From Verrucomicrobiia bacterium (GTDB lineage Bacteria > Verrucomicrobiota > Verrucomicrobiia > Limisphaerales > UBA8199), in NCBI GenBank assembly GCA_035946615.1, contig DASYZB010000143.1:1-57793 (forward strand): a stretch of DNA of 57,793 nucleotides, given 5' to 3'. This document shows, one piece after another, positions 1 through 57,793 of this stretch. The position numbers were made by a program, and so were the translations under genes. The first letter of the stretch is position 1, and every line of letters starts with the position of its first letter. The notes below the pieces were generated by a model. It saw nothing but the letters and a program-made list of their open reading frames with translations, had not been told where the DNA came from and did not search any database.

Positions 1-1039
1 GCAAGGGGGCCATGAGGAAGATGCGCCGGCCAGCGCCATATCGGATGCGGGTATATCGGAACCAGCCGGTCTGCAGAATAACCGAAGCGGCTTCCATGAC
101 AAAGACCCCGCCCGCGATCACCAGGACAAAGGGCTGATGAATCAAGACGGCGATGATGCCCAACGCCCCGCCTAAAGCCAGCGAGCCGGAATCACCCATA
201 AACACCTGGGCAGGGTGGCAGTTGTACCAAAGAAAACCTAAGCCGGCGCCAATCATCGCGGCGCAGAAGACGGTCAATTCACCCGCGCCGGAAACAAACG
301 GGATTTGCAAGTAGGCAGCGGCCCTGGCGTTACCGGCAAGATAGGTCAGCACGACGAAAACAAAGGAAACAATGAGCGTGCAGCCGATGGCCAGACCATC
401 CAGGCCATCGGTCAAATTCACCGCGTTCGAACTGCCCACGATGGTCAGTAATGTCACCAGCAGGCCGGCAATTCCTGCTTCCCTGGCGATGGGGTACTTA
501 AAGAACGGCACCGTGATTTCAGTCACCAGTTTGCGCGTGGCCGGAACGCGCCAAAGATAAAACCCAATAAACAAAGCCAGAACGACCTGGACCCAAAGTT
601 TAACTCGTGATTTGGCCCCGCCGCCGCTTTGTTGGAGAATTTTGGCGTAGTCGTCATAAAAACCCAAGCCTGTCAGAACGACCACCGAGAGCAAGGTCAG
701 CTCGACCAGGGCATTCAATTGCGCCCAAAGCAAGGTGGTAAAATTCAAGGCTAACACAATGAGTATCCCTCCCATGGTGGGAGTGCCCTTTTTACTGAGC
801 AGTCGGGCCTTGATGTCTCCGGCCGATTCGGCCTTGTCGGCATACTCCTGGCCGAATTTCAACTGTTTGAGCCAGGCTATCACCCGCGGTCCGAGCCAAA
901 GGCTCACGACGAGAGCCGTCACGGCGGCCCCGGCGCTGCGCACGGTGATGTAACGAAACAGGCGCAGGGCGGACAGCCGGCTGGCCCAGGGAGTTCCTGC
1001 AGACCAATCGAGCATTTGCTGGCTCAAATAATAAAACAT
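1..1039 (-). CDS. mraY: Phospho-N-acetylmuramoyl-pentapeptide-transferase, 3' end cut by window edge
   Basis: This integral membrane enzyme transfers phospho-MurNAc-pentapeptide from UDP to undecaprenyl phosphate, giving lipid I at the inner face of the membrane. The reading frame runs open from an ATG at 1039 to position 1, about 346 codons, so only the extreme C-terminus is missing. Family signatures are visible: the GFYDDYAK segment, the NLTDGLDGL magnesium and catalytic motif (coded near 391-420) and GDSGSLALGG further on. Hydrophobic segments alternate throughout. The start lies 2 bp after the murF stop, so the gene is the last visible member of the dcw operon. Confidence 0.96.
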   Translation of the reverse strand, partial: MFYYLSQQMLDWSAGTPWASRLSALRLFRYITVRSAGAAVTALVVSLWLGPRVIAWLKQLKFGQEYADKAESAGDIKARLLSKKGTPTMGGILIVLALNFTTLLWAQLNALVELTLLSVVVLTGLGFYDDYAKILQQSGGGAKSRVKLWVQVVLALFIGFYLWRVPATRKLVTEITVPFFKYPIAREAGIAGLLVTLLTIVGSSNAVNLTDGLDGLAIGCTLIVSFVFVVLTYLAGNARAAAYLQIPFVSGAGELTVFCAAMIGAGLGFLWYNCHPAQVFMGDSGSLALGGALGIIAVLIHQPFVLVIAGGVFVMEAASVILQTGWFRYTRIRYGAGRRIFLMAPL

Positions 1040-1040
1040 C

Positions 1041-2426
1041 TTAGGTAATCGGATCGCTTCGCAATAATTCGGCAATTCGTTCAAGGCGGGTGGCCCGCGA
1101 GGCCTTCAACAGCAGCAGGTCGCCCGTGCGGACAAACTGCTTCACGGCGGCGCCTGCAGTCGGCACATCGGCGAACTCCAGCACCCGATTCAGCCCGGCA
1201 TCGCGCGCGCCGCGCCCCATCACGGCCGCCATTTTGCCCACCACAAAGAGCTGCCCGACCCCCAGTTCGGCGGCGCGGCGTCCGACTTCCTCGTGGGCCG
1301 CTTCGCTCGAGGCCCCCAATTCGGCCATGTCCCCCAGAACAGCCACCCGCCGGCCTTTGCAGGGCAGCTCGAGAAGCGTCTCCAAGGCGGCGGTCATTGA
1401 ATCGGCATTGGCGTTGTAGGCATCGTCCAGCACCCGCACTCCGTTCAGTTCCCACATCTCCATGCGCATCTTGGGCGCTTTGCAGCAAGCCAGGCCTTGC
1501 TCGACCTCAGAGGCCGACAACCCCAACTCACAGCCCAAAGCGATTGCAAACAAAGCATTCAGGGGTTGGTGCCTGCCAACCAGATTCACCCGGTGCTCCC
1601 CGGCAAATTCCGAATGAGGCCCCTCGACGCGAAAAGTGACACCTTGTTTATCCAGGCGTATGCCGCTGAGGCTCCAATCATTTCCAGGAGACAAACCCAG
1701 GCGCAGGACCCCGGCTCGACTTCGCCGCGCGATGGGGATACTCCAATCATTGTCACCGTTTATAAACAATTTGCCATCGGCCGGCAGCAGCTCGGCCAGC
1801 CACCCTTCCTCTTGCGCCACGCCCGCCATGTCCCCGAAAAATTCGAGGTGCTCGCGTCCAATCGAGGTGAGAATGCCGTATCTGGGCTGGATCATTCGAA
1901 TCAATGGTTCAAGCTCGCCCGGGTGGTTTGTTCCAGCCTCCAAGACCGCTGCCTGATGACTGCCTTCGAGCCGTAACAAGGTCAGGGGCACCCCGATGTC
2001 ATTATTGAAACTGGCCTGGCTCCACAGCGTGGCGAGCCTTTGCCTGAGCACAGCGGCCACTAATTCTTTGGTTGTCGTTTTTCCATTCGACCCGGCAACG
2101 GCAATCACCGGAAGGGCAAAATCCCGGCGATAAGCGCCAGCCAACCGGCCCAGTGCCGCGCGTGTATTCTCGACCACAATCACCCCGCAATCCCCCGGCT
2201 GCTCGGGGGCGCGCCCGCGCTCGACAACCACAGCCGCCGCTTTGGAAAGAGCCTCGGGCAGAAAATCATGACCGTTAAATCGCTCGCCCTTCATAGCGAA
2301 AAACAGGCCGCCCGTTTGCAGGATACGTGAATCGGTGCAAACCTCCAGCGCGCGAGCTTGCGCAGAACCCTTCAGGAGTTCTCCGTTGCATGCGGCAGCA
2401 ATAAACTGTAACGAGCGAGCTTCCAT
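1041..2426 (-). CDS. murF: UDP-N-acetylmuramoyl-tripeptide--D-alanyl-D-alanine ligase
   Basis: MurF adds D-Ala-D-Ala to UDP-MurNAc-tripeptide in the cytoplasm, using ATP. The 461-aa product has the Mur ligase order. The N-terminal substrate domain includes CTDSR and FFAMKGERFNGHDF. The central ATPase domain has the P-loop GSNGKTTTKE, and the C-terminal domain has DDAYNANADSM and VLGDMAELG. I chose the ATG at 2426 (MEARSLQF) because family alignment begins there; an in-frame ATG at 2492 would add 22 unrelated residues without a clear ribosome site. It is followed 1 bp later by mraY. The expected upstream neighbour murE is absent. Confidence 0.95.
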   Translation of the reverse strand: MEARSLQFIAAACNGELLKGSAQARALEVCTDSRILQTGGLFFAMKGERFNGHDFLPEALSKAAAVVVERGRAPEQPGDCGVIVVENTRAALGRLAGAYRRDFALPVIAVAGSNGKTTTKELVAAVLRQRLATLWSQASFNNDIGVPLTLLRLEGSHQAAVLEAGTNHPGELEPLIRMIQPRYGILTSIGREHLEFFGDMAGVAQEEGWLAELLPADGKLFINGDNDWSIPIARRSRAGVLRLGLSPGNDWSLSGIRLDKQGVTFRVEGPHSEFAGEHRVNLVGRHQPLNALFAIALGCELGLSASEVEQGLACCKAPKMRMEMWELNGVRVLDDAYNANADSMTAALETLLELPCKGRRVAVLGDMAELGASSEAAHEEVGRRAAELGVGQLFVVGKMAAVMGRGARDAGLNRVLEFADVPTAGAAVKQFVRTGDLLLLKASRATRLERIAELLRSDPIT

Positions 2427-2538
2427 AATAATAACCTGCTCCCGCGGGCCGCGCGGCTCGATGCACATCGAGGGCGCCCCTCTGGGCGGCATCTTAACGC
2501 AAGTGGCGCCTCAGGTGTCCCAGGAAAATGATAGTCGG

Positions 2539-2754
2539 CTACCTGCGTTGGCTGGCCGATAATGAGGCGCGCAGAGAAAACGCCGCCTCGCGGACCAGGT
2601 CCGCTGGGCCCAGCACTTCAAAAGAAACAGGGCGCGCGCTGGGGTGAGGGTCGGCAGGCCCCCGTTCAGTCGGAGCAGCTTTCAAAGCTATCCGGTCTTC
2701 CTGCCGGACAGCCGCCACGAACAAACGGTGCGAGATGAGAGGTAGTGAACTCAT
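2539..2754 (-). CDS. Small hypothetical protein in the murE position
   Basis: This is a 71-aa frame between ftsI and murF beginning MSSLPLISHRLFVAAV. I do not recognise a family. A purine-rich AAAGGA lies about six bases before the ATG, and the frame has the same strand and tight spacing as the dcw genes (22 bp after ftsI, 112 bp before murF). It has no membrane segment or signal peptide, and it is rich in Ala, Arg and Pro towards the C-terminus. The good ribosome site and operon position favour a real gene, but the length makes chance possible. Confidence 0.45.
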   Translation of the reverse strand: MSSLPLISHRLFVAAVRQEDRIALKAAPTERGPADPHPSARPVSFEVLGPADLVREAAFSLRASLSASQRR

Positions 2755-2776
2755 GTTGTCCTTTGGTTGTGGTGTT

Positions 2777-4693
2777 TCATTGCGTGCGCGCAGACGCCGT
2801 CTTCAACGGGTGTAACTCGGCAGGCGCTGCGAGAGGGTCCGAAAGCGACGGGCCATCGCCATCCTCGGGACGGATATTGAGGTAATTGGCTGCTTGTTCA
2901 GCGATGGCTTTGAAAATGGGGCCAGCAATCTGGCCGCCATAGTAACCTTGGCTGGTTTTGGGTTCGTCCAATGTGATCGAGATACACAACTCGGGATGGT
3001 CTGCGGGGAAAAATCCGATAAACGAGGAGAAGTACTTGCGCACATAAACGCCATTTTCGACCTTCCAGGCCGTGCCGGTTTTGCCTGCAACCGTGTAATG
3101 GTCCAGGGCCGCCTTGGGCGCCGTACCATCTGGTGAAACGACAGTTTTAAGCGCCTCGACCATCATTTTGGCTGTGGCGGGGCTGATGACCTGGCGCACC
3201 TTCTGAGGGCTATACTGGGCCACGATGTTACGGTCGTGGTCCTGAAGACGGTTGACCAGCATCGGCTGCATGAGCCAGCCGTCGTTGGCAATTGCGCACA
3301 TCGCCATCGTCATCTGCATCCGCGTCACGGATATCCCCTGGCCCATGGGAATCTGCGCAATGGAAACCTTGCTCCACTTCTTCACCGGATGCACAATCCC
3401 CACCACTTCCCCCGATAAAGGCAAACCGGTGCGCGTTCCGAAGCCGTAATCGCATATATACTTGTAAAGCAAGGCCTCCCCCATTTTCACCCCGATCTTG
3501 CCTGCGCCGATATTGGAGGATTTGGTAATGATGTTTTCTACGGACAACGCGCCGAAGGGCTCATGATCATGCAGGGAGCGTCCGCCGTAATACCAATGGC
3601 CATGCTCGCAATCAAAGAGATCGCTGAGCCGCACAACGCCCTCGTTGAGGGCGCCCGAGACCACGACGATCTTGAACGTCGAGCCCGGCTCGGCTACATC
3701 GGCAATGACCCGGTTTCGCCTCTGATCAGGAGTGGAACTAGCCAGATTATTGGGGTCGAAGTTGGGCAGGGTAGCCATCGCCAGGATTTCTCCGGTGCTT
3801 GGCCGCACCACAATTCCCGACACACTGATGGGAGAGTGCTTTTCCATCGCATCAGCCAGCACCGCCTCGACGATGTGCTGGATGACCGCGTCAATAGTCA
3901 GCACGACATCCAACCCATCGCGCGGTTCGACGTCCTGCTCGCGCATGGTCACCAGTTCGCGCTTGTGTCCATCGGTCTCGGTCAGGCGCCAGCCGCGCAC
4001 GCCCGCCAGCTTCGAATCGAAGGTCAACTCAATGCCGTCTTTGCCGACAATCTCCCGCACCGGCCTGTCATCGACCTCCCGCTCTTCGAACCCGGTATAA
4101 CCCAGCACATGTGCCGCCAGTCTCTGGCTCGGATACACCCGCATCTGGTCGTCTTGGGCGAAGATTCCTTTTTGCCGTAGGTCGCGCAAAAAGGCGCGCT
4201 CGGTCCGGGACAACTTCTTTTCATCCAGGTGAAAGTCGAGTGCGGCCATCGTGGATTGGATTTTCTCCCACGTCTCGACCGGGACCTTGTTCTTGAGGAC
4301 AACATAACGGAAATAGCGATTGGTCTGCGCCTCTCCCTTTTCATTTTGTCTCAAGCGCGGAGTGAGGTTCTGAAGGAGTTTATCCTCGCTGATTGCCAGC
4401 AGCGGGGCCAGCGCATGGGCCACCTCGGGTTGATGGGTTCCGATACAAACCGGATCCGCACAGACGGTTTTGACGTAAATGCTCGTGGCCAGCAGGTTGC
4501 CTTTGATGTCGAGGATGTCGCCCCGGTGAGGTTCCAGGAGGAATTCGCGCTGGGTATTTCGTTGGGCCGTGGCGCTGAGTTCTTCATGGCGCAGGATTTG
4601 CAGATCGATTAGGCGATAACCCAGCCCGGCAAAGGCCAGCACCAGCAACAGCACAAGCCAAATGAGTCGGTGCAATTGTAAGCGCTTTGCCAT
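2777..4693 (-). CDS. ftsI: Septal penicillin-binding protein (transpeptidase, FtsI/PBP2 class B)
   Basis: This is a class B penicillin-binding protein that cross-links peptidoglycan in the periplasm, probably at the division septum. The 638-aa product has one N-terminal membrane segment (about residues 10-30) and a dimerisation domain with the RGDILD motif near residue 57. The transpeptidase domain carries the three active-site boxes: nucleophile S338 in GSTFK, SSN at 392-394 and KTG at 538-540. The length fits the family. The gene lies in the dcw operon directly after the 67-aa ORF (1 bp between them). Confidence 0.95.
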   Translation of the reverse strand: MAKRLQLHRLIWLVLLLVLAFAGLGYRLIDLQILRHEELSATAQRNTQREFLLEPHRGDILDIKGNLLATSIYVKTVCADPVCIGTHQPEVAHALAPLLAISEDKLLQNLTPRLRQNEKGEAQTNRYFRYVVLKNKVPVETWEKIQSTMAALDFHLDEKKLSRTERAFLRDLRQKGIFAQDDQMRVYPSQRLAAHVLGYTGFEEREVDDRPVREIVGKDGIELTFDSKLAGVRGWRLTETDGHKRELVTMREQDVEPRDGLDVVLTIDAVIQHIVEAVLADAMEKHSPISVSGIVVRPSTGEILAMATLPNFDPNNLASSTPDQRRNRVIADVAEPGSTFKIVVVSGALNEGVVRLSDLFDCEHGHWYYGGRSLHDHEPFGALSVENIITKSSNIGAGKIGVKMGEALLYKYICDYGFGTRTGLPLSGEVVGIVHPVKKWSKVSIAQIPMGQGISVTRMQMTMAMCAIANDGWLMQPMLVNRLQDHDRNIVAQYSPQKVRQVISPATAKMMVEALKTVVSPDGTAPKAALDHYTVAGKTGTAWKVENGVYVRKYFSSFIGFFPADHPELCISITLDEPKTSQGYYGGQIAGPIFKAIAEQAANYLNIRPEDGDGPSLSDPLAAPAELHPLKTASARTQ

Positions 4694-4694
4694 T

Positions 4695-4898
4695 TTAATA
4701 AGGGCCTTGTTCCGGGGACCGGCTGCCCGCGACTCTCGATTCCTCCGCCTGCAGTGTCACGGGCGCCGGTAAAATACTTCCCAAGCCGGCCGCGCCGCCA
4801 TACAGTGCGCCGGTCTGAATTTGCCGGCCGCCCGCGTCGATCGGTTCCTCATCCGACCGCGCCACGGGCGGCGGCAAAATTGTTAGTTTTCTGTTCAC
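4695..4898 (-). CDS. Small hypothetical protein between ftsL-like gene and ftsI
   Basis: This 67-aa frame starts with GTG, overlapping the ftsL-like stop as GTGA, and ends one base before the ftsI start. The stop-start overlap suggests translational coupling and is the main support. The sequence (MNRKLTILPPPVARSDEE at the start) is Pro/Gly/Ala-rich, with no membrane segment and no family I recognise. It may be a lineage-specific division-cluster protein or non-coding filler between two operon genes. Confidence 0.45.
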   Translation of the reverse strand: MNRKLTILPPPVARSDEEPIDAGGRQIQTGALYGGAAGLGSILPAPVTLQAEESRVAGSRSPEQGPY

Positions 4899-5269
4899 GG
4901 GGTCCTCGGGGGGGATTGCGCCGCGTACTGGCGCTCGGGCGCAGGCCCTTGTTCAGCGGGCTCGGTCAGGTGCCAAACCTCCGTTGCCGGGCGCTGGACC
5001 AACCCCAGTTTCAATTGCTTGATCTGATATTCCACATAGACAACCGAACGCATCGAGGCCAGTTGCCGCCTGAGAATGTCATTCTGGCCTTCCAGGGCAG
5101 CCAGGCGCGCTTCGCGGGTGGAAATCTGGCGTCCCAAACGGGCTATCTGGTCTTTCTGCCAGACATAGCCCAACCCCGAGCCACCAATGACCAGGCAGAG
5201 CAAAAAGGCCTTTACAGCCGGTCCGAACCGGATAGCTGCTGATTCTGATTTGCGATTCCGCGCCATCAA
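4895..5269 (-). CDS. ftsL: FtsL-like septum formation protein
   Basis: This 124-aa bitopic membrane protein has a short basic cytoplasmic tail, one membrane segment (about residues 19-36, FGPAVKAFLLCLVIGGSG) and a periplasmic coiled coil (about 40-75, rich in Leu/Arg/Glu heptads). That is the architecture of FtsL or DivIC, which link FtsQ/B to the septal synthase. Sequence conservation in this family is weak, so the call rests on architecture plus position between rsmH and ftsI, the usual ftsL slot. The gap to rsmH is 4 bp. The C-terminal 40 residues are Pro/Gln-rich and probably disordered. Confidence 0.75.
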   Translation of the reverse strand: MMARNRKSESAAIRFGPAVKAFLLCLVIGGSGLGYVWQKDQIARLGRQISTREARLAALEGQNDILRRQLASMRSVVYVEYQIKQLKLGLVQRPATEVWHLTEPAEQGPAPERQYAAQSPPRTP

Positions 5270-5273
5270 TTTT

Positions 5274-6203
5274 TTATATTTTTTCCATCACTCGCAACTG
5301 CGCGCTGCGGCTGCGGGGATTGTCTGCCAACTCTCCCGCCGCCGGCTTGAGCGCCTTGCGCGTCACCCATTTCAACTCGGGCGCGCGCGCTTCACGCAAC
5401 TCCGGAACATCCACCCCTCCAGTGAATGTGTATTCCCGCGCGCGCGCGCGCCCGAAATCCTTCACCAGCCGGTCCTCGGCGGAATGGAAGGTAATGACCG
5501 CCAAGCGCCCGCCGGGCCGCAAAAGGCCGAGCACACCTTCCAAACCCCGTTGCAAAGAACCTAACTCGTCGTTGACGGCCATCCGCAGGGCCTGGAACAC
5601 CCGAGTTGCCGGATGCCTCTTGCGCCCGCGCCGAGGCGAAAGACGCTCAATCAATCCCGCCAACTGTCTCGTCGTCTCGAAGCGCCGCTGCTCCCGGTCG
5701 TGAACCAGCGCCCGGGCAAATCGCCGCGCCTCGGGTTCGCCGCCCAATTCCCAAAATATCCTGGCCAACTCTTCAGCCGCCGCCGAGTTGACTAAATCCG
5801 CTGCAGTCAGTTGCTGGCGCGTGTCCATCCGCATGTCCAGCGGACCATCCCGCTGGAAACTGAATCCGCGCTGGGCGCTATCCATTTGCGGCGAACTCAC
5901 ACCCAAATCCAGCAACACGCCGTCGCAACTGCCCGAGGGCACCCACTCAGGCAATTCCGCGAAATTCCCCTGGCGCGCCTCGAAATGTCCCGTAAAGGGC
6001 GCCAACCTGGCCTTGGCCGCTTCAACCGCGGCGCCATCTCGATCGCACCCATATAACCAGCCATTGGGCGAGCTCGCTTCCAAAATGGCTGCCGCGTGTC
6101 CACCCCCACCGAGCGTCCCGTCGGCGTAGCGCCCAGCGCTTCGAGGGTTCAACGCTTCCAACACCTCGGTCAGCATCACCGGTTTGTGAACGAAATCTGC
6201 CAC
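5274..6203 (-). CDS. rsmH: 16S rRNA (cytosine-1402-N4)-methyltransferase
   Basis: RsmH (MraW) methylates N4 of C1402 in the 16S rRNA decoding centre using S-adenosylmethionine. The 309-aa length is standard. It starts HKPVMLTEVLEALN, has the SAM-binding segment YADGTLGGGGHAAAIL, then GVLLDLGVSSPQMDSAQRGF and the late ITFHSAEDRLVK motif, all family signatures. It sits in the second conserved position of the dcw cluster, separated from mraZ by one hypothetical gene. Confidence 0.96.
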   Translation of the reverse strand: MADFVHKPVMLTEVLEALNPRSAGRYADGTLGGGGHAAAILEASSPNGWLYGCDRDGAAVEAAKARLAPFTGHFEARQGNFAELPEWVPSGSCDGVLLDLGVSSPQMDSAQRGFSFQRDGPLDMRMDTRQQLTAADLVNSAAAEELARIFWELGGEPEARRFARALVHDREQRRFETTRQLAGLIERLSPRRGRKRHPATRVFQALRMAVNDELGSLQRGLEGVLGLLRPGGRLAVITFHSAEDRLVKDFGRARAREYTFTGGVDVPELREARAPELKWVTRKALKPAAGELADNPRSRSAQLRVMEKI

Positions 6204-6224
6204 TAGCCATCGTTGCTTCTTTAG

Positions 6225-7004
6225 TTAGAGCTTGCTCGCGCCCAAAAATCGTCCCGTCACACGCTGCCAGCGTGACGTTTCCAACTCCCGCCCCGTTTGC
6301 ACTCGAGCCGCAGTCGGGTACACGGGCTCAGGCCGTGATGCTTTGGCAGGGTCAATCCCTGGCTGCGCTTGAACTGCGCGCGATTGCGGCGTATTGGTCC
6401 GTACGATTTCCAGGTCGCTCTCGCTTAAGTCGTTTCTTACGACTTTGACGCTGTCCAAAGAGAGTTCAACCTGGACCATTTGGTCGGCAGACACCGGCGT
6501 GGACGCTTTGGGAGCTTTTCGCCGGCGAGGCAAAGGGGGCAGGTCCTTGAGCCAACCCATGAATCGGCCTGCCGTTTCCTTCACCGCTTCATTGGAGTCA
6601 ACCGGCCCGGCTTGCGCCGGAGCGGAGCCTTGGGCGTCGCCACCCTCCTGGCAAAGCGCGTTGGATAGAGCTGGATTTGATTCCGGGGCGACAGATTGCC
6701 TTTCATCAACCGAGGTCTCCGCGGGACTAACTGCTAAAGCGCCTGCAGTGTGGGGCATCGCGGCGCTTTCCCCAGATTGCTCGGTCATCCTTTCAAAAGG
6801 CGCCGGAACGCGGCGCACACCAGGGGCCTCTCGAGGTTCGGTTGCCTCTTTGCCGCGTTGGGCCAAGTCAGGCCCGGCAGAGGAGCGGAATGGATTCTTT
6901 TTCGATCCGAACTGCGGCAGCAACGGCTTTAACTTGTACTGATTTGTGGATTCCCTTAATCCTACAAAACTTCGTCCGGCACTCAGTAGTCGCAAAAGAC
7001 TCAT
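6225..7004 (-). CDS. Hypothetical protein between mraZ and rsmH
   Basis: This 259-aa protein lies 5 bp after mraZ and 21 bp before rsmH, so it is almost certainly cotranscribed. It begins MSLLRLLSAGRSFVGLRES and has a basic, Pro/Ser-rich N-terminal half that looks disordered. A denser middle section includes PPLPRRRKAP and VQVELSLDSVKVVRNDLSES, and the C-terminus is basic. No signal peptide, membrane segment or enzymatic motif is visible. The VELSLDSVKVVRNDL stretch is the most structured-looking part. I infer a lineage-specific gene tied to division or wall synthesis by position only. Confidence 0.75.
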   Translation of the reverse strand: MSLLRLLSAGRSFVGLRESTNQYKLKPLLPQFGSKKNPFRSSAGPDLAQRGKEATEPREAPGVRRVPAPFERMTEQSGESAAMPHTAGALAVSPAETSVDERQSVAPESNPALSNALCQEGGDAQGSAPAQAGPVDSNEAVKETAGRFMGWLKDLPPLPRRRKAPKASTPVSADQMVQVELSLDSVKVVRNDLSESDLEIVRTNTPQSRAVQAQPGIDPAKASRPEPVYPTAARVQTGRELETSRWQRVTGRFLGASKL

Positions 7005-7009
7005 AGGAT

Positions 7010-7474
7010 TTATTCCATCATTTTGAAGGCTTCCTGCGCCATGACAGCATCCGAAGCTTTCACGCGATCATAGCGCTCCGGGTTCCAGATTTCGAAACGG
7101 TCCAACAATCCAACCAACACTGCCTGGTCAGCTATCTGAGCGGCACTCGCCATTTCCTCCGGCAGACATATCCTCCCAGCCTTGTCGAGGGGTGCTTGAA
7201 CCGATTCGCTACCGATAAACCGCTTCAGGACCACTTTATTAGGATCGTTGTTTGGCATCGCATCAATGTCTCGCATCAAGGAGACCATTTGTTGCGGCGG
7301 CAAAACACGCAGACAAGGACCCTCCTTGGCCTTAGGCCAAAGGACCAGCGTGAACTCGACGCCCGGTTTGGTAGGTCGCCACTTGGCAGGGATTTGGACG
7401 CGCCTCTTCTCATCCACTCCATGGCGGTAGAGCGAATTATAATAAACTGGCTCGATGCTGTCGTTAGGTTCCAT
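7010..7474 (-). CDS. mraZ: Transcriptional regulator MraZ
   Basis: MraZ is the first gene of dcw clusters and, where studied, a DNA-binding ring-forming repressor of its own operon with AbrB-like folds. The 154-aa product shows the two tandem SpoVT/AbrB-type halves: YRHGVDEKRRVQIPAKWRP near residues 16-34, and DKAGRICLPEEMASAA near residues 97-112. The start at 7474 fits the family. Upstream is a strikingly periodic set of GTGG boxes (7503-7546) in the position expected of MraZ operators. Confidence 0.95.
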   Translation of the reverse strand: MEPNDSIEPVYYNSLYRHGVDEKRRVQIPAKWRPTKPGVEFTLVLWPKAKEGPCLRVLPPQQMVSLMRDIDAMPNNDPNKVVLKRFIGSESVQAPLDKAGRICLPEEMASAAQIADQAVLVGLLDRFEIWNPERYDRVKASDAVMAQEAFKMME

Positions 7475-7502
7475 TACTTATCCACCGCAGGGCACCACGG
7501 CT

Positions 7503-7555
7503 CCCATTTGCCCCACAACGCCCCACTTTCTGCCACTTTACACCACAACTGTCAA
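7503..7555 (-). promoter_or_regulatory. mraZ promoter with 10-bp-phased MraZ-type operator boxes
   Basis: Reading the minus strand, a perfect -35 hexamer TTGACA (7550-7555) is followed by GTGG at 7543-7546, 7533-7536, 7523-7526 and 7513-7516, exactly 10 bp apart, then TGGG at 7503-7506. MraZ operators in other bacteria are TGGG-type direct repeats at 10-bp period. The boxes overlap the region where the -10 should lie (17 bp from the -35, a weak CAGAAA), which fits autorepression. Confidence 0.8.
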
Positions 7556-7763
7556 TAGGTTTTCGCTTACTTTATTCAAAAGTTATTCACAATTTCACTC
7601 CTAGCCCTGGAAAACTCCGAAACGCGAGGATAATTCGATTACTTTATCGATAAATAACAATCTTTAAACAGGCGGAAAGCCCCTTCATGGTGGGTGGAGC
7701 AGCTCGGCGAAGGGCCTATTACTGTGACACAGAAGTTTCGAGACAGAGCGCCCAATCTCCCTA

Positions 7764-8998
7764 GAACATCGTTCATCGTTTCATTAAAACGTTTACAGAA
7801 GTCCATTGATATGTTATTGTTGAGAGCATGGCCGGAAAATCCAAGCTCCCCGCTTTGGTCCTCACCCCGGAGGAACAACAGCGACTGGAAACATTGCAGG
7901 CTTCTCGCGTTGCGCCGGTGCGTGAAGCCGAACGGGCGCGGATTCTTTTGCAATATTGCGCCGGAAACAGTCCTTCGGCTATCCAAAAAGCCCTTGGGAT
8001 CAGCCGAGTCACCATTTATCATTGTCTGCACAAGGCTCTGGAGATGGGAATGGAAGCCGGGCTTAAGGACGCTTTTCATCGCCCCAAAGAGCCGCTCATT
8101 ACCAGCGATGACAAGGCTTGGGTAGTGCATCTGGCTTGCACCAAGCCTAAAGAGTTGGGTTACGCTGCGGAGTTGTGGACGCGCCAATCGCTGGCGGGGT
8201 ATGTACGCCAGCAAGCGCAAGCCGCCGGCCATCCCAGTCTGGCGCAGGCGGCCAAAGCCACGGTGCAAAGAATCCTGGACGAGCAGCATTTGCAACCGCA
8301 TAAAGTGAAGTATTACTTGGAACGACGGGACCCTGAATTTGAGCCGAAGATGAAGGAAGTGCTGATGGTTTATCAAGAGGTAGCGATGCAGAACCAGGCG
8401 GCGGCGGGGCCTGCGGAAACTGCCCCCAGCATCATCACGGTGTCGATTGACGAGAAGCCAGGGGTGCAGGCCATTGAGAACACGGCACCGGATTTGCCGC
8501 CGGTTCCAGAAAAACACCCCACTGTGGGCCGCGACCATGAATACAAACGGCATGGGACTCTTTCTATCTTGGCTTCGTTGGATTTGCACGACGGGCACGT
8601 TGTGGCCCGTGTGGAAGAGCGGCATCGCAGCCGGGAGTTTGTCGCGCTGCTCAAGGACCTGGACGCCTATTATCCGACCGGGGTGACGATACGGGTTATT
8701 CTGGACAATCATTCGGCCCACATTTCCAAGGAGACGCGGGCTTACTTGGCCACGCGGCCTAACCGCTTTAGTTACGTCCACACGCCCAAACACGGCTCTT
8801 GGCTCAATTTGGTGGAAACGCTCTTTGGGAAGATGGCCCACACGTTCCTGAGGCACATTCGTGTGAAATCCAAAGCCGAACTCAAAGAGAGGATCCTGCG
8901 GGGGATCGCTGAAATCAATGCGGCTCCGGTAGTGCATCGGTGGAAAAAGTTCGATCTTTTGGCTTCCTGATGTGTAAGTATTTAATGAAACGATGTAC
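7764..8998 (+). mobile_element. IS630-family insertion sequence
   Basis: The element is about 1.24 kb and flanked by TA dinucleotides (7762-7763 and 8999-9000), the target duplication of IS630/Tc1-mariner elements. The left end reads GAACATCGTT then CATCGTTTCATTAAAA. The right end on the opposite strand reads GTACATCGTTTCATTAAA. The ends are therefore inverted repeats, with a 7-bp duplication of CATCGTT in the left one. One transposase gene fills the element and is intact. It inserted about 210 bp upstream of mraZ, outside the visible promoter. Confidence 0.88.
7828..8970 (+). CDS. IS630-family transposase (DD36E)
   Basis: This 380-aa transposase moves the surrounding element by cut and paste. 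The N-terminal half has a helix-turn-helix region (about residues 28-75, NSPSAIQKALGISRVTIYH). The C-terminal half is an RNase H-like DDE domain with D208 in SIDEKPG, D293 in ILDNHSAH and E330 in HGSWLNLVE. The 36-residue spacing of the last two fits IS630. It is full length with no frameshift, so the copy may be active. The long antisense frame over the same bases is a shadow. Confidence 0.95.
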   Translation: MAGKSKLPALVLTPEEQQRLETLQASRVAPVREAERARILLQYCAGNSPSAIQKALGISRVTIYHCLHKALEMGMEAGLKDAFHRPKEPLITSDDKAWVVHLACTKPKELGYAAELWTRQSLAGYVRQQAQAAGHPSLAQAAKATVQRILDEQHLQPHKVKYYLERRDPEFEPKMKEVLMVYQEVAMQNQAAAGPAETAPSIITVSIDEKPGVQAIENTAPDLPPVPEKHPTVGRDHEYKRHGTLSILASLDLHDGHVVARVEERHRSREFVALLKDLDAYYPTGVTIRVILDNHSAHISKETRAYLATRPNRFSYVHTPKHGSWLNLVETLFGKMAHTFLRHIRVKSKAELKERILRGIAEINAAPVVHRWKKFDLLAS

Positions 8999-9090
8999 TA
9001 GCCCTCTCCACCAAACGGGGGAGGGAATTGGTTCCCAACGCATGTAACGAAATTTAGTTGCCAGTCTGCCAGCGAGGCGTCGTGGGGCGT

Positions 9091-9155
9091 TTTGGTTACC
9101 GGGGGTTACCGTGGGTTACCGTAAGCGACCGTACGGTTACCGAGGGTTACCGTCA
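9091..9155. repeat. GGTTACCG short tandem array, 10-bp period
   Basis: The motif GGTTACC(G) recurs in steps of about 10 bp: near 9094, 9104 and 9114, a degenerate GCGACCG near 9125, then again near 9134 and 9144. The period matches one DNA helical turn, so all copies face the same side of the helix. The array starts about 90 bp downstream of the IS630 element and ends at the stop codon of the doubtful minus-strand ORF. No hairpin of note forms, because the units are direct repeats. Confidence 0.8.
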
Positions 9156-9647
9156 GACGCCGGTGGAGCGACGTTGGACGGGGCCTCGGGCGGCTGTTTT
9201 GACGTTGAGGCCCCGCCGGCTCATCTCGCGTTCGAGCATCTCGCCAAAGGTCGGGCCGGGAGGGCAAAAGGGCATCTCTTCACGAGGCGGGAGGTCGTTT
9301 CGATGCAGAACATTGTCCTCACGCGCGGATTTGGCGAGTTCTTTGGCTGAAGCGATTTTGCGGACGACTTCGATTTCGCCGGCTTCTTCATGGCGAAGAT
9401 TGGGGATGGAGTTGCGGATGCCGGCGAGCCTGGGAGCGAGCAGTTGCCGAGGAGGTTCAGCAGGTCTGCAGGGACCCGCGCACTCCGGGACAGGCACGGC
9501 GTCGAGCACGGTGAGCGTGTTGTTGTTGTTGGCGGGCTGGGAGCCGTTGTTGATAGGTGATGAATTTAGCATAGGAGAATAGTATAGAAAGGGGCGGAAG
9601 ACTTCGAAATCGGGTAGATTTGGAGGATAGTTGTGATGATGGTTCAT
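9153..9647 (-). CDS. Doubtful hypothetical protein beside the GGTTACCG array
   Basis: This open frame has 164 codons. A shorter form begins at an internal ATG (MLNSSPINNGSQ) near 9569, next to a TATACT sequence. The N-terminal half is Asn/Pro-rich and low complexity. The C-terminal half (EIEVVRKIASAKELAKSA onward) has helical, charged character. I recognise no family, and neither start has a convincing ribosome site. It is the only plausible gene in the 845 bp between the IS630 element and queA. It could be an accessory gene carried with the element or a chance frame. Confidence 0.3.
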   Translation of the reverse strand: MNHHHNYPPNLPDFEVFRPFLYYSPMLNSSPINNGSQPANNNNTLTVLDAVPVPECAGPCRPAEPPRQLLAPRLAGIRNSIPNLRHEEAGEIEVVRKIASAKELAKSAREDNVLHRNDLPPREEMPFCPPGPTFGEMLEREMSRRGLNVKTAARGPVQRRSTGV

Positions 9648-9732
9648 GGCCGAGGGATGAACAGATGTAATATTATTGTGCTTAAGTGGTTACAGATAAT
9701 CGGAGCTGATGGGGGGGCGAGGGTGGCCTTGG

Positions 9733-9754
9733 TAATGAAACGGTGTATGTACTA
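9733..9754 (+). repeat. Relic of an IS630 right end
   Basis: This 22-bp stretch reads TAATGAAACGGTG then TATGTACTA. It matches the right end of the intact element at 8982-9000 (TAATGAAACGATGTACTA) apart from one A/G change and a 4-bp TGTA duplication, in the same orientation. It ends in the same CTA as the real end. This suggests a second, decayed end about 750 bp beyond the intact one. Confidence 0.5.
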
Positions 9755-9844
9755 TGGGCGCGGCACGCCGAACGTGCCTCAATCTGGCGACATTAGTCCA
9801 TCCCTGGCGTCTGTGGGCTCTTGTCTTGAGCAAGGTTTATACGG

Positions 9845-10933
9845 ATGCTTCACGAAATGCGGACGGCGGATTTCGATTATGAATTGCCTGAAAATCTGAT
9901 TGCGCAGCATCCGGCCGCGCGGCGTGACGATTCGCGTTTGCTGGTGCTACATCGGAATTCGGGAGCCATTGAGCATCGAGGGTTCCGGGACTTGCTGCAG
10001 TACCTCCAGCCCGCAGACGTCCTGGTGCTCAATGATTCGCGCGTCATCCCAGCCAGATTGCGCGGCAGAAATCTCCGCAGCGGCGGGCATTTCGAGGTGT
10101 TGCTGCTGGAACAAAACGGAGCCAACGATTGGTGGGTTTTGCTGCGTCCAGGCAGGCGCGCAGGGGTAGGGACGCGAATAGGTTTCAGAAATGCCCGGGA
10201 TGAGATGAGCGGCATTGAGGCCTGTGTGACTGAGATAAATGCCGAGGGCCACCGGCGCCTGTGCTTTAGCGGGATTGCAGATATCAGGGACGCGCTGACG
10301 GAATTGGGGGAGGTCCCTTTGCCTCCATACATTCATCGAGCAGACTCGCGATTCTCCGAAGCAGACCGCGCGCGTTACCAGAGCGTTTTTGCTCAACCGC
10401 CCGGGTCGGTGGCCGCCCCAACTGCCGGTTTGCATTTTACCGAAGAACTGCTCAAAGAGATTCGCGCGCTGGGTGTCGAAGTTTGTTTTGTAACGTTGCA
10501 CGTGGGACTGGGGACATTCGCGCCGGTCAAAGTGGAGAACTTGGATTTGCATGTGATGCACGAGGAACGGTTTTGTGTAAATGCGGAGACAACTCGGCGC
10601 ATCAACGAATGCAAGGCAGCGGGCCGGCGGGTGATTGCGGTGGGCACAACGAGCCTGCGAGCGATCGAAGGCCTGGCCGCAGAAACGGGCGGACGCCTGG
10701 AACCCAAAGAGGGCCGGACGCGTTTGTTCATCCGGCCTCCACATGATTTCAAGATTGCCGATGCGCTGTTAACCAACTTTCATCTGCCGCGTTCGACGCT
10801 GCTGATGCTGATCAGCGCGTTTGCGGCCTCAAACAAAACAACAGGACGAGAGCTGGTGCTGCGGGCATATCGGGAAGCTATCGAACGGCGTTACCGGTTT
10901 TTCAGTTATGGTGATGCGATGCTGATAATATGA
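9845..10933 (+). CDS. queA: S-adenosylmethionine:tRNA ribosyltransferase-isomerase
   Basis: QueA transfers and isomerises the ribosyl group of SAM onto 7-aminomethyl-7-deazaguanine in tRNA, forming epoxyqueuosine. The 362-aa protein shows family motifs: DFDYELPENLIAQHP at the start, VLNDSRVIPARL, VAAPTAGLHFTEELL, VTLHVGLGTFAPV and NFHLPRSTLLMLISAF near the end. An AAGG about nine bases upstream supports the ATG at 9845; an ATG at 9857 is also possible. A queE gene at 51597 belongs to the same queuosine pathway. The stop overlaps the next gene as ATGA. Confidence 0.96.
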   Translation: MLHEMRTADFDYELPENLIAQHPAARRDDSRLLVLHRNSGAIEHRGFRDLLQYLQPADVLVLNDSRVIPARLRGRNLRSGGHFEVLLLEQNGANDWWVLLRPGRRAGVGTRIGFRNARDEMSGIEACVTEINAEGHRRLCFSGIADIRDALTELGEVPLPPYIHRADSRFSEADRARYQSVFAQPPGSVAAPTAGLHFTEELLKEIRALGVEVCFVTLHVGLGTFAPVKVENLDLHVMHEERFCVNAETTRRINECKAAGRRVIAVGTTSLRAIEGLAAETGGRLEPKEGRTRLFIRPPHDFKIADALLTNFHLPRSTLLMLISAFAASNKTTGRELVLRAYREAIERRYRFFSYGDAMLII

Positions 10934-11736
10934 GCGGCTCTTCAATCGCGAGGACCAGAAAAGGCATGGACGATGCCTGGTTCCAGGCTTTTCGAAGGCG
11001 CCGTGGTCTCCCATACGTTCTAGTGAATATGGCCATGACGGCGGATGGAAAGATTGCCACCGCCAATCGCGCCATTGCATCCTTCAGCAGCCGGCGCGAC
11101 CGGGAGAATTTGCTGAGGCTGCGAGCTACTGCGGATGCGGTGATGGCCGGGGCCCGCACGATCGACCAAGGGCGCGTGATTCTGGGGCCCGGCTCCGCAA
11201 AGCACCGCCGGTTGCGGCTGAGCCGCGGCCTGGCCGAATATAACCTGCGTGTAATCGTCAGCGGCTCGGGAAGCGTGGACCCGAGCTCAAAGATTTTTCA
11301 GAAGCGCTTTTCACCGATTATCATTCTGACAACGGGCCGCGCGGGCGGCCCCAGGCTCAAACGGCTCCGGAGGCTTGCTGACGAAGTGAAGATTTGCGGG
11401 AGGAGGGAAATAGATTTTCCCCGGGCGTTACGCTGGCTGCAAAGCAAATGGAAAGTGCGACGCTTGGTTTGCGAAGGCGGCGGGGAGCTCAACAGCCCCT
11501 TATTTCGTAAAGGACTGGTCAATGAATTGCACCTGACGGTTTGTCCAAAAATCGCTGGTGGCCGCAAGGCCCCGACCATTGTCGATGGGGCTGCAGCGCC
11601 GAATCTCGCCAAGGCGGCGCGCCTGGAGATCAAATCCTCCCGGCGCATCGGCGCTGAGCTCTTTCTCGTCTATCGCGCCAGGGCGTCCGCCCACCGCGCC
11701 AGGAGCCAGAGCAGGTCGGAAAGCCGGTTCAAATAA
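10930..11736 (+). CDS. RibD C-terminal domain reductase (dihydrofolate reductase-like fold)
   Basis: This 268-aa protein resembles the reductase half of RibD, an NAD(P)H enzyme of riboflavin synthesis that reduces the ribosylamino group. Visible signatures are VLVNMAMTADGKIAT at residues 30-44, ATADAVMAGARTID, VCEGGGELNSPLF and ELHLTVCPKIAGGRKAPT. There is no deaminase domain, so it is a stand-alone reductase and its exact substrate is uncertain. It overlaps queA by four bases (ATGA). Its basic C-terminal tail overlaps the convergent adenosyltransferase gene by 67 bp, and the tail may be longer than the functional domain needs. Confidence 0.85.
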   Translation: MSGSSIARTRKGMDDAWFQAFRRRRGLPYVLVNMAMTADGKIATANRAIASFSSRRDRENLLRLRATADAVMAGARTIDQGRVILGPGSAKHRRLRLSRGLAEYNLRVIVSGSGSVDPSSKIFQKRFSPIIILTTGRAGGPRLKRLRRLADEVKICGRREIDFPRALRWLQSKWKVRRLVCEGGGELNSPLFRKGLVNELHLTVCPKIAGGRKAPTIVDGAAAPNLAKAARLEIKSSRRIGAELFLVYRARASAHRARSQSRSESRFK

Positions 11737-12203
11737 ACCAGAATTTCAGGATTTACTGCCGCCTTCTCCTGGGGCAACGCGCAAACGCGCCGCTCGGCGC
11801 GGCGGCAAACGGTGCGCGCCATGTCGAGCGTCGCGGCGGATAAATTTGCCCCCGGCATCACCCAGTCTCGAGGGATCACTCTTTGCGCTTCCACAAGCTT
11901 AACCACCTCTTCCAGCCGCGCCGTCAATTCGGCGCGGACCACAGAAAAACCATCTTTGACATACCGCTCCAAATCCGCCGGTGAAGTCGCTAGTTCGCCC
12001 ATGAGGACAATGAGGTCTGTCTGGACGAGCGCGAGGTTTTGGCGAATGAAGTCCTGCTGGGCAGCCGCCCGGGCAAGACCCAGGGTGGCATTTAACTCGT
12101 CCACCGCGCCATAGGCCTCGACGCGCGGATGAGACTTCGGCAGGCGACGCCCGTACATGAGAGAGGTCGTGCCGTCGTCGCCGGTTTTGGTTACGATGCT
12201 CAT
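11670..12203 (-). CDS. PduO-type ATP:cob(I)alamin adenosyltransferase
   Basis: This enzyme adenosylates cob(I)alamin to give coenzyme B12. The 177-aa product has the PduO/MMAB signatures: SIVTKTGDDGTTSLMYGRR with the ATP-binding TKTGDDGTT, VEAYGAVDELNATLGLAR, the central LATSPADL and late TVCRRAERRV. The closing LNRLSDLLWLLARWAD is typical of the C-terminal helix. I chose the ATG at 12203 (MSIVTKTG), which is the family start; a longer frame to 12224 exists. No cobalamin riboswitch is visible upstream. It lies 25 bp after the amidase gene. Confidence 0.94.
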   Translation of the reverse strand: MSIVTKTGDDGTTSLMYGRRLPKSHPRVEAYGAVDELNATLGLARAAAQQDFIRQNLALVQTDLIVLMGELATSPADLERYVKDGFSVVRAELTARLEEVVKLVEAQRVIPRDWVMPGANLSAATLDMARTVCRRAERRVCALPQEKAAVNPEILVYLNRLSDLLWLLARWADALAR

Positions 12204-12228
12204 GGAACGACGTGAATGCGCCAATCCT

Positions 12229-13227
12229 TCAGGCCCCTTGTTCTACGGCATGCCGGTAGGCCAGCAACCCGGCGGCAATGGCCTGCGCCATCTTCTCGCG
12301 ATATGCCGCTGTGAAAATTCGCCGGCCCTCGACCGGGTGGGACATGAAACCCGCCTCGACGAGGATGGCGGGCATCGAGGCCTCGCGCAATACAGCGAAG
12401 CGGGCGCGGCGCACGCCGCGGTCTTGCAACGACAACCCCTGTACCAGCGCTTTCTGCACGTCATAAGCGAGTAAAAGGCTTCTGTCGTTCTGCCGGTTGC
12501 CCGAGCACCAGCTTTGGTCGCCCCCTTCACCTTTGTTATTGGTGGAACCCGCCCCGGCCGGGGTGATGCAAAAAACTTGCGTGCCCTGTACTGAATCGCG
12601 CGACGTTTCGCTGGCGTTGAAGTGCAGGCTGACAAACAGGTCCGCGCCTTTCAGTTTGGCCAGTTCGGCGCGGGCAGGCAGTTCGACAAAACGGTCCGAG
12701 CTGCGCGTCAGGAATACTTTAAAGCCTTCGCGAGTCAGCAAGCGGCGCACCTCCTTGGCAAATAGCAACGTGTATTTTTTTTCCTGATGGGAACCGACGC
12801 AGTAACCGGGATCCTTGCCGCCGTGGCCTGGGTCCAGGCAGATGGTCCTTATTCGAAGGCCCGGTCTGTTCCTGGCCGGCGAAAGCAAAGGGCGCAGGGC
12901 CGTCTCGATGTCCAAGGGCGCCAGGTAAACCCCGCCATTCCTGCGGATAGGAGGAAATGAAAGCCATAGATCGATGCCATTAAGCCGTGCTTCGCAGGAA
13001 TCGACTGTAAAGGAAAGGTCCCAGGACGGTTTGCTCAGTTCGAAAGTTTCCTCGCGTTTCAGCCAATGGATGTCGAAGCCATTGGCCCTCGCCCATTCGG
13101 CAATAGAAACCGTTTGCCTGCTGCCGCTTCGCGGGGCGGGTTCTGTGCTCGACGCTATCGAAGCCAATCCAGCGGCACAAACAAAGAGGATCGGGGGCCA
13201 ACTCAATTTTCTGGCAGGCAAATGCAT
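12229..13227 (-). CDS. N-acetylmuramoyl-L-alanine amidase (AmiC type)
   Basis: This exported zinc amidase cleaves the amide bond between MurNAc and the stem peptide during cell separation or wall turnover. Of its 332 aa, residues 1-27 look like a signal peptide. Residues 40-115 form a beta-rich region like the copper amine oxidase N-terminal or AMIN-type module. The Amidase_3 domain follows from about residue 127, with ICLDPGHGGKDPG (zinc His), SLHFNAS (second His) and AILVEAGFMSHP (catalytic Glu near the end). The gene starts a two-gene run with the adenosyltransferase. Confidence 0.93.
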   Translation of the reverse strand: MHLPARKLSWPPILFVCAAGLASIASSTEPAPRSGSRQTVSIAEWARANGFDIHWLKREETFELSKPSWDLSFTVDSCEARLNGIDLWLSFPPIRRNGGVYLAPLDIETALRPLLSPARNRPGLRIRTICLDPGHGGKDPGYCVGSHQEKKYTLLFAKEVRRLLTREGFKVFLTRSSDRFVELPARAELAKLKGADLFVSLHFNASETSRDSVQGTQVFCITPAGAGSTNNKGEGGDQSWCSGNRQNDRSLLLAYDVQKALVQGLSLQDRGVRRARFAVLREASMPAILVEAGFMSHPVEGRRIFTAAYREKMAQAIAAGLLAYRHAVEQGA

Positions 13228-13301
13228 GCCCCTGGACTCTGCATGGCCAAGGGGCTGAATTCAAGCGCATGCTTGCAGACTCCTCTGTAATTTCATCGGG
13301 A

Positions 13302-13565
13302 CTAGACGCCTACTGCTTGCTTGTCTAGCCCTAGATCAATTGCTAAGTGCAACTCGGGATGGAGGTCTTCAAGGAGAAATTTCCACACTAGCGCCGAGGG
13401 CAAGAGGTCCGGGTCTCGCATAGGGAGCACCGCGGCAACCCGCAGGGCCACGTTCGGGTCCTTGCACAGCATGTAAAGCCTGCGCCAGTCCTGGGTGCTT
13501 CCACGCTGAATCCAATCTAAATACGCTAGCGCGGAAACCCCCTTCGTATTTCGGCTCTGCATCAT
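13302..13565 (-). CDS. 87-aa protein coupled to nucleotidyltransferase
   Basis: I do not recognise a family. The frame can be extended to 13703, but the start I favour is the ATG at 13565, which overlaps the TGA stop of the upstream nucleotidyltransferase, a typical coupling arrangement. The 87-aa product (MMQSRNTKGVSALAYLDW at the start) is helical in character. Its repeated hydrophobic pattern (DWRRLYMLCKDPNVALRVAA, then LPSALVWKFLLEDLHPELH) could be short HEAT-like helices. There is no signal peptide or membrane segment. Pairing with a nucleotidyltransferase suggests an antitoxin or partner role, by inference only. Confidence 0.65.
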   Translation of the reverse strand: MMQSRNTKGVSALAYLDWIQRGSTQDWRRLYMLCKDPNVALRVAAVLPMRDPDLLPSALVWKFLLEDLHPELHLAIDLGLDKQAVGV

Positions 13566-14269
13566 CGGTTCGAGTCGTTGTAAAACCCTGCATCCAATGT
13601 TTGAGGCAGGACATTGTTCAGCTCCAACTTCACAAGGGCGCGCGACAAGCGGCGGCAGGCCTCGGCCACGTAGGCCCAATCGGTAAAGGGCGCCTTCAGG
13701 CATTTGTAGGCCTGCAGCGGCGTTTCTGCCAAATCCAGTGGCGGCACTTCACACGCCTCGGCGAAGCGGCTCACCAGGCTCTGCGAACCGGCGGCCGGAT
13801 AAACCAGGTTCAAATAACCCAGAGCCGTCAGCGCAGCCGAATCCCCCAGCAGCCGCGTCAAGGCCGCAACATCAACATAATACCTTGTCGCCCGCCGCTC
13901 GGTCAGCAAAAAGGCCTTAACACGCAACGTCTCCGCGGCAGTCGGCATGATTAGCCCGCTTACTTCGAGTGTGCGCAGGGGTTGTGCGCGCCGCCGTTGC
14001 CGCAAGCCCAAGGCCACTCCGCCCCGCTGTCCAAGAATGAGCACAGGCGGATTCCGCCTGGCCGTCGTCCAACCCTCCCAATCCTCCAGTCTGGCAGCTA
14101 CCTCTTCGTAGCGGTCCCGCAGGTGCGGCGTGACCAAATCCACGTCCAGCGAAACTCGATGCCGGCAATGTGCCGCCGCAGCGGTCCCGCCGACCGCCAC
14201 CAGTTCCAAATCCTGGAACTGGCGCTGCGCTGCCCGACCCTGCTCCAACACCCGTTCGAACTCAATCAT
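13562..14269 (-). CDS. Nucleotidyltransferase, AbiEii-like
   Basis: The 235-aa product has the polymerase beta-type nucleotidyltransferase signature ELVAVGGTAAAAHCRHR, then SLDVDLVTPHL, where GGT and DxD supply the nucleotide and metal site (about residues 22-45). The later LEVSGLIMPTAAETLRVKAFLL and RYYVDVAAL segments fit AbiEii/AbiGii-type proteins, some of which are toxins that modify tRNA ends. I chose the ATG at 14269; upstream extension to 14374 would overlap the previous gene. It is coupled to the 87-aa gene downstream (ATGATG overlap). A toxin role is inference. Confidence 0.75.
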   Translation of the reverse strand: MIEFERVLEQGRAAQRQFQDLELVAVGGTAAAAHCRHRVSLDVDLVTPHLRDRYEEVAARLEDWEGWTTARRNPPVLILGQRGGVALGLRQRRRAQPLRTLEVSGLIMPTAAETLRVKAFLLTERRATRYYVDVAALTRLLGDSAALTALGYLNLVYPAAGSQSLVSRFAEACEVPPLDLAETPLQAYKCLKAPFTDWAYVAEACRRLSRALVKLELNNVLPQTLDAGFYNDSNR

Positions 14270-14322
14270 CGCCTTAACTTGCGGCACGTCACTTTGCTTT
14301 GAAAGGCCAAGTCTTCGGAAGC

Positions 14323-14985
14323 CTAATTGACTGACACTTTTTGCGTTTGACAGATTTGGCGCGCCGTTGGCCACGGCAGAGCCAGTAGTGGTTCGAGGTT
14401 GCCGCGAGCGGAGGCGATCACCAAATCCCCCTCGTTGAGGACGACAACGCAGCAGGCCACGTGTTGGAGCGCGCGCATGTCACGGGGCAGATAAACAGCC
14501 ACGAACTGCCCGCCCCGGGCAACGCCAACCATTCGCTCCCAACCTCGCCGTTTCATGGCCTTATCCGCGCGCGTGAACAGCGCCGAATAATCCAGCGCTT
14601 GCGGCGCATCCAGAAGCTTGTAAACGCCAACGTCCGCGCCGTGCAGAGCGCCCAGGGCGGCTTTGGGCTCTGGCGGCAGGTTGAAGAAGCTCGATCCGAA
14701 CCGCGCGAAAGCCAAAGTGAGGCCGCCGGCATGAATAGCAAACCGCTTGTCCCAGTGTCCGGGGACGGACTCCATGACGCTGCTGCGCAAAGCTTGGTTC
14801 ACCGAACTCAACCGGAAGCAGTTGGCGATGCCAATGGCGCACAGTAAAGGCAGGCAGAGAACAAGCGCCAAAATCACGTAGCCCGCACTGGTCCGGGGGT
14901 TCAGCCGGGGCGAAGCTGGGGGCCGGAGTATCGGGGGCGCCGACGGGGCCGCTGGCGTTGGGCTGATTGGCATGACGTTTTCCAT
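14323..14985 (-). CDS. Membrane-anchored DUF4252-like protein
   Basis: This 220-aa protein has a Pro-rich cytoplasmic N-terminus and one membrane segment (about residues 35-55, GYVILALVLCLPLLCAIGIA), followed by an extracytoplasmic domain. The stretch RRGWERMVGVARGGQFVAVY, then CCVVVLNEGDLVIASARGNL, parallels the neighbouring gene (KGWERIVTAQQKDQDVNVYL, then VVLDGKEHAVFANVVGD), so the two are diverged paralogues. It starts 6 bp after that gene ends. The DUF4252 label is from pattern memory; the function is unknown. Confidence 0.7.
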   Translation of the reverse strand: MENVMPISPTPAAPSAPPILRPPASPRLNPRTSAGYVILALVLCLPLLCAIGIANCFRLSSVNQALRSSVMESVPGHWDKRFAIHAGGLTLAFARFGSSFFNLPPEPKAALGALHGADVGVYKLLDAPQALDYSALFTRADKAMKRRGWERMVGVARGGQFVAVYLPRDMRALQHVACCVVVLNEGDLVIASARGNLEPLLALPWPTARQICQTQKVSVN

Positions 14986-14991
14986 ACTCGA

Positions 14992-15582
14992 TTACTCCTG
15001 CGCCTTGTCCTTAGGTTTTTCCTCCTGTTTTTGCGCGGCGTCGCCAATCTGCTTAAGGGGGTCGATGTGGAGTTTCTCACCCAGCAAGGCCAATTGCTCG
15101 GGCTTGATATCGCCGACCACGTTGGCGAACACGGCGTGCTCCTTGCCATCGAGCACCACCGCAGCCAGACCTTGGACAGCCCCCTTGTCAGTCATCTTGA
15201 GGTACACATTGACATCCTGGTCTTTTTGCTGGGCAGTCACGATGCGTTCCCAACCCTTGGCGGCCAGGTCCTTGCGGATTTTCTGGGCGCGCTTCTGCAA
15301 CTCTGCCCGATTGTCCTCACCCAAGCCGATGACATTGACTCTGACCAATTTTAATCCGTTAAGAAGGCCGGCCACGTCGGGTTGGTCCTTCTCGACCAAT
15401 CGAGCCGCCAAGCCGATCAGGCCGCTCGGCACGTTCACCTCGACAAATTCCCCGCCTCCTTTGGGCGGTGAAAAGGCGCCGAAATCGACTTGACCGGGCA
15501 ATATTTCATCCGCTGCCAGAGTCACGGTTGCGGCGGCGCACAGCGTTACAGTTCCAATCATCCAGGGCTTCAAATGTTTCAT
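14992..15582 (-). CDS. Exported DUF4252-like protein
   Basis: The 196-aa product starts MKHLKPWMIGTVTLCAAA with a clear signal peptide ending near AADE at residues 23-26. The mature part has a hydrophobic-amphipathic region (VPSGLIGLAARLVEKDQPD), then LKLVRVNVIGL and the GWERIV-to-NVVGD core shared with the next gene. The last 20 residues are Lys/Glu-rich. I chose the ATG at 15582 because it gives a good signal peptide; the frame is open to 15780. The function of the family is unknown. It heads a possible four-gene minus-strand run to 13302. Confidence 0.75.
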   Translation of the reverse strand: MKHLKPWMIGTVTLCAAATVTLAADEILPGQVDFGAFSPPKGGGEFVEVNVPSGLIGLAARLVEKDQPDVAGLLNGLKLVRVNVIGLGEDNRAELQKRAQKIRKDLAAKGWERIVTAQQKDQDVNVYLKMTDKGAVQGLAAVVLDGKEHAVFANVVGDIKPEQLALLGEKLHIDPLKQIGDAAQKQEEKPKDKAQE

Positions 15583-15810
15583 ATTCAATTCCACGTTGAG
15601 GTTGTCCGTGGGGCACTGCGCCCCTTTAGAGATGATACCCGGCAACTCGAACGAAAGTTTCAACAAACGCGAGGAAAGAAGAAGAACCGCTGAATACCTT
15701 CGAAACACCGCTGACGTGGTGGGGACGCAAACACGCATTTGTTGATCGAGGGCGCGGCTTGCTTGCCAGCAGCAATGCACTCACGCTCCTTCCCCAAAGC
15801 TTGCACGCCG

Positions 15811-16266
15811 TCAGACGAGCAGCCGCGGGTCAAAAGCAAAATCCTCGGGCGTTCCGATAGAGATTTTCTTGAAATCAGGGTGGGCCGGGTTGAGCAGGTA
15901 ATTGGGTTCCCCCCATACGACGACGCTGGGCAAAGCCAGTATGGCGGAGCGTCCAGCTCGCACCCAGTCGTCGCCCAACTGCCTGGTGGAAACAGGGGGC
16001 GGCTCCGCGCGCCAATCTTTGGGCAAGCCGGTGAGAAATCTCTCAACCAGCGCGGCGTCAAACTCAATGGGTATCGCGACGTATCTGAACATGACAGGGG
16101 GATTCAGATGCACCAGGTTTTCCAGCGCCGCCAGAGACTTGGTGCTGCTGGCATAGACAACAGCCACCCCCCGGGAGTTCCACCGGCCACCGGTCTTGGC
16201 TGCTCCTTCACCTGAAAAGGCGGTGGCGGCGTGCTTCTCCTTGACGATACGCCAGGCTTCCAGCAT
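15811..16266 (-). CDS. RES-domain toxin
   Basis: RES toxins are ADP-ribosyltransferase-fold enzymes; characterised members degrade NAD+ or modify proteins when freed from their antitoxin. The 151-aa product has the family order: MLEAWRIVKEKHAATAFSG at the start, GGRWNSRGVAVVYAS with the conserved Arg/Gly cluster, LAALENLVHL with the conserved Glu, then WGEPNYLLNPAHPDF, the hallmark C-terminal NxxHPD segment. The ATG at 16266 overlaps the antitoxin stop by one base (TGATG), so the pair is coupled. Confidence 0.93.
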   Translation of the reverse strand: MLEAWRIVKEKHAATAFSGEGAAKTGGRWNSRGVAVVYASSTKSLAALENLVHLNPPVMFRYVAIPIEFDAALVERFLTGLPKDWRAEPPPVSTRQLGDDWVRAGRSAILALPSVVVWGEPNYLLNPAHPDFKKISIGTPEDFAFDPRLLV

Positions 16267-16772
16267 CAGGAATAAACCCCGTATTCGATGCGACCAAGCA
16301 AATCCTCGACCTCGCGCGCCCCGACCTCGGTCTCGGCATAGTCCAGAGGCACGGCGCCACCCAAACCGATTTGCGGCGAAGTCAGCCAAAGGCGGGCTGT
16401 CCCTTGGGTCTCGAAAACCTCCGTGGCTTTGCCCATCAGACGCGCAAACCTGACCAGCCGGTCGGACTCCTCTGGTTCCAGCCGCCCTTTGGCCATCCGC
16501 CGGTTCAGAGTGGCTCTGGAAATGCCGAGTTTTGGCGCGAGCCGTTCCATCGGGACACCCAAAAGGCCTTGCAGCACGGCTAACTCCCGGACTGCCAAAC
16601 CCTGCTGGATAACCTCAATGATGTTCGAGGCATTGACCTCTGCCTCTTTGATCTGTCCCTTCATCTCGCCTGAACCTCTACGTACAAAAAAGTTTACCAC
16701 GCCTATCTTGTTGAGATTTCCTGATGCGGTGGAATGCCTTTTCGTTTTGCGCTCAACACTTGTGTTGCTCAT
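16266..16772 (-). CDS. Xre/MbcA/ParS-type antitoxin (DUF2384)
   Basis: This is the antitoxin partner of the downstream RES toxin. The 168-aa frame has a helix-turn-helix-like Xre region in the middle (VPMERLAPKLGISRATLNRR, about residues 73-92). The C-terminal toxin-binding domain begins ESDRLVRFARLMGKATEVF and ends VEDLLGRIEYGVYS, the standard ending of this family. The N-terminal 36 residues are not conserved-looking, so an internal ATG near 16664 (MKGQIKEAE) may be the main start. The promoter lies so close that the transcript for the upstream ATG would be nearly leaderless. Confidence 0.92.
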   Translation of the reverse strand: MSNTSVERKTKRHSTASGNLNKIGVVNFFVRRGSGEMKGQIKEAEVNASNIIEVIQQGLAVRELAVLQGLLGVPMERLAPKLGISRATLNRRMAKGRLEPEESDRLVRFARLMGKATEVFETQGTARLWLTSPQIGLGGAVPLDYAETEVGAREVEDLLGRIEYGVYS

Positions 16773-16810
16773 TTGAGACTATTTATACAATCATTTGAAC
16801 CCATTGTCAA
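16769..16810 (-). promoter_or_regulatory. Sigma70 promoter and putative operator of the RES/Xre operon
   Basis: On the minus strand, -35 TTGACA (16805-16810) and -10 TATAAA (16782-16787) are separated by exactly 17 bp. Two copies of TCAAATGA (16791-16798 and 16769-16776) lie 22 bp apart, about two helical turns, one in the spacer and one over the likely start site. That is the layout expected for autorepression by the antitoxin. Confidence 0.82.
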
Positions 16811-17000
16811 GAAGCGATGAGCGACGAAGACATTCTAGTTCGGCCTGGGACTTGGAGCGGCGTTTACTTGTCGCTTTCACAGCATCAATTTGCCCTAAAT
16901 GCCGATCGGGTTTAATTCTGAATTTCCAACGCGACAAATTCCCCCCCCCCCAATGTCCCTCCCCACTTGAAGGCAAAGGCGCTCCGGTCTAGAGTAGCGC

Positions 17001-18866
17001 ATGGGAACATCGGGGAGAGCTTCAAACAGCCACTATAAGCCAATCGAGAACTACGGAATTATCGGGGACCTGCACACGGTTGCGCTGGTCGGCATGGACG
17101 GTTCGATTGACTTCATGTGTTTTCCCAATTTCGATTCGCCCACAATCTTCGCCGCGTTGCTGGATTATAAAAAGGGGGGCCGCTTTCAACTGGCGCCGCG
17201 GCTCAAAGGCGCGCGCCAGAAACAGCTCTACTTTCCAGACTCCAATATCCTCTTGAGCCGGTTCCTGTCGGATGAAGGCATAGGGGAAGTGTCTGATTTC
17301 ATGCCCATCATGGAACTGGGCCATGCCCATGACCTGGTTCGCCGGGCCAAGTGCATCCGAGGCGACATCCCATTTCAAATGGTGTGTGACCCTCGCTTTG
17401 ACTATGGCCGCGCCGGGCATCGAGTCGAAAAGAAACGAAACGAAGTGCTTTTCATCAGCCGCGGCGAAGACAAAACGGTTTTGCGCTTGCGCAGTGAAGT
17501 CCCTTTGCGCGTGGAAAATGGCGCTGCCACAGCCGAGTTCACCTTGCACTCAGGCCAAACTGCCGCCTTCGTGCTCGAAGATGTCCATGCCGGGGAAGGG
17601 GGGTCACCATCGGCGGCGCCCAATTATGTGACCGAGTCGTTTAAGCAAACGATGAATTACTGGCGGCAGTGGGTGCGCCAATCCCAATACCGAGGCCGCT
17701 GGCGCGAGGTGGTCAACCGGTCGGCTTTGACGCTCAAGCTGCTGACCTCAGCCGAACATGGTTCGATTGTTGCCGCCCCGACTTTTGGGCTGCCCGAAGA
17801 GATCGGCGGCGTGCGCAACTGGGATTACCGTTACACGTGGATTCGAGATGCGTCCTTTACCACCTATGCCTTGATGCGCTTAGGCTATACAGCAGAGGCG
17901 ACCGCCTTCATGCGCTGGATTGAAGCCCGTTGCGCTGAACTCAAACCCGGCTCGCCGCTCCAGGTCATGTATGGCCTGGATGGACGCCAGAATCTGCAGG
18001 AGACCGACTTGCGCCACTTCGAAGGCTACAAAAAGTCGCGCCCGGTTCGCATTGGCAACGGCGCATGCGACCAGCTTCAGCTCGATATCTATGGAGAGCT
18101 GATGGACTCGGTTTACATCTACAATAAATTCGGAGAGCTGATCTCGTATGATTTTTGGCTGAACCTGGTGGGCCTGATTGATTGGGTTTGCGCCAATTGG
18201 CAGCGGCCAGACGAAGGCATCTGGGAAGTGCGCGGAGGGCCTTACGAATTTCTCTACTCGAGGATCATGTGCTGGGTAGCGGTGGACCGCGGCCTGCGCC
18301 TGGCTCAAAAGCGCTCCTTCCCGGCCCCATTAGCCAAGTGGCGGGAAATCCGGGATCAGATTTACCGCCATGTTTATCAAAACTTCTGGGACTCGGAATT
18401 GCGCAGCTTCGTGCAGTACAAGGGCTCGAAAGCGGTGGATGCGGCGGCGCTGTTGATGCCCTTGATGAAGTTCATCGGGCCTAATGACCCGCGCTGGCGC
18501 TCGACTCTTGACTTCATTAATAGCAACCTGGTCGAGGATTCGCTGGTTTATCGCTATAATGTCATGAAAGGAGCCAACACGGGCTTTCCTGGCCGCGAAG
18601 GCACCTTCTCGATGTGCTCATTTTGGAATGTCGAATGCCTCGCCCGCGCCGGTGACTTCAAATTGTCGCGGTTTTATTTCGAAAAAACCCTGGGGTATGC
18701 CAACCACTTGGGATTGTATTCAGAAGAACTCGGCCTCAATGGGCAGCAGTTGGGCAATTTCCCGCAGGCATTCACGCATCTGGGCTTGATCAGCGCCGCT
18801 TACTATCTTGACCGCTCACTGGACAAGCAGCAGACGGCCAAGGATGGCCCGTCTTTGGCAATGTAA
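17001..18866 (+). CDS. Glycoside hydrolase family 15 protein (glucoamylase/trehalase-like)
   Basis: This 621-aa protein has the two-domain bacterial GH15 form. The N-terminal beta-sandwich domain begins PIENYGIIGDLHTVALVG and GSIDFMCFPNFDSPTIFAAL. The (alpha/alpha)6 barrel begins near residue 255 with GLPEEIGGVRNWDYRYTWIR. Further motifs are GRQNLQETDL and the late LYSEELGLNGQQLGNFPQAF, which carries the catalytic Glu. There is no signal peptide, so it is probably cytoplasmic, acting on glycogen-type glucans or trehalose. The exact substrate cannot be read from sequence. It stands alone. Confidence 0.93.
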   Translation: MGTSGRASNSHYKPIENYGIIGDLHTVALVGMDGSIDFMCFPNFDSPTIFAALLDYKKGGRFQLAPRLKGARQKQLYFPDSNILLSRFLSDEGIGEVSDFMPIMELGHAHDLVRRAKCIRGDIPFQMVCDPRFDYGRAGHRVEKKRNEVLFISRGEDKTVLRLRSEVPLRVENGAATAEFTLHSGQTAAFVLEDVHAGEGGSPSAAPNYVTESFKQTMNYWRQWVRQSQYRGRWREVVNRSALTLKLLTSAEHGSIVAAPTFGLPEEIGGVRNWDYRYTWIRDASFTTYALMRLGYTAEATAFMRWIEARCAELKPGSPLQVMYGLDGRQNLQETDLRHFEGYKKSRPVRIGNGACDQLQLDIYGELMDSVYIYNKFGELISYDFWLNLVGLIDWVCANWQRPDEGIWEVRGGPYEFLYSRIMCWVAVDRGLRLAQKRSFPAPLAKWREIRDQIYRHVYQNFWDSELRSFVQYKGSKAVDAAALLMPLMKFIGPNDPRWRSTLDFINSNLVEDSLVYRYNVMKGANTGFPGREGTFSMCSFWNVECLARAGDFKLSRFYFEKTLGYANHLGLYSEELGLNGQQLGNFPQAFTHLGLISAAYYLDRSLDKQQTAKDGPSLAM

Positions 18867-18886
18867 CCAGGAACGCCGGCCAAGCG

Positions 18887-19003
18887 TCAATCGTTAGGCA
18901 CCCAGCCTTTGCCAGGGATGTACTCGCGGCTGCCAGAATGGGAAGCGCAACCTCCCGCCAATAGGGCGGCTGCCAATATCAAGAGCAGACAAAATTTTGA
19001 CAT
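18887..19003 (-). CDS. 38-aa lipoprotein (small ORF)
   Basis: Translating the minus strand from the ATG at 19003 gives a 38-aa peptide: a basic start (MSKFC), a hydrophobic run, a lipobox LAGGC at residues 15-19, then SREYIPGKGWVPND and a stop. A complete lipoprotein signal with an immediate short hydrophilic tail is unlikely by chance. It is too short for usual gene callers. It resembles entericidin-sized lipoproteins only in plan, and its function is unknown. It lies between GH15 and yqgE on the opposite strand, starting 58 bp before yqgE. Confidence 0.75.
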   Translation of the reverse strand: MSKFCLLLILAAALLAGGCASHSGSREYIPGKGWVPND

Positions 19004-19061
19004 GACCGCACTTTAAATCCAGATTGCAAACAGGGCAAGCTGGTAGGGAACGCGTGATATT

Positions 19062-19622
19062 ATGCCTGAAACTGAGAAATCGCTAAAGGGCCAGTTGCTG
19101 CTGGACAGCGGCCAATTGCAGGGCTCCTTTTTCCAGCGAACGGTAGTCCTGATCTGCCAGCACGATGCGGACGGAGCGTTTGGCCTGATCCTGAATCGGG
19201 CGGCTGGCAGCAAAGCCGGGGAGATGATCGTGGCGGACCTGCCCGAGACGCTGAAGGCCTGCCCCTTGTTCTTGGGCGGCCCTGTCCAGCCATCCGCGTT
19301 GAGTTTCCTGCACAGCGACTCCTTTATTCCAGACGCCAATGTGATGGCCAATTTGAGCCTGGGACACTCGCTCGACAGCCTGGTCGAAATCGGAGATTCG
19401 TTTTCACCAACACAGCAAATCAAGATGTTCGCCGGGTACGCCGGGTGGAGCGCCGGCCAGCTCGAAGACGAACTCAAACGCGATGCCTGGCTCACCCACC
19501 CGGCCTCACTGGACTTGATCTTCGATAGCCAGCCCGACCAGCTCTGGCAAAAAATCCTGCGCCAAAAAGGTTGGAAATACCGGCTCCTGTCCCAGATGCC
19601 GGAGGATTTGTCGCTAAATTAG
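19062..19622 (+). CDS. YqgE/AlgH family protein
   Basis: This 186-aa member of the YqgE/AlgH family (DUF179) begins SLKGQLLLDSGQLQGSFFQR. It continues RTVVLICQHDADGAFGLILN and FLGGPVQPSALSFLHS, then FAGYAGWSAGQLEDELKRDAW, the most conserved family segment. The biochemical role is not established. The ATG at 19062 is the family start. It lies 148 bp upstream of nuoB in the same direction and may be cotranscribed with it. Confidence 0.93.
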   Translation: MPETEKSLKGQLLLDSGQLQGSFFQRTVVLICQHDADGAFGLILNRAAGSKAGEMIVADLPETLKACPLFLGGPVQPSALSFLHSDSFIPDANVMANLSLGHSLDSLVEIGDSFSPTQQIKMFAGYAGWSAGQLEDELKRDAWLTHPASLDLIFDSQPDQLWQKILRQKGWKYRLLSQMPEDLSLN

Positions 19623-19770
19623 TCCGGCCATCGGCCTCAACGCTCCTAGCTCGCCAGAACTCGCGCCGTGCTTGACCTCAATTATGCCAACTCGGGAAAT
19701 TCAACTTGCCTGGGTTTTGCGGGGTGATTAGGTTTCAGGGGCGAAGCCAAATCCCGGCTTTGCTGTCCCT

Positions 19771-20277
19771 ATGAATGTGCAAACGGAAATCGGCTATAAT
19801 TCAAAGGTCGAAGGCGACGTGGTAGTCACCCGCCTGGATGCGGCCATCAATTGGTTCCGCAAGAACTCGCTCTGGCCGATGCCGATGGGCTTGGCCTGCT
19901 GCGCCATCGAATTGATGGCCACGGGCGCCAGCCGGTTCGATATTTCCAGGTTCGGCTCGGAGGTGATGCGTTTTTCCCCGCGTCAATCGGATGTGATGAT
20001 CGTCGCGGGAACAGTGACTTACAAAATGGCCCTGGCGGTCCAGCGGATTTACGAGCAGATGACTGACCCCAAATGGGTGATTGCGATGGGGGCTTGCGCG
20101 TCGAGCGGCGGGATGTACCGCAGCTACTCGGTACTGCAGGGGGTGGATAACATTGTGCCTGTTGACGTGTATATTGGCGGGTGCCCGCCGCGGCCCGAGG
20201 CCTTGCTGGATGCGCTGATAAAGCTCCAGGCCAAAGTCGCCCGCGAACCGGTGCTCGCAACGCTGAAGGTGGCCTGA
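19771..20277 (+). CDS. nuoB: NADH-quinone oxidoreductase subunit B
   Basis: NuoB holds cluster N2, the last iron-sulfur centre before quinone in complex I. The 168-aa product shows the four ligands C43 and C44 (GLACCAIE), C109 (GACASSGG) and C138 ([10 protein letters not shown]), with spacing identical to the E. coli protein. It is the first gene of the nuo operon here; the 148 bp before it are too short to hold nuoA. The start is set by family alignment. The gap to nuoC is 170 bp and contains a palindromic repeat unit. Confidence 0.97.
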
Positions 20278-20352
20278 ACTGGGGATACAGGTGAAACCGC
20301 ACCGCGATAATCGATTCGGTTCCTCTGAGAATCCGAATGCAGCCGTTCAGCC

Positions 20353-20431
20353 GTCCCTTCGGGACTCGTCTGCTTGCGGGCCAATTCCCAACGCTGAAGT
20401 GTTGGGCATTATCCGATGTCCCTCCGGGACA
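20353..20431. repeat. Three-hairpin palindromic repeat unit in the nuoB-nuoC gap
   Basis: Three palindromes follow each other: GTCCCTTCGGGAC at 20353-20365, a CCCAACGCT / AGTGTTGGG hairpin at 20387-20406, and TGTCCCTCCGGGACA at 20417-20431. The same three, in the same order, recur twice in the nuoE-nuoF gap. The unit ends 16 bp before the nuoC start, so the nuoC ribosome site lies at its edge. Confidence 0.85.
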
Positions 20432-20447
20432 TTATCCGGGTCCTACA

Positions 20448-21185
20448 ATGAGTGATACGACTTCAACGCCCAAGCCTGCGTCCGCACCTGCAGGCGGCCC
20501 CGCAAAGCCTGAGAGCCCCGCCGCAGGATTGGCGCGCCAACTCAAGGCCAGATTTGACCAGTGGATTTCTGAACCCATCGAATTCCGAGGCGAGCTCACG
20601 CTGAAAGTCTCAGATGTCGAGCGGATGCCGGAGATTTGCGCGGTGGCAAGGAACGAAATGGGTTTTGATTACCTGGTAGATATCACCAGCATCGATAATT
20701 ATGGCGAGGACCCGCGGTTCACGCTGGTTTTTCACCTCTACGGCTATGGCCATCGCCAGTACCTGCGCCTCAAGGCCGAATTGAGCGAGGAAAAAGGCGA
20801 GGCACCGACGCTCACGGGTATCTGGCGCACCGCAGATTGGCACGAGCGCGAGATTTACGACATGATGGGCATCCGCTTCCGCGGGCACCCCGACCTGCGC
20901 CGGATTCTGATGTGGGAAGGCTACCCTTATTTTCCGTTGCGGAAGGATTTTCCATTGGCCGGAAAGCCGAGTGAGATGCCCGAGGTTGCATTCACCGAAC
21001 CGGCGCCGCTGGCGGGCGGACCGTTCGTCACCATCGCGGGCGGTAAAGACGCGCTCTCACGCGAACCTCGGGTGCGAATCCCGGAAACGGATGCTATCGC
21101 GCTGAACGCGCGAGTCGAACGCCGCAGAGACATCCGGGGCGCGCACGGCCACAGCCACGGGCCTGGACCAATCCCGAAGAAATGA
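20448..21185 (+). CDS. nuoC: NADH-quinone oxidoreductase subunit C
   Basis: NuoC is a peripheral-arm subunit that packs against NuoB and NuoD. The 245-aa product has a Pro/Ala-rich extension of about 30 residues, then the 30-kDa subunit fold with FDYLVDITSIDNYGEDPRF. The signature TADWHEREIYDMMGIRFRGH is followed by DLRRILMWEGYPYFPLRKDF. The C-terminal 40 residues extend beyond the usual end and finish with a His-rich GAHGHSHGPGP that might bind metal. I chose the ATG at 20448; the open frame upstream to 20337 runs through the repeat. It is separate from nuoD (18-bp gap), not fused. Confidence 0.95.
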   Translation: MSDTTSTPKPASAPAGGPAKPESPAAGLARQLKARFDQWISEPIEFRGELTLKVSDVERMPEICAVARNEMGFDYLVDITSIDNYGEDPRFTLVFHLYGYGHRQYLRLKAELSEEKGEAPTLTGIWRTADWHEREIYDMMGIRFRGHPDLRRILMWEGYPYFPLRKDFPLAGKPSEMPEVAFTEPAPLAGGPFVTIAGGKDALSREPRVRIPETDAIALNARVERRRDIRGAHGHSHGPGPIPKK

Positions 21186-21203
21186 TTCTTCCGTTGCGCC
21201 ACG

Positions 21204-22484
21204 ATGAGTGAAGAACGACATGTCGCGTTTACTGATACGGCTGGCAGAACCGCCGAGGCGTTGCGCACTCTGAATCAGCCGGCCCCGGCCAATACATCTT
21301 CCGCTGATCTGCCGGGTGAGAAAATGGTCCTGAACATGGGCCCGTCGCACCCGGCCACGCATGGTGTTTTGCGCATTGTGCTCGAACTGGACGGCGAGAT
21401 TATCACAAAGGCCATGCCGGATGTGGGTTTTCTTCATCGCGGAGATGAAAAGATAGCGGAGAACATGACTTACACCCAGTTCATTCCTTATACGGATCGA
21501 CTGGATTACCTGGCCCCGCTGGCCAACAATGTTGCCTACGTACTGGCTGTTGAGAAACTGCTGGGCATTGATCGGCAGTTGCCCCCCCGCTGCCAGTTCA
21601 TTCGGGTCATTTGCTGCGAACTGGCCCGGGTCGCTTCCCATCTTTTGGGTTTGGGGTCCTTTGCCATGGATGTGGGCGCAATGACCGTGTTTCTGCACAC
21701 ATTCACGGAGCGCGAAAAGACTTACAACCTATGCGAATCGCTCACCGGCGCGCGCTTTACGACCAGCTACACGCGCATTGGGGGCTTGTCCCGTGACCTG
21801 CCGCCCGGCTGGGTCGAGCAGTGCCGAAGATTCTGCAATGAAGTGGTGGTGAACATCGATGAGACCGAAACGCTTCTGAGCCGGAACCGCATCTTTGCGG
21901 ATCGCACGCAGGGCGTTGGGGTCATTTCGCGCCAGGACGCCATCGATTTCGGCTTGAGCGGCCCCAACCTGCGCGGCAGCGGTGTCGAGCACGATTTGCG
22001 CAAGGTCCAGCCATACCTGGTGTACGATCAGCTCGATTTTGAAGTGCCAATAGGATCAAAGGGCGATTGCTACGATCGTTATTTGTGCCGCATCGAGGAG
22101 ATGCGCCAGAGCGTGCGGATTCTTCACCAATGCCTGGACAAGCTCCCGGGCGGGCCGGTCAATGTGCCGGATGGCAAGATCGTCCTGCCGCCCAAGGACC
22201 GCGTGCTGACGCGGATGGAGGAATTGATTCATCATTTTATCAATGTAACCCAAGGCGTTAACGCGCCGCCCGGAGAGGTCTATTTCGCGCATGAAAATCC
22301 CAAGGGCGAACTTGGTTTCTACATCAACAGCAAAGGCGGGGGCACGCCGCACCGGTTGAAAATCCGCTCCCCTTCCTTCGTCAACCTGAGCATCCTTTCG
22401 CATCTGTTGCCCGGCCATATGGTCAGTGACATCGTCGCGATTTTGGGCTCATTCGATTTTGTTATGGGGGAATGCGACCGCTGA
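21204..22484 (+). CDS. nuoD: NADH-quinone oxidoreductase subunit D
   Basis: NuoD is the 49-kDa subunit that forms the quinone site with NuoB. The 426-aa product has MGPSHPATHGVLRIVLELDG (with the quinone-site His), LDYLAPLANNVAYVLAVEKL, SHLLGLGSFAMDVGAMTVFL and the C-terminal ending GSFDFVMGECDR. The first 40 residues form a variable extension. The length is normal for the family. It overlaps nuoE by 13 bp. Confidence 0.97.
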   Translation: MSEERHVAFTDTAGRTAEALRTLNQPAPANTSSADLPGEKMVLNMGPSHPATHGVLRIVLELDGEIITKAMPDVGFLHRGDEKIAENMTYTQFIPYTDRLDYLAPLANNVAYVLAVEKLLGIDRQLPPRCQFIRVICCELARVASHLLGLGSFAMDVGAMTVFLHTFTEREKTYNLCESLTGARFTTSYTRIGGLSRDLPPGWVEQCRRFCNEVVVNIDETETLLSRNRIFADRTQGVGVISRQDAIDFGLSGPNLRGSGVEHDLRKVQPYLVYDQLDFEVPIGSKGDCYDRYLCRIEEMRQSVRILHQCLDKLPGGPVNVPDGKIVLPPKDRVLTRMEELIHHFINVTQGVNAPPGEVYFAHENPKGELGFYINSKGGGTPHRLKIRSPSFVNLSILSHLLPGHMVSDIVAILGSFDFVMGECDR

Positions 22485-23041
22485 AATCTATGCAGCCGGA
22501 GATTCAAATCAATCTACCTAACGAACAGGCGATACCGGACCCGCTCGTGGAACAGCCGGACTTCGCTGTCCCGGCTGCTTTGGCGGCTGAGATTGATGAG
22601 ATCATCACCCGCTATCCCAAAAAGCGAAGCGCCTCGCTGATGCTGCTGCACGCAATTCAGGAGCGTTTTGGCTTTATTTCGCGGCAGGCGGTGGAATGGA
22701 TCGCCACAAAATTGGAGCTGCAGCCGATCAATATCTATGAGCTGGTCACTTTTTACCCAATGTTCCACCAGCAACCGGTGGGGCGCCATCACCTGCGAGT
22801 CTGCCGTACCTTGAGTTGCGCCCTGGGCGGTTCCTACAGGCTGCACGAACACTTGTGCGCCCGGCTTGGCCTGGACCCCCATGGCCATGGTCCACAAACC
22901 ACCAAGGACGGCAAGTTCACGGTCGAGTTTGTTGAATGCCTTGCCAGTTGCGGCACCGCCCCGGTGATGATGTGCAATGAGGCGTTTTACGAGGGCGTTT
23001 CGGAAAAAAAGGCGGATGAAATCGTGGGGGGGTGCAAGTGA
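22472..23041 (+). CDS. nuoE: NADH-quinone oxidoreductase subunit E
   Basis: NuoE is the 24-kDa subunit with [2Fe-2S] cluster N1a in the NADH-oxidising module. In the 189-aa product the ligands are in CRTLSC (C-x4-C) and ECLASC (C-x3-C). The N-terminal helical domain includes RSASLMLLHAIQERFGFISR. A GGGGGA lies next to the ATG at 22472, and an ATG at 22490 is an alternative. The gene ends 8 bp before the 3' end of an antisense tRNA-Gln gene, and the operon resumes with nuoF only 433 bp later. Confidence 0.95.
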   Translation: MRPLKSMQPEIQINLPNEQAIPDPLVEQPDFAVPAALAAEIDEIITRYPKKRSASLMLLHAIQERFGFISRQAVEWIATKLELQPINIYELVTFYPMFHQQPVGRHHLRVCRTLSCALGGSYRLHEHLCARLGLDPHGHGPQTTKDGKFTVEFVECLASCGTAPVMMCNEAFYEGVSEKKADEIVGGCK

Positions 23042-23049
23042 AGAGGAGT

Positions 23050-23123
23050 TGGCTGCCCGACATGGATTTGAACCATGACAAACAGATCCAGAGTCTGCTG
23101 TGCTACCGTTACACCATCGGGCA
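23050..23123 (-). tRNA. tRNA-Gln (anticodon CUG)
   Basis: Read on the minus strand, the acceptor arm TGCCCGA (23117-23123) pairs with TCGGGCA (23054-23060). A discriminator G and an encoded CCA follow at 23050-23053. The anticodon arm GCAGA/TCTGT encloses the loop CTCTGGA, giving CTG, which reads CAG (Gln). The T arm contains GGTTCAAAT. The whole is 74 bases. It lies antisense within the nuo operon between nuoE and nuoF, and is transcribed against it. Confidence 0.93.
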
Positions 23124-23222
23124 AACGAGCGCTTCTAAGGTAGGATGTACCCTCCAGGAGTCAAGGCTGGCGGGGCGCTTGAGTCCGGTCTTAAAACCTC
23201 GGCGCGCAGACTTCAAGGCTGC

Positions 23223-23418
23223 TGTCCCGGAGGGACATCCGACAATAGCCCAACGTTTCAACGTTGGGGAGGCGGTGTGGGACCTACTAGTCCCGAAGGG
23301 ACGGCTGAATCCGAACTCTTTCACCCTCTATTCATCCGTGCCTTCGGGACTAACCGTCGCCCCCGACGTCCATCCAATGCTGAAGCGTTGGGCTATTCCC
23401 AACCATCCCTCCGGGATG
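23223..23418. repeat. Inverted pair of three-hairpin repeat units in the nuoE-nuoF gap
   Basis: The first unit is inverted relative to the nuoB-nuoC copy: TGTCCCGGAGGGACA at 23223-23237, a CCCAACGT / ACGTTGGG hairpin near 23249-23268, and AGTCCCGAAGGGAC at 23289-23302. The second is in direct order: GTGCCTTCGGGAC ending at 23350, CCAATGCTGAAGCGTTGG near 23373-23391, and CATCCCTCCGGGATG near 23404-23418. Together they fill most of the 351 bp between the tRNA gene and nuoF. No gene is supported in that stretch. Confidence 0.85.
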
Positions 23419-23474
23419 ACTTCTGGGATGACTGAGCTTCCTGCCATGCCAGTTTTCGACTTGAGTCCTTAACC

Positions 23475-24926
23475 ATGCCCCAGGAATATCGCCTCATCCT
23501 CAAGTACGCCGATCAGCCGGGTTACACACCGGACATCGAGTGTTATTTGCGCAATGGCGGGTATGAGATTTTGAAAAAGGCCCTGGCGATCCAGCCCAAA
23601 ACGCTGGCTGATGGCCGAAAAATCAGTGGCCCGGAACAAATCCGAGACGATGTGCGCCTCTCGGGCCTGCGCGGGCGCGGGGGCGCCGGCTTTTCCTGCG
23701 GGTTGAAATGGTCGTTTGTTGACCGCAAGAGCGGCAAGCCGATTTACCTCATCTGCAACGCCGACGAGTCGGAACCTGGCACGTTCAAGGACCGGCAGAT
23801 CCTCTACAAGGACCCGCACCAGATGCTCGAGGGGATGATCATCGCCTGTTACGCCAATGACGTGCATTTGGCATATATTTACATCCGTGGCGAATTCATG
23901 GAAGGCGGCAGGATTCTCAATCGCGCCCTCCAAGAAGCTCGCGCGCGCAGTTTTCTAGGCAAGAACATCCTAGGCAGCGGCTATGACCTGGACATCCATC
24001 TGCACCGTGGCGCTGGGGCCTACATCTGCGGTGAGGAAACCGGTTTGATCGAATCGCTCGAAGGCAAACGCGCATACCCGCGCATCAAGCCGCCTTATTT
24101 CCCCGCCGTGCTGGGCCTTTACATGTGCCCCACCATCGTCAACAACGTCGAGACCCTCTGCACGGTCAAGCACATCATCGCCATGGGCGGGGCGGAATTC
24201 GCGAAACTGGGCACGCCCAACAACACGGGCACGCGGATCGTCAGCATCAGCGGACACGTCAAGAAACCGGGTTACTACGAGATCGAGGTGGGCAAAGTCA
24301 CCCTGGGCGAGCTAATCAATGAGCCGGTGTTCGGTGGCGGTTTGCGTGATGGCCGCAAGCTCAAGGCGGTGATTCCCGGCGGTTCTTCGGCGAAGGTTTT
24401 CAAGGCCGGCGAGAAGTTCAAGTTGAAACGCAAGGGACCGGACGGAAAGGATGTTGAAAAGGAATTCGACATGCTGGATTTGCCGTATGATTTCGACTCC
24501 TTGATTGGGGCGGGGAGCATGTCCGGTTCGGGCGCGATTATTGTGCTGGACGATTCAACGGATATCGTCGAGGCGCTGGCGAACATCAGCGAGTTCTATG
24601 CGCACGAGAGTTGCGGCCAGTGCACGCCCTGCCGCGAAGGCTCGCTTTGGATGGCCAAGGCATTGCACCGCCTCGCACATGGTGAAGGCCGCAAGATAGA
24701 TGCGGATTACCTGGTCCGAATAGCCGATAATATCCCCGGAGGGCGCACTATTTGCGCCTTTGGCGAGGCCTGTTCCTGGCCTGTGCAGAGTTTTGTGGGT
24801 AAGTTCAAGGATGAATTTGTCGCTCGCGGAACGGAGGACGAGGAACGCAGGACTAACCAAAGCAAGCGCGCCGAATCAGCAGTAGAATTGAAAGCGGGCA
24901 ATACATTGGCAATGAAAGAGATTTGA
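23475..24926 (+). CDS. nuoF: NADH-quinone oxidoreductase subunit F
   Basis: NuoF binds NADH and FMN and holds [4Fe-4S] cluster N3. Of the 483 aa, LRGRGGAGFSCGLKW (about residues 64-78) is the NADH site. NADESEPGTFKDRQ and GAGAYICGEETGLIESLEG line the FMN pocket. HESCGQCTPCREGS supplies three Cys of N3, and TICAFGEAC holds the fourth. The last 40 residues are charged and variable. The stop is immediately followed by the nuoG ATG. Confidence 0.97.
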   Translation: MPQEYRLILKYADQPGYTPDIECYLRNGGYEILKKALAIQPKTLADGRKISGPEQIRDDVRLSGLRGRGGAGFSCGLKWSFVDRKSGKPIYLICNADESEPGTFKDRQILYKDPHQMLEGMIIACYANDVHLAYIYIRGEFMEGGRILNRALQEARARSFLGKNILGSGYDLDIHLHRGAGAYICGEETGLIESLEGKRAYPRIKPPYFPAVLGLYMCPTIVNNVETLCTVKHIIAMGGAEFAKLGTPNNTGTRIVSISGHVKKPGYYEIEVGKVTLGELINEPVFGGGLRDGRKLKAVIPGGSSAKVFKAGEKFKLKRKGPDGKDVEKEFDMLDLPYDFDSLIGAGSMSGSGAIIVLDDSTDIVEALANISEFYAHESCGQCTPCREGSLWMAKALHRLAHGEGRKIDADYLVRIADNIPGGRTICAFGEACSWPVQSFVGKFKDEFVARGTEDEERRTNQSKRAESAVELKAGNTLAMKEI

Positions 24927-26621
24927 ATGTCCATCGCAACTGCAATTGAACCAAAGCCCACTGCCCCGCCTACGGTTGATAAAATCCGGGTGAAAGTGGA
25001 CGGCAAAGAAGTCGAGGTGCCTAAGACGACGCCGGACCCTCTTTCGGGCAAGCCGCTGCCGACGACCATGATTCAGGCCTGTGCCGTTGCCCAGGTGGAT
25101 GTGCCCCACTATTGCTACCATCCCAAACTACATGTCGCCGGCAATTGCCGCATGTGCCTCGTCGAATTTGGCACGCCGGCCATGGGGCCTGACCGCAAAC
25201 CAATTATCAACCCGGACGGCTCGCCTAAAATCGCCAAATCTCCCCGCCCTGCCATTGCCTGCGCTACCCCTGTCGCGCCAGGCATGGAAATCTATACCAA
25301 CACACCCGCAGTCAAGCAAATGCGCGAAGCCGTCCTGGAATTCCTGCTGATTAATCATCCGCTGGATTGCCCTATCTGCGATCAGGCCGGGGAGTGCAAG
25401 CTCCAGGAATATTCGGTGGATTACGGCAAAGCCCAAAGCCGGTTCGCCGAAACCAAGGTGCACAAACCGAAGCGGGTGGATTTGGGCCCGCGCATTGTAC
25501 TGGATGATGAGCGCTGCATCCTCTGCACGCGTTGCGTGCGCTTCACGAAGGACATTGTCGGCGATGACGCGCTGGGCATTGTCAATCGCGGCAGCTATAA
25601 TGTCCTGACGGCTTACCCAGGCCGCAGGTTCGATAACAATTACACCCTCAACACTGTTGATATCTGCCCCGTCGGCGCGCTGACCTCGAAAGATTTCCGC
25701 TTCCAGATGCGCGTCTGGTTCCTCAAAGAAACCAAAAACATCTGCACCAGTTGCGCCACCGGCTGCAACATCGTTATCAGCTCGCGCCAGGGCAAAGTCT
25801 ATCGGTACGAGCCTCGGGAAAACGACGCGGTGAATTCGGCCTGGATGTGCGACTATGGCCGGCTGAATTATAAGTGGATAGGGCGCGAGGACCGGCTCGT
25901 TGAGGTGCGTGGGCCGCAGCCCGAACTGCGTGGCTGGACGGCTGTGCTGGCGGAACTATCGCAAAAGGTCAACCAGGCCCCCCGCGGCTCGATCGCCATC
26001 ATTGGCTCAGCGCGACAGACCAACGAAGAGCTTTACTTGCTCTCCAAACTGGCCCGGAAAGCTGGCGCGCTTACCGATTCGATCCCACGCATTGGGGAAG
26101 GTGACAAATTGCTGCTCAATGCCGACCGCAACCCGAACAGCGCCGGGGCGCGCCTGACAGGGATAGCGGCCGACCCGATGGGGTCCAATCTGCCTAAGAT
26201 TGCCGAAGCCATTCGGGATGGCCGAATCAAAACATTAATCGTGTTTGGCGAAGATGTAACCAAACACGGGATAGGCGCAGACCTGCTCGCCCGGCTCGAG
26301 ACCCTTATCGTCAGTGATATCCTGCCCAATGCCACTACCCGGGCTGCCCATTACTTGCTTCCTGGCTGCGCCGCCGCTGAGAAGCGAGGCACCTTCACCA
26401 ATACCAAAGGCCGCGTGCAGAAGTTTATGAAGGCGGTTGAAGCTCGAGGGGACGCCCGGCCCGAATGGGAGTTTTTGCACGAGCTGGTTTTCGAGGTCAC
26501 CGGCCAGGGCGGCTTTGTAAGCATCGAAGGGCTGTTTAACCTGATGGCCAAAGAGGTCGCGGCATTCAACGGGTTAAACTGGGCAGCCTTGGGAAACGCG
26601 GGCGTGACCATCAACCTTTGA
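24927..26621 (+). CDS. nuoG: NADH-quinone oxidoreductase subunit G (short form)
   Basis: NuoG is the large iron-sulfur subunit of the NADH module. The 564-aa product has the [2Fe-2S] N1b ligands HYCYHPKLHVAGNCRMC, the His/Cys cluster site HPLDCPICDQAGECKLQ, the ferredoxin-like CILCTRCVRF and a fourth-cluster-type motif CTSCATGCNIVI. The molybdopterin oxidoreductase-like domain that follows is shorter than in E. coli (908 aa), but segments such as NTKGRVQKFMKAVEARGDAR remain. A compact NuoG is known in several phyla, so I treat this as a normal variant. Confidence 0.94.
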   Translation: MSIATAIEPKPTAPPTVDKIRVKVDGKEVEVPKTTPDPLSGKPLPTTMIQACAVAQVDVPHYCYHPKLHVAGNCRMCLVEFGTPAMGPDRKPIINPDGSPKIAKSPRPAIACATPVAPGMEIYTNTPAVKQMREAVLEFLLINHPLDCPICDQAGECKLQEYSVDYGKAQSRFAETKVHKPKRVDLGPRIVLDDERCILCTRCVRFTKDIVGDDALGIVNRGSYNVLTAYPGRRFDNNYTLNTVDICPVGALTSKDFRFQMRVWFLKETKNICTSCATGCNIVISSRQGKVYRYEPRENDAVNSAWMCDYGRLNYKWIGREDRLVEVRGPQPELRGWTAVLAELSQKVNQAPRGSIAIIGSARQTNEELYLLSKLARKAGALTDSIPRIGEGDKLLLNADRNPNSAGARLTGIAADPMGSNLPKIAEAIRDGRIKTLIVFGEDVTKHGIGADLLARLETLIVSDILPNATTRAAHYLLPGCAAAEKRGTFTNTKGRVQKFMKAVEARGDARPEWEFLHELVFEVTGQGGFVSIEGLFNLMAKEVAAFNGLNWAALGNAGVTINL

Positions 26622-26674
26622 GGGCAAAAAAACATGCATGACCTGAACCCATGAAATCGAATTTCCAAACCTCC

Positions 26675-26857
26675 AAACCCTGTAGGGGTGTCCTGTATGT
26701 AGAGACCGCGCCCACTTTCCATTTCCCTTTTGTTTTTTCAGCGGCGGGGCGGTTCAGCCAAAGGGTTAACATTATAACCGCCCGCCGCGGCGCTGAAAAA
26801 ACAAAAGGGACAATCCGGCATGCCGGTTACTATAAACAGGCCACCCCTACGGGGTTT
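26675..26857. repeat. 183-bp nested palindromic element (MITE-like) in the nuoG-nuoH gap
   Basis: The outer arms 26675-26696 and 26836-26857 are 22-bp inverted repeats matching at 20 positions; both contain GTAGGGGTG. The inner arms 26724-26743 (TCCCTTTTGTTTTTTCAGCG) and 26791-26810 are a perfect 20-bp inverted repeat. They extend inward through GCGGGGCGGTT and AACCGCCCGCCGC around a short AT-rich loop. No gene is supported in the 305 bp between nuoG and nuoH. The shape is that of a non-autonomous inverted-repeat element. Confidence 0.88.
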
Positions 26858-26926
26858 AGTACGCACTTGATCGGTAAACAATCGCTAAGTCTGCAGGGCC
26901 CCCGGCCGAGCTTACGCTAACTGCCC

Positions 26927-27976
26927 ATGTTCGCCGCGACTGAACTAACGCCTGCGTCACAATTCGCGCTCTTCAGCGCCATCAAGATCATCTGCGTCTT
27001 CTCGGTGTTGATGTTCATCGTGGCTTACGCCGTGTGGGTCGAGCGCAAAGTTTCCGCAGCCATCCAGGACCGGCGCGGCCCCAATCGCGTCGGCTTGTTC
27101 GGCTTGCTGCAGCCGGCTGCTGACGCCGTCAAGGCCTTCTTGAAGGAAGATTTTACGCCGGCCCACGTGAGGAAGGCCTACTTCTGGCTGGCGCCGGCGA
27201 TTGTGATGATCCCGAGCCTGCTCACCATCGCCATCATTCCTTTCGGCTCGCAATTGGGAGATCAGAAAATGGTTATCGCGGACCTCAATGTGGGCATCCT
27301 CTACACCTTCGGCATCGTCTCGCTTGGGGTTTATGGGATCGTGCTGGCCGGTTACGCAGCCAATTCCAAGTACCCGTTTCTGGGCGGCATCCGGTCCAGC
27401 GCCCAAATGATCTCCTACGAAATCGCCATGGGGATGTCGGTCATTCCGGTGTTCCTGCTGGTAGGCGGGTTGAACTTGAGCGAGGTGATTCAATATCAAA
27501 CCGGCAGTTTCCTGCATTGGTTGATTTTCAAGCAGCCGCTCGCATTCGGCATTTTCCTGGCCGCGATGTTCGCGGAAACCAACCGGTTGCCTTTCGACCT
27601 GCCGGAATCGGAGCAGGAACTGGCCGGTGGCTATAATGTGGAGTACAGCTCGATTAAGTTCGCCCTGTTTTTCATGGGCGAATACGCTGCGATGACCGCT
27701 GCCTGCGCGATGATGGTGACGCTGTTTCTGGGCGGTTGGACTCTTCCAATCGCCGGGCTGGACCAACCCGCTCACACCATCGGAACAGGCATCCTCCAAA
27801 TCTTTATATTTTTGGGCAAGATGCTGTTTGTGGAGTTCATGGTCATCTGGGTGCGCTGGATGTGGCCCCGCTTCCGCTACGACCAACTCATGGATTTGGG
27901 CTGGCGGCGCTTTATCCCGCTGGCCTTGGCCAATATCGTGGTGACTGCAATCGTGCTGTGGGGAATCGCAAAATGA
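26927..27976 (+). CDS. nuoH: NADH-quinone oxidoreductase subunit H
   Basis: NuoH is the membrane subunit at the junction of the two arms, forming the quinone entry. The 349-aa product has about eight membrane segments. It shows VWVERKVSAAIQDRRGPNRV near residue 37, GYAANSKYPFLGGIRSSAQM with the conserved loop acids, and FAETNRLPFDLPESEQELAG, all family signatures. It follows the palindromic element. Confidence 0.97.
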   Translation: MFAATELTPASQFALFSAIKIICVFSVLMFIVAYAVWVERKVSAAIQDRRGPNRVGLFGLLQPAADAVKAFLKEDFTPAHVRKAYFWLAPAIVMIPSLLTIAIIPFGSQLGDQKMVIADLNVGILYTFGIVSLGVYGIVLAGYAANSKYPFLGGIRSSAQMISYEIAMGMSVIPVFLLVGGLNLSEVIQYQTGSFLHWLIFKQPLAFGIFLAAMFAETNRLPFDLPESEQELAGGYNVEYSSIKFALFFMGEYAAMTAACAMMVTLFLGGWTLPIAGLDQPAHTIGTGILQIFIFLGKMLFVEFMVIWVRWMWPRFRYDQLMDLGWRRFIPLALANIVVTAIVLWGIAK

Positions 27977-28001
27977 ACGCGCACGCACGCTAAATCGTTC
28001 G

Positions 28002-28535
28002 ATGATCGTCAAACGCAAAAAGCTCAACCTTTGGGAGCGGCTTTACCTGCCCGCCATTATTGGCGGCTTTAAAGTCACCATCCGCCACTTCTTCCGCAAG
28101 AAAGTCACGATGCAGTATCCGGAGGAAAAATGGGTCGTTCCGGAGGGCTACCGTGGCGCCCCGTATTTGGTTGAAAACCAGGACGGCCAAATCAAATGCG
28201 TTTCCTGCCAGTTATGTGAGTTTGTTTGCCCGCCCAAAGCCATCCGCATTGTGCCCCCCGGCCCTGCGGGTGCGCCCGAGGCCGGCAACGTCGAAAAGGC
28301 GCCCAAAGAGTTCGAGATTAACATGCTCCGGTGCATCTTCTGCGGTTTTTGCCAGGAGGTTTGCCCCGAAGAGGCAATCTTCCTCATGAAAGATTATTCC
28401 CTCACCGGCTTGAGCCGCGAGGAGATGCTTTACGATAAAGAAAAACTGCTGGCCCTCGGCGGGATGCACCAGGACAAAATCCGCAAATGGCAGCGAAAAG
28501 CCGCCGAGGCCAGGGCGCAAGGCGTTCCGCCCTGA
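28002..28535 (+). CDS. nuoI: NADH-quinone oxidoreductase subunit I
   Basis: NuoI is a ferredoxin-like subunit carrying clusters N6a and N6b, which pass electrons from the peripheral arm to N2. The 177-aa product has two full [4Fe-4S] motifs, CVSCQLCEFVCPPKAI and CIFCGFCQEVCPEEAI, separated by a usual-length linker containing a short Pro/Ala-rich insert. It lies 25 bp after nuoH and 96 bp before nuoJ. Confidence 0.97.
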   Translation: MIVKRKKLNLWERLYLPAIIGGFKVTIRHFFRKKVTMQYPEEKWVVPEGYRGAPYLVENQDGQIKCVSCQLCEFVCPPKAIRIVPPGPAGAPEAGNVEKAPKEFEINMLRCIFCGFCQEVCPEEAIFLMKDYSLTGLSREEMLYDKEKLLALGGMHQDKIRKWQRKAAEARAQGVPP

Positions 28536-28631
28536 GCGCGGCATCGGGATTGGCTCAGATAGGGATTGCAAGTCCGGGGGCGTATCGTTACATCGTTGCG
28601 CCGTTAATTATCGGATTGACAGGAAAACTAC

Positions 28632-29132
28632 GTGGCAGAATTCTTATTTTACTTTTTTGCGTTCTTGACGCTGGTGTTTGGATTCCTGGTCGTGCTGAAT
28701 CCCTTCAGCCGGAACCCGGTCACCAGCGCCATGTTCCTCGTGCTGACGCTTGGGGCCTTGGCAGGGCTGTTCGTCCTGCTGCACGCGTTCTTTCTGGCGG
28801 CGGTGCAGGTGCTGGTTTATGCCGGCGCGGTGATGGTTCTGTTCCTGTTTGTTATCATGTTGCTGGACCTCAAGGCTGAGGAGGGCCGAAAAATCAAAAT
28901 CTTCAGCGTTACGACTGGCATAGTTGCCGTAGGGGCTATCTTATTCATTTTCCTGCGGACATTACTTCATTCATCGCTCGGAGCCACGAGTCCCAGCGCG
29001 CCGGAAGGCGGCACAATTCCTCTCGGCAGGCTCCTCTTCACGAATTACCTGCTGCCTTTTGAGATTGTTTCCGTCCTGCTCCTGGTGGCCATGGTGGGCG
29101 TTGTATTGCTCAGCAAAAAGGAGCTGAAATGA
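28632..29132 (+). CDS. nuoJ: NADH-quinone oxidoreductase subunit J
   Basis: NuoJ is a small membrane subunit of the proton-pumping arm. The 166-aa product starts with GTG, supported by AGGA seven bases upstream. It has five hydrophobic segments, including AAVQVLVYAGAVMVLFLFVI, the family hallmark, with a polar loop before the last helix. It overlaps nuoK by four bases (ATGA). Confidence 0.95.
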   Translation: MAEFLFYFFAFLTLVFGFLVVLNPFSRNPVTSAMFLVLTLGALAGLFVLLHAFFLAAVQVLVYAGAVMVLFLFVIMLLDLKAEEGRKIKIFSVTTGIVAVGAILFIFLRTLLHSSLGATSPSAPEGGTIPLGRLLFTNYLLPFEIVSVLLLVAMVGVVLLSKKELK

Positions 29133-29437
29133 ACCCCATCGGCATCGAACATTATCTTGTGGTGAGTGTGATCCTGTTTTGCCTGGGGTTGCTGGGCGTG
29201 ATCGTCCGGCGCAACTTGCTGGTAATGTACATGGGCCTCGAATTGATGCTGAACGCCGCTAACCTGGCCCTGGTGGCCTTTTCGCGGTTCAATCACAACC
29301 TGGATGGCCAGGTCTTCGTGTTTTTCGTGATCACGGTGGCCGCCGCCGAGGTCTCGGTTGGTCTGGCGCTGATCGTGGCGCTCTATCGCCGGCGCCAAAG
29401 CGCTCATGCCGAGGACCTCACAACTCTGAAGCTATAG
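29129..29437 (+). CDS. nuoK: NADH-quinone oxidoreductase subunit K
   Basis: NuoK is the 11-kDa membrane subunit of complex I, related to MrpC antiporter subunits. The 102-aa product has three membrane helices. It includes LLVMYMGLELMLNAANLALV, with the essential membrane Glu, and VFFVITVAAAEVSVGLALIV with the second Glu. The length is standard. It overlaps nuoJ and lies 6 bp before nuoL. Confidence 0.96.
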   Translation: MNPIGIEHYLVVSVILFCLGLLGVIVRRNLLVMYMGLELMLNAANLALVAFSRFNHNLDGQVFVFFVITVAAAEVSVGLALIVALYRRRQSAHAEDLTTLKL

Positions 29438-29443
29438 CGTCAC

Positions 29444-31306
29444 ATGAACGCCCTGCCCTGGATCATTTTGTTCCTCCCGTTGTTTGCGGCGGCGTTGATC
29501 ACCCTCTTCGCGCATTCGGACCGCAAGCTCAGCGCTGGTCTTTCCATCGGAGCGGTGGTGGCTGGGTTTCTTCTGAGCGCAGTGTTCGTCGGCGCCACTC
29601 ATTGGGGACCTGCTCGTGAGACAGCGGTTCAATGGCTGGCGATAGGTGATTTTCAGGTCGAGTTCGGTCTGCGCTTTGACGCTTTGAGCCTGCTGATGAT
29701 GCTGGTCGTAACCGGCGTGGCAGGGCTCATCCACATTTATTCCTGGGGCTATATGCGCGAAGACCCTGGGTTTTCGCGCTATTTCGCCTGCTTGAGCCTG
29801 TTTACCTTTTCCATGCTCGGCATCGTGCTGGCCAACAATTTCATCGAGCTATTCATTTTTTGGGAATTGGTCGGCGTTTCCAGTTACCTTCTCATTGGTT
29901 TTTGGTTCGAACGCCCGTCGGCTGCGGATGCCGGCAAGAAGGCCTTCCTGACCAACCGGCTTGGGGATTTTGGTTTCATTCTAGGCATCTTGACGGTCTG
30001 GGCCGTCTTGGGTTCGCTGAACTTCAGCGCGCTGCAAGAGAGAATCCAAGCCGACCCCCAAGCGCTGGGCACGTTGGCCACCGTTGCGGCGCTCCTGATT
30101 GCCTGCGGGGCGGCTGGCAAAAGCGCCCAGTTCCCGCTGCATGTGTGGCTGCCAGACGCCATGGAAGGTCCCACGCCAGTCAGCGCGCTGATTCATGCCG
30201 CGACGATGGTGGCGGCAGGCGTTTACATGCTGTGCCGCGTCCTGTTCCTGCTCAATGCCCCCGCTTTAACCGTAATCTCCTGGGTGGGCGGGTTTACCTC
30301 GTTGCTCTCGGCGGTCATCGCCGTGCAGCAGAACGATATTAAACGCATTCTGGCCTACTCAACCCTTTCACAATTGGGTTTCATGGTGCTGGGGGTGGGC
30401 TTGCACGGACCTGCCCAGGCCATGTTCCACCTGACAACCCATGCCTTTTTCAAAGCGCTGCTATTCCTGGCAGCCGGTTCGGTGATTATCGCGTTGCATC
30501 ACGAACAGGACATTTGGAAAATGGGCGGGCTGCGCAAAAGAATGCCGGTCACGTTCTGGACTTTCCTGTTCGGCGCGATGGCCATATCAGCGTTTCCGCC
30601 GTTCAGCGGGTTTTATAGCAAAGACGCCATCCTCGCCCGCGCGGCGGCAGACCACGCCTATGGCCGCTTCGCCCTCGGCTGGGTGGTTGCGATTCTCACC
30701 ACATTTTACATGTTTCGACTGATTTTCGTCGTCTTCGGCGCTTCGGCCAGGACCGAAGCCGCCGGCCACGCCAGGGAAACTCCGCCTGTGATGCTTTTCC
30801 CGTTGCGCATTCTGGCAGTGCTCAGCCTTATTGCCGGATTCATTGGGGTCGAGAATATCCTGAACCGCCAGTTTGAACCGGGTGCCGCCGAGCATCCGAT
30901 GTCAGCGCCCATGCAAGTCATCGCGCCATTCGTCCAGGCGCCCGCCGCCGCTTCGCTCGGCTTGCTCGCGGTGGCGCTCGGTTTTTTTGCGGCTTACGCG
31001 CTGTATGCGGGCGCGCAGACCGACCCACTCCCAGCCAGGCTCGGGGCGCTCTCGGTTTGGATGCGCAACCGTTTTTATATCGATGAGTTTTACGAGGCAA
31101 CATTCATCCGGTTGCACGACGGGTTGGCGGCAATCGCCGCCTGGATCGATCGCTGGCTGATTGCCGGTCTTGCGGTGCGCGGCACCCATGGAACCATCGA
31201 ACTGATTGGCCGGGCCTTGCGCCAGGTACAGACCGGCAACCTCCAGACCTATGCCTTTCTCTTTGCGCTGGGCGTGGCGTTTCTCCTGTACTTCGTTCTG
31301 AAATAA
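29444..31306 (+). CDS. nuoL: NADH-quinone oxidoreductase subunit L
   Basis: NuoL is the distal antiporter-like proton pump with the long lateral helix. The 620-aa product has FWELVGVSSYLLIGFWFERP, AGKSAQFPLHVWLPDAMEGP and STLSQLGFMVLGVG, the core antiporter signatures with the conserved Lys and Glu. A long C-terminal section holds the lateral helix and the last membrane anchor. The stop overlaps the nuoM ATG by one base. Confidence 0.97.
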   Translation: MNALPWIILFLPLFAAALITLFAHSDRKLSAGLSIGAVVAGFLLSAVFVGATHWGPARETAVQWLAIGDFQVEFGLRFDALSLLMMLVVTGVAGLIHIYSWGYMREDPGFSRYFACLSLFTFSMLGIVLANNFIELFIFWELVGVSSYLLIGFWFERPSAADAGKKAFLTNRLGDFGFILGILTVWAVLGSLNFSALQERIQADPQALGTLATVAALLIACGAAGKSAQFPLHVWLPDAMEGPTPVSALIHAATMVAAGVYMLCRVLFLLNAPALTVISWVGGFTSLLSAVIAVQQNDIKRILAYSTLSQLGFMVLGVGLHGPAQAMFHLTTHAFFKALLFLAAGSVIIALHHEQDIWKMGGLRKRMPVTFWTFLFGAMAISAFPPFSGFYSKDAILARAAADHAYGRFALGWVVAILTTFYMFRLIFVVFGASARTEAAGHARETPPVMLFPLRILAVLSLIAGFIGVENILNRQFEPGAAEHPMSAPMQVIAPFVQAPAAASLGLLAVALGFFAAYALYAGAQTDPLPARLGALSVWMRNRFYIDEFYEATFIRLHDGLAAIAAWIDRWLIAGLAVRGTHGTIELIGRALRQVQTGNLQTYAFLFALGVAFLLYFVLK

Positions 31307-32898
31307 TGTCCACACTCACCTATATCCTCGGCTGGCCACTGTTTGGGGCGCTGGTGCTGGCGTTTGTGCCGCGCAATTTGCGCGTGGTAATGCGCTCGGT
31401 GGCCCTGCTGGCGACGCTGGTCTCGGCGGCCCTTGCCATAAAGATGTTCGTGATGTTCAACGGCGCCCCGGCCGGCCTTTACGGTTTCAAGTTTGAATCT
31501 CAGGCGCCCTGGATCGAGAGCCTTGGCATCAGCTATCACGTCGGCGTGGACGGCATCAACGCGGGCCTGGTTCTCATGGCCGCGCTGGTTGCCTTTGCGG
31601 CGGCCTGTGTTTCCTGGGAAATCAAAGAGCGTGAGAAGGAATTTTATATCCTGCTGCTGCTCATGGCCGGGGGCATCCTCGGCGCCTTCGCTTCGCTCGA
31701 CCTGTTCCTGTTTTATTTCTTCCACGAACTGGCGCTGGTGCCGACCTTTATCATGATCGGCGTCTGGGGGCGCGGCGAGCAGAAGAACTATGCCACCTTC
31801 CAAATCACGCTTTATCTCAGCCTCGGCGCCCTCATCGCCCTGGTTGGACTGATTGCCCTCTACGTGCAAGCCGGCGCCGGCACGTTTGATATCCCCGTGC
31901 TGACCCGCATTTTGCACCAGGCCCCGCTCTCGCGCGCAGAACAAGGTTTCATCTTTCCGCTCCTGCTGTTCGGCTTCGGCATTCTCGTTTCACTCTGGCC
32001 GTTTCACACCTGGGCGCCGCCTGCTTACGGCTCGGCCCCCACCCCCACGGCCATGCTTCATGCCGGTGTGCTCAAAAAATTCGGCTTGTATGGCATCATC
32101 CGAATTGCCCTGCCGATGCTGCCCGATGCGGCCAGGAGCTGGATGGGCGTTGTAGCCTGGCTTTGCCTGGGCAACCTGGTTTATTGCGGCTGGGTCGCCA
32201 TGCGCCAAAAAGATTTCAACTGGCTGATTGGCTATTCGAGCGTGGCGCACATGGGCTTTGTATTTCTTGGCATTGCCACCCTCAACCTCATTGGCATCAC
32301 GGGCGCAGTGCTGGTCATGATCGCCCATGGTTTTCTGGCAGCGCTGGCCTTTGGGTTGAATGGCTTTATCTACCAGCAGACCGGCACGCTTCAAATGGAC
32401 CAACTCGGTGGCCTGCTTCGTCGCCTTCCATTCATCGGCGGCGCATTGATCATGGCCGCGTTCGCCGGCTGCGGCTTGCCCGGTTTTGCCAACTTCGCCG
32501 GCGAGGTCACCGTGTTCTTTGGCGCCTGGCGGACGTTGCACGTCGTAACGATTTGCGCCATCTGGGGCGCATCGATCATCGGCGCGGTCTATTTGCTGCG
32601 CGCTGTTCGCGCGCTCCTGCAAGGGCCGTTGCCCGAGCGCTGGGCCGCAATAACCGATGCCCCCCACCTCTGGCGCAAAACGCCCTTTGCACTTCTGCTG
32701 GCCGGGTTATTGGTCTTCGGCTTTTTCCCGCGCCTTCTAACCGACAAAATCCAGAAGAGCGTCGAACCCATTGTGGCCCAGTTCTCCACGTCGTCAGGTG
32801 CCTATGGCATGATGCTAAACTCCAATCCGCCTGTTGTCGCCAGCGACAAAGATGCCGGCCTCCAATCCGTCACAATTCGACGGGCGCGCGCACGATGA
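31306..32898 (+). CDS. nuoM: NADH-quinone oxidoreductase subunit M
   Basis: NuoM is the second antiporter-like pump of complex I. The 530-aa product has about 14 membrane segments. Signatures include YHVGVDGINAGLVLMAALVA, LFLFYFFHELALVPTFIMIG (membrane Glu), PFHTWAPPAYGSAPTPTAML and SSVAHMGFVFLGIATLNLIG. The C-terminal 40 residues are a variable tail. It overlaps nuoN by four bases (ATGA). Confidence 0.97.
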   Translation: MSTLTYILGWPLFGALVLAFVPRNLRVVMRSVALLATLVSAALAIKMFVMFNGAPAGLYGFKFESQAPWIESLGISYHVGVDGINAGLVLMAALVAFAAACVSWEIKEREKEFYILLLLMAGGILGAFASLDLFLFYFFHELALVPTFIMIGVWGRGEQKNYATFQITLYLSLGALIALVGLIALYVQAGAGTFDIPVLTRILHQAPLSRAEQGFIFPLLLFGFGILVSLWPFHTWAPPAYGSAPTPTAMLHAGVLKKFGLYGIIRIALPMLPDAARSWMGVVAWLCLGNLVYCGWVAMRQKDFNWLIGYSSVAHMGFVFLGIATLNLIGITGAVLVMIAHGFLAALAFGLNGFIYQQTGTLQMDQLGGLLRRLPFIGGALIMAAFAGCGLPGFANFAGEVTVFFGAWRTLHVVTICAIWGASIIGAVYLLRAVRALLQGPLPERWAAITDAPHLWRKTPFALLLAGLLVFGFFPRLLTDKIQKSVEPIVAQFSTSSGAYGMMLNSNPPVVASDKDAGLQSVTIRRARAR

Positions 32899-34388
32899 AT
32901 CTGGCCCTTCTGAGTCATGAATGGCTGGTGCTGGCTCTGGCCATTGGCTTGCTGCTGGTCGATTTGTGGGCGCCGCCTCGGGCGCGGCGCAATCTGGGTT
33001 ACGTGGCTGCCGCTGGGATTCTCGCTATCTTTCTCTACAGCGTTTTTTTCGTGCGGATTGCTGCTCAGCCGGACGCCGTTCCAAGCGCTTTCAATAATAT
33101 GTACCTCCTGGACGGCCTGGCGCTGTTTTTCAAACGCTTCTTTCTTCTCGCCGCGCTGCTCGTCCTGCTGATGTCGGTCGAGTTCGCCGAGCGCATCCAG
33201 GCAGGCATTGCCGAATTCTACGCCGTCATCCTGCTGGCGCTCATGGGAATGCTCTTTGCCTGTTCGGTGAACAATTTCGCGCTGCTATTCGTCTCGCTCG
33301 AACTGATTACGGTCTCCTTTTACGTCCTCACCAGCTTCGAGCGCGCCCGAACCACCTCGCTAGAGGCAGGGGTCAAATACCTCATTATCGGCGCGCTTTC
33401 CACCGGGTTTACTGTGTTTGGCATCGCCCTGGTTTATGGAATCTCGGGCAAACTCGATTTCGGCGACCTGGCGGCTGTGACGTCGCAGCATAGTGATAAC
33501 CACATCTTTCTGTTTGGGCTCTTGCTCGTGATGGTCGGACTGGGCTTTAAAATCGCCGCCTTCCCATTTCAAATCTGGGCGCCTGATGTCTATCAAGGCG
33601 CTCCGACACCGGCGACTGCGTTCCTGGCGGTAGGCTCAAAGGCAGCCGGGTTCGTGTTGCTCTTGCGGGTGTTGTTCCTGGCAGTTCCGGCCATCACGGT
33701 GCAATGGTCGAAACTCCTCATTGTGACCTCCGCTATCACGATTCTGTATGGCAACCTCTGCGCTATTCCGCAAAGGAACGTCAAACGCTTGCTCGGTTAT
33801 TCCAGCATCGCCCACGCGGGTTACATGCTCCTTGGCCTGGCGGCCATGGCTGCGGGCATTTCCAATACAGGCGAGGGCATCGGCGCAGGCGGCTCTGCAA
33901 TCCTCTATTATTTGAGCGGCTACCTCTTCACGGTGCTGGGGGCCTTCACAGTCATTTGCCTGGTCATGCGTCAGGCCGATGGGGAAGATGTCTCCACCCT
34001 GGCGGGGCTCGGCCAGCGTTCGCCTTTATTGGCGGCCACGATGACCCTGTCAATGGTTTCCCTGGCCGGCATCCCGCCAATGGCCGGTTTTTTCGGCAAA
34101 TTCCTGCTCATTAAGGCGGCCCTGGGTCAAGCCCAAGGCCCGGTGCAAAACGCGTTCTACGTTCTCGTCGCCATCGCCATCGCCGGGGTCGTGATGTCTC
34201 TCTACTACTATTTCGGCATCGTCCGCGCTATCTACTGGTCGCGCCAGGTGCCCGACTCGTCGCCTATCCCGATGTCCAGACCGATTCGCCTCTCGCTCTG
34301 CGTCTGTATCGCCGGGATGCTTTTTCTGGGCATCTATCCCAACCCGGTACTCAACCTCGCCTCACAGGCGATTAAAGCCTTGCACTAA
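32895..34388 (+). CDS. nuoN: NADH-quinone oxidoreductase subunit N
   Basis: NuoN is the antiporter-like pump next to NuoK. The 497-aa product starts MNLALLSHEW at 32895, overlapping the nuoM stop. An open frame extends further upstream, but it is a shadow of nuoM. Motifs are FVSLELITVSFYVLTSFERA (membrane Glu), PFQIWAPDVYQGAPTPATAF, LGYSSIAHAGYMLLGLAAMA and LAGIPPMAGFFGKFLLIKAA. It is the last gene of the operon; the strand changes 145 bp later. Confidence 0.97.
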   Translation: MNLALLSHEWLVLALAIGLLLVDLWAPPRARRNLGYVAAAGILAIFLYSVFFVRIAAQPDAVPSAFNNMYLLDGLALFFKRFFLLAALLVLLMSVEFAERIQAGIAEFYAVILLALMGMLFACSVNNFALLFVSLELITVSFYVLTSFERARTTSLEAGVKYLIIGALSTGFTVFGIALVYGISGKLDFGDLAAVTSQHSDNHIFLFGLLLVMVGLGFKIAAFPFQIWAPDVYQGAPTPATAFLAVGSKAAGFVLLLRVLFLAVPAITVQWSKLLIVTSAITILYGNLCAIPQRNVKRLLGYSSIAHAGYMLLGLAAMAAGISNTGEGIGAGGSAILYYLSGYLFTVLGAFTVICLVMRQADGEDVSTLAGLGQRSPLLAATMTLSMVSLAGIPPMAGFFGKFLLIKAALGQAQGPVQNAFYVLVAIAIAGVVMSLYYYFGIVRAIYWSRQVPDSSPIPMSRPIRLSLCVCIAGMLFLGIYPNPVLNLASQAIKALH

Positions 34389-34418
34389 GGGGGCCAGAAC
34401 GGAGCGCAAATGCCTGAT

Positions 34419-34521
34419 GGAGTGCGCCGGCAAAGCGCAGCGACGACGGCGCTTTTGCATGCTGCTGTGCCGAGCGCCCATCCAAAGCGGTGGCATCTCG
34501 CTTCGCTTGCCGCCGCACTCC
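34419..34521. repeat. Inverted pair of interspersed repeats between nuoN and the exonuclease gene
   Basis: The copy at 34419-34457 begins GGAGTGCGCCGGCAAAGCGC. The copy at 34482-34521, read on the minus strand, begins GGAGTGCGGCGGCAAGCGAA and ends in ACCGCTTTGG, so the two are inverted and roughly 75 percent alike. They fill most of the 144 bp between two convergent genes and could fold as a long imperfect hairpin, possibly ending transcription from both sides. Confidence 0.6.
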
Positions 34522-34532
34522 ACATGCTGCGC

Positions 34533-35066
34533 TTACCAGCTTACGGGCACGCTGAGCTTTTTGCCGAAGCGGTTGTGGTAATGGAGTTGGTGATTGTGAA
34601 TGCCAAACTCGTGAACCAGCCGGGTCAGCTTCACGTCGTAACAGCAATACTCGGCGATTTCCAGAAGCCGGCCTTGTCTGAACCAATCGATGGCCTGCAT
34701 TCCTTCAGCGGTTTTCTCGACCCCGAACGTCGCGCCGGCGATGGCGTCGAGTGAGAGCCGATGCTGGAGCCGGTTCTGCAAATCCAGCAGCAGGTCGAGC
34801 GTGGGCAGTTGGCGCAGGTCCAGCGCGGTATAACCGTGAAGGACCTCGTAATCGAACCGCAGATTGTTGAAGCCCACAATCAAGTCCGCCCGCTGCAATT
34901 CCCGCACCAGGTCATCGACCTGCCGTTCGTCATAAATCCGGTAACCCCCGCGCGCGGTGCTGTAGGTCACCCCGATACTCAATCCCATCCGGCTGATTTT
35001 GTCCCAACCGCCGACCTCCTCGGCCGACCGCTGGGTTTCCAGATCAAAATAGACAATATTCTTCAT
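34533..35066 (-). CDS. Ribonuclease H-like 3'-5' exonuclease domain protein
   Basis: The 177-aa product has the DEDD-type exonuclease pattern: VYFDLETQRSAEEVGGW (DxE at residues 8-10), LIVGFNNLRFDYEVLHGY (conserved Asp near 72) and IAEYCCYDVKLTRLVHEFG (last Asp near 145). This matches the RNase H-like domain of the YprB group. It is a single domain without helicase or zinc motifs, so it could act on DNA or RNA; the substrate is unknown. The ATG at 35066 is the natural start. Confidence 0.82.
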   Translation of the reverse strand: MKNIVYFDLETQRSAEEVGGWDKISRMGLSIGVTYSTARGGYRIYDERQVDDLVRELQRADLIVGFNNLRFDYEVLHGYTALDLRQLPTLDLLLDLQNRLQHRLSLDAIAGATFGVEKTAEGMQAIDWFRQGRLLEIAEYCCYDVKLTRLVHEFGIHNHQLHYHNRFGKKLSVPVSW

Positions 35067-35341
35067 CCTGCGTCGAGTTCGTGACGCGTGATTTTAAGCA
35101 GCGGCTCACCCAAGGCAAAAGGAAATTGAAACTCGTTTGAAGATCGCGTTAAAACCGCAGATGAACGCGGATGAACGCAGATAGAAAGTTAAATTCCAAT
35201 AATCCCAGCGCATCCTGCGGCGCGCCGTAATCCACCCGCGCTCGGTCGGGATCGGCGACGCGATTTGAGCTTGTCACCCGATTCGGGGTTTTGCTCCAAT
35301 CGGATGGATTGAGCAGTCAGCAAGCCGAGCGGAGTAACGCC

Positions 35342-38300
35342 ATGCGATGGACCGCACGTCGAGAGACATTCCCAAACCGAGAGGGAATGCATCTTCGCCG
35401 CCTGTTGACGGGTTGGCGAGAGTTGGCAGGGATGATGTGCCTGGCTTTGCTGCTGACGCTTTTGCCGGCGCTTGGCGCGCGCGGCGCACCTGCCGGCGCT
35501 GGCGTCGCGCAAGAGCCGGCGCCTGGCGTGAAATGCTGGCCATTAACCGTGCCTGCTGGCGGCAAACCGGGTTTCACACTGATGCCGGGCGCCAGCACCG
35601 GCATCCTGTTCACAAATGAGCTATCGTCTGCAGACGAAAACGCCAACCAGAATCTCTTGAATGGTTCCGGTCTGGCTTTGGGCGATTACGATGGCGATGG
35701 CTGGTGCGACATCTTCCTGTGCAACCTCGACGGCAGCAGCCGGCTCTATCGCAACCTGGGCGGCTGGAAATTTGAGGACGTGACCGAAGCAGCCGGCTTG
35801 GCCAATACCAACCTCCTGGCGCGCGGCGCGGTTTTTTCCGATGTGAACGGGGACGGATACCTGGACCTGTTGGTAACGTATTCCGGGAAAGGCACCCGTC
35901 TGTTTCTCAATGACGGGGCCGGCCATTTCCATGACGCGCGCGCCACTGAACTGGCGGACAATACCGGGAGCATGTCCATGGCCTTGGGCGACGTCAACGG
36001 CGACGGCTACCTCGATTTGTATGTGGCTAATTACGGTGAGAACACGATGCGCAGCGGCCTTAAGATCACCACCCGGATGGTGGACGGAAAGGAGCAGGTC
36101 ATCGGACGCTACCGCAACCGGCTCAAGATTATCAATGGCAAGCTCGTCGAGTACGGCGAGCCGGGTGCATTTTATTTGAATGATGGTCATGGGCGCTTCC
36201 AGAAGAAGTCGTGGACCGACGGCACGTTCAAAGATGAAACCGGCGCGCCCCTCCAGCAAGCGCCTCGGGACCTAAGCTTCACGGCTGTCATCCGCGACAT
36301 TAACCAGGACGGCAGGCCGGATATTTATGTTTGCAACGATTTCCAGGACCCGGACCGCCTATGGCTCGGCGACGGCCACGGTGGTTTCCGAGCCATTGCC
36401 CGCGAGGCGCTGCGCAGCATCCCTAATTTCTCGATGGCGGTCGATTTCGCCGATATCAATGGCGACGGCCTGGATGACTTCTTCGTGACGGACATGCTCA
36501 GCCGCTATCACTCCCTGCGCATGCGCGAGCTGCAACCCATGAGCCCCCCGCCCGCCTATACTCGCGAAGCGGCCTGGGACCGGCCCCAGGTGCGGCGCAA
36601 TTTCCTTTTTGTAAATCGCGGCGACGGTTCCTATGCCGACATTGCCAATTATGCCGGCGTAGCGGCCTCCGACTGGTCCTGGTGCACCGCTTTTCTTGAT
36701 GTCGATCTCGATGGCTATCCGGATATTCTGGTCGGCAACGGGCATTACTATGACACCCAGGACCTGGATGCTATCGAGCGCTCCAAGGCCTTAACCTCGG
36801 CTCAGCGCAACGACGGACGAACCCTGCTCTCGCTTTTTCCCCACCTTTTCATCCCGAATGTCGCCTTCCATAACCGGGGTGATTTCACGTTCGAGGAGCG
36901 CGGCCAGGCCTGGGGTTTTGATTCTACACAGGTTTCTCAGAGCATCGGTTTGGCGGATTTGGATAATGATGGAGACCTGGATGTGGTGGTGAACTGTTTG
37001 CGCGGCCAGGCCCTGGTTTATCGGAATAATTGCTCGGCCCCGCGAATCGCGGTGCGCCTGAAAGGCCGTGCGCCAAACACCCGCGGAATTGGAGCGCGCA
37101 TCAAGCTGCTTGGCGGCGCGGTGCCGGTCCAGTCGCAGGAGATGACTTGCGGGAGCCGGTTCCTTGCAGGGGATGCCCCGTTACGGACGTTTGCCGCCGG
37201 CAACGGCAATGGGTCCATGACACTCGAAATCACCTGGCGCAGCGGCAAGCAAAGCGTTGTCCGGGGAATCAAGGCCAACTATCTCTATGAAATCGATGAG
37301 ACGACCGTCCCTGCCGCGCCCGCGCCCGCAACAGTTCAACAAATCATTAGCCTTTTTGAAGATGTAAGCCCCGCGCTTGGACACCGACATACCGACCCGC
37401 CTTTTGACGATTTCAGCCGTCAATTGCTACTGCCCCGGCGCTTAAGCCAGCTCGGACCGGGCGTCGCCTGGGTCGATCTCGATGGCGATGGCCGGGATGA
37501 TTTGGTCATCGGCGGCGGGCGCGGCACACCATTAGGAATCTACCTGAATGAAGGTCAAGGCCGCTGGAGGCGAGTTGAGAACGGATTGCCCAGCGGCCTT
37601 GCGGATGACTCCGCCGGGATAGTGGGCGGTGTTCTCAAATCCGGCCAAACCACCTTGTTGGTCGGGCTTGCTAATTACGAGCGCGAGCAAACCAATGGCC
37701 CCTCCGTGCTGCGCTTTAACTTTGCCGGACGCGCCGTGACGAACGAGACTTGCCTCGCGGGTCTTGGCGCCAGCACTGGGCCGCTTGCTTTAGCTGATGC
37801 TTTTGGCAACGGTTCCCTGGCGTTGTTTGTTGGGGGGAGGTTGGAGCCGGGGCGCTACCCCGAGCCTGCCGACTCGCATCTGTTTATCAACAAAGACGGT
37901 CAGTGGAAGCCGGATAGCCCCACCGACGCGCTTCTCGCCAAAGCCGGATTGGTGACCGGCGCCGTATTCAGTGACTTGGAGGGTGACGGCTTTCCGGACC
38001 TGGTTTTGTCGTGTGAGTGGGGACCGATTCGCGTATTCCGTAATGATCGCGGCCAGTTCCGGCCTTGGGACATTCCACTAATTCAAGCTCCGTCGAGCGC
38101 CAAGGGAATATCCGGGTTTGCTTCAAGGGCATCGAAGCTCAGCGACCTCCCGGGATTGTGGACTTGCGTGGCCAGCGGCGACTTCGACGGTGATGGCCGG
38201 ATGGACCTGGTCATTGGGAATTGGGGTCTTAACAGTTCCTATCAACAGGTCGCCCCTGGTCCCTGGTACCTTTATTATGGCGATTTCAACCAGGATGGCG

Positions 38301-39151
38301 TGGTGCATTTGATCGAGGCCAACCACGATGCGGCCTTGAACCAGGTGGTCCCGTGGCGGGACATGCTTTTTATGGAAAAGGACCTGCCCTGGTTGCGCGC
38401 TCGCTTCCCCACACACGCCGCGTACTCACAGGCTTCCTTAAATGACATCCTGGGCGACCTTATGCCCCGGGCGCGCGTTCTCAAAGCCGAGTTTCTGGGG
38501 TCCATCCTGCTGTTGAATCGAGGCGATAAATTCGAAGTCAAACTGCTGCCTGCTGAAGTTCAATGGTCGCCTGCAATGGGTTTAGCCGTTGGAGACCTCG
38601 ATGGCGACGGGCATGAAGACTTATTTGTAAGCCAGAATTACTTCGCCGTGCGGCCAGAGGATGCCCGCTTGGACGCCGGGCGAGGACTGTTGTTGCGCGG
38701 GGATGGGCGGGGCGGATTTTCACCCGTCGCCGGCCAGGATAGCGGGATTCGGGTATATGGTGAACAGCGCGGATGCGCTGTGGCCGATTACGACGGGGAT
38801 GGGCGCCTGGACCTGGTGGTGACCCAGAACGGCGGGGAGACAAAGCTCTACCATAATCGAGGCGCCAGGCCAGGGTTGCGTGTGCGCCTCGATGGTCGGG
38901 AGGGCAACAGGGCAGGCATTGGGGCAGTGATGCGGCTGCAGTTCAACTCGAGGATGGGCCCAGCCCGCGAGGTGCATGCCGGCAGTGGATTCTGGTCACA
39001 GGATAGCGTGACACAAGTGATGGCAACACCGGAGACGCCCAGCCAAATCTGGATTCGCTGGCCTGGCGGCAGAACAACAACAAGCCCAATACCGGCGGGG
39101 GCAACAGAGATTCGGGTGGATGATAAAGGGACTCTGAGAACTAATCGCTAG
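35342..39151 (+). CDS. Large exported FG-GAP/ASPIC-UnbV (CRTAC1-type) protein
   Basis: The product is about 1269 aa. A GGAG eight bases upstream supports the ATG at 35342; the frame is open back to 35291, and an ATG at 35387 is also possible. A hydrophobic segment near residues 30-47 looks like a signal peptide with a long basic start. The rest is two tandem modules of FG-GAP (VCBS-like) repeats rich in calcium-type DxDGDGxxD motifs (DYDGDGWCDIF, DVNGDGYLDLLV). Each module ends in an ASPIC/UnbV domain (NTRGIGARIKLLGG and NRAGIGAVMRLQFN). It is probably a secreted or surface beta-propeller protein for binding; the ligand is unknown. Confidence 0.88.
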   Translation: MRWTARRETFPNREGMHLRRLLTGWRELAGMMCLALLLTLLPALGARGAPAGAGVAQEPAPGVKCWPLTVPAGGKPGFTLMPGASTGILFTNELSSADENANQNLLNGSGLALGDYDGDGWCDIFLCNLDGSSRLYRNLGGWKFEDVTEAAGLANTNLLARGAVFSDVNGDGYLDLLVTYSGKGTRLFLNDGAGHFHDARATELADNTGSMSMALGDVNGDGYLDLYVANYGENTMRSGLKITTRMVDGKEQVIGRYRNRLKIINGKLVEYGEPGAFYLNDGHGRFQKKSWTDGTFKDETGAPLQQAPRDLSFTAVIRDINQDGRPDIYVCNDFQDPDRLWLGDGHGGFRAIAREALRSIPNFSMAVDFADINGDGLDDFFVTDMLSRYHSLRMRELQPMSPPPAYTREAAWDRPQVRRNFLFVNRGDGSYADIANYAGVAASDWSWCTAFLDVDLDGYPDILVGNGHYYDTQDLDAIERSKALTSAQRNDGRTLLSLFPHLFIPNVAFHNRGDFTFEERGQAWGFDSTQVSQSIGLADLDNDGDLDVVVNCLRGQALVYRNNCSAPRIAVRLKGRAPNTRGIGARIKLLGGAVPVQSQEMTCGSRFLAGDAPLRTFAAGNGNGSMTLEITWRSGKQSVVRGIKANYLYEIDETTVPAAPAPATVQQIISLFEDVSPALGHRHTDPPFDDFSRQLLLPRRLSQLGPGVAWVDLDGDGRDDLVIGGGRGTPLGIYLNEGQGRWRRVENGLPSGLADDSAGIVGGVLKSGQTTLLVGLANYEREQTNGPSVLRFNFAGRAVTNETCLAGLGASTGPLALADAFGNGSLALFVGGRLEPGRYPEPADSHLFINKDGQWKPDSPTDALLAKAGLVTGAVFSDLEGDGFPDLVLSCEWGPIRVFRNDRGQFRPWDIPLIQAPSSAKGISGFASRASKLSDLPGLWTCVASGDFDGDGRMDLVIGNWGLNSSYQQVAPGPWYLYYGDFNQDGVVHLIEANHDAALNQVVPWRDMLFMEKDLPWLRARFPTHAAYSQASLNDILGDLMPRARVLKAEFLGSILLLNRGDKFEVKLLPAEVQWSPAMGLAVGDLDGDGHEDLFVSQNYFAVRPEDARLDAGRGLLLRGDGRGGFSPVAGQDSGIRVYGEQRGCAVADYDGDGRLDLVVTQNGGETKLYHNRGARPGLRVRLDGREGNRAGIGAVMRLQFNSRMGPAREVHAGSGFWSQDSVTQVMATPETPSQIWIRWPGGRTTTSPIPAGATEIRVDDKGTLRTNR

Positions 39152-39160
39152 TATCGAGCA

Positions 39161-40030
39161 TTACTGGTTGGAGAAAGGTTCCAAGGGCGGCTGAGTCCTC
39201 GCCTGAGCGCGCGCCTGTTTTGCTTTCGCCAGTAATCTCGAGGCGGGTTCAAAATCCGGTTTCAGGCGCAGCGTGGCCTCAAACTCGCTGACAGCGCCAT
39301 CCAAGTCTTGCTGGCTCAGGCGGGCCGCGCCTAGATTGTAGTGGGCTTCCACGTAATCGGGCTTGAGGCGGATCGCGTCGGCAAAAGCGGCTATGGCCTC
39401 ATCCGTTTTGTGCTGCCGCGCCAAAGCGTGCCCAAGATTATTGTAAGCCATGGGGTCCTCGGGATCGATTTGGAGCGCCGCCCGGAAATGTGTGATTGCA
39501 TCGTCCAGTTTCCCATCTGCCAGGAGCAGATTCCCCAGGTTATTGTGCGCTTCGGCGTAATCGGGATAAATCTTCAGCGCCTCGGCGTATTCCCGCTCTG
39601 CTGCTGCGCGCTCGCCTTTCCTGGCCAGGGCCAAACCCAGGTCGTAATGGGCATCTTCATCGTTGGGGTTGAGCTTCACGGCTTGTTGAAGCTTAACCAC
39701 GGCTGCATCGGCGTCTCCCTGCTTCAAAAGCGTTGTTCCCTCGTTGATCAGTTGGTCAGCAGCCTCTTTAGGCAACGGCTTCGGGCGGGGGCCGGGCGCC
39801 GCGCGCGGCTGAACGGCATTTTGGGTCATTGTGCCGGGGTGCAATGCGGGACCATTGGGCGCCGTTGTAAAGTGAGTCCCTTCCGCCGGCCCTCCCCTGT
39901 GGCGCAACGCAACCAATGCTAACACCAAAACCCCCTCCGTAACCAGAAGCCACCACAATCCGCTGGGACAGAATCCAGGTTGCTTTGTTTGCAATCTGCT
40001 CTTGAGCTGCGCGGATTTGAGCTTACCCAC
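39161..40030 (-). CDS. Membrane-anchored TPR protein
   Basis: The 289-aa product has one N-terminal membrane segment (about residues 25-43, LWWLLVTEGVLVLALVAL), then a Pro-rich linker. Five tetratricopeptide repeats follow from about residue 90 to 270, with repeats such as EDAHYDLGLALARKGERAAA and AEAHNNLGNLLLADGKLDDA. TPR arrays hold protein partners; the partner is not evident. It is convergent with the FG-GAP gene, the two stops being only 9 bp apart, and 24 bp from the rhomboid gene upstream, with which it may be cotranscribed. Confidence 0.88.
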   Translation of the reverse strand: MGKLKSAQLKSRLQTKQPGFCPSGLWWLLVTEGVLVLALVALRHRGGPAEGTHFTTAPNGPALHPGTMTQNAVQPRAAPGPRPKPLPKEAADQLINEGTTLLKQGDADAAVVKLQQAVKLNPNDEDAHYDLGLALARKGERAAAEREYAEALKIYPDYAEAHNNLGNLLLADGKLDDAITHFRAALQIDPEDPMAYNNLGHALARQHKTDEAIAAFADAIRLKPDYVEAHYNLGAARLSQQDLDGAVSEFEATLRLKPDFEPASRLLAKAKQARAQARTQPPLEPFSNQ

Positions 40031-40054
40031 TGAATTGTTCTGCCATTAGCAGTG

Positions 40055-40933
40055 TTAGCGCCGGATTTTTTCCCGGGCGGCTTCCAGGATGCCCCGCTCG
40101 CGCTCAGTCAGGCTTTGAATGCCATGGGCGGAGATTTTATCGAGAATCGGATCGACTTCTTTGCTCAGAAATTCGTCGCGCGGCAATTCTTCTTCGGTTT
40201 TGCTGCGGCTCCAGCGCCCGCTGGAACTCGACCCAACCTTCACCAGCCGGCGCGGGGTTTGTGTTCCCACGCGCCGCAGGCGTGGCCAGTGGAAATTCCA
40301 ATGCATGGCGTAGCGAACAAACGCGAGGCCGGTCAGCATGCCGCCCAGGTGGGCTGCGTCCGCAATATGCACCCCGGTGGTGCTGTTTTCCGGGCTCAGC
40401 AGCCCAATGACCACCAGCACCCCGCAGAGCACCAGGAGGTACTTTGCTCGAATCGGAATAATGAAGAACAGCAAAATGACACGGTCGGGAAAAAGCAGGG
40501 CGAAGGCGGCCACCAGCCCAAAAGCCGCAGCGGATGCCCCCAAAACCGGCGCGGCAAACCAGCGCCCCAGGAACAGGCCCGCAAGCGTTTGCACCAGACC
40601 GCCTATGATCCCGCTGGAAAAATAAAGCGCCACAAAAGCTTTGCGCCCCAGGGCCTCTTCGACCTCCTGCCCGAAAACATAAATAGCCCAGCAATTGAAC
40701 AGCAGGTGAAGCACGCCGACGTGCATGAATTCGTAGGTGATCAACTGCCACACATACCCATGCTTCAGTCCGTCCAGGCTCAGAGCAAAGTAGTCATTAA
40801 CGGGGAAACTCGTAAATTGCTGCAAGGCCAACTGGAGCACGAAAACAGCCACGTTCACCATCAGCAGCAACACCGTAATCGACCGTCTCGCATCGAACGG
40901 CGACTGGCGCATATAATAGCGGTCCTCTAACAT
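40055..40933 (-). CDS. Rhomboid family intramembrane serine protease
   Basis: The 292-aa protein has six membrane segments and the rhomboid core: HLLFNCWAIYVFGQEVE with the oxyanion Asn, then S134 in LGASAAAFG and H195 in ADAAHLGGMLTG as the Ser-His dyad. The usual GxSG is GASA here, so the Gly after Ser is Ala; this occurs in some members and activity is plausible but not certain. A hydrophilic cytoplasmic tail of about 80 residues follows, ending TERERGILEAAREKIRR. Confidence 0.88.
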   Translation of the reverse strand: MLEDRYYMRQSPFDARRSITVLLLMVNVAVFVLQLALQQFTSFPVNDYFALSLDGLKHGYVWQLITYEFMHVGVLHLLFNCWAIYVFGQEVEEALGRKAFVALYFSSGIIGGLVQTLAGLFLGRWFAAPVLGASAAAFGLVAAFALLFPDRVILLFFIIPIRAKYLLVLCGVLVVIGLLSPENSTTGVHIADAAHLGGMLTGLAFVRYAMHWNFHWPRLRRVGTQTPRRLVKVGSSSSGRWSRSKTEEELPRDEFLSKEVDPILDKISAHGIQSLTERERGILEAAREKIRR

Positions 40934-41021
40934 ATTGACTGGCTTAACCTAGTCGCGGAGCAAAGATTTTTCAAACTGGCTTTTGACCCGACAGCGATTG
41001 AACAGGCTTTCGGCACATTTA

Positions 41022-42086
41022 TTACGTGTTCCTCCAGCCGGTTCCCAGGGTTTGAAGGGAAAATCCATCTTTGGTTTCAGAAGCCACCAGCGTGCGCATC
41101 CCTGGCCGCAGCCCGCCAACATGCTGATGCCCCTCCTGGCCGAGGGTCAGCAGGGCCGTCGAGAGGGCGTCGGTCTCGGTTGCCGAAACGCAGGCAACGG
41201 CGGCCAAAACCGCGCCGGCCGCCGGCCATCCGGTGCGCGGGTCGAGGATATGGCCGTAGGTCTTGCCTTCAGCTTGGAAAGATTTTCCCCAAACAGCCGA
41301 GACAGACAGAGCCTCGTCCCGGAGTGAGATCGAGATAAATAACTCCGAATGCGATGCCGCGCCCAGTTGGGGACTTTCGGCAGAGGACAAAGCCGCCGAT
41401 AATGGGGGTCTGTCTGGGGAGAAGGCGGGCCTTAGAACCGCACAAGAGCCGGTTTCGGGAGATTCTTGAGGCGCCACGCGGCTCGCTGGATGTTCGATGG
41501 CCACCTGCCAGGCATCGGCTCCGGGTGGTTGCCCCAAGGCGTAGATGGTGCTGGTGCCCCCGTGAATCAGGGCATTGGTCACGCCCGTTTCGCGCAGCAC
41601 ATCCGCGGCTCGCTGGATGGCATATCCCTTGCCTATCGCCCCCAGATCAATCATCACGCCCTCGCGCGCGAAACGGACCGTCACATTCTCCGGGTCCAGC
41701 AGGACCAATCCCATGCCTACCTTGGCACGAGCCTCGGCAATTTGACCTGGGGATGGCAAGCTGCCGGACCCGCCCATAAAACCCCAGCATCGCACCAGAG
41801 GCGCAATAGTGATGTCAAAGGCGCCTCCGGTTTCCTGGTGCAATCGCCTGGCGTGCTCGAGCAGGCGAAAGAGCGGGGGTGTTACACGCACCACTTCTCG
41901 CGCCGCGCGCGCATTGAGACGGGCGATTTCGCTGCTGGGCCGATAAAGGCTAAGCTGGGCTTCCAGCCGGTCGATTTCATCGAGGGCTTCTTCGCCAGCC
42001 GCCCGTAAGCTCACCGGGTTGTCCCCGTGTAACACAAGCTCAAATCGGGTTGCCATGGCATGCCGCGCGAGAGTGACAGTGGGCAT
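41022..42086 (-). CDS. apbE: FAD:protein FMN transferase
   Basis: ApbE flavinylates target proteins by moving FMN from FAD to a Thr or Ser. The 354-aa product has HAMATRFELVLHG at the start, GVMIDLGAIGKGYAIQRAAD and IHGGTSTIYALG. The late HILDPRTGWPAAGAVLAAVA carries the magnesium-binding region. I chose the ATG at 42086, backed by AAGGA seven bases upstream. Between the Ile-rich core and the C-terminus there is a Pro/Ser/Ala-rich insertion of about 45 residues (starting SRVAPQESPETGS), unusual for the family. No signal peptide is visible. No clear substrate gene is nearby. Confidence 0.9.
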   Translation of the reverse strand: MPTVTLARHAMATRFELVLHGDNPVSLRAAGEEALDEIDRLEAQLSLYRPSSEIARLNARAAREVVRVTPPLFRLLEHARRLHQETGGAFDITIAPLVRCWGFMGGSGSLPSPGQIAEARAKVGMGLVLLDPENVTVRFAREGVMIDLGAIGKGYAIQRAADVLRETGVTNALIHGGTSTIYALGQPPGADAWQVAIEHPASRVAPQESPETGSCAVLRPAFSPDRPPLSAALSSAESPQLGAASHSELFISISLRDEALSVSAVWGKSFQAEGKTYGHILDPRTGWPAAGAVLAAVACVSATETDALSTALLTLGQEGHQHVGGLRPGMRTLVASETKDGFSLQTLGTGWRNT

Positions 42087-42326
42087 AAAGGCATCCTTAT
42101 CGCAAGGCCGCAAAGAAGCACAGGCGCAACGAGTTTCCGCACTCAAACGGACAGAATCGCGGCGCGGCACAGCCACAACCGAAAGGACAGAGCCGTAACA
42201 AAGTCACCGGCGTCGGGGGCAAAGAACGCCGGCTACACCCAGCGGAGGAAAAACCCCTTTTGTGTGAGGCTAATCCAGCCCCGCGTTGCGCCTCCGCACC
42301 TTTGGGTCTCTGCGTTGAATCCTTGC

Positions 42327-43706
42327 TCAGGAAAGCGGCAGCGTCCCGTAAGTGATAGGGTCGTATTCCTTGCCGCTGGCATCTTTGACCTTGCGGCTCT
42401 TTTCGTCGAACATGCAGGTCGTCTTCAACCGGTCCGACATCTCGGCCAGCGAAATGACCGTCTGGACCCGGATGGCCAGGTCGATGTCGGCGTTGGGCTG
42501 TTGGCCGGACCGGATGCAATCAAACCAGTTCTTCTCGTGAACGCGAATATCCTCGGGCTGCAGCCCGGCAAAGTTGTTCGGGTCGATGTCATCGGCGAAT
42601 TCCTTCTCCGGAATGAGTTCAACGCGTTCGCCGCTGCTGCCGATGTTGAGCGTCGCCTTGTGTGTATAGATGACAAAACCAGGGCTCTTGGCGTTCACGC
42701 TGCTGGTCGTGATGGTAATCAGATACCCGCTGGGGAACTCGGCCAGGAATTGGATGTGTTCGGCCACTTCCCGTTCCGGTTGGCCCGGCACAGCCAAATC
42801 ACTATGCACATTATGTGTCCCAATCGCATTGACGCGCACCGGGAACTCCGGGGTGCCGGAAGCCAGCATCAGCGGATGGAGCTTGTGAGGGACCAGGTCC
42901 CCCAGCAACCCCGCGCAATATCGGTAGTACTTGCGCCAGCGATGAAAATGTTCCGCGCTGAAGGCCGAGCGGGTCTTGATATTGGGCCCTAGCCAGCGCT
43001 CCCATTCGATGTTCTCCGGCGTGGATTCAATCTCGATCGGATAATTCCATTCGCCGCCCACGCTGTTGCGGCAATAATAACCTTGCGACCAGACAAGCGT
43101 CCCGAGTTTGCCGCCCTTGATCAACTCGGCGCACTTGTGCCAGCCGCCCGCCGAGCAGCCTTGGCTGCCCACCTGGAAGATCTTTCCGGTCTTTTTCACC
43201 GTGTCATGCACTCGGAATGCCTCGCCCAAGTACCGGCTCATGGGTTTTTCGCAATAAACGTGCTTGCCGGCTTCCAGGGCATCAATGGTGATCTGGGCGT
43301 GCCACGGGTCATGGGTGGCAATCAGCACCGCGTCAATGTCTTTTCGTTCGAGCAGCTTGCGGTGGTCATCGTAAAGATCGGAATCTTTGAGGTTGGCCTT
43401 TTCCTTTGCAAAACTGCGTCGCTTGTTGAAGACGTCGCAGGCAGCCGCGACAACGGTATTGTTTTCGTTGCTCTTCTCGTGAATACCAATCAGATGATTC
43501 TGGCCAATGCCAAAACCGACCCCCACCACAGCGACCGCGATGCGGTTATTGGCGCCGGTTGCGTTGGCCGACGGCGCCTGGTTCTGGCCATAAACCGGCG
43601 TTCGAAACAACGGGGTGGCGGCAACTGCCGCAGCGGCCGTAGCTGTTTTCTTGATAAAATCCCGGCGCGGCAGCCCGCCCGGCACAGAGGTTGCATCTTT
43701 TTCCAT
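42327..43706 (-). CDS. Gfo/Idh/MocA family oxidoreductase with Tat signal
   Basis: The 459-aa product has a twin-arginine leader (LPRRDFIKKTATAAAAVAAT, about residues 12-31). A Rossmann NAD(P)-binding domain includes AVAVVGVGFGIGQN, and YCEKPMSRYLGEAFRVHDTV is the EKP signature. The C-terminal substrate domain ends DPITYGTLPLS. Enzymes of this family oxidise or reduce sugars or related polyols; Tat-exported members are common in Planctomycetes and Verrucomicrobia. The substrate cannot be told from sequence. Confidence 0.92.
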   Translation of the reverse strand: MEKDATSVPGGLPRRDFIKKTATAAAAVAATPLFRTPVYGQNQAPSANATGANNRIAVAVVGVGFGIGQNHLIGIHEKSNENNTVVAAACDVFNKRRSFAKEKANLKDSDLYDDHRKLLERKDIDAVLIATHDPWHAQITIDALEAGKHVYCEKPMSRYLGEAFRVHDTVKKTGKIFQVGSQGCSAGGWHKCAELIKGGKLGTLVWSQGYYCRNSVGGEWNYPIEIESTPENIEWERWLGPNIKTRSAFSAEHFHRWRKYYRYCAGLLGDLVPHKLHPLMLASGTPEFPVRVNAIGTHNVHSDLAVPGQPEREVAEHIQFLAEFPSGYLITITTSSVNAKSPGFVIYTHKATLNIGSSGERVELIPEKEFADDIDPNNFAGLQPEDIRVHEKNWFDCIRSGQQPNADIDLAIRVQTVISLAEMSDRLKTTCMFDEKSRKVKDASGKEYDPITYGTLPLS

Positions 43707-43847
43707 AAAGAAGTTTTATTTTGATACCTTACGTTACCGCAGGTTTGACGAAGATTAATGAAAAGGAATTCGCGGTCAATAGCGCATTCGCGCCCCAAAA
43801 CCGCCTAAAGAATTCTTTGAACCGCGGAATACGCTGAAATCACAACC

Positions 43848-44294
43848 TCAAGCAGCGGGCTTCTTCGTTTTGCGAAGCCTGGCCAACTCGCCGTGGGCAA
43901 GGACCACATCCGGGTCGCGTTGGAGGGCCTCGTAATAGTGCTTTGAAAAGCCCTCTCCGGTTTCTGTGGGGACCAGGAGACGTTGAGATTGGTTGGCCAA
44001 AGCTTCAGCCCCGGCCATGGTCAGGTGCTCCTTTGGATCGAGGGCTTCATCAATCGAGACGATCAGTTGCGACAGGGGACTCAACCAAGCGAACCAAGGG
44101 TCAGTGGTCAGGAGTTGCAGAAAATGGCTGGGGGAACGTATCTTCCCCATCGTTTTCTCGTAGTCCACCCGCTCGGAATCGACCAGGGCTTTGTGAAGAT
44201 TGAGCAACGAGGCGCGCAGCGTTTCGAGGCGCTGCCGCACACCCTCGGGCTCCGGCTTGCGCTGTGTTGCATCCTGTTTCATCAGGCCCAACAT
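43848..44294 (-). CDS. Hypothetical protein
   Basis: This 148-aa, mostly helical soluble protein has no signal peptide or membrane segment. The start (MLGLMKQDATQ) has GGAG ten bases upstream. The most ordered part is LRASLLNLHKALVDSERVDY and DPWFAWLSPLSQLIVSIDEA, with a basic C-terminus (LARLRKTKKPAA). I do not recognise a family with confidence. It stands alone between two intergenic gaps, the upstream one holding repeats. Confidence 0.75.
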   Translation of the reverse strand: MLGLMKQDATQRKPEPEGVRQRLETLRASLLNLHKALVDSERVDYEKTMGKIRSPSHFLQLLTTDPWFAWLSPLSQLIVSIDEALDPKEHLTMAGAEALANQSQRLLVPTETGEGFSKHYYEALQRDPDVVLAHGELARLRKTKKPAA

Positions 44295-44378
44295 AGCACA
44301 AATCTCCGCCGCCGAGGCGGCTTTGGTCCGCGCGAAGCGTTTTGGAGGACTCCCAGCGCTGTTCCGCGCGAAGCGTCA

Positions 44379-44531
44379 TGGACTGCGCCAGCCCTCTGGC
44401 ACTTTTGGCCGCACCTTGCGTAATATTCCGCTGCTACGCCCAGAGTTATTGAATTGGGCGGGCGAGGTCAGAATGAACGGACATCCAAAAGCGGTAGAGG
44501 ACTACCGCAGTCCAAAACGCTAGCGCTACTT
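44379..44531. repeat. Inverted pair of GHPKA-type palindromic repeats
   Basis: On the plus strand, 44473-44531 reads ATGAACGGACATCCAAAAGC, then GCGGTAGAGGACTACCGC (a hairpin) and CAGTCCAAAACGCTAGC. It would encode MNGHPKAVEDYRSPKR and stop. An inverted diverged copy lies at 44379-44408. The same repeat, in direct orientation, starts the SCO1-type gene at 53778. The rest of the 231 bp between the two flanking genes holds nothing else I can support. Confidence 0.75.
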
Positions 44532-44795
44532 CCGGCGCTGTTCTGCGCGAGGGGTCTTGGCTTTGGCCTTTTGCAATTTGTGACCGTATTTTCGTTTGAA
44601 CCGGAAGCACGAGGCGAACTCTGTTCGTCCTTCATCATTCTCCCAGACCTCATGGTAGCGCGGTTGGCGTGGCAGGCTGCGCAACCGGCGCTGTTTGAGG
44701 ATATTGCCCTCAGGATCACAATCCAGCTCCAGGAATCGCGCCGGATGGTTCCGGTCCCAACGATTTGAGAGGATGACGAGAATTTTGCGTTTCAT
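44526..44795 (-). CDS. Small basic hypothetical protein
   Basis: This 89-aa frame is supported by a good ribosome site (AGGGGAGC just before the ATG at 44795). The sequence is strongly basic (pI clearly above 10): MKRKILVILSNRWDRNHPAR at the start, a middle with YHEVWENDEGRTEFASCF, and a Lys/Arg-rich end. There is no signal peptide or known domain. The 3' end abuts the interspersed repeat. It could bind nucleic acid, but that is only inferred from charge. Confidence 0.65.
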   Translation of the reverse strand: MKRKILVILSNRWDRNHPARFLELDCDPEGNILKQRRLRSLPRQPRYHEVWENDEGRTEFASCFRFKRKYGHKLQKAKAKTPRAEQRRK

Positions 44796-44914
44796 GCTCC
44801 CCTGCAGATTGCCAGAGAACCTGGTCCGGGTCCATTTCCTTCATGATTTGGAGTAGTCACCTACTAACCAGGAAAATTAAAAGGACTAAACTGCGCCAAT
44901 CATGAAATGACTGC

Positions 44915-45127
44915 ATGAGAATTCTCCTGCGCAATACCCAGACGGGCCTGTTCTATGCCGGACCCGAAAAATGGACGGAGCACGACGCCGAGGCGGTGGA
45001 TTTCGAAAAAACGGACCGGGCCCTGGACACCGCCTGGGCAAGCCGCATCGCATCGGTCGAGGTCCTCGTGCGATTCGAGGAGCCCTTTTTCGAGATTCCA
45101 CTGCGAGTGGTGGGGTTCGGCAAATAA
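44915..45127 (+). CDS. Small conserved-looking hypothetical protein
   Basis: This 70-aa protein begins MRILLRNTQTGLFYAGPEKW and ends VRFEEPFFEIPLRVVGFGK. It is compact, with no signal peptide or membrane segment, and its balanced composition is that of a real folded protein. The pattern RNTxTGLFYAGPxxW is familiar to me from hypothetical proteins of Verrucomicrobia, but I cannot name a family. It is convergent with htpX, whose stop lies 3 bp beyond. Confidence 0.7.
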   Translation: MRILLRNTQTGLFYAGPEKWTEHDAEAVDFEKTDRALDTAWASRIASVEVLVRFEEPFFEIPLRVVGFGK

Positions 45128-45129
45128 GG

Positions 45130-46053
45130 CTAGAACGCGCCGTGTTCCAGGCGGGCGATGCGCTCCTCGAGGGGCGGGTGCGACGCAAATAGCGACAGAA
45201 CCCCCCGGCGGGGACCCGAAATCTTAAGCGCCTGAAATGAGGGATGCTGCTGTGCTTCGGCAGCAACGGCTGCCGGGTCGTTCAACCGGGCCAGCGTTTT
45301 CAGGGCATTAATCATGTTTTCCCGGCCCGCCAGGCGCGCCCCGCCTGCGTCGGCTCGGAACTCGCGCCAGCGAGAGAACCAGCACACCACGATCATGCCC
45401 AGGATGGAGAAAACGGTTTGGAACAGCATGATGAGCATCCATTCCACAATGCCGCCCCCGCTATCGCGCTCATTGCGCGAGCGCAATGCCTGGCTCACCA
45501 CAAATGCCAAAACCCGCGCCAGGAACAAGACGAACGCGTTGATCACCCCTTGAATCAGGGTCATCGTGACCATGTCGCCATTGGCGACGTGGGTTATTTC
45601 ATGCCCCAGGACCCCCTCGACATCCTTGGAACCCATCCGTTGGAGCAGGCCGCTCGATACCGCCACCAGCGCCCGCGAGCGGGTTGGCCCGGTGGCAAAA
45701 GCGTTTACCTCATTAGATTCATAAATCCCCACCTCCGGCAGCTTGGGCAACCCCGCAGCCCGGGCCAGGCCATGCACCGTCTCGACCAGTTCTCTCAGGC
45801 GCGGGTCGTTCGTGTCGGGGGGAATCACCTGCACACCCATCATCCACTTGGCCATCACACGCGACAGAGCCAGCGAAATAAACGCCCCGGCAAAACCCCA
45901 AACCAGGCATAGCACCGCCAGACCGGCCAGATGCCCTTGCGGGAAGTAGTTGCCCACCCGAAGCAAACCCAGAATCACCGTGATGGTGAGCATCACCAGG
46001 ATGTTCACCAGGACGAATAGGAATATTCTTTTCCCGATTTGAGCCATTTTCAT
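45130..46053 (-). CDS. htpX: Zinc metalloprotease HtpX
   Basis: HtpX is a membrane-bound metalloprotease of protein quality control. The 307-aa product has two N-terminal membrane segments (about residues 10-28 and 42-62). YESNEVNAFATGPTRSRALV is followed by the catalytic HEITH at 151-155 (GVLGHEITHVANGD). Two further membrane segments follow, then WFSRWREFRADAGGARLAG with the zinc-ligand Glu, and the closing SHPPLEERIARLE. I chose the ATG at 46053; 46047 is possible. It stands alone. Confidence 0.95.
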   Translation of the reverse strand: MKMAQIGKRIFLFVLVNILVMLTITVILGLLRVGNYFPQGHLAGLAVLCLVWGFAGAFISLALSRVMAKWMMGVQVIPPDTNDPRLRELVETVHGLARAAGLPKLPEVGIYESNEVNAFATGPTRSRALVAVSSGLLQRMGSKDVEGVLGHEITHVANGDMVTMTLIQGVINAFVLFLARVLAFVVSQALRSRNERDSGGGIVEWMLIMLFQTVFSILGMIVVCWFSRWREFRADAGGARLAGRENMINALKTLARLNDPAAVAAEAQQHPSFQALKISGPRRGVLSLFASHPPLEERIARLEHGAF

Positions 46054-46287
46054 AATTAATAGACTACGCCGTTCGCAATAGCATACCGACTTACCCGGCT
46101 TTTGCAATGCCCCGCCCCATTACATCGGGATGACATTTTTGTAATGCCCGCTTCCCTCCCGGAGGGCCGGGTGGGAGCAAGAGCAAGAGCAGAGACATTG
46201 AGGCCGCGCGGACACCGGCGCGGCAAGGCAGGACGGACATTTTACTCGTGCAGCGCTGGGAGGAATCCCAGGCGCGCGGCCTCATCC

Positions 46288-47340
46288 CTACTTCAGCAAC
46301 CCTTCATAAAGGAAGACGCCATAGGCCGCTGTTAACGCCCAGCCCATCAGGCGCGGAAGACGGCCCAACAAAGCGATCAGCACAAAATGCAGGACGGCGG
46401 AGGCCAGCAGAATAATCAAGCCGGTCTCGAAGAAAGCCGGCGTTTGAATCGGACGGTAGAGGGCATAGATTCCGATGCACAGCGGGATGCAGATGTGGCC
46501 ATCGCCGACTTGCGAAGTGTACACCACCTCGGGGTTGCCCCGCCAGCCATAGTAAAAAGCCAGGAGCCCGTTGGGCAACACCATCAGCCAACCGCTGAGC
46601 CAGCCCAGGTGCCGCGCGCTGATGAAGCCGGTATGGATATTTGAAATCCAGTCCACCAACCAATCGGTGCTGACGTAAATGGCGTAAGCCCCGATTGCCA
46701 GCAGGACCAGGTCCACCGGCAGTCTCCAGGTGAAGGATTTGTTTTGCTGAACATTGCTCTTGAGGACATCGAAGACATGGAAACATTGCCAGAACAGGAA
46801 AAGTCCTATCAAAACCAGGCCGTCATCGAAGTCGATGTGTCCGTGCCGCGCCATGGCCCAGACCGCCCCGGTAAAGAACAGCACGGCCGCCAGCGTCAGC
46901 AGGAGGGATAGGCGGTTAATTTTGCGAATTTGCTGTTGAGCCTTGTTTTTCTTTTTCTTCGATTCTTTTTTCTGGGGAGCGGGCATGAGGTTCATGCCCC
47001 AGATGATCGTCGGCACACCGATCAGCAAGGTTAGATTGGTCACGTTGTTGACCAGGCAATTCGTCAGGACTTCCGGGCCTGAACCGGCTTTGGCAGCCAG
47101 CAGAAAGGCGAAAATCAAATTGCCCAACCCCGAGCAATACGGCATCACCAGGGTCCCCAGAACCGTTCCTTCAAAGCCGCTGGCATTCATGGCTTCCAGG
47201 CGCCAGATCATCAGGACCGAGCCGGCCAGGAAGAGCAGCAGGAAACACCACGGCGCCCAGACGCCGGTTGCTTCGAGTGATTTGATCAGCGAGTCCAATC
47301 CAGTTTCGCCAGAACGGCTTCGGCGGGCAGTCCGTAACAC
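46288..47340 (-). CDS. Sodium/calcium exchanger (CaCA) family membrane protein
   Basis: The product is up to 350 aa with about ten membrane segments in two homologous halves, as in cation:calcium antiporters. The alpha repeats are recognisable as MPYCSGLGNLIFAFLLAAKA with NNVTNLTLLIGVPTIIWGMN, and ISARHLGWLSGWLMVLPNGL with YTSQVGDGHICIPLCIG. A Lys-rich loop (KKESKKKKNKAQQQ) separates the halves. The GTG at 47340 overlaps yggU by 55 bp; a TTG at 47298 is an alternative start, so the N-terminus is uncertain. The ion specificity is unknown. Confidence 0.82.
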   Translation of the reverse strand: MLRTARRSRSGETGLDSLIKSLEATGVWAPWCFLLLFLAGSVLMIWRLEAMNASGFEGTVLGTLVMPYCSGLGNLIFAFLLAAKAGSGPEVLTNCLVNNVTNLTLLIGVPTIIWGMNLMPAPQKKESKKKKNKAQQQIRKINRLSLLLTLAAVLFFTGAVWAMARHGHIDFDDGLVLIGLFLFWQCFHVFDVLKSNVQQNKSFTWRLPVDLVLLAIGAYAIYVSTDWLVDWISNIHTGFISARHLGWLSGWLMVLPNGLLAFYYGWRGNPEVVYTSQVGDGHICIPLCIGIYALYRPIQTPAFFETGLIILLASAVLHFVLIALLGRLPRLMGWALTAAYGVFLYEGLLK

Positions 47341-47588
47341 TTCACAACCTTATGGCTCGAGGTATGGCCGCGCAGCAGTTCAATGCGGTTGCGCGGGCAA
47401 TCCAAGGCCTCAGCCAGCAGCTTGATGAGCGCCTGGTTGGCCGCCGCATCCACCGGCGGCGCCGTCACGTGGACGCGCAGTTCCGCCCCCTGCGGCTCTC
47501 CAATCCGATTGGCCGCGGCCCGAGGTTGCAGTTTGATAGACAAGAGGATGCCATCGGTTTGAACCCGAAGAAAGCTGGGCACAGTCAT
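47286..47588 (-). CDS. YggU/DUF167 family protein
   Basis: This 100-aa member of the DUF167 (YggU) family has the signature LSIKLQPRAAANRIGEPQGA, then ELRVHVTAPPVDAAANQALI, and ends with the LLRGHTSSHKVVKCYG segment. The fold is known but the function is not. The length is standard. The 3' end overlaps the CaCA exchanger gene downstream, so the two are probably cotranscribed. Confidence 0.93.
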   Translation of the reverse strand: MTVPSFLRVQTDGILLSIKLQPRAAANRIGEPQGAELRVHVTAPPVDAAANQALIKLLAEALDCPRNRIELLRGHTSSHKVVKCYGLPAEAVLAKLDWTR

Positions 47589-47667
47589 TCTGTTGAAAGG
47601 ATTCTTGCTGCAAAATGTTTGCTCGCCGAGCGCCGTGTTGGGGCCTAACCTACAGCCTCAGCAGAAC

Positions 47668-48465
47668 ATGAGCAATTCAAACCGGCTGGCTATCTGGATT
47701 CTTTGTGGACTTTTCTTTAGCGCCTGCGCCTCGCATTCCGCAAGTCCTCCTGCCCAGCCGGCTATAGCCGGCCCGGAACCATCCCAAACCGGCGCTGCGG
47801 CTCCCAACCCCGCGCCTGCGCCGCCGGCGAAGGACGAGTTAAAGGAGGCCGCAGCCAAACCTGCCGCGCCATTCGAGGGTGAGGGCTGGCACTCGATGTT
47901 CGACGGCGAGACCCTGACCGGGTGGCGCCAGACCGCCTTCGCCGGACGTGGCGAGGTCGAATGCCGGTCGGGCTTAATTGTTTTGAACATGGGCGACCCG
48001 TTTACGGGAATCAATTGGACCAATTCATTTCCCAAAATGAACTACGAAATCGCCCTGGATGCCATGCGCACGATGGGCGCTGACTTTTTTTGCGGCCTGA
48101 CCGTTCCGGTAGGGGATTCCTTTTGCAGCCTAATCGTCGGGGGTTGGGGAGGGTCGCTGTTGGGCATATCGAGCCTCGACGGCATGGATGCCTCCGAAAA
48201 CGACACCACCAAATTCGTTAACTTCGAATCCAAGCGCTGGTACCGCATTCGCCTGCGCGTTACTCAAGGCCGCATCGAGGGCTGGGTTGATGACAAGAAA
48301 CTCATTGATGTGGGCACAACCGGCAAAAGAATCGACCTGCGCCCCGGCGATATCGAGATGTCAATGCCGATGGGCATTGCCTCCTGGCAGACCTCGTCGG
48401 CCTTGCGTGAGATCAAATGCCGAACCGTCGCCGGCCCCGCCGACCCGCCGAAAAAGGAGTTTTGA
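47668..48465 (+). CDS. Lipoprotein with DUF1080 (3-keto-disaccharide hydrolase-like) domain
   Basis: The 265-aa product has a lipoprotein signal (hydrophobic AIWILCGLFFSAC, with Cys near residue 20). A Pro/Ala linker follows, then a DUF1080 jelly-roll domain from about residue 70. Motifs are EGWHSMFDGETLTGWRQTAF, the GEVECRSGLIVLNMGDPFTG core, RWYRIRLRVTQGRIEGWVDD and SSALREIKCRTV at the end. The family is common in Planctomycetes and Verrucomicrobia; some members hydrolyse 3-keto-glycosides, but here the substrate is unknown. I chose the ATG at 47668 because it gives the lipobox. Confidence 0.9.
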   Translation: MSNSNRLAIWILCGLFFSACASHSASPPAQPAIAGPEPSQTGAAAPNPAPAPPAKDELKEAAAKPAAPFEGEGWHSMFDGETLTGWRQTAFAGRGEVECRSGLIVLNMGDPFTGINWTNSFPKMNYEIALDAMRTMGADFFCGLTVPVGDSFCSLIVGGWGGSLLGISSLDGMDASENDTTKFVNFESKRWYRIRLRVTQGRIEGWVDDKKLIDVGTTGKRIDLRPGDIEMSMPMGIASWQTSSALREIKCRTVAGPADPPKKEF

Positions 48466-48534
48466 TGGGGACACCGCAGATAACGCAGATTCAGAAAGGG
48501 GAGTCCCTCCGAGAGACCACGGACAGGGAAAAAA

Positions 48535-48715
48535 TGGATTTTGAAGTCTGATTTTAGATTTTCGATTAGGGGAGGAATTGCATGGGGGCGATGAAACCGA
48601 AGGACTTGTCGGACAGTTATAAGTTCTCCTCGTTGAAGTTCTTCCGCACCGTAAAACCCGAGTAATCGGTTGTCCTTCCACAATCGAAAATCTAAAATCA
48701 AGATTCAAAAATCCA
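48535..48715. repeat. 181-bp inverted-repeat cassette with small ORF
   Basis: The arms are 48535-48567 and 48682-48715, imperfect 33-34-bp inverted repeats with an 18-bp perfect core (GATTTTAGATTTTCGATT at 48550-48567). They enclose 114 bp that carry a 27-codon ORF with a strong ribosome site. A solo arm-like sequence lies at 52384-52413. The layout is that of a small non-autonomous mobile element. Confidence 0.8.
48582..48665 (+). CDS. Putative 27-aa peptide inside inverted-repeat cassette
   Basis: The frame begins with ATG at 48582, preceded six bases upstream by GGAGGA. It encodes a basic 27-aa peptide (MGAMKPKDLSDSYKFSSLKF at the start, ending FFRTVKPE). It occupies nearly all the space between the two arms. 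No family is recognised and there is no signal peptide. The ribosome site and symmetrical setting are the only support. Confidence 0.4.
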   Translation: MGAMKPKDLSDSYKFSSLKFFRTVKPE

Positions 48716-48727
48716 CTGCAATTCGTA

Positions 48728-49252
48728 TTATGCGGCAGGTGGTCGTAGTTCCACCGCTGCGCTCGCCCGAGGCCAGATGACCAGCAGGGCGCTGGCGAAA
48801 TCCGCCGGAGAGCGGGCCATCCAGGTTGTGACCTCGCGCGGGCTGAACCAATCGCCCCGCTCGATTTCTTCGGGGTGCAGGGTGAAAGGACCTTCGGCCT
48901 CGCAGCGGTAAACCCAGACGTGCTCCTGGTCTGTCTGGGGTGAGGCAGCCATTTTAAACAAGGGCAGCGGAGGGGCGCTGAGAGAGAGCCCGAGTTCCTC
49001 GCGCAACTCGCGCACGGCGCAGGCGTCATATGTCTCGCCGGTATCCACGTGGCCCGAGGCCGAGGAATCCCAAAGCCCAGGCTGGCGGTCTTTTGTGAGC
49101 GAACGCTTTTGGAGGAAGACCTGGCCCTTGGAATTGAAGACCAGGACATGAATAGCCCGATGCATCAATCCCAGGCGATGGACTTCGCTCCGGGGCCGCT
49201 GCCCTACAACCTCGTCGCGCTCGTTGACCACGTCAAAGATTTCCTCAGCCAT
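48728..49252 (-). CDS. NUDIX hydrolase (IPP isomerase/YfcD-like)
   Basis: The 174-aa product has the Nudix box GHVDTGETYDACAVRELREE (Gx5Ex7REUxEE form). It is preceded by EIFDVVNERDEVVGQRPRSE and RAIHVLVFNSKGQVFLQKRS, as in the YfcD group of pyrophosphohydrolases. The substrate is unknown. I chose the ATG at 49252; the frame is open to 49300, overlapping rsmA. The gap to rsmA is 4 bp, so they form an operon with the genes further upstream. Confidence 0.92.
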   Translation of the reverse strand: MAEEIFDVVNERDEVVGQRPRSEVHRLGLMHRAIHVLVFNSKGQVFLQKRSLTKDRQPGLWDSSASGHVDTGETYDACAVRELREELGLSLSAPPLPLFKMAASPQTDQEHVWVYRCEAEGPFTLHPEEIERGDWFSPREVTTWMARSPADFASALLVIWPRASAAVELRPPAA

Positions 49253-49256
49253 GGGA

Positions 49257-50180
49257 TCAGCCTGTGGGGAGGCATTTGGTGAGTCGAACAAAATGTTCAA
49301 CGCTTAAGGTTTCCGCCCGAGCTTGCGGCGAGATGCCAGTCTCGGTAAAGGCCCTGTCGAGCTCGGCGTCGGGCCATTCTGTTTTCAGCCGCTTGAGCAT
49401 CATCTTGCGTCTTTGCGAGAAGCTGCGCTTAACAATCCTGGCAAAGAGGGCACGTTGCGCAGGGCTGAGCTGGAACTCGCTGCGTCGATGCAGGGAGACG
49501 CAGGCCGAATCAACCTCCGGCTCAGGGAAAAAGCAACTGGTGGGGATTTTGAACCAGTGAAGGGGCTGGTACTCGAGTTGGACCAGGAGAGTCAAAACGC
49601 CGTAGTCTTTCTGGCCGGGCTGTGCCATCAAGCGCCTGGCCACTTCCAGTTGCAGCGTCACGACCATTCGTTGCGGCCCGCGCTCGCTTTGGGCCAGCTC
49701 GACCAGGATTGGTGAAGCCACCGAATAGGGGAGGTTAGCCACAAGCTTCCACTCGCTCCAATCGCGCCGCTCGCGTCGCAGGAACTCCAGCGCGTCATCA
49801 TGAATCAAATGGAAGACCGCCGCTCTCCCTCCCATCAGACCGGAACACCCAGTCGCATCCGGCGGAACAGCTCCCTGCCCTGAGCCGGTTGGGTTTGGCG
49901 GCGGAGCAGAATCTTCAGGCAGGTTGAACCGTTGCCGCAAAAACTCAATCAGGCGCGCGTCCTTTTCGATCGCCAAAACCTCGCCGCTTTTGGCCACAAG
50001 CAGCTCCGTTAAAGGGCCGAGTCCGGGACCGATCTCCAAAACTCGATCCGTTGGCCTCAATTCGGCCGCTGCTATAATCCGCTGGAGCTGATTGGCATCG
50101 TGCAGGAGATTTTGGCCCAGAGATTTGGTGAGCTGAATATTGGTTTCTGAGAGGACCTGTCGGATTTGAGAAAGCTTCAT
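49257..50180 (-). CDS. rsmA: 16S rRNA (adenine-1518/1519-N6)-dimethyltransferase
   Basis: RsmA (KsgA) dimethylates A1518 and A1519 of 16S rRNA. The 307-aa product starts LSQIRQVLSETNIQLTKSLG and shows the SAM motif VLEIGPGLGPLTELL, the catalytic NLPYSVASPILVEL and CFFPEPEVDSACVSL. Between residues about 88 and 120 there is a Pro/Gly/Ala-rich insertion (SAPPPNPTGSGQGAVPP begins it) not found in typical members. I chose the ATG at 50180. It lies 22 bp after the aminotransferase. Confidence 0.95.
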   Translation of the reverse strand: MKLSQIRQVLSETNIQLTKSLGQNLLHDANQLQRIIAAAELRPTDRVLEIGPGLGPLTELLVAKSGEVLAIEKDARLIEFLRQRFNLPEDSAPPPNPTGSGQGAVPPDATGCSGLMGGRAAVFHLIHDDALEFLRRERRDWSEWKLVANLPYSVASPILVELAQSERGPQRMVVTLQLEVARRLMAQPGQKDYGVLTLLVQLEYQPLHWFKIPTSCFFPEPEVDSACVSLHRRSEFQLSPAQRALFARIVKRSFSQRRKMMLKRLKTEWPDAELDRAFTETGISPQARAETLSVEHFVRLTKCLPTG

Positions 50181-50202
50181 TTGGTATCTCGGAAGTTGGC
50201 AG

Positions 50203-51594
50203 TCACATGAGATCGCTTGGATTGGCCAGGACATCCGTCAGAGCGGTCAAAGCGGCATCGAGTTGTTGTTCCGAGATGATGAGCGGAGGCGTAAAGCTGA
50301 GCACGTTGGCATGCTCGCCCTCGGGGAGCAAAATGAAACCGCGCTCGAGCATCGCTTTGAGCGCACTCAATGCGGGCCCGGTCGCAGGACGCCCATCGGG
50401 ATGGGCCAATTCCAAGCCGGCCAGCAAGCCGAGTCCGCGAGCGGCGAAATGCATTTCTGACGAGGGGGACTTAATCGCCGAGAGCCGCGAGAGCAATACC
50501 TTGCCCAACCTGGCCGCGCGCGTTGCCAGGCGGCGCTGCTGGATTTCCTGAATCTGCGCCAGCGCCATCGCGCAGCCGACGGGATGGCCCAGAAAGGTGC
50601 TGGTGTGGATGGCCTCGCCGCTCGATGCCGGCCACGCGGCATCCATCAAATCGGCGCGCCCGACACAAGCCGAAAGCGGGAAGCCGCCGGTCAGGGCCTT
50701 GCCGAGGCAGACCAGGTCCGGAATCGCGCCGGTATGTTCGCAAGCAAACCACTTCCCCGTCCGGCCAAACCCAGTGTAAATCTCATCCAGGATCAGCAGC
50801 GCTCGATGCCTGTCACAAAGCCGCCGCAGCATCGGGAGAAATTCCGGCGGCGGAATATTCACCCCGCCACGGACCTGGACGGGTTCGACCAGGAACGCGC
50901 CGATTTGATTGCGGCGGAATAATTGTTCGATCTGTGATTCGATAGCGTCGAAGCCGGGATTGGCATCCTGCGCGCGGGGAAAAGGAACAAAGAAACCGAA
51001 CTCACGGAGCTGGGTCTTGAAGGGGGAGCGAAAATGCTCGCGATGCGTGGCATTCAAGGCGCCATAACCCAACCCATGATAGGCGCCCGTGAAGGCGATT
51101 ACGCCGGGCTTGCCGGTCGCCAGCAACGCCGTCTTGAGGGCAGCCTCGACGGCTTCAAAACCCGAGTTGCAGAAAATGGTCTTGCCTGAAGTGGCTCCGG
51201 GCGCGGCTGATGGTGTGCCGGGGGTAGCTTCGTTCTTAGCTCTTCCCGCTGTCCTGCGCGCGGGATCCTGCGACCACCGCTCGAACGTGATGCGGCTCAA
51301 CTCGCGGGCGAGCCGGGCTTTGAGGGCATGGGGATGCGCATCTCCCATTGCGTGCAACAGTTTACCCATCTGCGCGCGCCCGGCTTTAACCACCCGCGGG
51401 TTCGCGTGCCCGGCGGCGGCCACTCCGAAGGCCGCGGTCAAATCCAGATACTTCCTGCCGCGGGCGTCCCAAACGTGCGCGCCCTTGGCCCGCTCCCAAA
51501 CAATCGGCCAGGAACCGTCGGACTCGATGAACGTGATGTTGCGCGATTCATAAGCCCGAAGCAGGTCCAGCACCATTTTGGCTTTTCGAGTCAT
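50203..51594 (-). CDS. Class III aminotransferase (PLP-dependent)
   Basis: This 463-aa enzyme transfers an amino group with pyridoxal phosphate. It has the class III order: AAFGVAAAGHANPRV near the start, FCNSGFEAVEAALKTALLAT, LLILDEIYTGFGRTG (PLP Asp), CLGKALTGGFPLSACVGR with the Schiff-base Lys near residue 290, and TSTFLGHPVGCAMAL. An Ala/Gly/Pro-rich stretch (residues about 108-140) is inserted before the PLP-binding segment. The donor and acceptor are unknown. The ATG at 51594 lies 2 bp after the queE stop. Confidence 0.9.
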   Translation of the reverse strand: MTRKAKMVLDLLRAYESRNITFIESDGSWPIVWERAKGAHVWDARGRKYLDLTAAFGVAAAGHANPRVVKAGRAQMGKLLHAMGDAHPHALKARLARELSRITFERWSQDPARRTAGRAKNEATPGTPSAAPGATSGKTIFCNSGFEAVEAALKTALLATGKPGVIAFTGAYHGLGYGALNATHREHFRSPFKTQLREFGFFVPFPRAQDANPGFDAIESQIEQLFRRNQIGAFLVEPVQVRGGVNIPPPEFLPMLRRLCDRHRALLILDEIYTGFGRTGKWFACEHTGAIPDLVCLGKALTGGFPLSACVGRADLMDAAWPASSGEAIHTSTFLGHPVGCAMALAQIQEIQQRRLATRAARLGKVLLSRLSAIKSPSSEMHFAARGLGLLAGLELAHPDGRPATGPALSALKAMLERGFILLPEGEHANVLSFTPPLIISEQQLDAALTALTDVLANPSDLM

Positions 51595-51596
51595 GT

Positions 51597-52358
51597 TTAG
51601 ACCCCACGTTGGGCAGGAGGCCAAATGACCTTATGCAGTTGCGCTTGGAACCGTACCGGCAGCGCATCGGCAATGATTCGTTCCGCCAGGTCTTGCCGCG
51701 AAATCAGTGTTTGGCCGGCTGGGACTCCTTTCAAAGACTTCTCTTTCTGTTCCGCTGACAGCGGATGCACCCACGAAATGAGCAGCGGGCAAATGGAATC
51801 GAGCTTGTGCGCCGCAATTTTCTCTTTCGCCCACTCATAATCCTCGACCGTGCCGATCACGAATTTGATTTCGTCGGTGTTTTGGAGGTGGCGCAGGTTC
51901 TCAAAGCGGTTTCGCGCCGACTCACCGCTGCTGGGGCATTTCAAATCCATGATGCGGCGCACCCGTTTATCCACTGGGGCAATGTCATGCGCCCCGCTGG
52001 TTTCGAGCAGGACGACGAAGCCCTCGTCGCAGAGACCGCTCATTAGCGGCAGCGAGTTTTTCTGGAGGAGCGGTTCACCCCCCGTAAGTTCGACCAGGGG
52101 CAGCGGGACCACCGCTAAACCGCCGGCCGGCTCCCGAGCGCCCGCTTTAGAGCGCAACGGCTGGGCTACCCGGCGAACCTCCGCGAGGATTTGTGTCACG
52201 GCCATCTTCCGCCCTTCCTTGAAGGCGTAGGCCGTGTCGCAATACGAGCAGCGCAGGTCGCACGCGGTGAGCCGTATGAAAATGCACGGCAAACCCGCGA
52301 AGGTGCTTTCCCCCTGCAAGCTCAGGTAAATCTCATTGACGATCAATGTGTCTGCCAC
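51597..52358 (-). CDS. queE: 7-carboxy-7-deazaguanine synthase-like radical SAM protein
   Basis: QueE converts 6-carboxy-tetrahydropterin to 7-carboxy-7-deazaguanine, the first deazapurine of the queuosine pathway. The 253-aa product starts NEIYLSLQGESTFAGLPCIF and has the radical SAM cluster CDLRCSYCD (CxxxCxxC). VELTGGEPLLQKNSLPLM follows, with a short insert before it, and the ending LHKVIWPPAQRGV is typical. queA in the same window fits the pathway. It heads the minus-strand run queE-aminotransferase-rsmA-NUDIX. Confidence 0.92.
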   Translation of the reverse strand: MADTLIVNEIYLSLQGESTFAGLPCIFIRLTACDLRCSYCDTAYAFKEGRKMAVTQILAEVRRVAQPLRSKAGAREPAGGLAVVPLPLVELTGGEPLLQKNSLPLMSGLCDEGFVVLLETSGAHDIAPVDKRVRRIMDLKCPSSGESARNRFENLRHLQNTDEIKFVIGTVEDYEWAKEKIAAHKLDSICPLLISWVHPLSAEQKEKSLKGVPAGQTLISRQDLAERIIADALPVRFQAQLHKVIWPPAQRGV

Positions 52359-52383
52359 TGGAAGAAGTGTAAGGGAGAGAAAG

Positions 52384-52413
52384 GGGTTTTTGAATTTTGA
52401 TTTTTGATTTTGG
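52384..52413. repeat. Solo arm of the inverted-repeat cassette family
   Basis: An AT-rich 30-bp stretch (GGTTTTTGAATTTTGATTTT at its start) matches the outer arm of the cassette at 48715-48682 (minus strand) at about 26 of 30 positions. It lies in the queE-gdhA intergenic gap. A weak inverse counterpart (AAATCAAAAA) sits near 52478-52490. Confidence 0.5.
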
Positions 52414-52494
52414 GCCTGGAATGCGCAACAATGGCCGTGAGTTCAAATCGCAGGTTGCGCCCTTATTTTTGAAACCGAAATCAAAAAAGCTATC

Positions 52495-53763
52495 ATGCCC
52501 AACACCATGGAAATCTACGACCATCCGACCTTCCGGATGGCCTGCCAGCAATTCGATTTGGTTGCCGACCATCTGCAAATCCCCGAATCGGAGCGTGGGC
52601 GGCTGAAGTTTCCCAAGCGGGCGATGGTGGTGGCCCTGCCGATTCATCGCGACGATGGCCGCACCGAGGTGTTTGCCGGTTACCGGGTGCAGCATCATCT
52701 GACGCTCGGGCCGACCAAAGGCGGGTTGCGTTACCATCCGGACGTGAGGTTGGGGGAGGTGGCGGCGCTGGCGATGTGGATGAGCTGGAAGTGCGCCTTA
52801 ACCGGGCTGCCCTACGGCGGCGCCAAGGGCGGCATTGCCTGCGACCCGGGCAAAATGTCCAAAGACGAACTCGAGCGTTTAACGCGGCGTTATACGCAGG
52901 AGATGATCCCGTTTATTGGGCCGCAGGTGGATGTGATGGCGCCAGACCTGGGCACCAACGAGCAAGTGATGGCCTGGATAATGGACACGTATTCCATGCA
53001 CATGGGCGCCACCATGCCGAGCATTGTGACGGGCAAACCAGTCGGATTGGGTGGGTCGCTGGGCCGGCGCGAGGCCACCGGGCGCGGGGTAGGCTATCTC
53101 GTCAACCGCGCGGCTGACACCATTGGATTGGATGTCGGCAAAGCCACCGCTGCCGTGCAGGGCTTTGGCAATGTGGGTTCGGTGGCCGCTCTTTCACTGG
53201 CGCGTTACGGCGTCAAAGTTATCGCTGTGACCGACGCTTTCGGCGGCGCCTTTAACTCGAATGGCTTGAACCTGTGGGAGCTTGAAAAGCATGTGGCCAA
53301 AACCCGGACGGTCGCCGGCTTTCCGGAGGCTGAGCCGATAACGAGCGAACAATTGCTGGTGCTGCGATGCGATATCCTGGTGCCGGCGGCGCTCGAACGG
53401 CAAATCACCGAGGCCAACGCAGGTAAAATCCAATGCCGTATATTGGCCGAAGCCGCCAATGGACCCACCACGCCCGAGGCCGATCAAATCCTTCAGAAAC
53501 GCGACGAAATCTTTCTTATCCCGGATGTCTTGTGCAACGCGGGCGGCGTCATCGTGTCGTATTTCGAATGGGTCCAGGATTTGCAAAGCTTTTTCTGGGG
53601 TGAAACGGAGGTGGTGGACAAATTATTCCGTATTCTGGAGACCTCCTACTCCCAAATCGTGGCTCTGAGCCGCAAACAAAAGCTGTCCATGCGCCTGGCC
53701 GCCCTGAGCCTGGGGATCAAACGCGTCCAGGAAGCCAAGAGGATGCGAGGGTTGTTCCCTTAA
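52495..53763 (+). CDS. gdhA: Glutamate dehydrogenase (Glu/Leu/Phe/Val dehydrogenase family)
   Basis: The 422-aa enzyme interconverts glutamate and 2-oxoglutarate plus ammonia with NAD(P). The substrate domain has YRVQHHLTLGPTKGGLRYHP and GLPYGGAKGGIACDPGKMS with the catalytic Lys. VMAPDLGTNEQVMAWIMDTY follows, then the Rossmann motif AAVQGFGNVGSVAAL near residue 220. NAGGVIVSYFEWVQDLQSFF is at the end. The length fits the hexameric 45-kDa class. An internal ATG at 52507 is a possible start. It stands as a single gene. Confidence 0.95.
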   Translation: MPNTMEIYDHPTFRMACQQFDLVADHLQIPESERGRLKFPKRAMVVALPIHRDDGRTEVFAGYRVQHHLTLGPTKGGLRYHPDVRLGEVAALAMWMSWKCALTGLPYGGAKGGIACDPGKMSKDELERLTRRYTQEMIPFIGPQVDVMAPDLGTNEQVMAWIMDTYSMHMGATMPSIVTGKPVGLGGSLGRREATGRGVGYLVNRAADTIGLDVGKATAAVQGFGNVGSVAALSLARYGVKVIAVTDAFGGAFNSNGLNLWELEKHVAKTRTVAGFPEAEPITSEQLLVLRCDILVPAALERQITEANAGKIQCRILAEAANGPTTPEADQILQKRDEIFLIPDVLCNAGGVIVSYFEWVQDLQSFFWGETEVVDKLFRILETSYSQIVALSRKQKLSMRLAALSLGIKRVQEAKRMRGLFP

Positions 53764-53777
53764 ACAACGCGCGCGGG

Positions 53778-54749
53778 ATGGTTAAAATGAAAGGACACCC
53801 TAAAGCGGCAGAGGACTGCCGCAGTCCAAAACGCTGGCGCGCTCCCGCAGGAGGATTGTTTTCAATACTCCTGCTCGCGGCACTCCTGGTAACTGCCTGC
53901 GATAAAAACCAACCGGCGAGTTTGGCGCAGCCGGGAGCCTTACAGACCACCAACCGCCAAACATTCGAGGCGCGTGGAGTCGTTCTGGCAGTCAAACCGC
54001 TCGACAAGCAGGTCGAGATCAAACACGAAGCCATTCCCGGCTATATGCAGGCCATGACGATGCCCTTCGATGTAAAGGACACAAACTTGCTGGCCGAGCT
54101 CGAGCCGGGCGAGAGGATTTCATTCCGGCTGGTCGTGACAAAGTCGGAAGGCTGGATTGACCAAATCCGCAAGCTAGCGCCGCCCAATGCCAATGCCTTG
54201 CCCCCAGCGGCCTCAATTCGCAGGGCGCGGGATGTTGAGCCGCTGGGAATCGGTGATGTGCTGCCCGAATGCCATTTCACCAACCAGTTCGGCCAATCGT
54301 TCAGCACGCGGCAATTCGACGGCCAGGCGCTGGCTATCACGTTTCTTTTTACGCGCTGCCCATTCCCGAACTTTTGTCCTCGCATGGCAACCGATTTCAG
54401 CGAGGTGCAGCAGAAACTTCTCGCACTGCAAAATGGGCCAACCAATTGGCATCTGTTGACGATTTCGTTCGACCCCGCTTATGATACACCGCAAGTGCTC
54501 AGGCGTTATGCCCAGGCCTTTAAGTTTGATCCCGCCCGCTGGACATTCGCAACGGGCGGCCTTATGGACATCACCGCCATCACGGAGCAATTCGGGATGG
54601 CCTTCTGGCACGATGAGACCGGCAGCATCAGCCATAACCTGCGCACCGCCGTAATTGACTCGAAAGGGCGCGTGCAGAAAATTCTCAACGGCAACACCTG
54701 GACTGCCGATGAACTGGTGGACGAAATGATAAAAGCTTCCGGGAAGTGA
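53778..54749 (+). CDS. Lipoprotein with CusF-like and SCO1/SenC domains
   Basis: This 323-aa copper-handling protein probably serves cytochrome oxidase assembly. The N-terminal 20 residues (MKGHPKAAEDCRSPK) derive from an interspersed repeat. A lipoprotein signal follows (LLAALLVTAC, Cys near residue 42). A CusF-like domain (residues about 65-130, with HEAIPGYMQAMTMPF and its Met/His ligands) comes next. The SCO thioredoxin fold follows, with FLFTRCPFPNFCPRMATDFS, a C-x5-C pair rather than the usual CxxxC, and the conserved His in ISHNLRTAV. A start at 53787 is also possible. Confidence 0.88.
   Translation: MVKMKGHPKAAEDCRSPKRWRAPAGGLFSILLLAALLVTACDKNQPASLAQPGALQTTNRQTFEARGVVLAVKPLDKQVEIKHEAIPGYMQAMTMPFDVKDTNLLAELEPGERISFRLVVTKSEGWIDQIRKLAPPNANALPPAASIRRARDVEPLGIGDVLPECHFTNQFGQSFSTRQFDGQALAITFLFTRCPFPNFCPRMATDFSEVQQKLLALQNGPTNWHLLTISFDPAYDTPQVLRRYAQAFKFDPARWTFATGGLMDITAITEQFGMAFWHDETGSISHNLRTAVIDSKGRVQKILNGNTWTADELVDEMIKASGK
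53790..53840 (+). repeat. GHPKA-type palindromic repeat at the start of the SCO1 gene
   Basis: The stretch contains AAAGCGGCAGAGGACTGCCG, a hairpin, then CAGTCCAAAACGCTGGCGC. It is 85-90 percent identical to the copy at 44473-44531. Here its reading frame continues into the lipoprotein gene instead of stopping. Confidence 0.8.
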
Positions 54750-54864
54750 GTCGCCGCCAATGGGCCAAGGCCCAAATAGCGTCCCCGCCGGCGAGTTCAC
54801 CGAGCGTCTCGCCCGGTCTTTAGACAGCATGGCGCCGCCCAACCCGCGGCCTCGCAGCCACGCG

Positions 54865-55995
54865 CTACTTTGTCATGCGCCCCGTCGCCGCATCCAACCT
54901 GACAGCGCTTCCCTGTCCGAGGGCCGATTCGTGGCAGGCCTGCATCACCGCCTGCGTCTTCAACGCCATCTCCGGCCAAAGGTCGTTAAGACGCCCAGAC
55001 TGAACTTGTTCGGTGAAATGCCGAAACAGATTGCTTTCCTGCGCCGTTGGGTCGCTATGACTTGCTTCTTTAACCGTCCATTGCCGGATGTGCGGCTGCA
55101 CATCGAAATCGCAGCCGCGCGCCTGGTGGATCGGGTTTCCGGTTTCAAACCCTAATTCGGTTCCGGAGAAAGGCAGGACAAAGTCCGGCACACTGAGGTG
55201 TCCATGTTCGCCGCTGATAATGGCCCACTGCTCGATTTCGGTAAGAAAGGAACAATAAAGCCCGCTGGTGACCCCGCCATCAAAAGACAGCTCGGCTGAA
55301 AATTCGGTTGGCACAGGCGGCTGGCTGGCCTGGTGCTTGAGCTCCGAAAGGCAGTGGCCGGTCACGCGTTCGGGGAGTTTCCAGTTCATGGCCCAGAGCG
55401 CAAAGCGGATGCAGTACCAGCCGAGGTCGCCCAGGCAGCCGTAGGGCTCCAGGTCGCTTCGCGCACGAATATTGGATTCAAAAAAACCTTCCGAACCCCG
55501 AAAGCTGAACGCCGAGGTAATCCGCCGGATGGGCCCGATGGTCTTGCCGTCTTCGAGCAGTTCGCGGATGCGTTCCAGGCGGCGGCTGTGCATGAACATC
55601 ACGCCGTCCATGAATTGCACTCGGTTTCGCCGGCAAATTTCGAGCATCCCTCTCAACTCCGCTACATTGGCTGCGCAAGGCTTTTCGCAGACGACATGTT
55701 TGCCAGCCTCAGCCGCTCTTTTGATCCAATCCGCGCGAATGCCAGTCGGGAGCGGGACATAAACAGCGTCGATATCGCTGGAGGCCAGCAACTCCTCGTA
55801 ACGGCCCAGCGCGCGTGGAGGCGGATTGAATGGGGCGCACGCCTGGCATTCCTGGATGAACTCCTGGCTGCGCCGAGGATCACGGCTGGCCACAGCCGCC
55901 ACGCGGCCATTTTGCGAGTTCCAGATCGCTTTCCAGTTCTTTCGGGCAATGTTGGCTGTGCCCATAATGCCCCAGCGCAGCAATGGTCTATCCAT
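54865..55995 (-). CDS. Gfo/Idh/MocA family oxidoreductase
   Basis: This 376-aa enzyme has no signal peptide, unlike the member at 42327. The N-terminal Rossmann fold starts LRWGIMGTANIARKNWKAIW, and DAVYVPLPTGIRADWIKRAA leads to the HVVCEKPCAANVAELRGML signature with the EKP Lys. The C-terminal beta-sheet substrate domain follows (GCLGDLGWYCIRFALWAMNW). It is probably a cytosolic NAD(P)-dependent sugar or inositol dehydrogenase; the substrate cannot be told. It is a lone gene, divergent from the GNAT gene across 224 bp. Confidence 0.92.
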   Translation of the reverse strand: MDRPLLRWGIMGTANIARKNWKAIWNSQNGRVAAVASRDPRRSQEFIQECQACAPFNPPPRALGRYEELLASSDIDAVYVPLPTGIRADWIKRAAEAGKHVVCEKPCAANVAELRGMLEICRRNRVQFMDGVMFMHSRRLERIRELLEDGKTIGPIRRITSAFSFRGSEGFFESNIRARSDLEPYGCLGDLGWYCIRFALWAMNWKLPERVTGHCLSELKHQASQPPVPTEFSAELSFDGGVTSGLYCSFLTEIEQWAIISGEHGHLSVPDFVLPFSGTELGFETGNPIHQARGCDFDVQPHIRQWTVKEASHSDPTAQESNLFRHFTEQVQSGRLNDLWPEMALKTQAVMQACHESALGQGSAVRLDAATGRMTK

Positions 55996-56219
55996 AGTAA
56001 GCCTGACGCCGAATCAAGCAGCTTTGGCTATTCAGAGCAAGAACGGCGATTCTGCGGTTTAAAAAGTTTGCTTTAGCCGACGTTTTGGGCCGCTCACAAT
56101 AACTTGACACCACACCCCGACTGATTAGGTTCCAGCCCGTAGCATCGGCGCAAATACATTTTCCTGCGCTGCTTGTTGGATCGGCGACCTCCGTTCAGAA
56201 CGCTGCTGAAACTGCTGAC

Positions 56220-56738
56220 ATGAATCTTACCCGCTGTGACCAGTCCTATTCCGCTCAGATCCTTGACATATTCAATGAGACCATTCTCAACTCGACCTCG
56301 ATATACGATTATAAATCGCGAACGCCGGAGTTCATGGGAACGTGGTTCGAGACCAAGCGGAAAGGGAATTACCCGGTCATCGGCGCCGTCGGTCAGGCGG
56401 GTGAGTTGATGGGATTTGCCACCTACGGCAGCTTCCGCGCCTGGCCGGGGTACAAATATTCAGTCGAACACTCGGTCTATGTCGCGGCCGGTTTTCGTGG
56501 ACAGGGCATTGGGAAACGTTTGCTGCAGGAGCTGATTTCAGCGGCTCGGTCGCAGGATTACCACGTGCTCATCGGCGGGATTGATTCGCAAAACACGGTG
56601 AGCATCCAACTCCACGAGAAACTCGGATTTCAGCACGCCGGGACCATACGCCAGGCCGGATACAAATTTGGCCGCTGGCTGGATCTGGCCTTTTACCAAC
56701 TGATTCTGGACACCCCCGCTCACCCCGTCAGCGCGTAA
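56220..56738 (+). CDS. GNAT N-acetyltransferase (phosphinothricin/methionine sulfoximine acetyltransferase-like)
   Basis: The 172-aa product transfers an acetyl group from acetyl-CoA to an amine. It has the Pat-type order: DIFNETILNSTSIYDYKSRT near the start, EHSVYVAAGFRGQGIGKRLL with the CoA pyrophosphate-binding RGQGIGKRL, DSQNTVSIQLHEKLGFQHAG, then GRWLDLAFYQLILD. The members closest in pattern act on phosphinothricin or methionine sulfoximine, but the true substrate here is unknown. Confidence 0.92.
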   Translation: MNLTRCDQSYSAQILDIFNETILNSTSIYDYKSRTPEFMGTWFETKRKGNYPVIGAVGQAGELMGFATYGSFRAWPGYKYSVEHSVYVAAGFRGQGIGKRLLQELISAARSQDYHVLIGGIDSQNTVSIQLHEKLGFQHAGTIRQAGYKFGRWLDLAFYQLILDTPAHPVSA

Positions 56739-56891
56739 AATTGATATTGAGCTTATTTTCTGTGGCAGTTGATAATGGCAAGAATACGGGGCGATTCTTC
56801 AAAACCTTGTGGAGTCGACCTTTTTTCATTTTTGCGCTCGGCATAATTTACGGAATATACAAAAGCGATGTGTACCGGTGTCTATCTGCTG

Positions 56892-57692
56892 ATGAAATCT
56901 CGACCTAACGCACCTTGGATAACCGCGATGATCGCGCTGGCAGTCGGACTTGTGTTACCGTGCTCGGCACGCGATGAGAACATTCCAGTAAAACTCCTTC
57001 AGGAGGATTTCCAGATCATGCGGCACGCGCTGGAGGAAGCGCATGGGGGAATTTACCGATACACCGGCAAAGCAGAAATGGATCGCACGTTTGATCGCGC
57101 TTATCAAAAAATTGATCACCCAATGACCGCCCTTGAATTTTGGCGATTGGCGGCCCCTGTGGTTGCAAACATCAAATGTGGCCATACTTATCTTTTCTTT
57201 CCAAAAGCTGTGCAAACTCAGATGGTAACAACTCTTCCTCTTTTTCCGATGGTAACCAGGATAGTCGATGATCGGCTTTATGGTTATCAAGATTTAGCGA
57301 ATGCTGGGAGCCCGCTCGAAGGAGCCGAACTTCTCTCGATCAACGGCGTACCAGCGAGGAAGCTCCTGAATAACTTCCGAACAGTTTCCTATACCGGCGA
57401 TGGTAACACGGCCACGGCGAAAGATTACCGCATTACTCACTACGGCGATTTCAGATTTTACCTTTACGGTTTCGGTATCGAAAGCCCCTTTCAGGTGGAG
57501 TATCGGGACAAGGGGGGAAAGCGACACAGCAAGATGTTGGCCGGAATGCAGCAATCCGCAGTAAACAAGGCTTGGGACGCGCGAAATTCCGGATTGGCCA
57601 CCGCTCCGAATGCTGATTTCAAATTTGACGGAGACAGAATTGCCGTTATGACAATTCACTGGCATCCCACAAGCGACAAAATTCGAGCGTGA
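56892..57692 (+). CDS. S41-type peptidase-like protein, apparently truncated
   Basis: The 266-aa product begins with a signal peptide (MKSRPNAPWITAMIALAVGL, cleavage after CSA). It continues with the N-terminal region seen before S41 (C-terminal processing) peptidases: LLQEDFQIMRHALEEAHGGI and VANIKCGHTYLFFP, then a PDZ-like GYQDLANAGSPLEGAELLSI. It stops soon after DGDRIAVMTIHW, where the catalytic domain should begin, so the peptidase half is missing here. The window ends about 100 bp later and I see no continuation in another frame. It may be a pseudogene. Confidence 0.6.
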   Translation: MKSRPNAPWITAMIALAVGLVLPCSARDENIPVKLLQEDFQIMRHALEEAHGGIYRYTGKAEMDRTFDRAYQKIDHPMTALEFWRLAAPVVANIKCGHTYLFFPKAVQTQMVTTLPLFPMVTRIVDDRLYGYQDLANAGSPLEGAELLSINGVPARKLLNNFRTVSYTGDGNTATAKDYRITHYGDFRFYLYGFGIESPFQVEYRDKGGKRHSKMLAGMQQSAVNKAWDARNSGLATAPNADFKFDGDRIAVMTIHWHPTSDKIRA

Positions 57693-57693
57693 A

Positions 57694-57711
57694 CCTTCGG
57701 TTTTCCGAAGG
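57694..57711. terminator. Perfect short hairpin after the S41-like gene
   Basis: CCTTCGG, TTTT, CCGAAGG forms a 7-bp stem with a four-base loop, starting two bases after the stop codon region of the S41-like gene. No U-tract follows, so a rho-independent terminator role is uncertain. Confidence 0.35.
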
Positions 57712-57793
57712 ATCTGAAGAACCTACTGCGGGTCGACTTTAAGAATTTCAGCTCATTTTCCGCAACGGTAGAGATTGCGTTGGCTGGGTGCGT

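Follow-up and report, generated by a model that had tools for sequence, protein, structure and literature searches.

Tandem repeats of seven bases are abundant between the genes of cyanobacteria, xanthomonads, Beggiatoaceae and other bacteria. Three examples are the heptamers GGGAATC in Xanthomonas, GGGGA(T/C)T in Nostoc and TAACTGA in Beggiatoaceae, which are dispersed through intergenic regions in arrays of about four 7-bp units; in Xanthomonas, close convergent pairs of such arrays are frequent, Xcc having 70 of them and Xac 75 (PMC4692102, PMC4679880). The accessible text of these published descriptions, on which the present comparison is based, offers no settled account of the origin of the dispersed heptamers and contains no IVP, S23 or four-helix terms (PMC4692102, PMC4679880).

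A second kind of element, the 23S rRNA IVS, carries inverted ends around an ORF of the IVP family (S23 / IVP) and is excised from the RNA by RNase III. The accessible sections of a paper on the Coxiella IVS report three tandem heptamers GACAGAT directly 5' of the S23 start and a 176-bp deletion within the ORF in one strain, and describe the IVP protein family as widespread and its function as unknown (PMC4990558). In a search of mainly openly accessible literature, this paper was the only link found between heptamer repeats and IVP genes. In the solved Xanthomonas member of the family, according to the passages accessible, four-helix bundles assemble into a homopentamer, and a resemblance is reported between PF05635 and Avd, which serves diversity-generating retroelements as accessory protein (PMC4990558, PMC10053308). 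Two further systems resemble the element described below. With REPIN/RAYT, as portrayed in the accessible part of PMC3116915, it shares arms that occur as singlets and as inverted spaced doublets, form hairpins, are dispersed and are common to one gene family. Like bacterial MITEs it is short, bounded by inverted repeats, gene-less and dispersed; ORFs have been reported in the enterobacterial RU elements (PMC2759123, in part).

The element lies in a stretch of 57,793 nt from a Verrucomicrobiia bacterium, here called the window. It spans 181 bp (48535-48715) and consists of two inverted arms and a centre of 114 nt (48568-48681). Outside it lie the genes of a 3-keto-disaccharide hydrolase domain protein (PF06439; 47671-48465, plus strand) and, convergent, of a NUDIX protein (PF00293; 48728-49300, minus strand). 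Each arm is a run of 7-bp units GATTTTN of about 33 nt. The units of the 5' arm (48535-48567, plus strand, 33 nt) are of the GATTTT type and run towards a short ORF in the centre, one of them having 6 nt; the 3' arm (48682-48715, 34 nt) is inverted and reads, on the minus strand and again ORF-ward, GATTTTT, GAATCTT, GATTTTA, GATTTTC and GATT. A perfect 18-mer, GATTTTAGATTTTCGATT, is common to both arms (48550-48567 on the plus strand, 48682-48699 on the minus strand). Direct reading and an inverted-repeat finder, which pairs 48539-48576 with 48673-48710 (38 nt, 84% complementary), confirm what a sequence-only reading of this DNA had described, namely arms of 33-34 bp with a perfect 18-bp core around a centre of 114 nt. 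The fold predicted for the element as RNA has -68.3 kcal/mol (z = -6.4). Rfam has no match within 47500-49400, and no target-site duplication is visible by eye in the flanks of the element.

In several respects the element differs from the described systems. Its location between two protein genes means that it is not an rRNA IVS, it has no IVP ORF, and the long stem that might be compared with an RNase III substrate is a predicted one. REPIN identity was considered and ruled out, the window arms being tandem 7-bp units instead of repetitive extragenic palindromes. Unlike a typical MITE it has an ORF that is not common to the copies, its flanks show no duplication to the eye, and we know of no transposase with ends that match heptad arms.

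The earlier proposal that the arms belong to a dispersed family was borne out. When up to three mismatches are allowed, the 18-mer is matched three times in the window, where 100 shuffles lead one to expect 0.04; the third match (52392-52409) falls in a solo arm made of like heptads, located in a separate intergenic gap (52384-52413, plus strand). Across the whole genome, matches with up to two mismatches number 28 in forward and 28 in reverse orientation, and the reversed control has none. In 29 scored stretches of this genome 41 arms were found, mostly alone: 12 of them form six convergent pairs, 29 are unpaired, and divergent pairs do not occur. The stretches examined hold dispersed inverted doublets (six pairs) and singlets (29 single arms), an arrangement also known from REPINs. 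The centres of the six pairs measure 24, 40, 78, 107, 273 and 292 nt; the 107-nt centre is that of the window element under the arm limits of the detector (114 nt by direct reading). A relative, G004, has six further convergent pairs without an IVP gene and again no divergent one. The centres of the doublets of the two genomes show no significant similarity to one another, and among the matches listed in the comparison of cores the G004 doublets matched only the arm-like termini that bound the IVP cassette of G004. In contigs C21 and C49 of the window's genome, the GATTTT arms of loci L027, L028, L041 and L066 are crowded together with other tandem 7-bp runs, e.g., GCGGAAA/GCAGAAA, as if several heptad families accumulate in shared gaps.

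In the relatives G021, G056 and G004, pairs of GATTTT arms enclose a gene of the PF05635 / TIGR02436 family, the 23S-rRNA-IVP or four-helix-bundle family. Inverted GATTTT arms surround an intact gene at locus L063 and, within the window's own family, at L145, a gene copy with one stop at L062, and a truncated IVP gene at L061 in genome G050 (E 0.12). The three cassettes L063, L062 and L145 have centres in the range 369-387 nt (the individual values being 369, 375 and 387 nt), and all 12 gene-less centres of the window's genome and G004 (24-323 nt) are shorter, which would fit an origin by deletion. Of the elements compared, it is IVP cassettes of relatives that share the ends of the window arms. 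TIGR02436 has matches in 47 of 58 genomes, with a maximum of 21 in one genome. The window's genome, which is 96% complete, has no TIGR02436 match and no PF05635 match at E values up to 10; since it lacks a recognisable IVP gene and the ORF of the element lacks detectable IVP similarity, the element is named here an IVP-less doublet and not a cassette. A profile built from ten IVP proteins matches an uncharacterized protein whose PDB entry, 2rld, contains five chains. Five IVP relatives (L252-L256), including a pair on a single contig of 42.6 kb, were also seen among viral contigs.

The association of heptad arrays with IVP genes extends beyond the GATTTT type. Among 71 IVP loci of the same order, which come from the higher-scoring end of a longer, truncated match list and give no population percentages, 27 upstream and 24 downstream flanks have a lag-7 identity of at least 0.65, compared to at most 8 flanks at other lags and to 3/69 and 1/67 in distant regions. 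This set goes back to two passes: in the first, tblastn placed 40 of 73 loci, 38 of which were scored, and the later one used profile coordinates and 72 loci. On genome contigs assigned by title to Verrucomicrobia, Chloroflexi, Acidobacteria, Planctomycetes, Proteobacteria, Bacteroidetes and others, period-7 arrays (identity of at least 0.7) lie upstream of 30 and downstream of 36 of 79 IVP loci, taken from the best 80 of 570 and likewise no estimate for the population. The contig flanks yielded 3 and 6 cases at lag 8 and none at the remaining lags, and distant regions yielded 0/77 and 1/79. The start codons of IVP genes were picked by rule, and some flanks are possibly off by tens of bases. 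Period-7 arrays are absent from the flanks of 3-keto-disaccharide hydrolase genes (0/27 and 0/28) and of other ORFs (0/12 and 0/15). No strong period-7 array was found on either side of 31 of 70 and 32 of 78 IVP loci in the two sets. At five acidobacterial IVP loci (L210, L215, L224, L225 and L244), inverted arms of the ATCGGGTGATC type were observed without a strong period of 7; their unit may be longer or mixed.

The heptad varies by locus (GATTTTN, AAAGGCT, GATTGCC, GAATTAT, GACTACG and others) and the architecture is shared. The two arms of one locus pair in inverted orientation (score of at least 30) at 41 of 78 loci vs. 10 of 230 mismatched pairs. Beside IVP genes, arm length falls within 30-34 nt in 54 of 121 cases, and the heptad read gene-ward contains GA in 96 and TC in 22 of these 121. 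The window arms match this class in period, inversion, length and the GA strand rule.

A prediction was fixed before a further search: arrays of AAAGGCT should be abundant wherever a genome has IVP genes flanked by AAAGGCT arms (G004, G005, G008 and G012). Array matches numbered 188 in G008, 33 in G005, 6 in G004 and 1 in G012, and at most 5 in any other of the 58 genomes, two unpredicted genomes having 5. G008 and G005 fit the prediction, G004 does so weakly, and it failed for G012. Twenty stretches of G008 contain nine convergent and no divergent pairs, four of which have one identical spacer. This spacer is present in 12 copies on 11 contigs, with AAAGGCT arms in all 12 and with differing outer flanks; a single match with two mismatches in G035 has no arms. 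In contrast, the IVP-less doublets of the window's genome and G004 have unrelated centres. The gene-less family of G008 is the best evidence for heptad doublets as replicating units, and it stems from a relative, not from the window's genome. At one G008 locus (L318 / L338, contig C108), the outer flanks of the doublet form an inverted repeat themselves (gcagaaatccaaag / ctttggatttctgc), as if one element were nested in another. The framing of IVP genes by inverted heptad arrays across many phyla, together with multiplied gene-less doublets, is the more interesting result of the analysis.

The centre of the window element contains GGAGGA (48571-48576, plus strand), the ribosome-site consensus, and an ORF, MGAMKPKDLSDSYKFSSLKFFRTVKPE, that starts with ATG at 48582 and ends after 27 codons with TAA at 48663-48665. 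The sequence-only reading had pointed to both; they are real and beyond chance, only the spacing is five bases and not six. An ATG frame of 27 codons preceded by a perfect SD arose in none of 20,000 shuffled centres and in 15 of 20,000 random 114-nt stretches of the window. G+C is present at the first, second and third codon positions in 9, 10 and 22 of 27 codons, and the third-position value is equalled by 3 of 20,000 shuffled open frames. The codon log-odds of 3.2 lies inside the range of pieces cut from real genes (median 4.2), and 95% of wrong-frame pieces score lower, at most 0.6; caution is advised, as a three-base period exists on the opposite strand too, where a frame stays open across the centre. 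The coding-like codon use means that the frame need not be noise.

The peptide has no detectable relative. It is present in one of 320 genomes of the order, the window's own, and a search of 58 genomes returned its own copy and two weak matches in longer frames (E 1.1 and 1.3); plasmids, Pfam and NCBIfam gave no match. At the DNA level, the centre has no second significant match in its own genome or in 57 relatives. Short DNA matches to the beginning of the ORF, seen in G003, G033 and five more, look unrelated on inspection, one short match being the beginning of a lipoprotein-like frame. The 3-keto-disaccharide hydrolase gene occurs in 35 of 40 genomes. Neither a NUDIX neighbour nor the peptide was found within about 1.5 kb on each side of 29 foreign hydrolase loci, so that these provide no empty site for comparison. 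The idea of a mobile element with its own peptide gene is only partly supported, and the part that assigns the peptide to the element is not: further convergent pairs have these arms and lack the frame, most arms have no centre at all, and no other copy's centre holds the 27-aa frame, which the earlier reading had suggested following through further copies. Arms without an open frame or a conserved centre, named there as evidence against the idea, are what was found. The ORF is not conserved across the arm family, and the repeated unit is the arm.

Three other readings have to be weighed. The improbability of the SD and frame, the third-position G+C and the codon log-odds would all suit a true small-protein gene that came to lie between heptad arms by chance or as cargo. 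A deleted gene would leave the same codon signature, however, and the restriction to one genome of the order, the lack of plasmid, Pfam and NCBIfam matches and the three-base period of the other strand speak against it, as does a hairpin that could bury the ribosome site and start; we regard this reading as unlikely. From its codon use we take the ORF to be coding sequence, or to have been so until recently, and we consider a leftover or captured gene piece more likely than a working peptide. Such a piece could be an IVP gene remnant, if deletion within a cassette left the leader, the start, the first and some of the last codons. The order of arm, GGAGG and ATG is the same as in the intact cassette L063, no gene-less centre is as long as any in the GATTTT-armed IVP cassettes, L061 exemplifies a truncated IVP gene between such arms, the ORF has a coding signature, and near the start of the IVP protein L156 there is a loose PKDL match. 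No significant similarity is detected, though: against the IVP profile the peptide scores -2.1 bits, below most of the shuffles that scored and equalled or bettered by 385 of 1,000, and in pairwise comparison with IVP proteins 93 to 120 of 500 shuffles are as good. The start pattern MKPKDL has 16 occurrences across 313 genomes, the ORF of the element counted among them, and none lies in an IVP gene. We regard an IVP origin of the ORF as unlikely.

According to the remaining reading, the feature is ordinary intergenic DNA, in which heptamers grown by slippage pair by accident and at most serve as a bidirectional terminator of convergent genes. The flanking genes are indeed convergent, a strong hairpin is predicted, and slippage has been proposed for 7-nt repeats in the accessible text of PMC4679880. 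Yet slippage would not give matching, inverted distant arms of like length beside one gene family, the gene-less pairs are twelve convergent to none divergent, one doublet of G008 has 12 copies at separate sites, and the arms of the element have no terminator-like score. All this makes ordinary intergenic DNA a very improbable explanation.

The window feature is probably an IVP-less, heptad-armed doublet of REPIN-like character, the complete form of which would be the IVP cassette. Computation established the dispersal of the arms, their convergent bias, the IVP association and, in one relative, the replicated gene-less doublets. Two arms of about 33 nt with four to five 7-base units each converge on a short centre, and the same layout, built from a lineage-specific heptad, encloses PF05635 genes in many phyla. 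Gene-bearing cassettes would be the complete form, and doublets and solo arms internally deleted or trans-mobilised forms that relate to IVP genes as REPINs and REP singlets do to RAYT genes, with the difference that heptad arms go with the IVP four-helix-bundle family and not with a tyrosine (Y1) transposase. The IVP protein would bind the arms, as DNA or RNA hairpin, and help them spread, and the ribosome site, start and 27 codons of the window centre may be a leftover or captured gene piece. Several facts count against this reading: the window's genome is without a recognisable IVP gene despite being nearly complete, the 27-aa frame does no better than shuffles in comparison with IVP proteins, many IVP loci have no strong period-7 array on either side, the AAAGGCT prediction failed for one genome and was weak for another, and the doublet centres of the window's genome and G004, unlike those of G008, are unrelated. 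The centre of the element, moreover, is single copy in its genome and gives no sign of movement of this copy.

The combination of inverted heptad arrays around IVP genes with a multiplied gene-less doublet joins the heptamer and the IVP puzzles, and makes them testable through binding of its own arms by an IVP protein and through movement of a doublet with IVP. It suggests that the long-puzzling 7-base repeats are members of a miniature mobile DNA family. The convergent heptamer pairs of Xanthomonas could be explained by the IVP-element model. A more general version is possible and is offered tentatively: dispersed heptamers might be the ends of one miniature mobile class with IVP as its gene, a pentamer akin to Avd might read about five units and spread cassettes and gene-less doublets, and the rRNA IVS might be copies that landed in rRNA. 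That arms of four to five units would meet a pentamer ring with one unit per subunit is speculation.

Other repeats were noticed elsewhere in the window. A direct repeat of 61 nt, 87% identical, is located at 44466-44526 and 53780-53840; the latter copy covers the start of the ORF at 53778-54749 and would encode its first residues (MVKMKGHPKAAEDCRSPKRW...). G+C-rich inverted repeats with a REP-like look, with arms such as TCCCGGAGGGACATCCGACAATAGCCCAACG, are clustered at 20346-20431 and 23223-23416.
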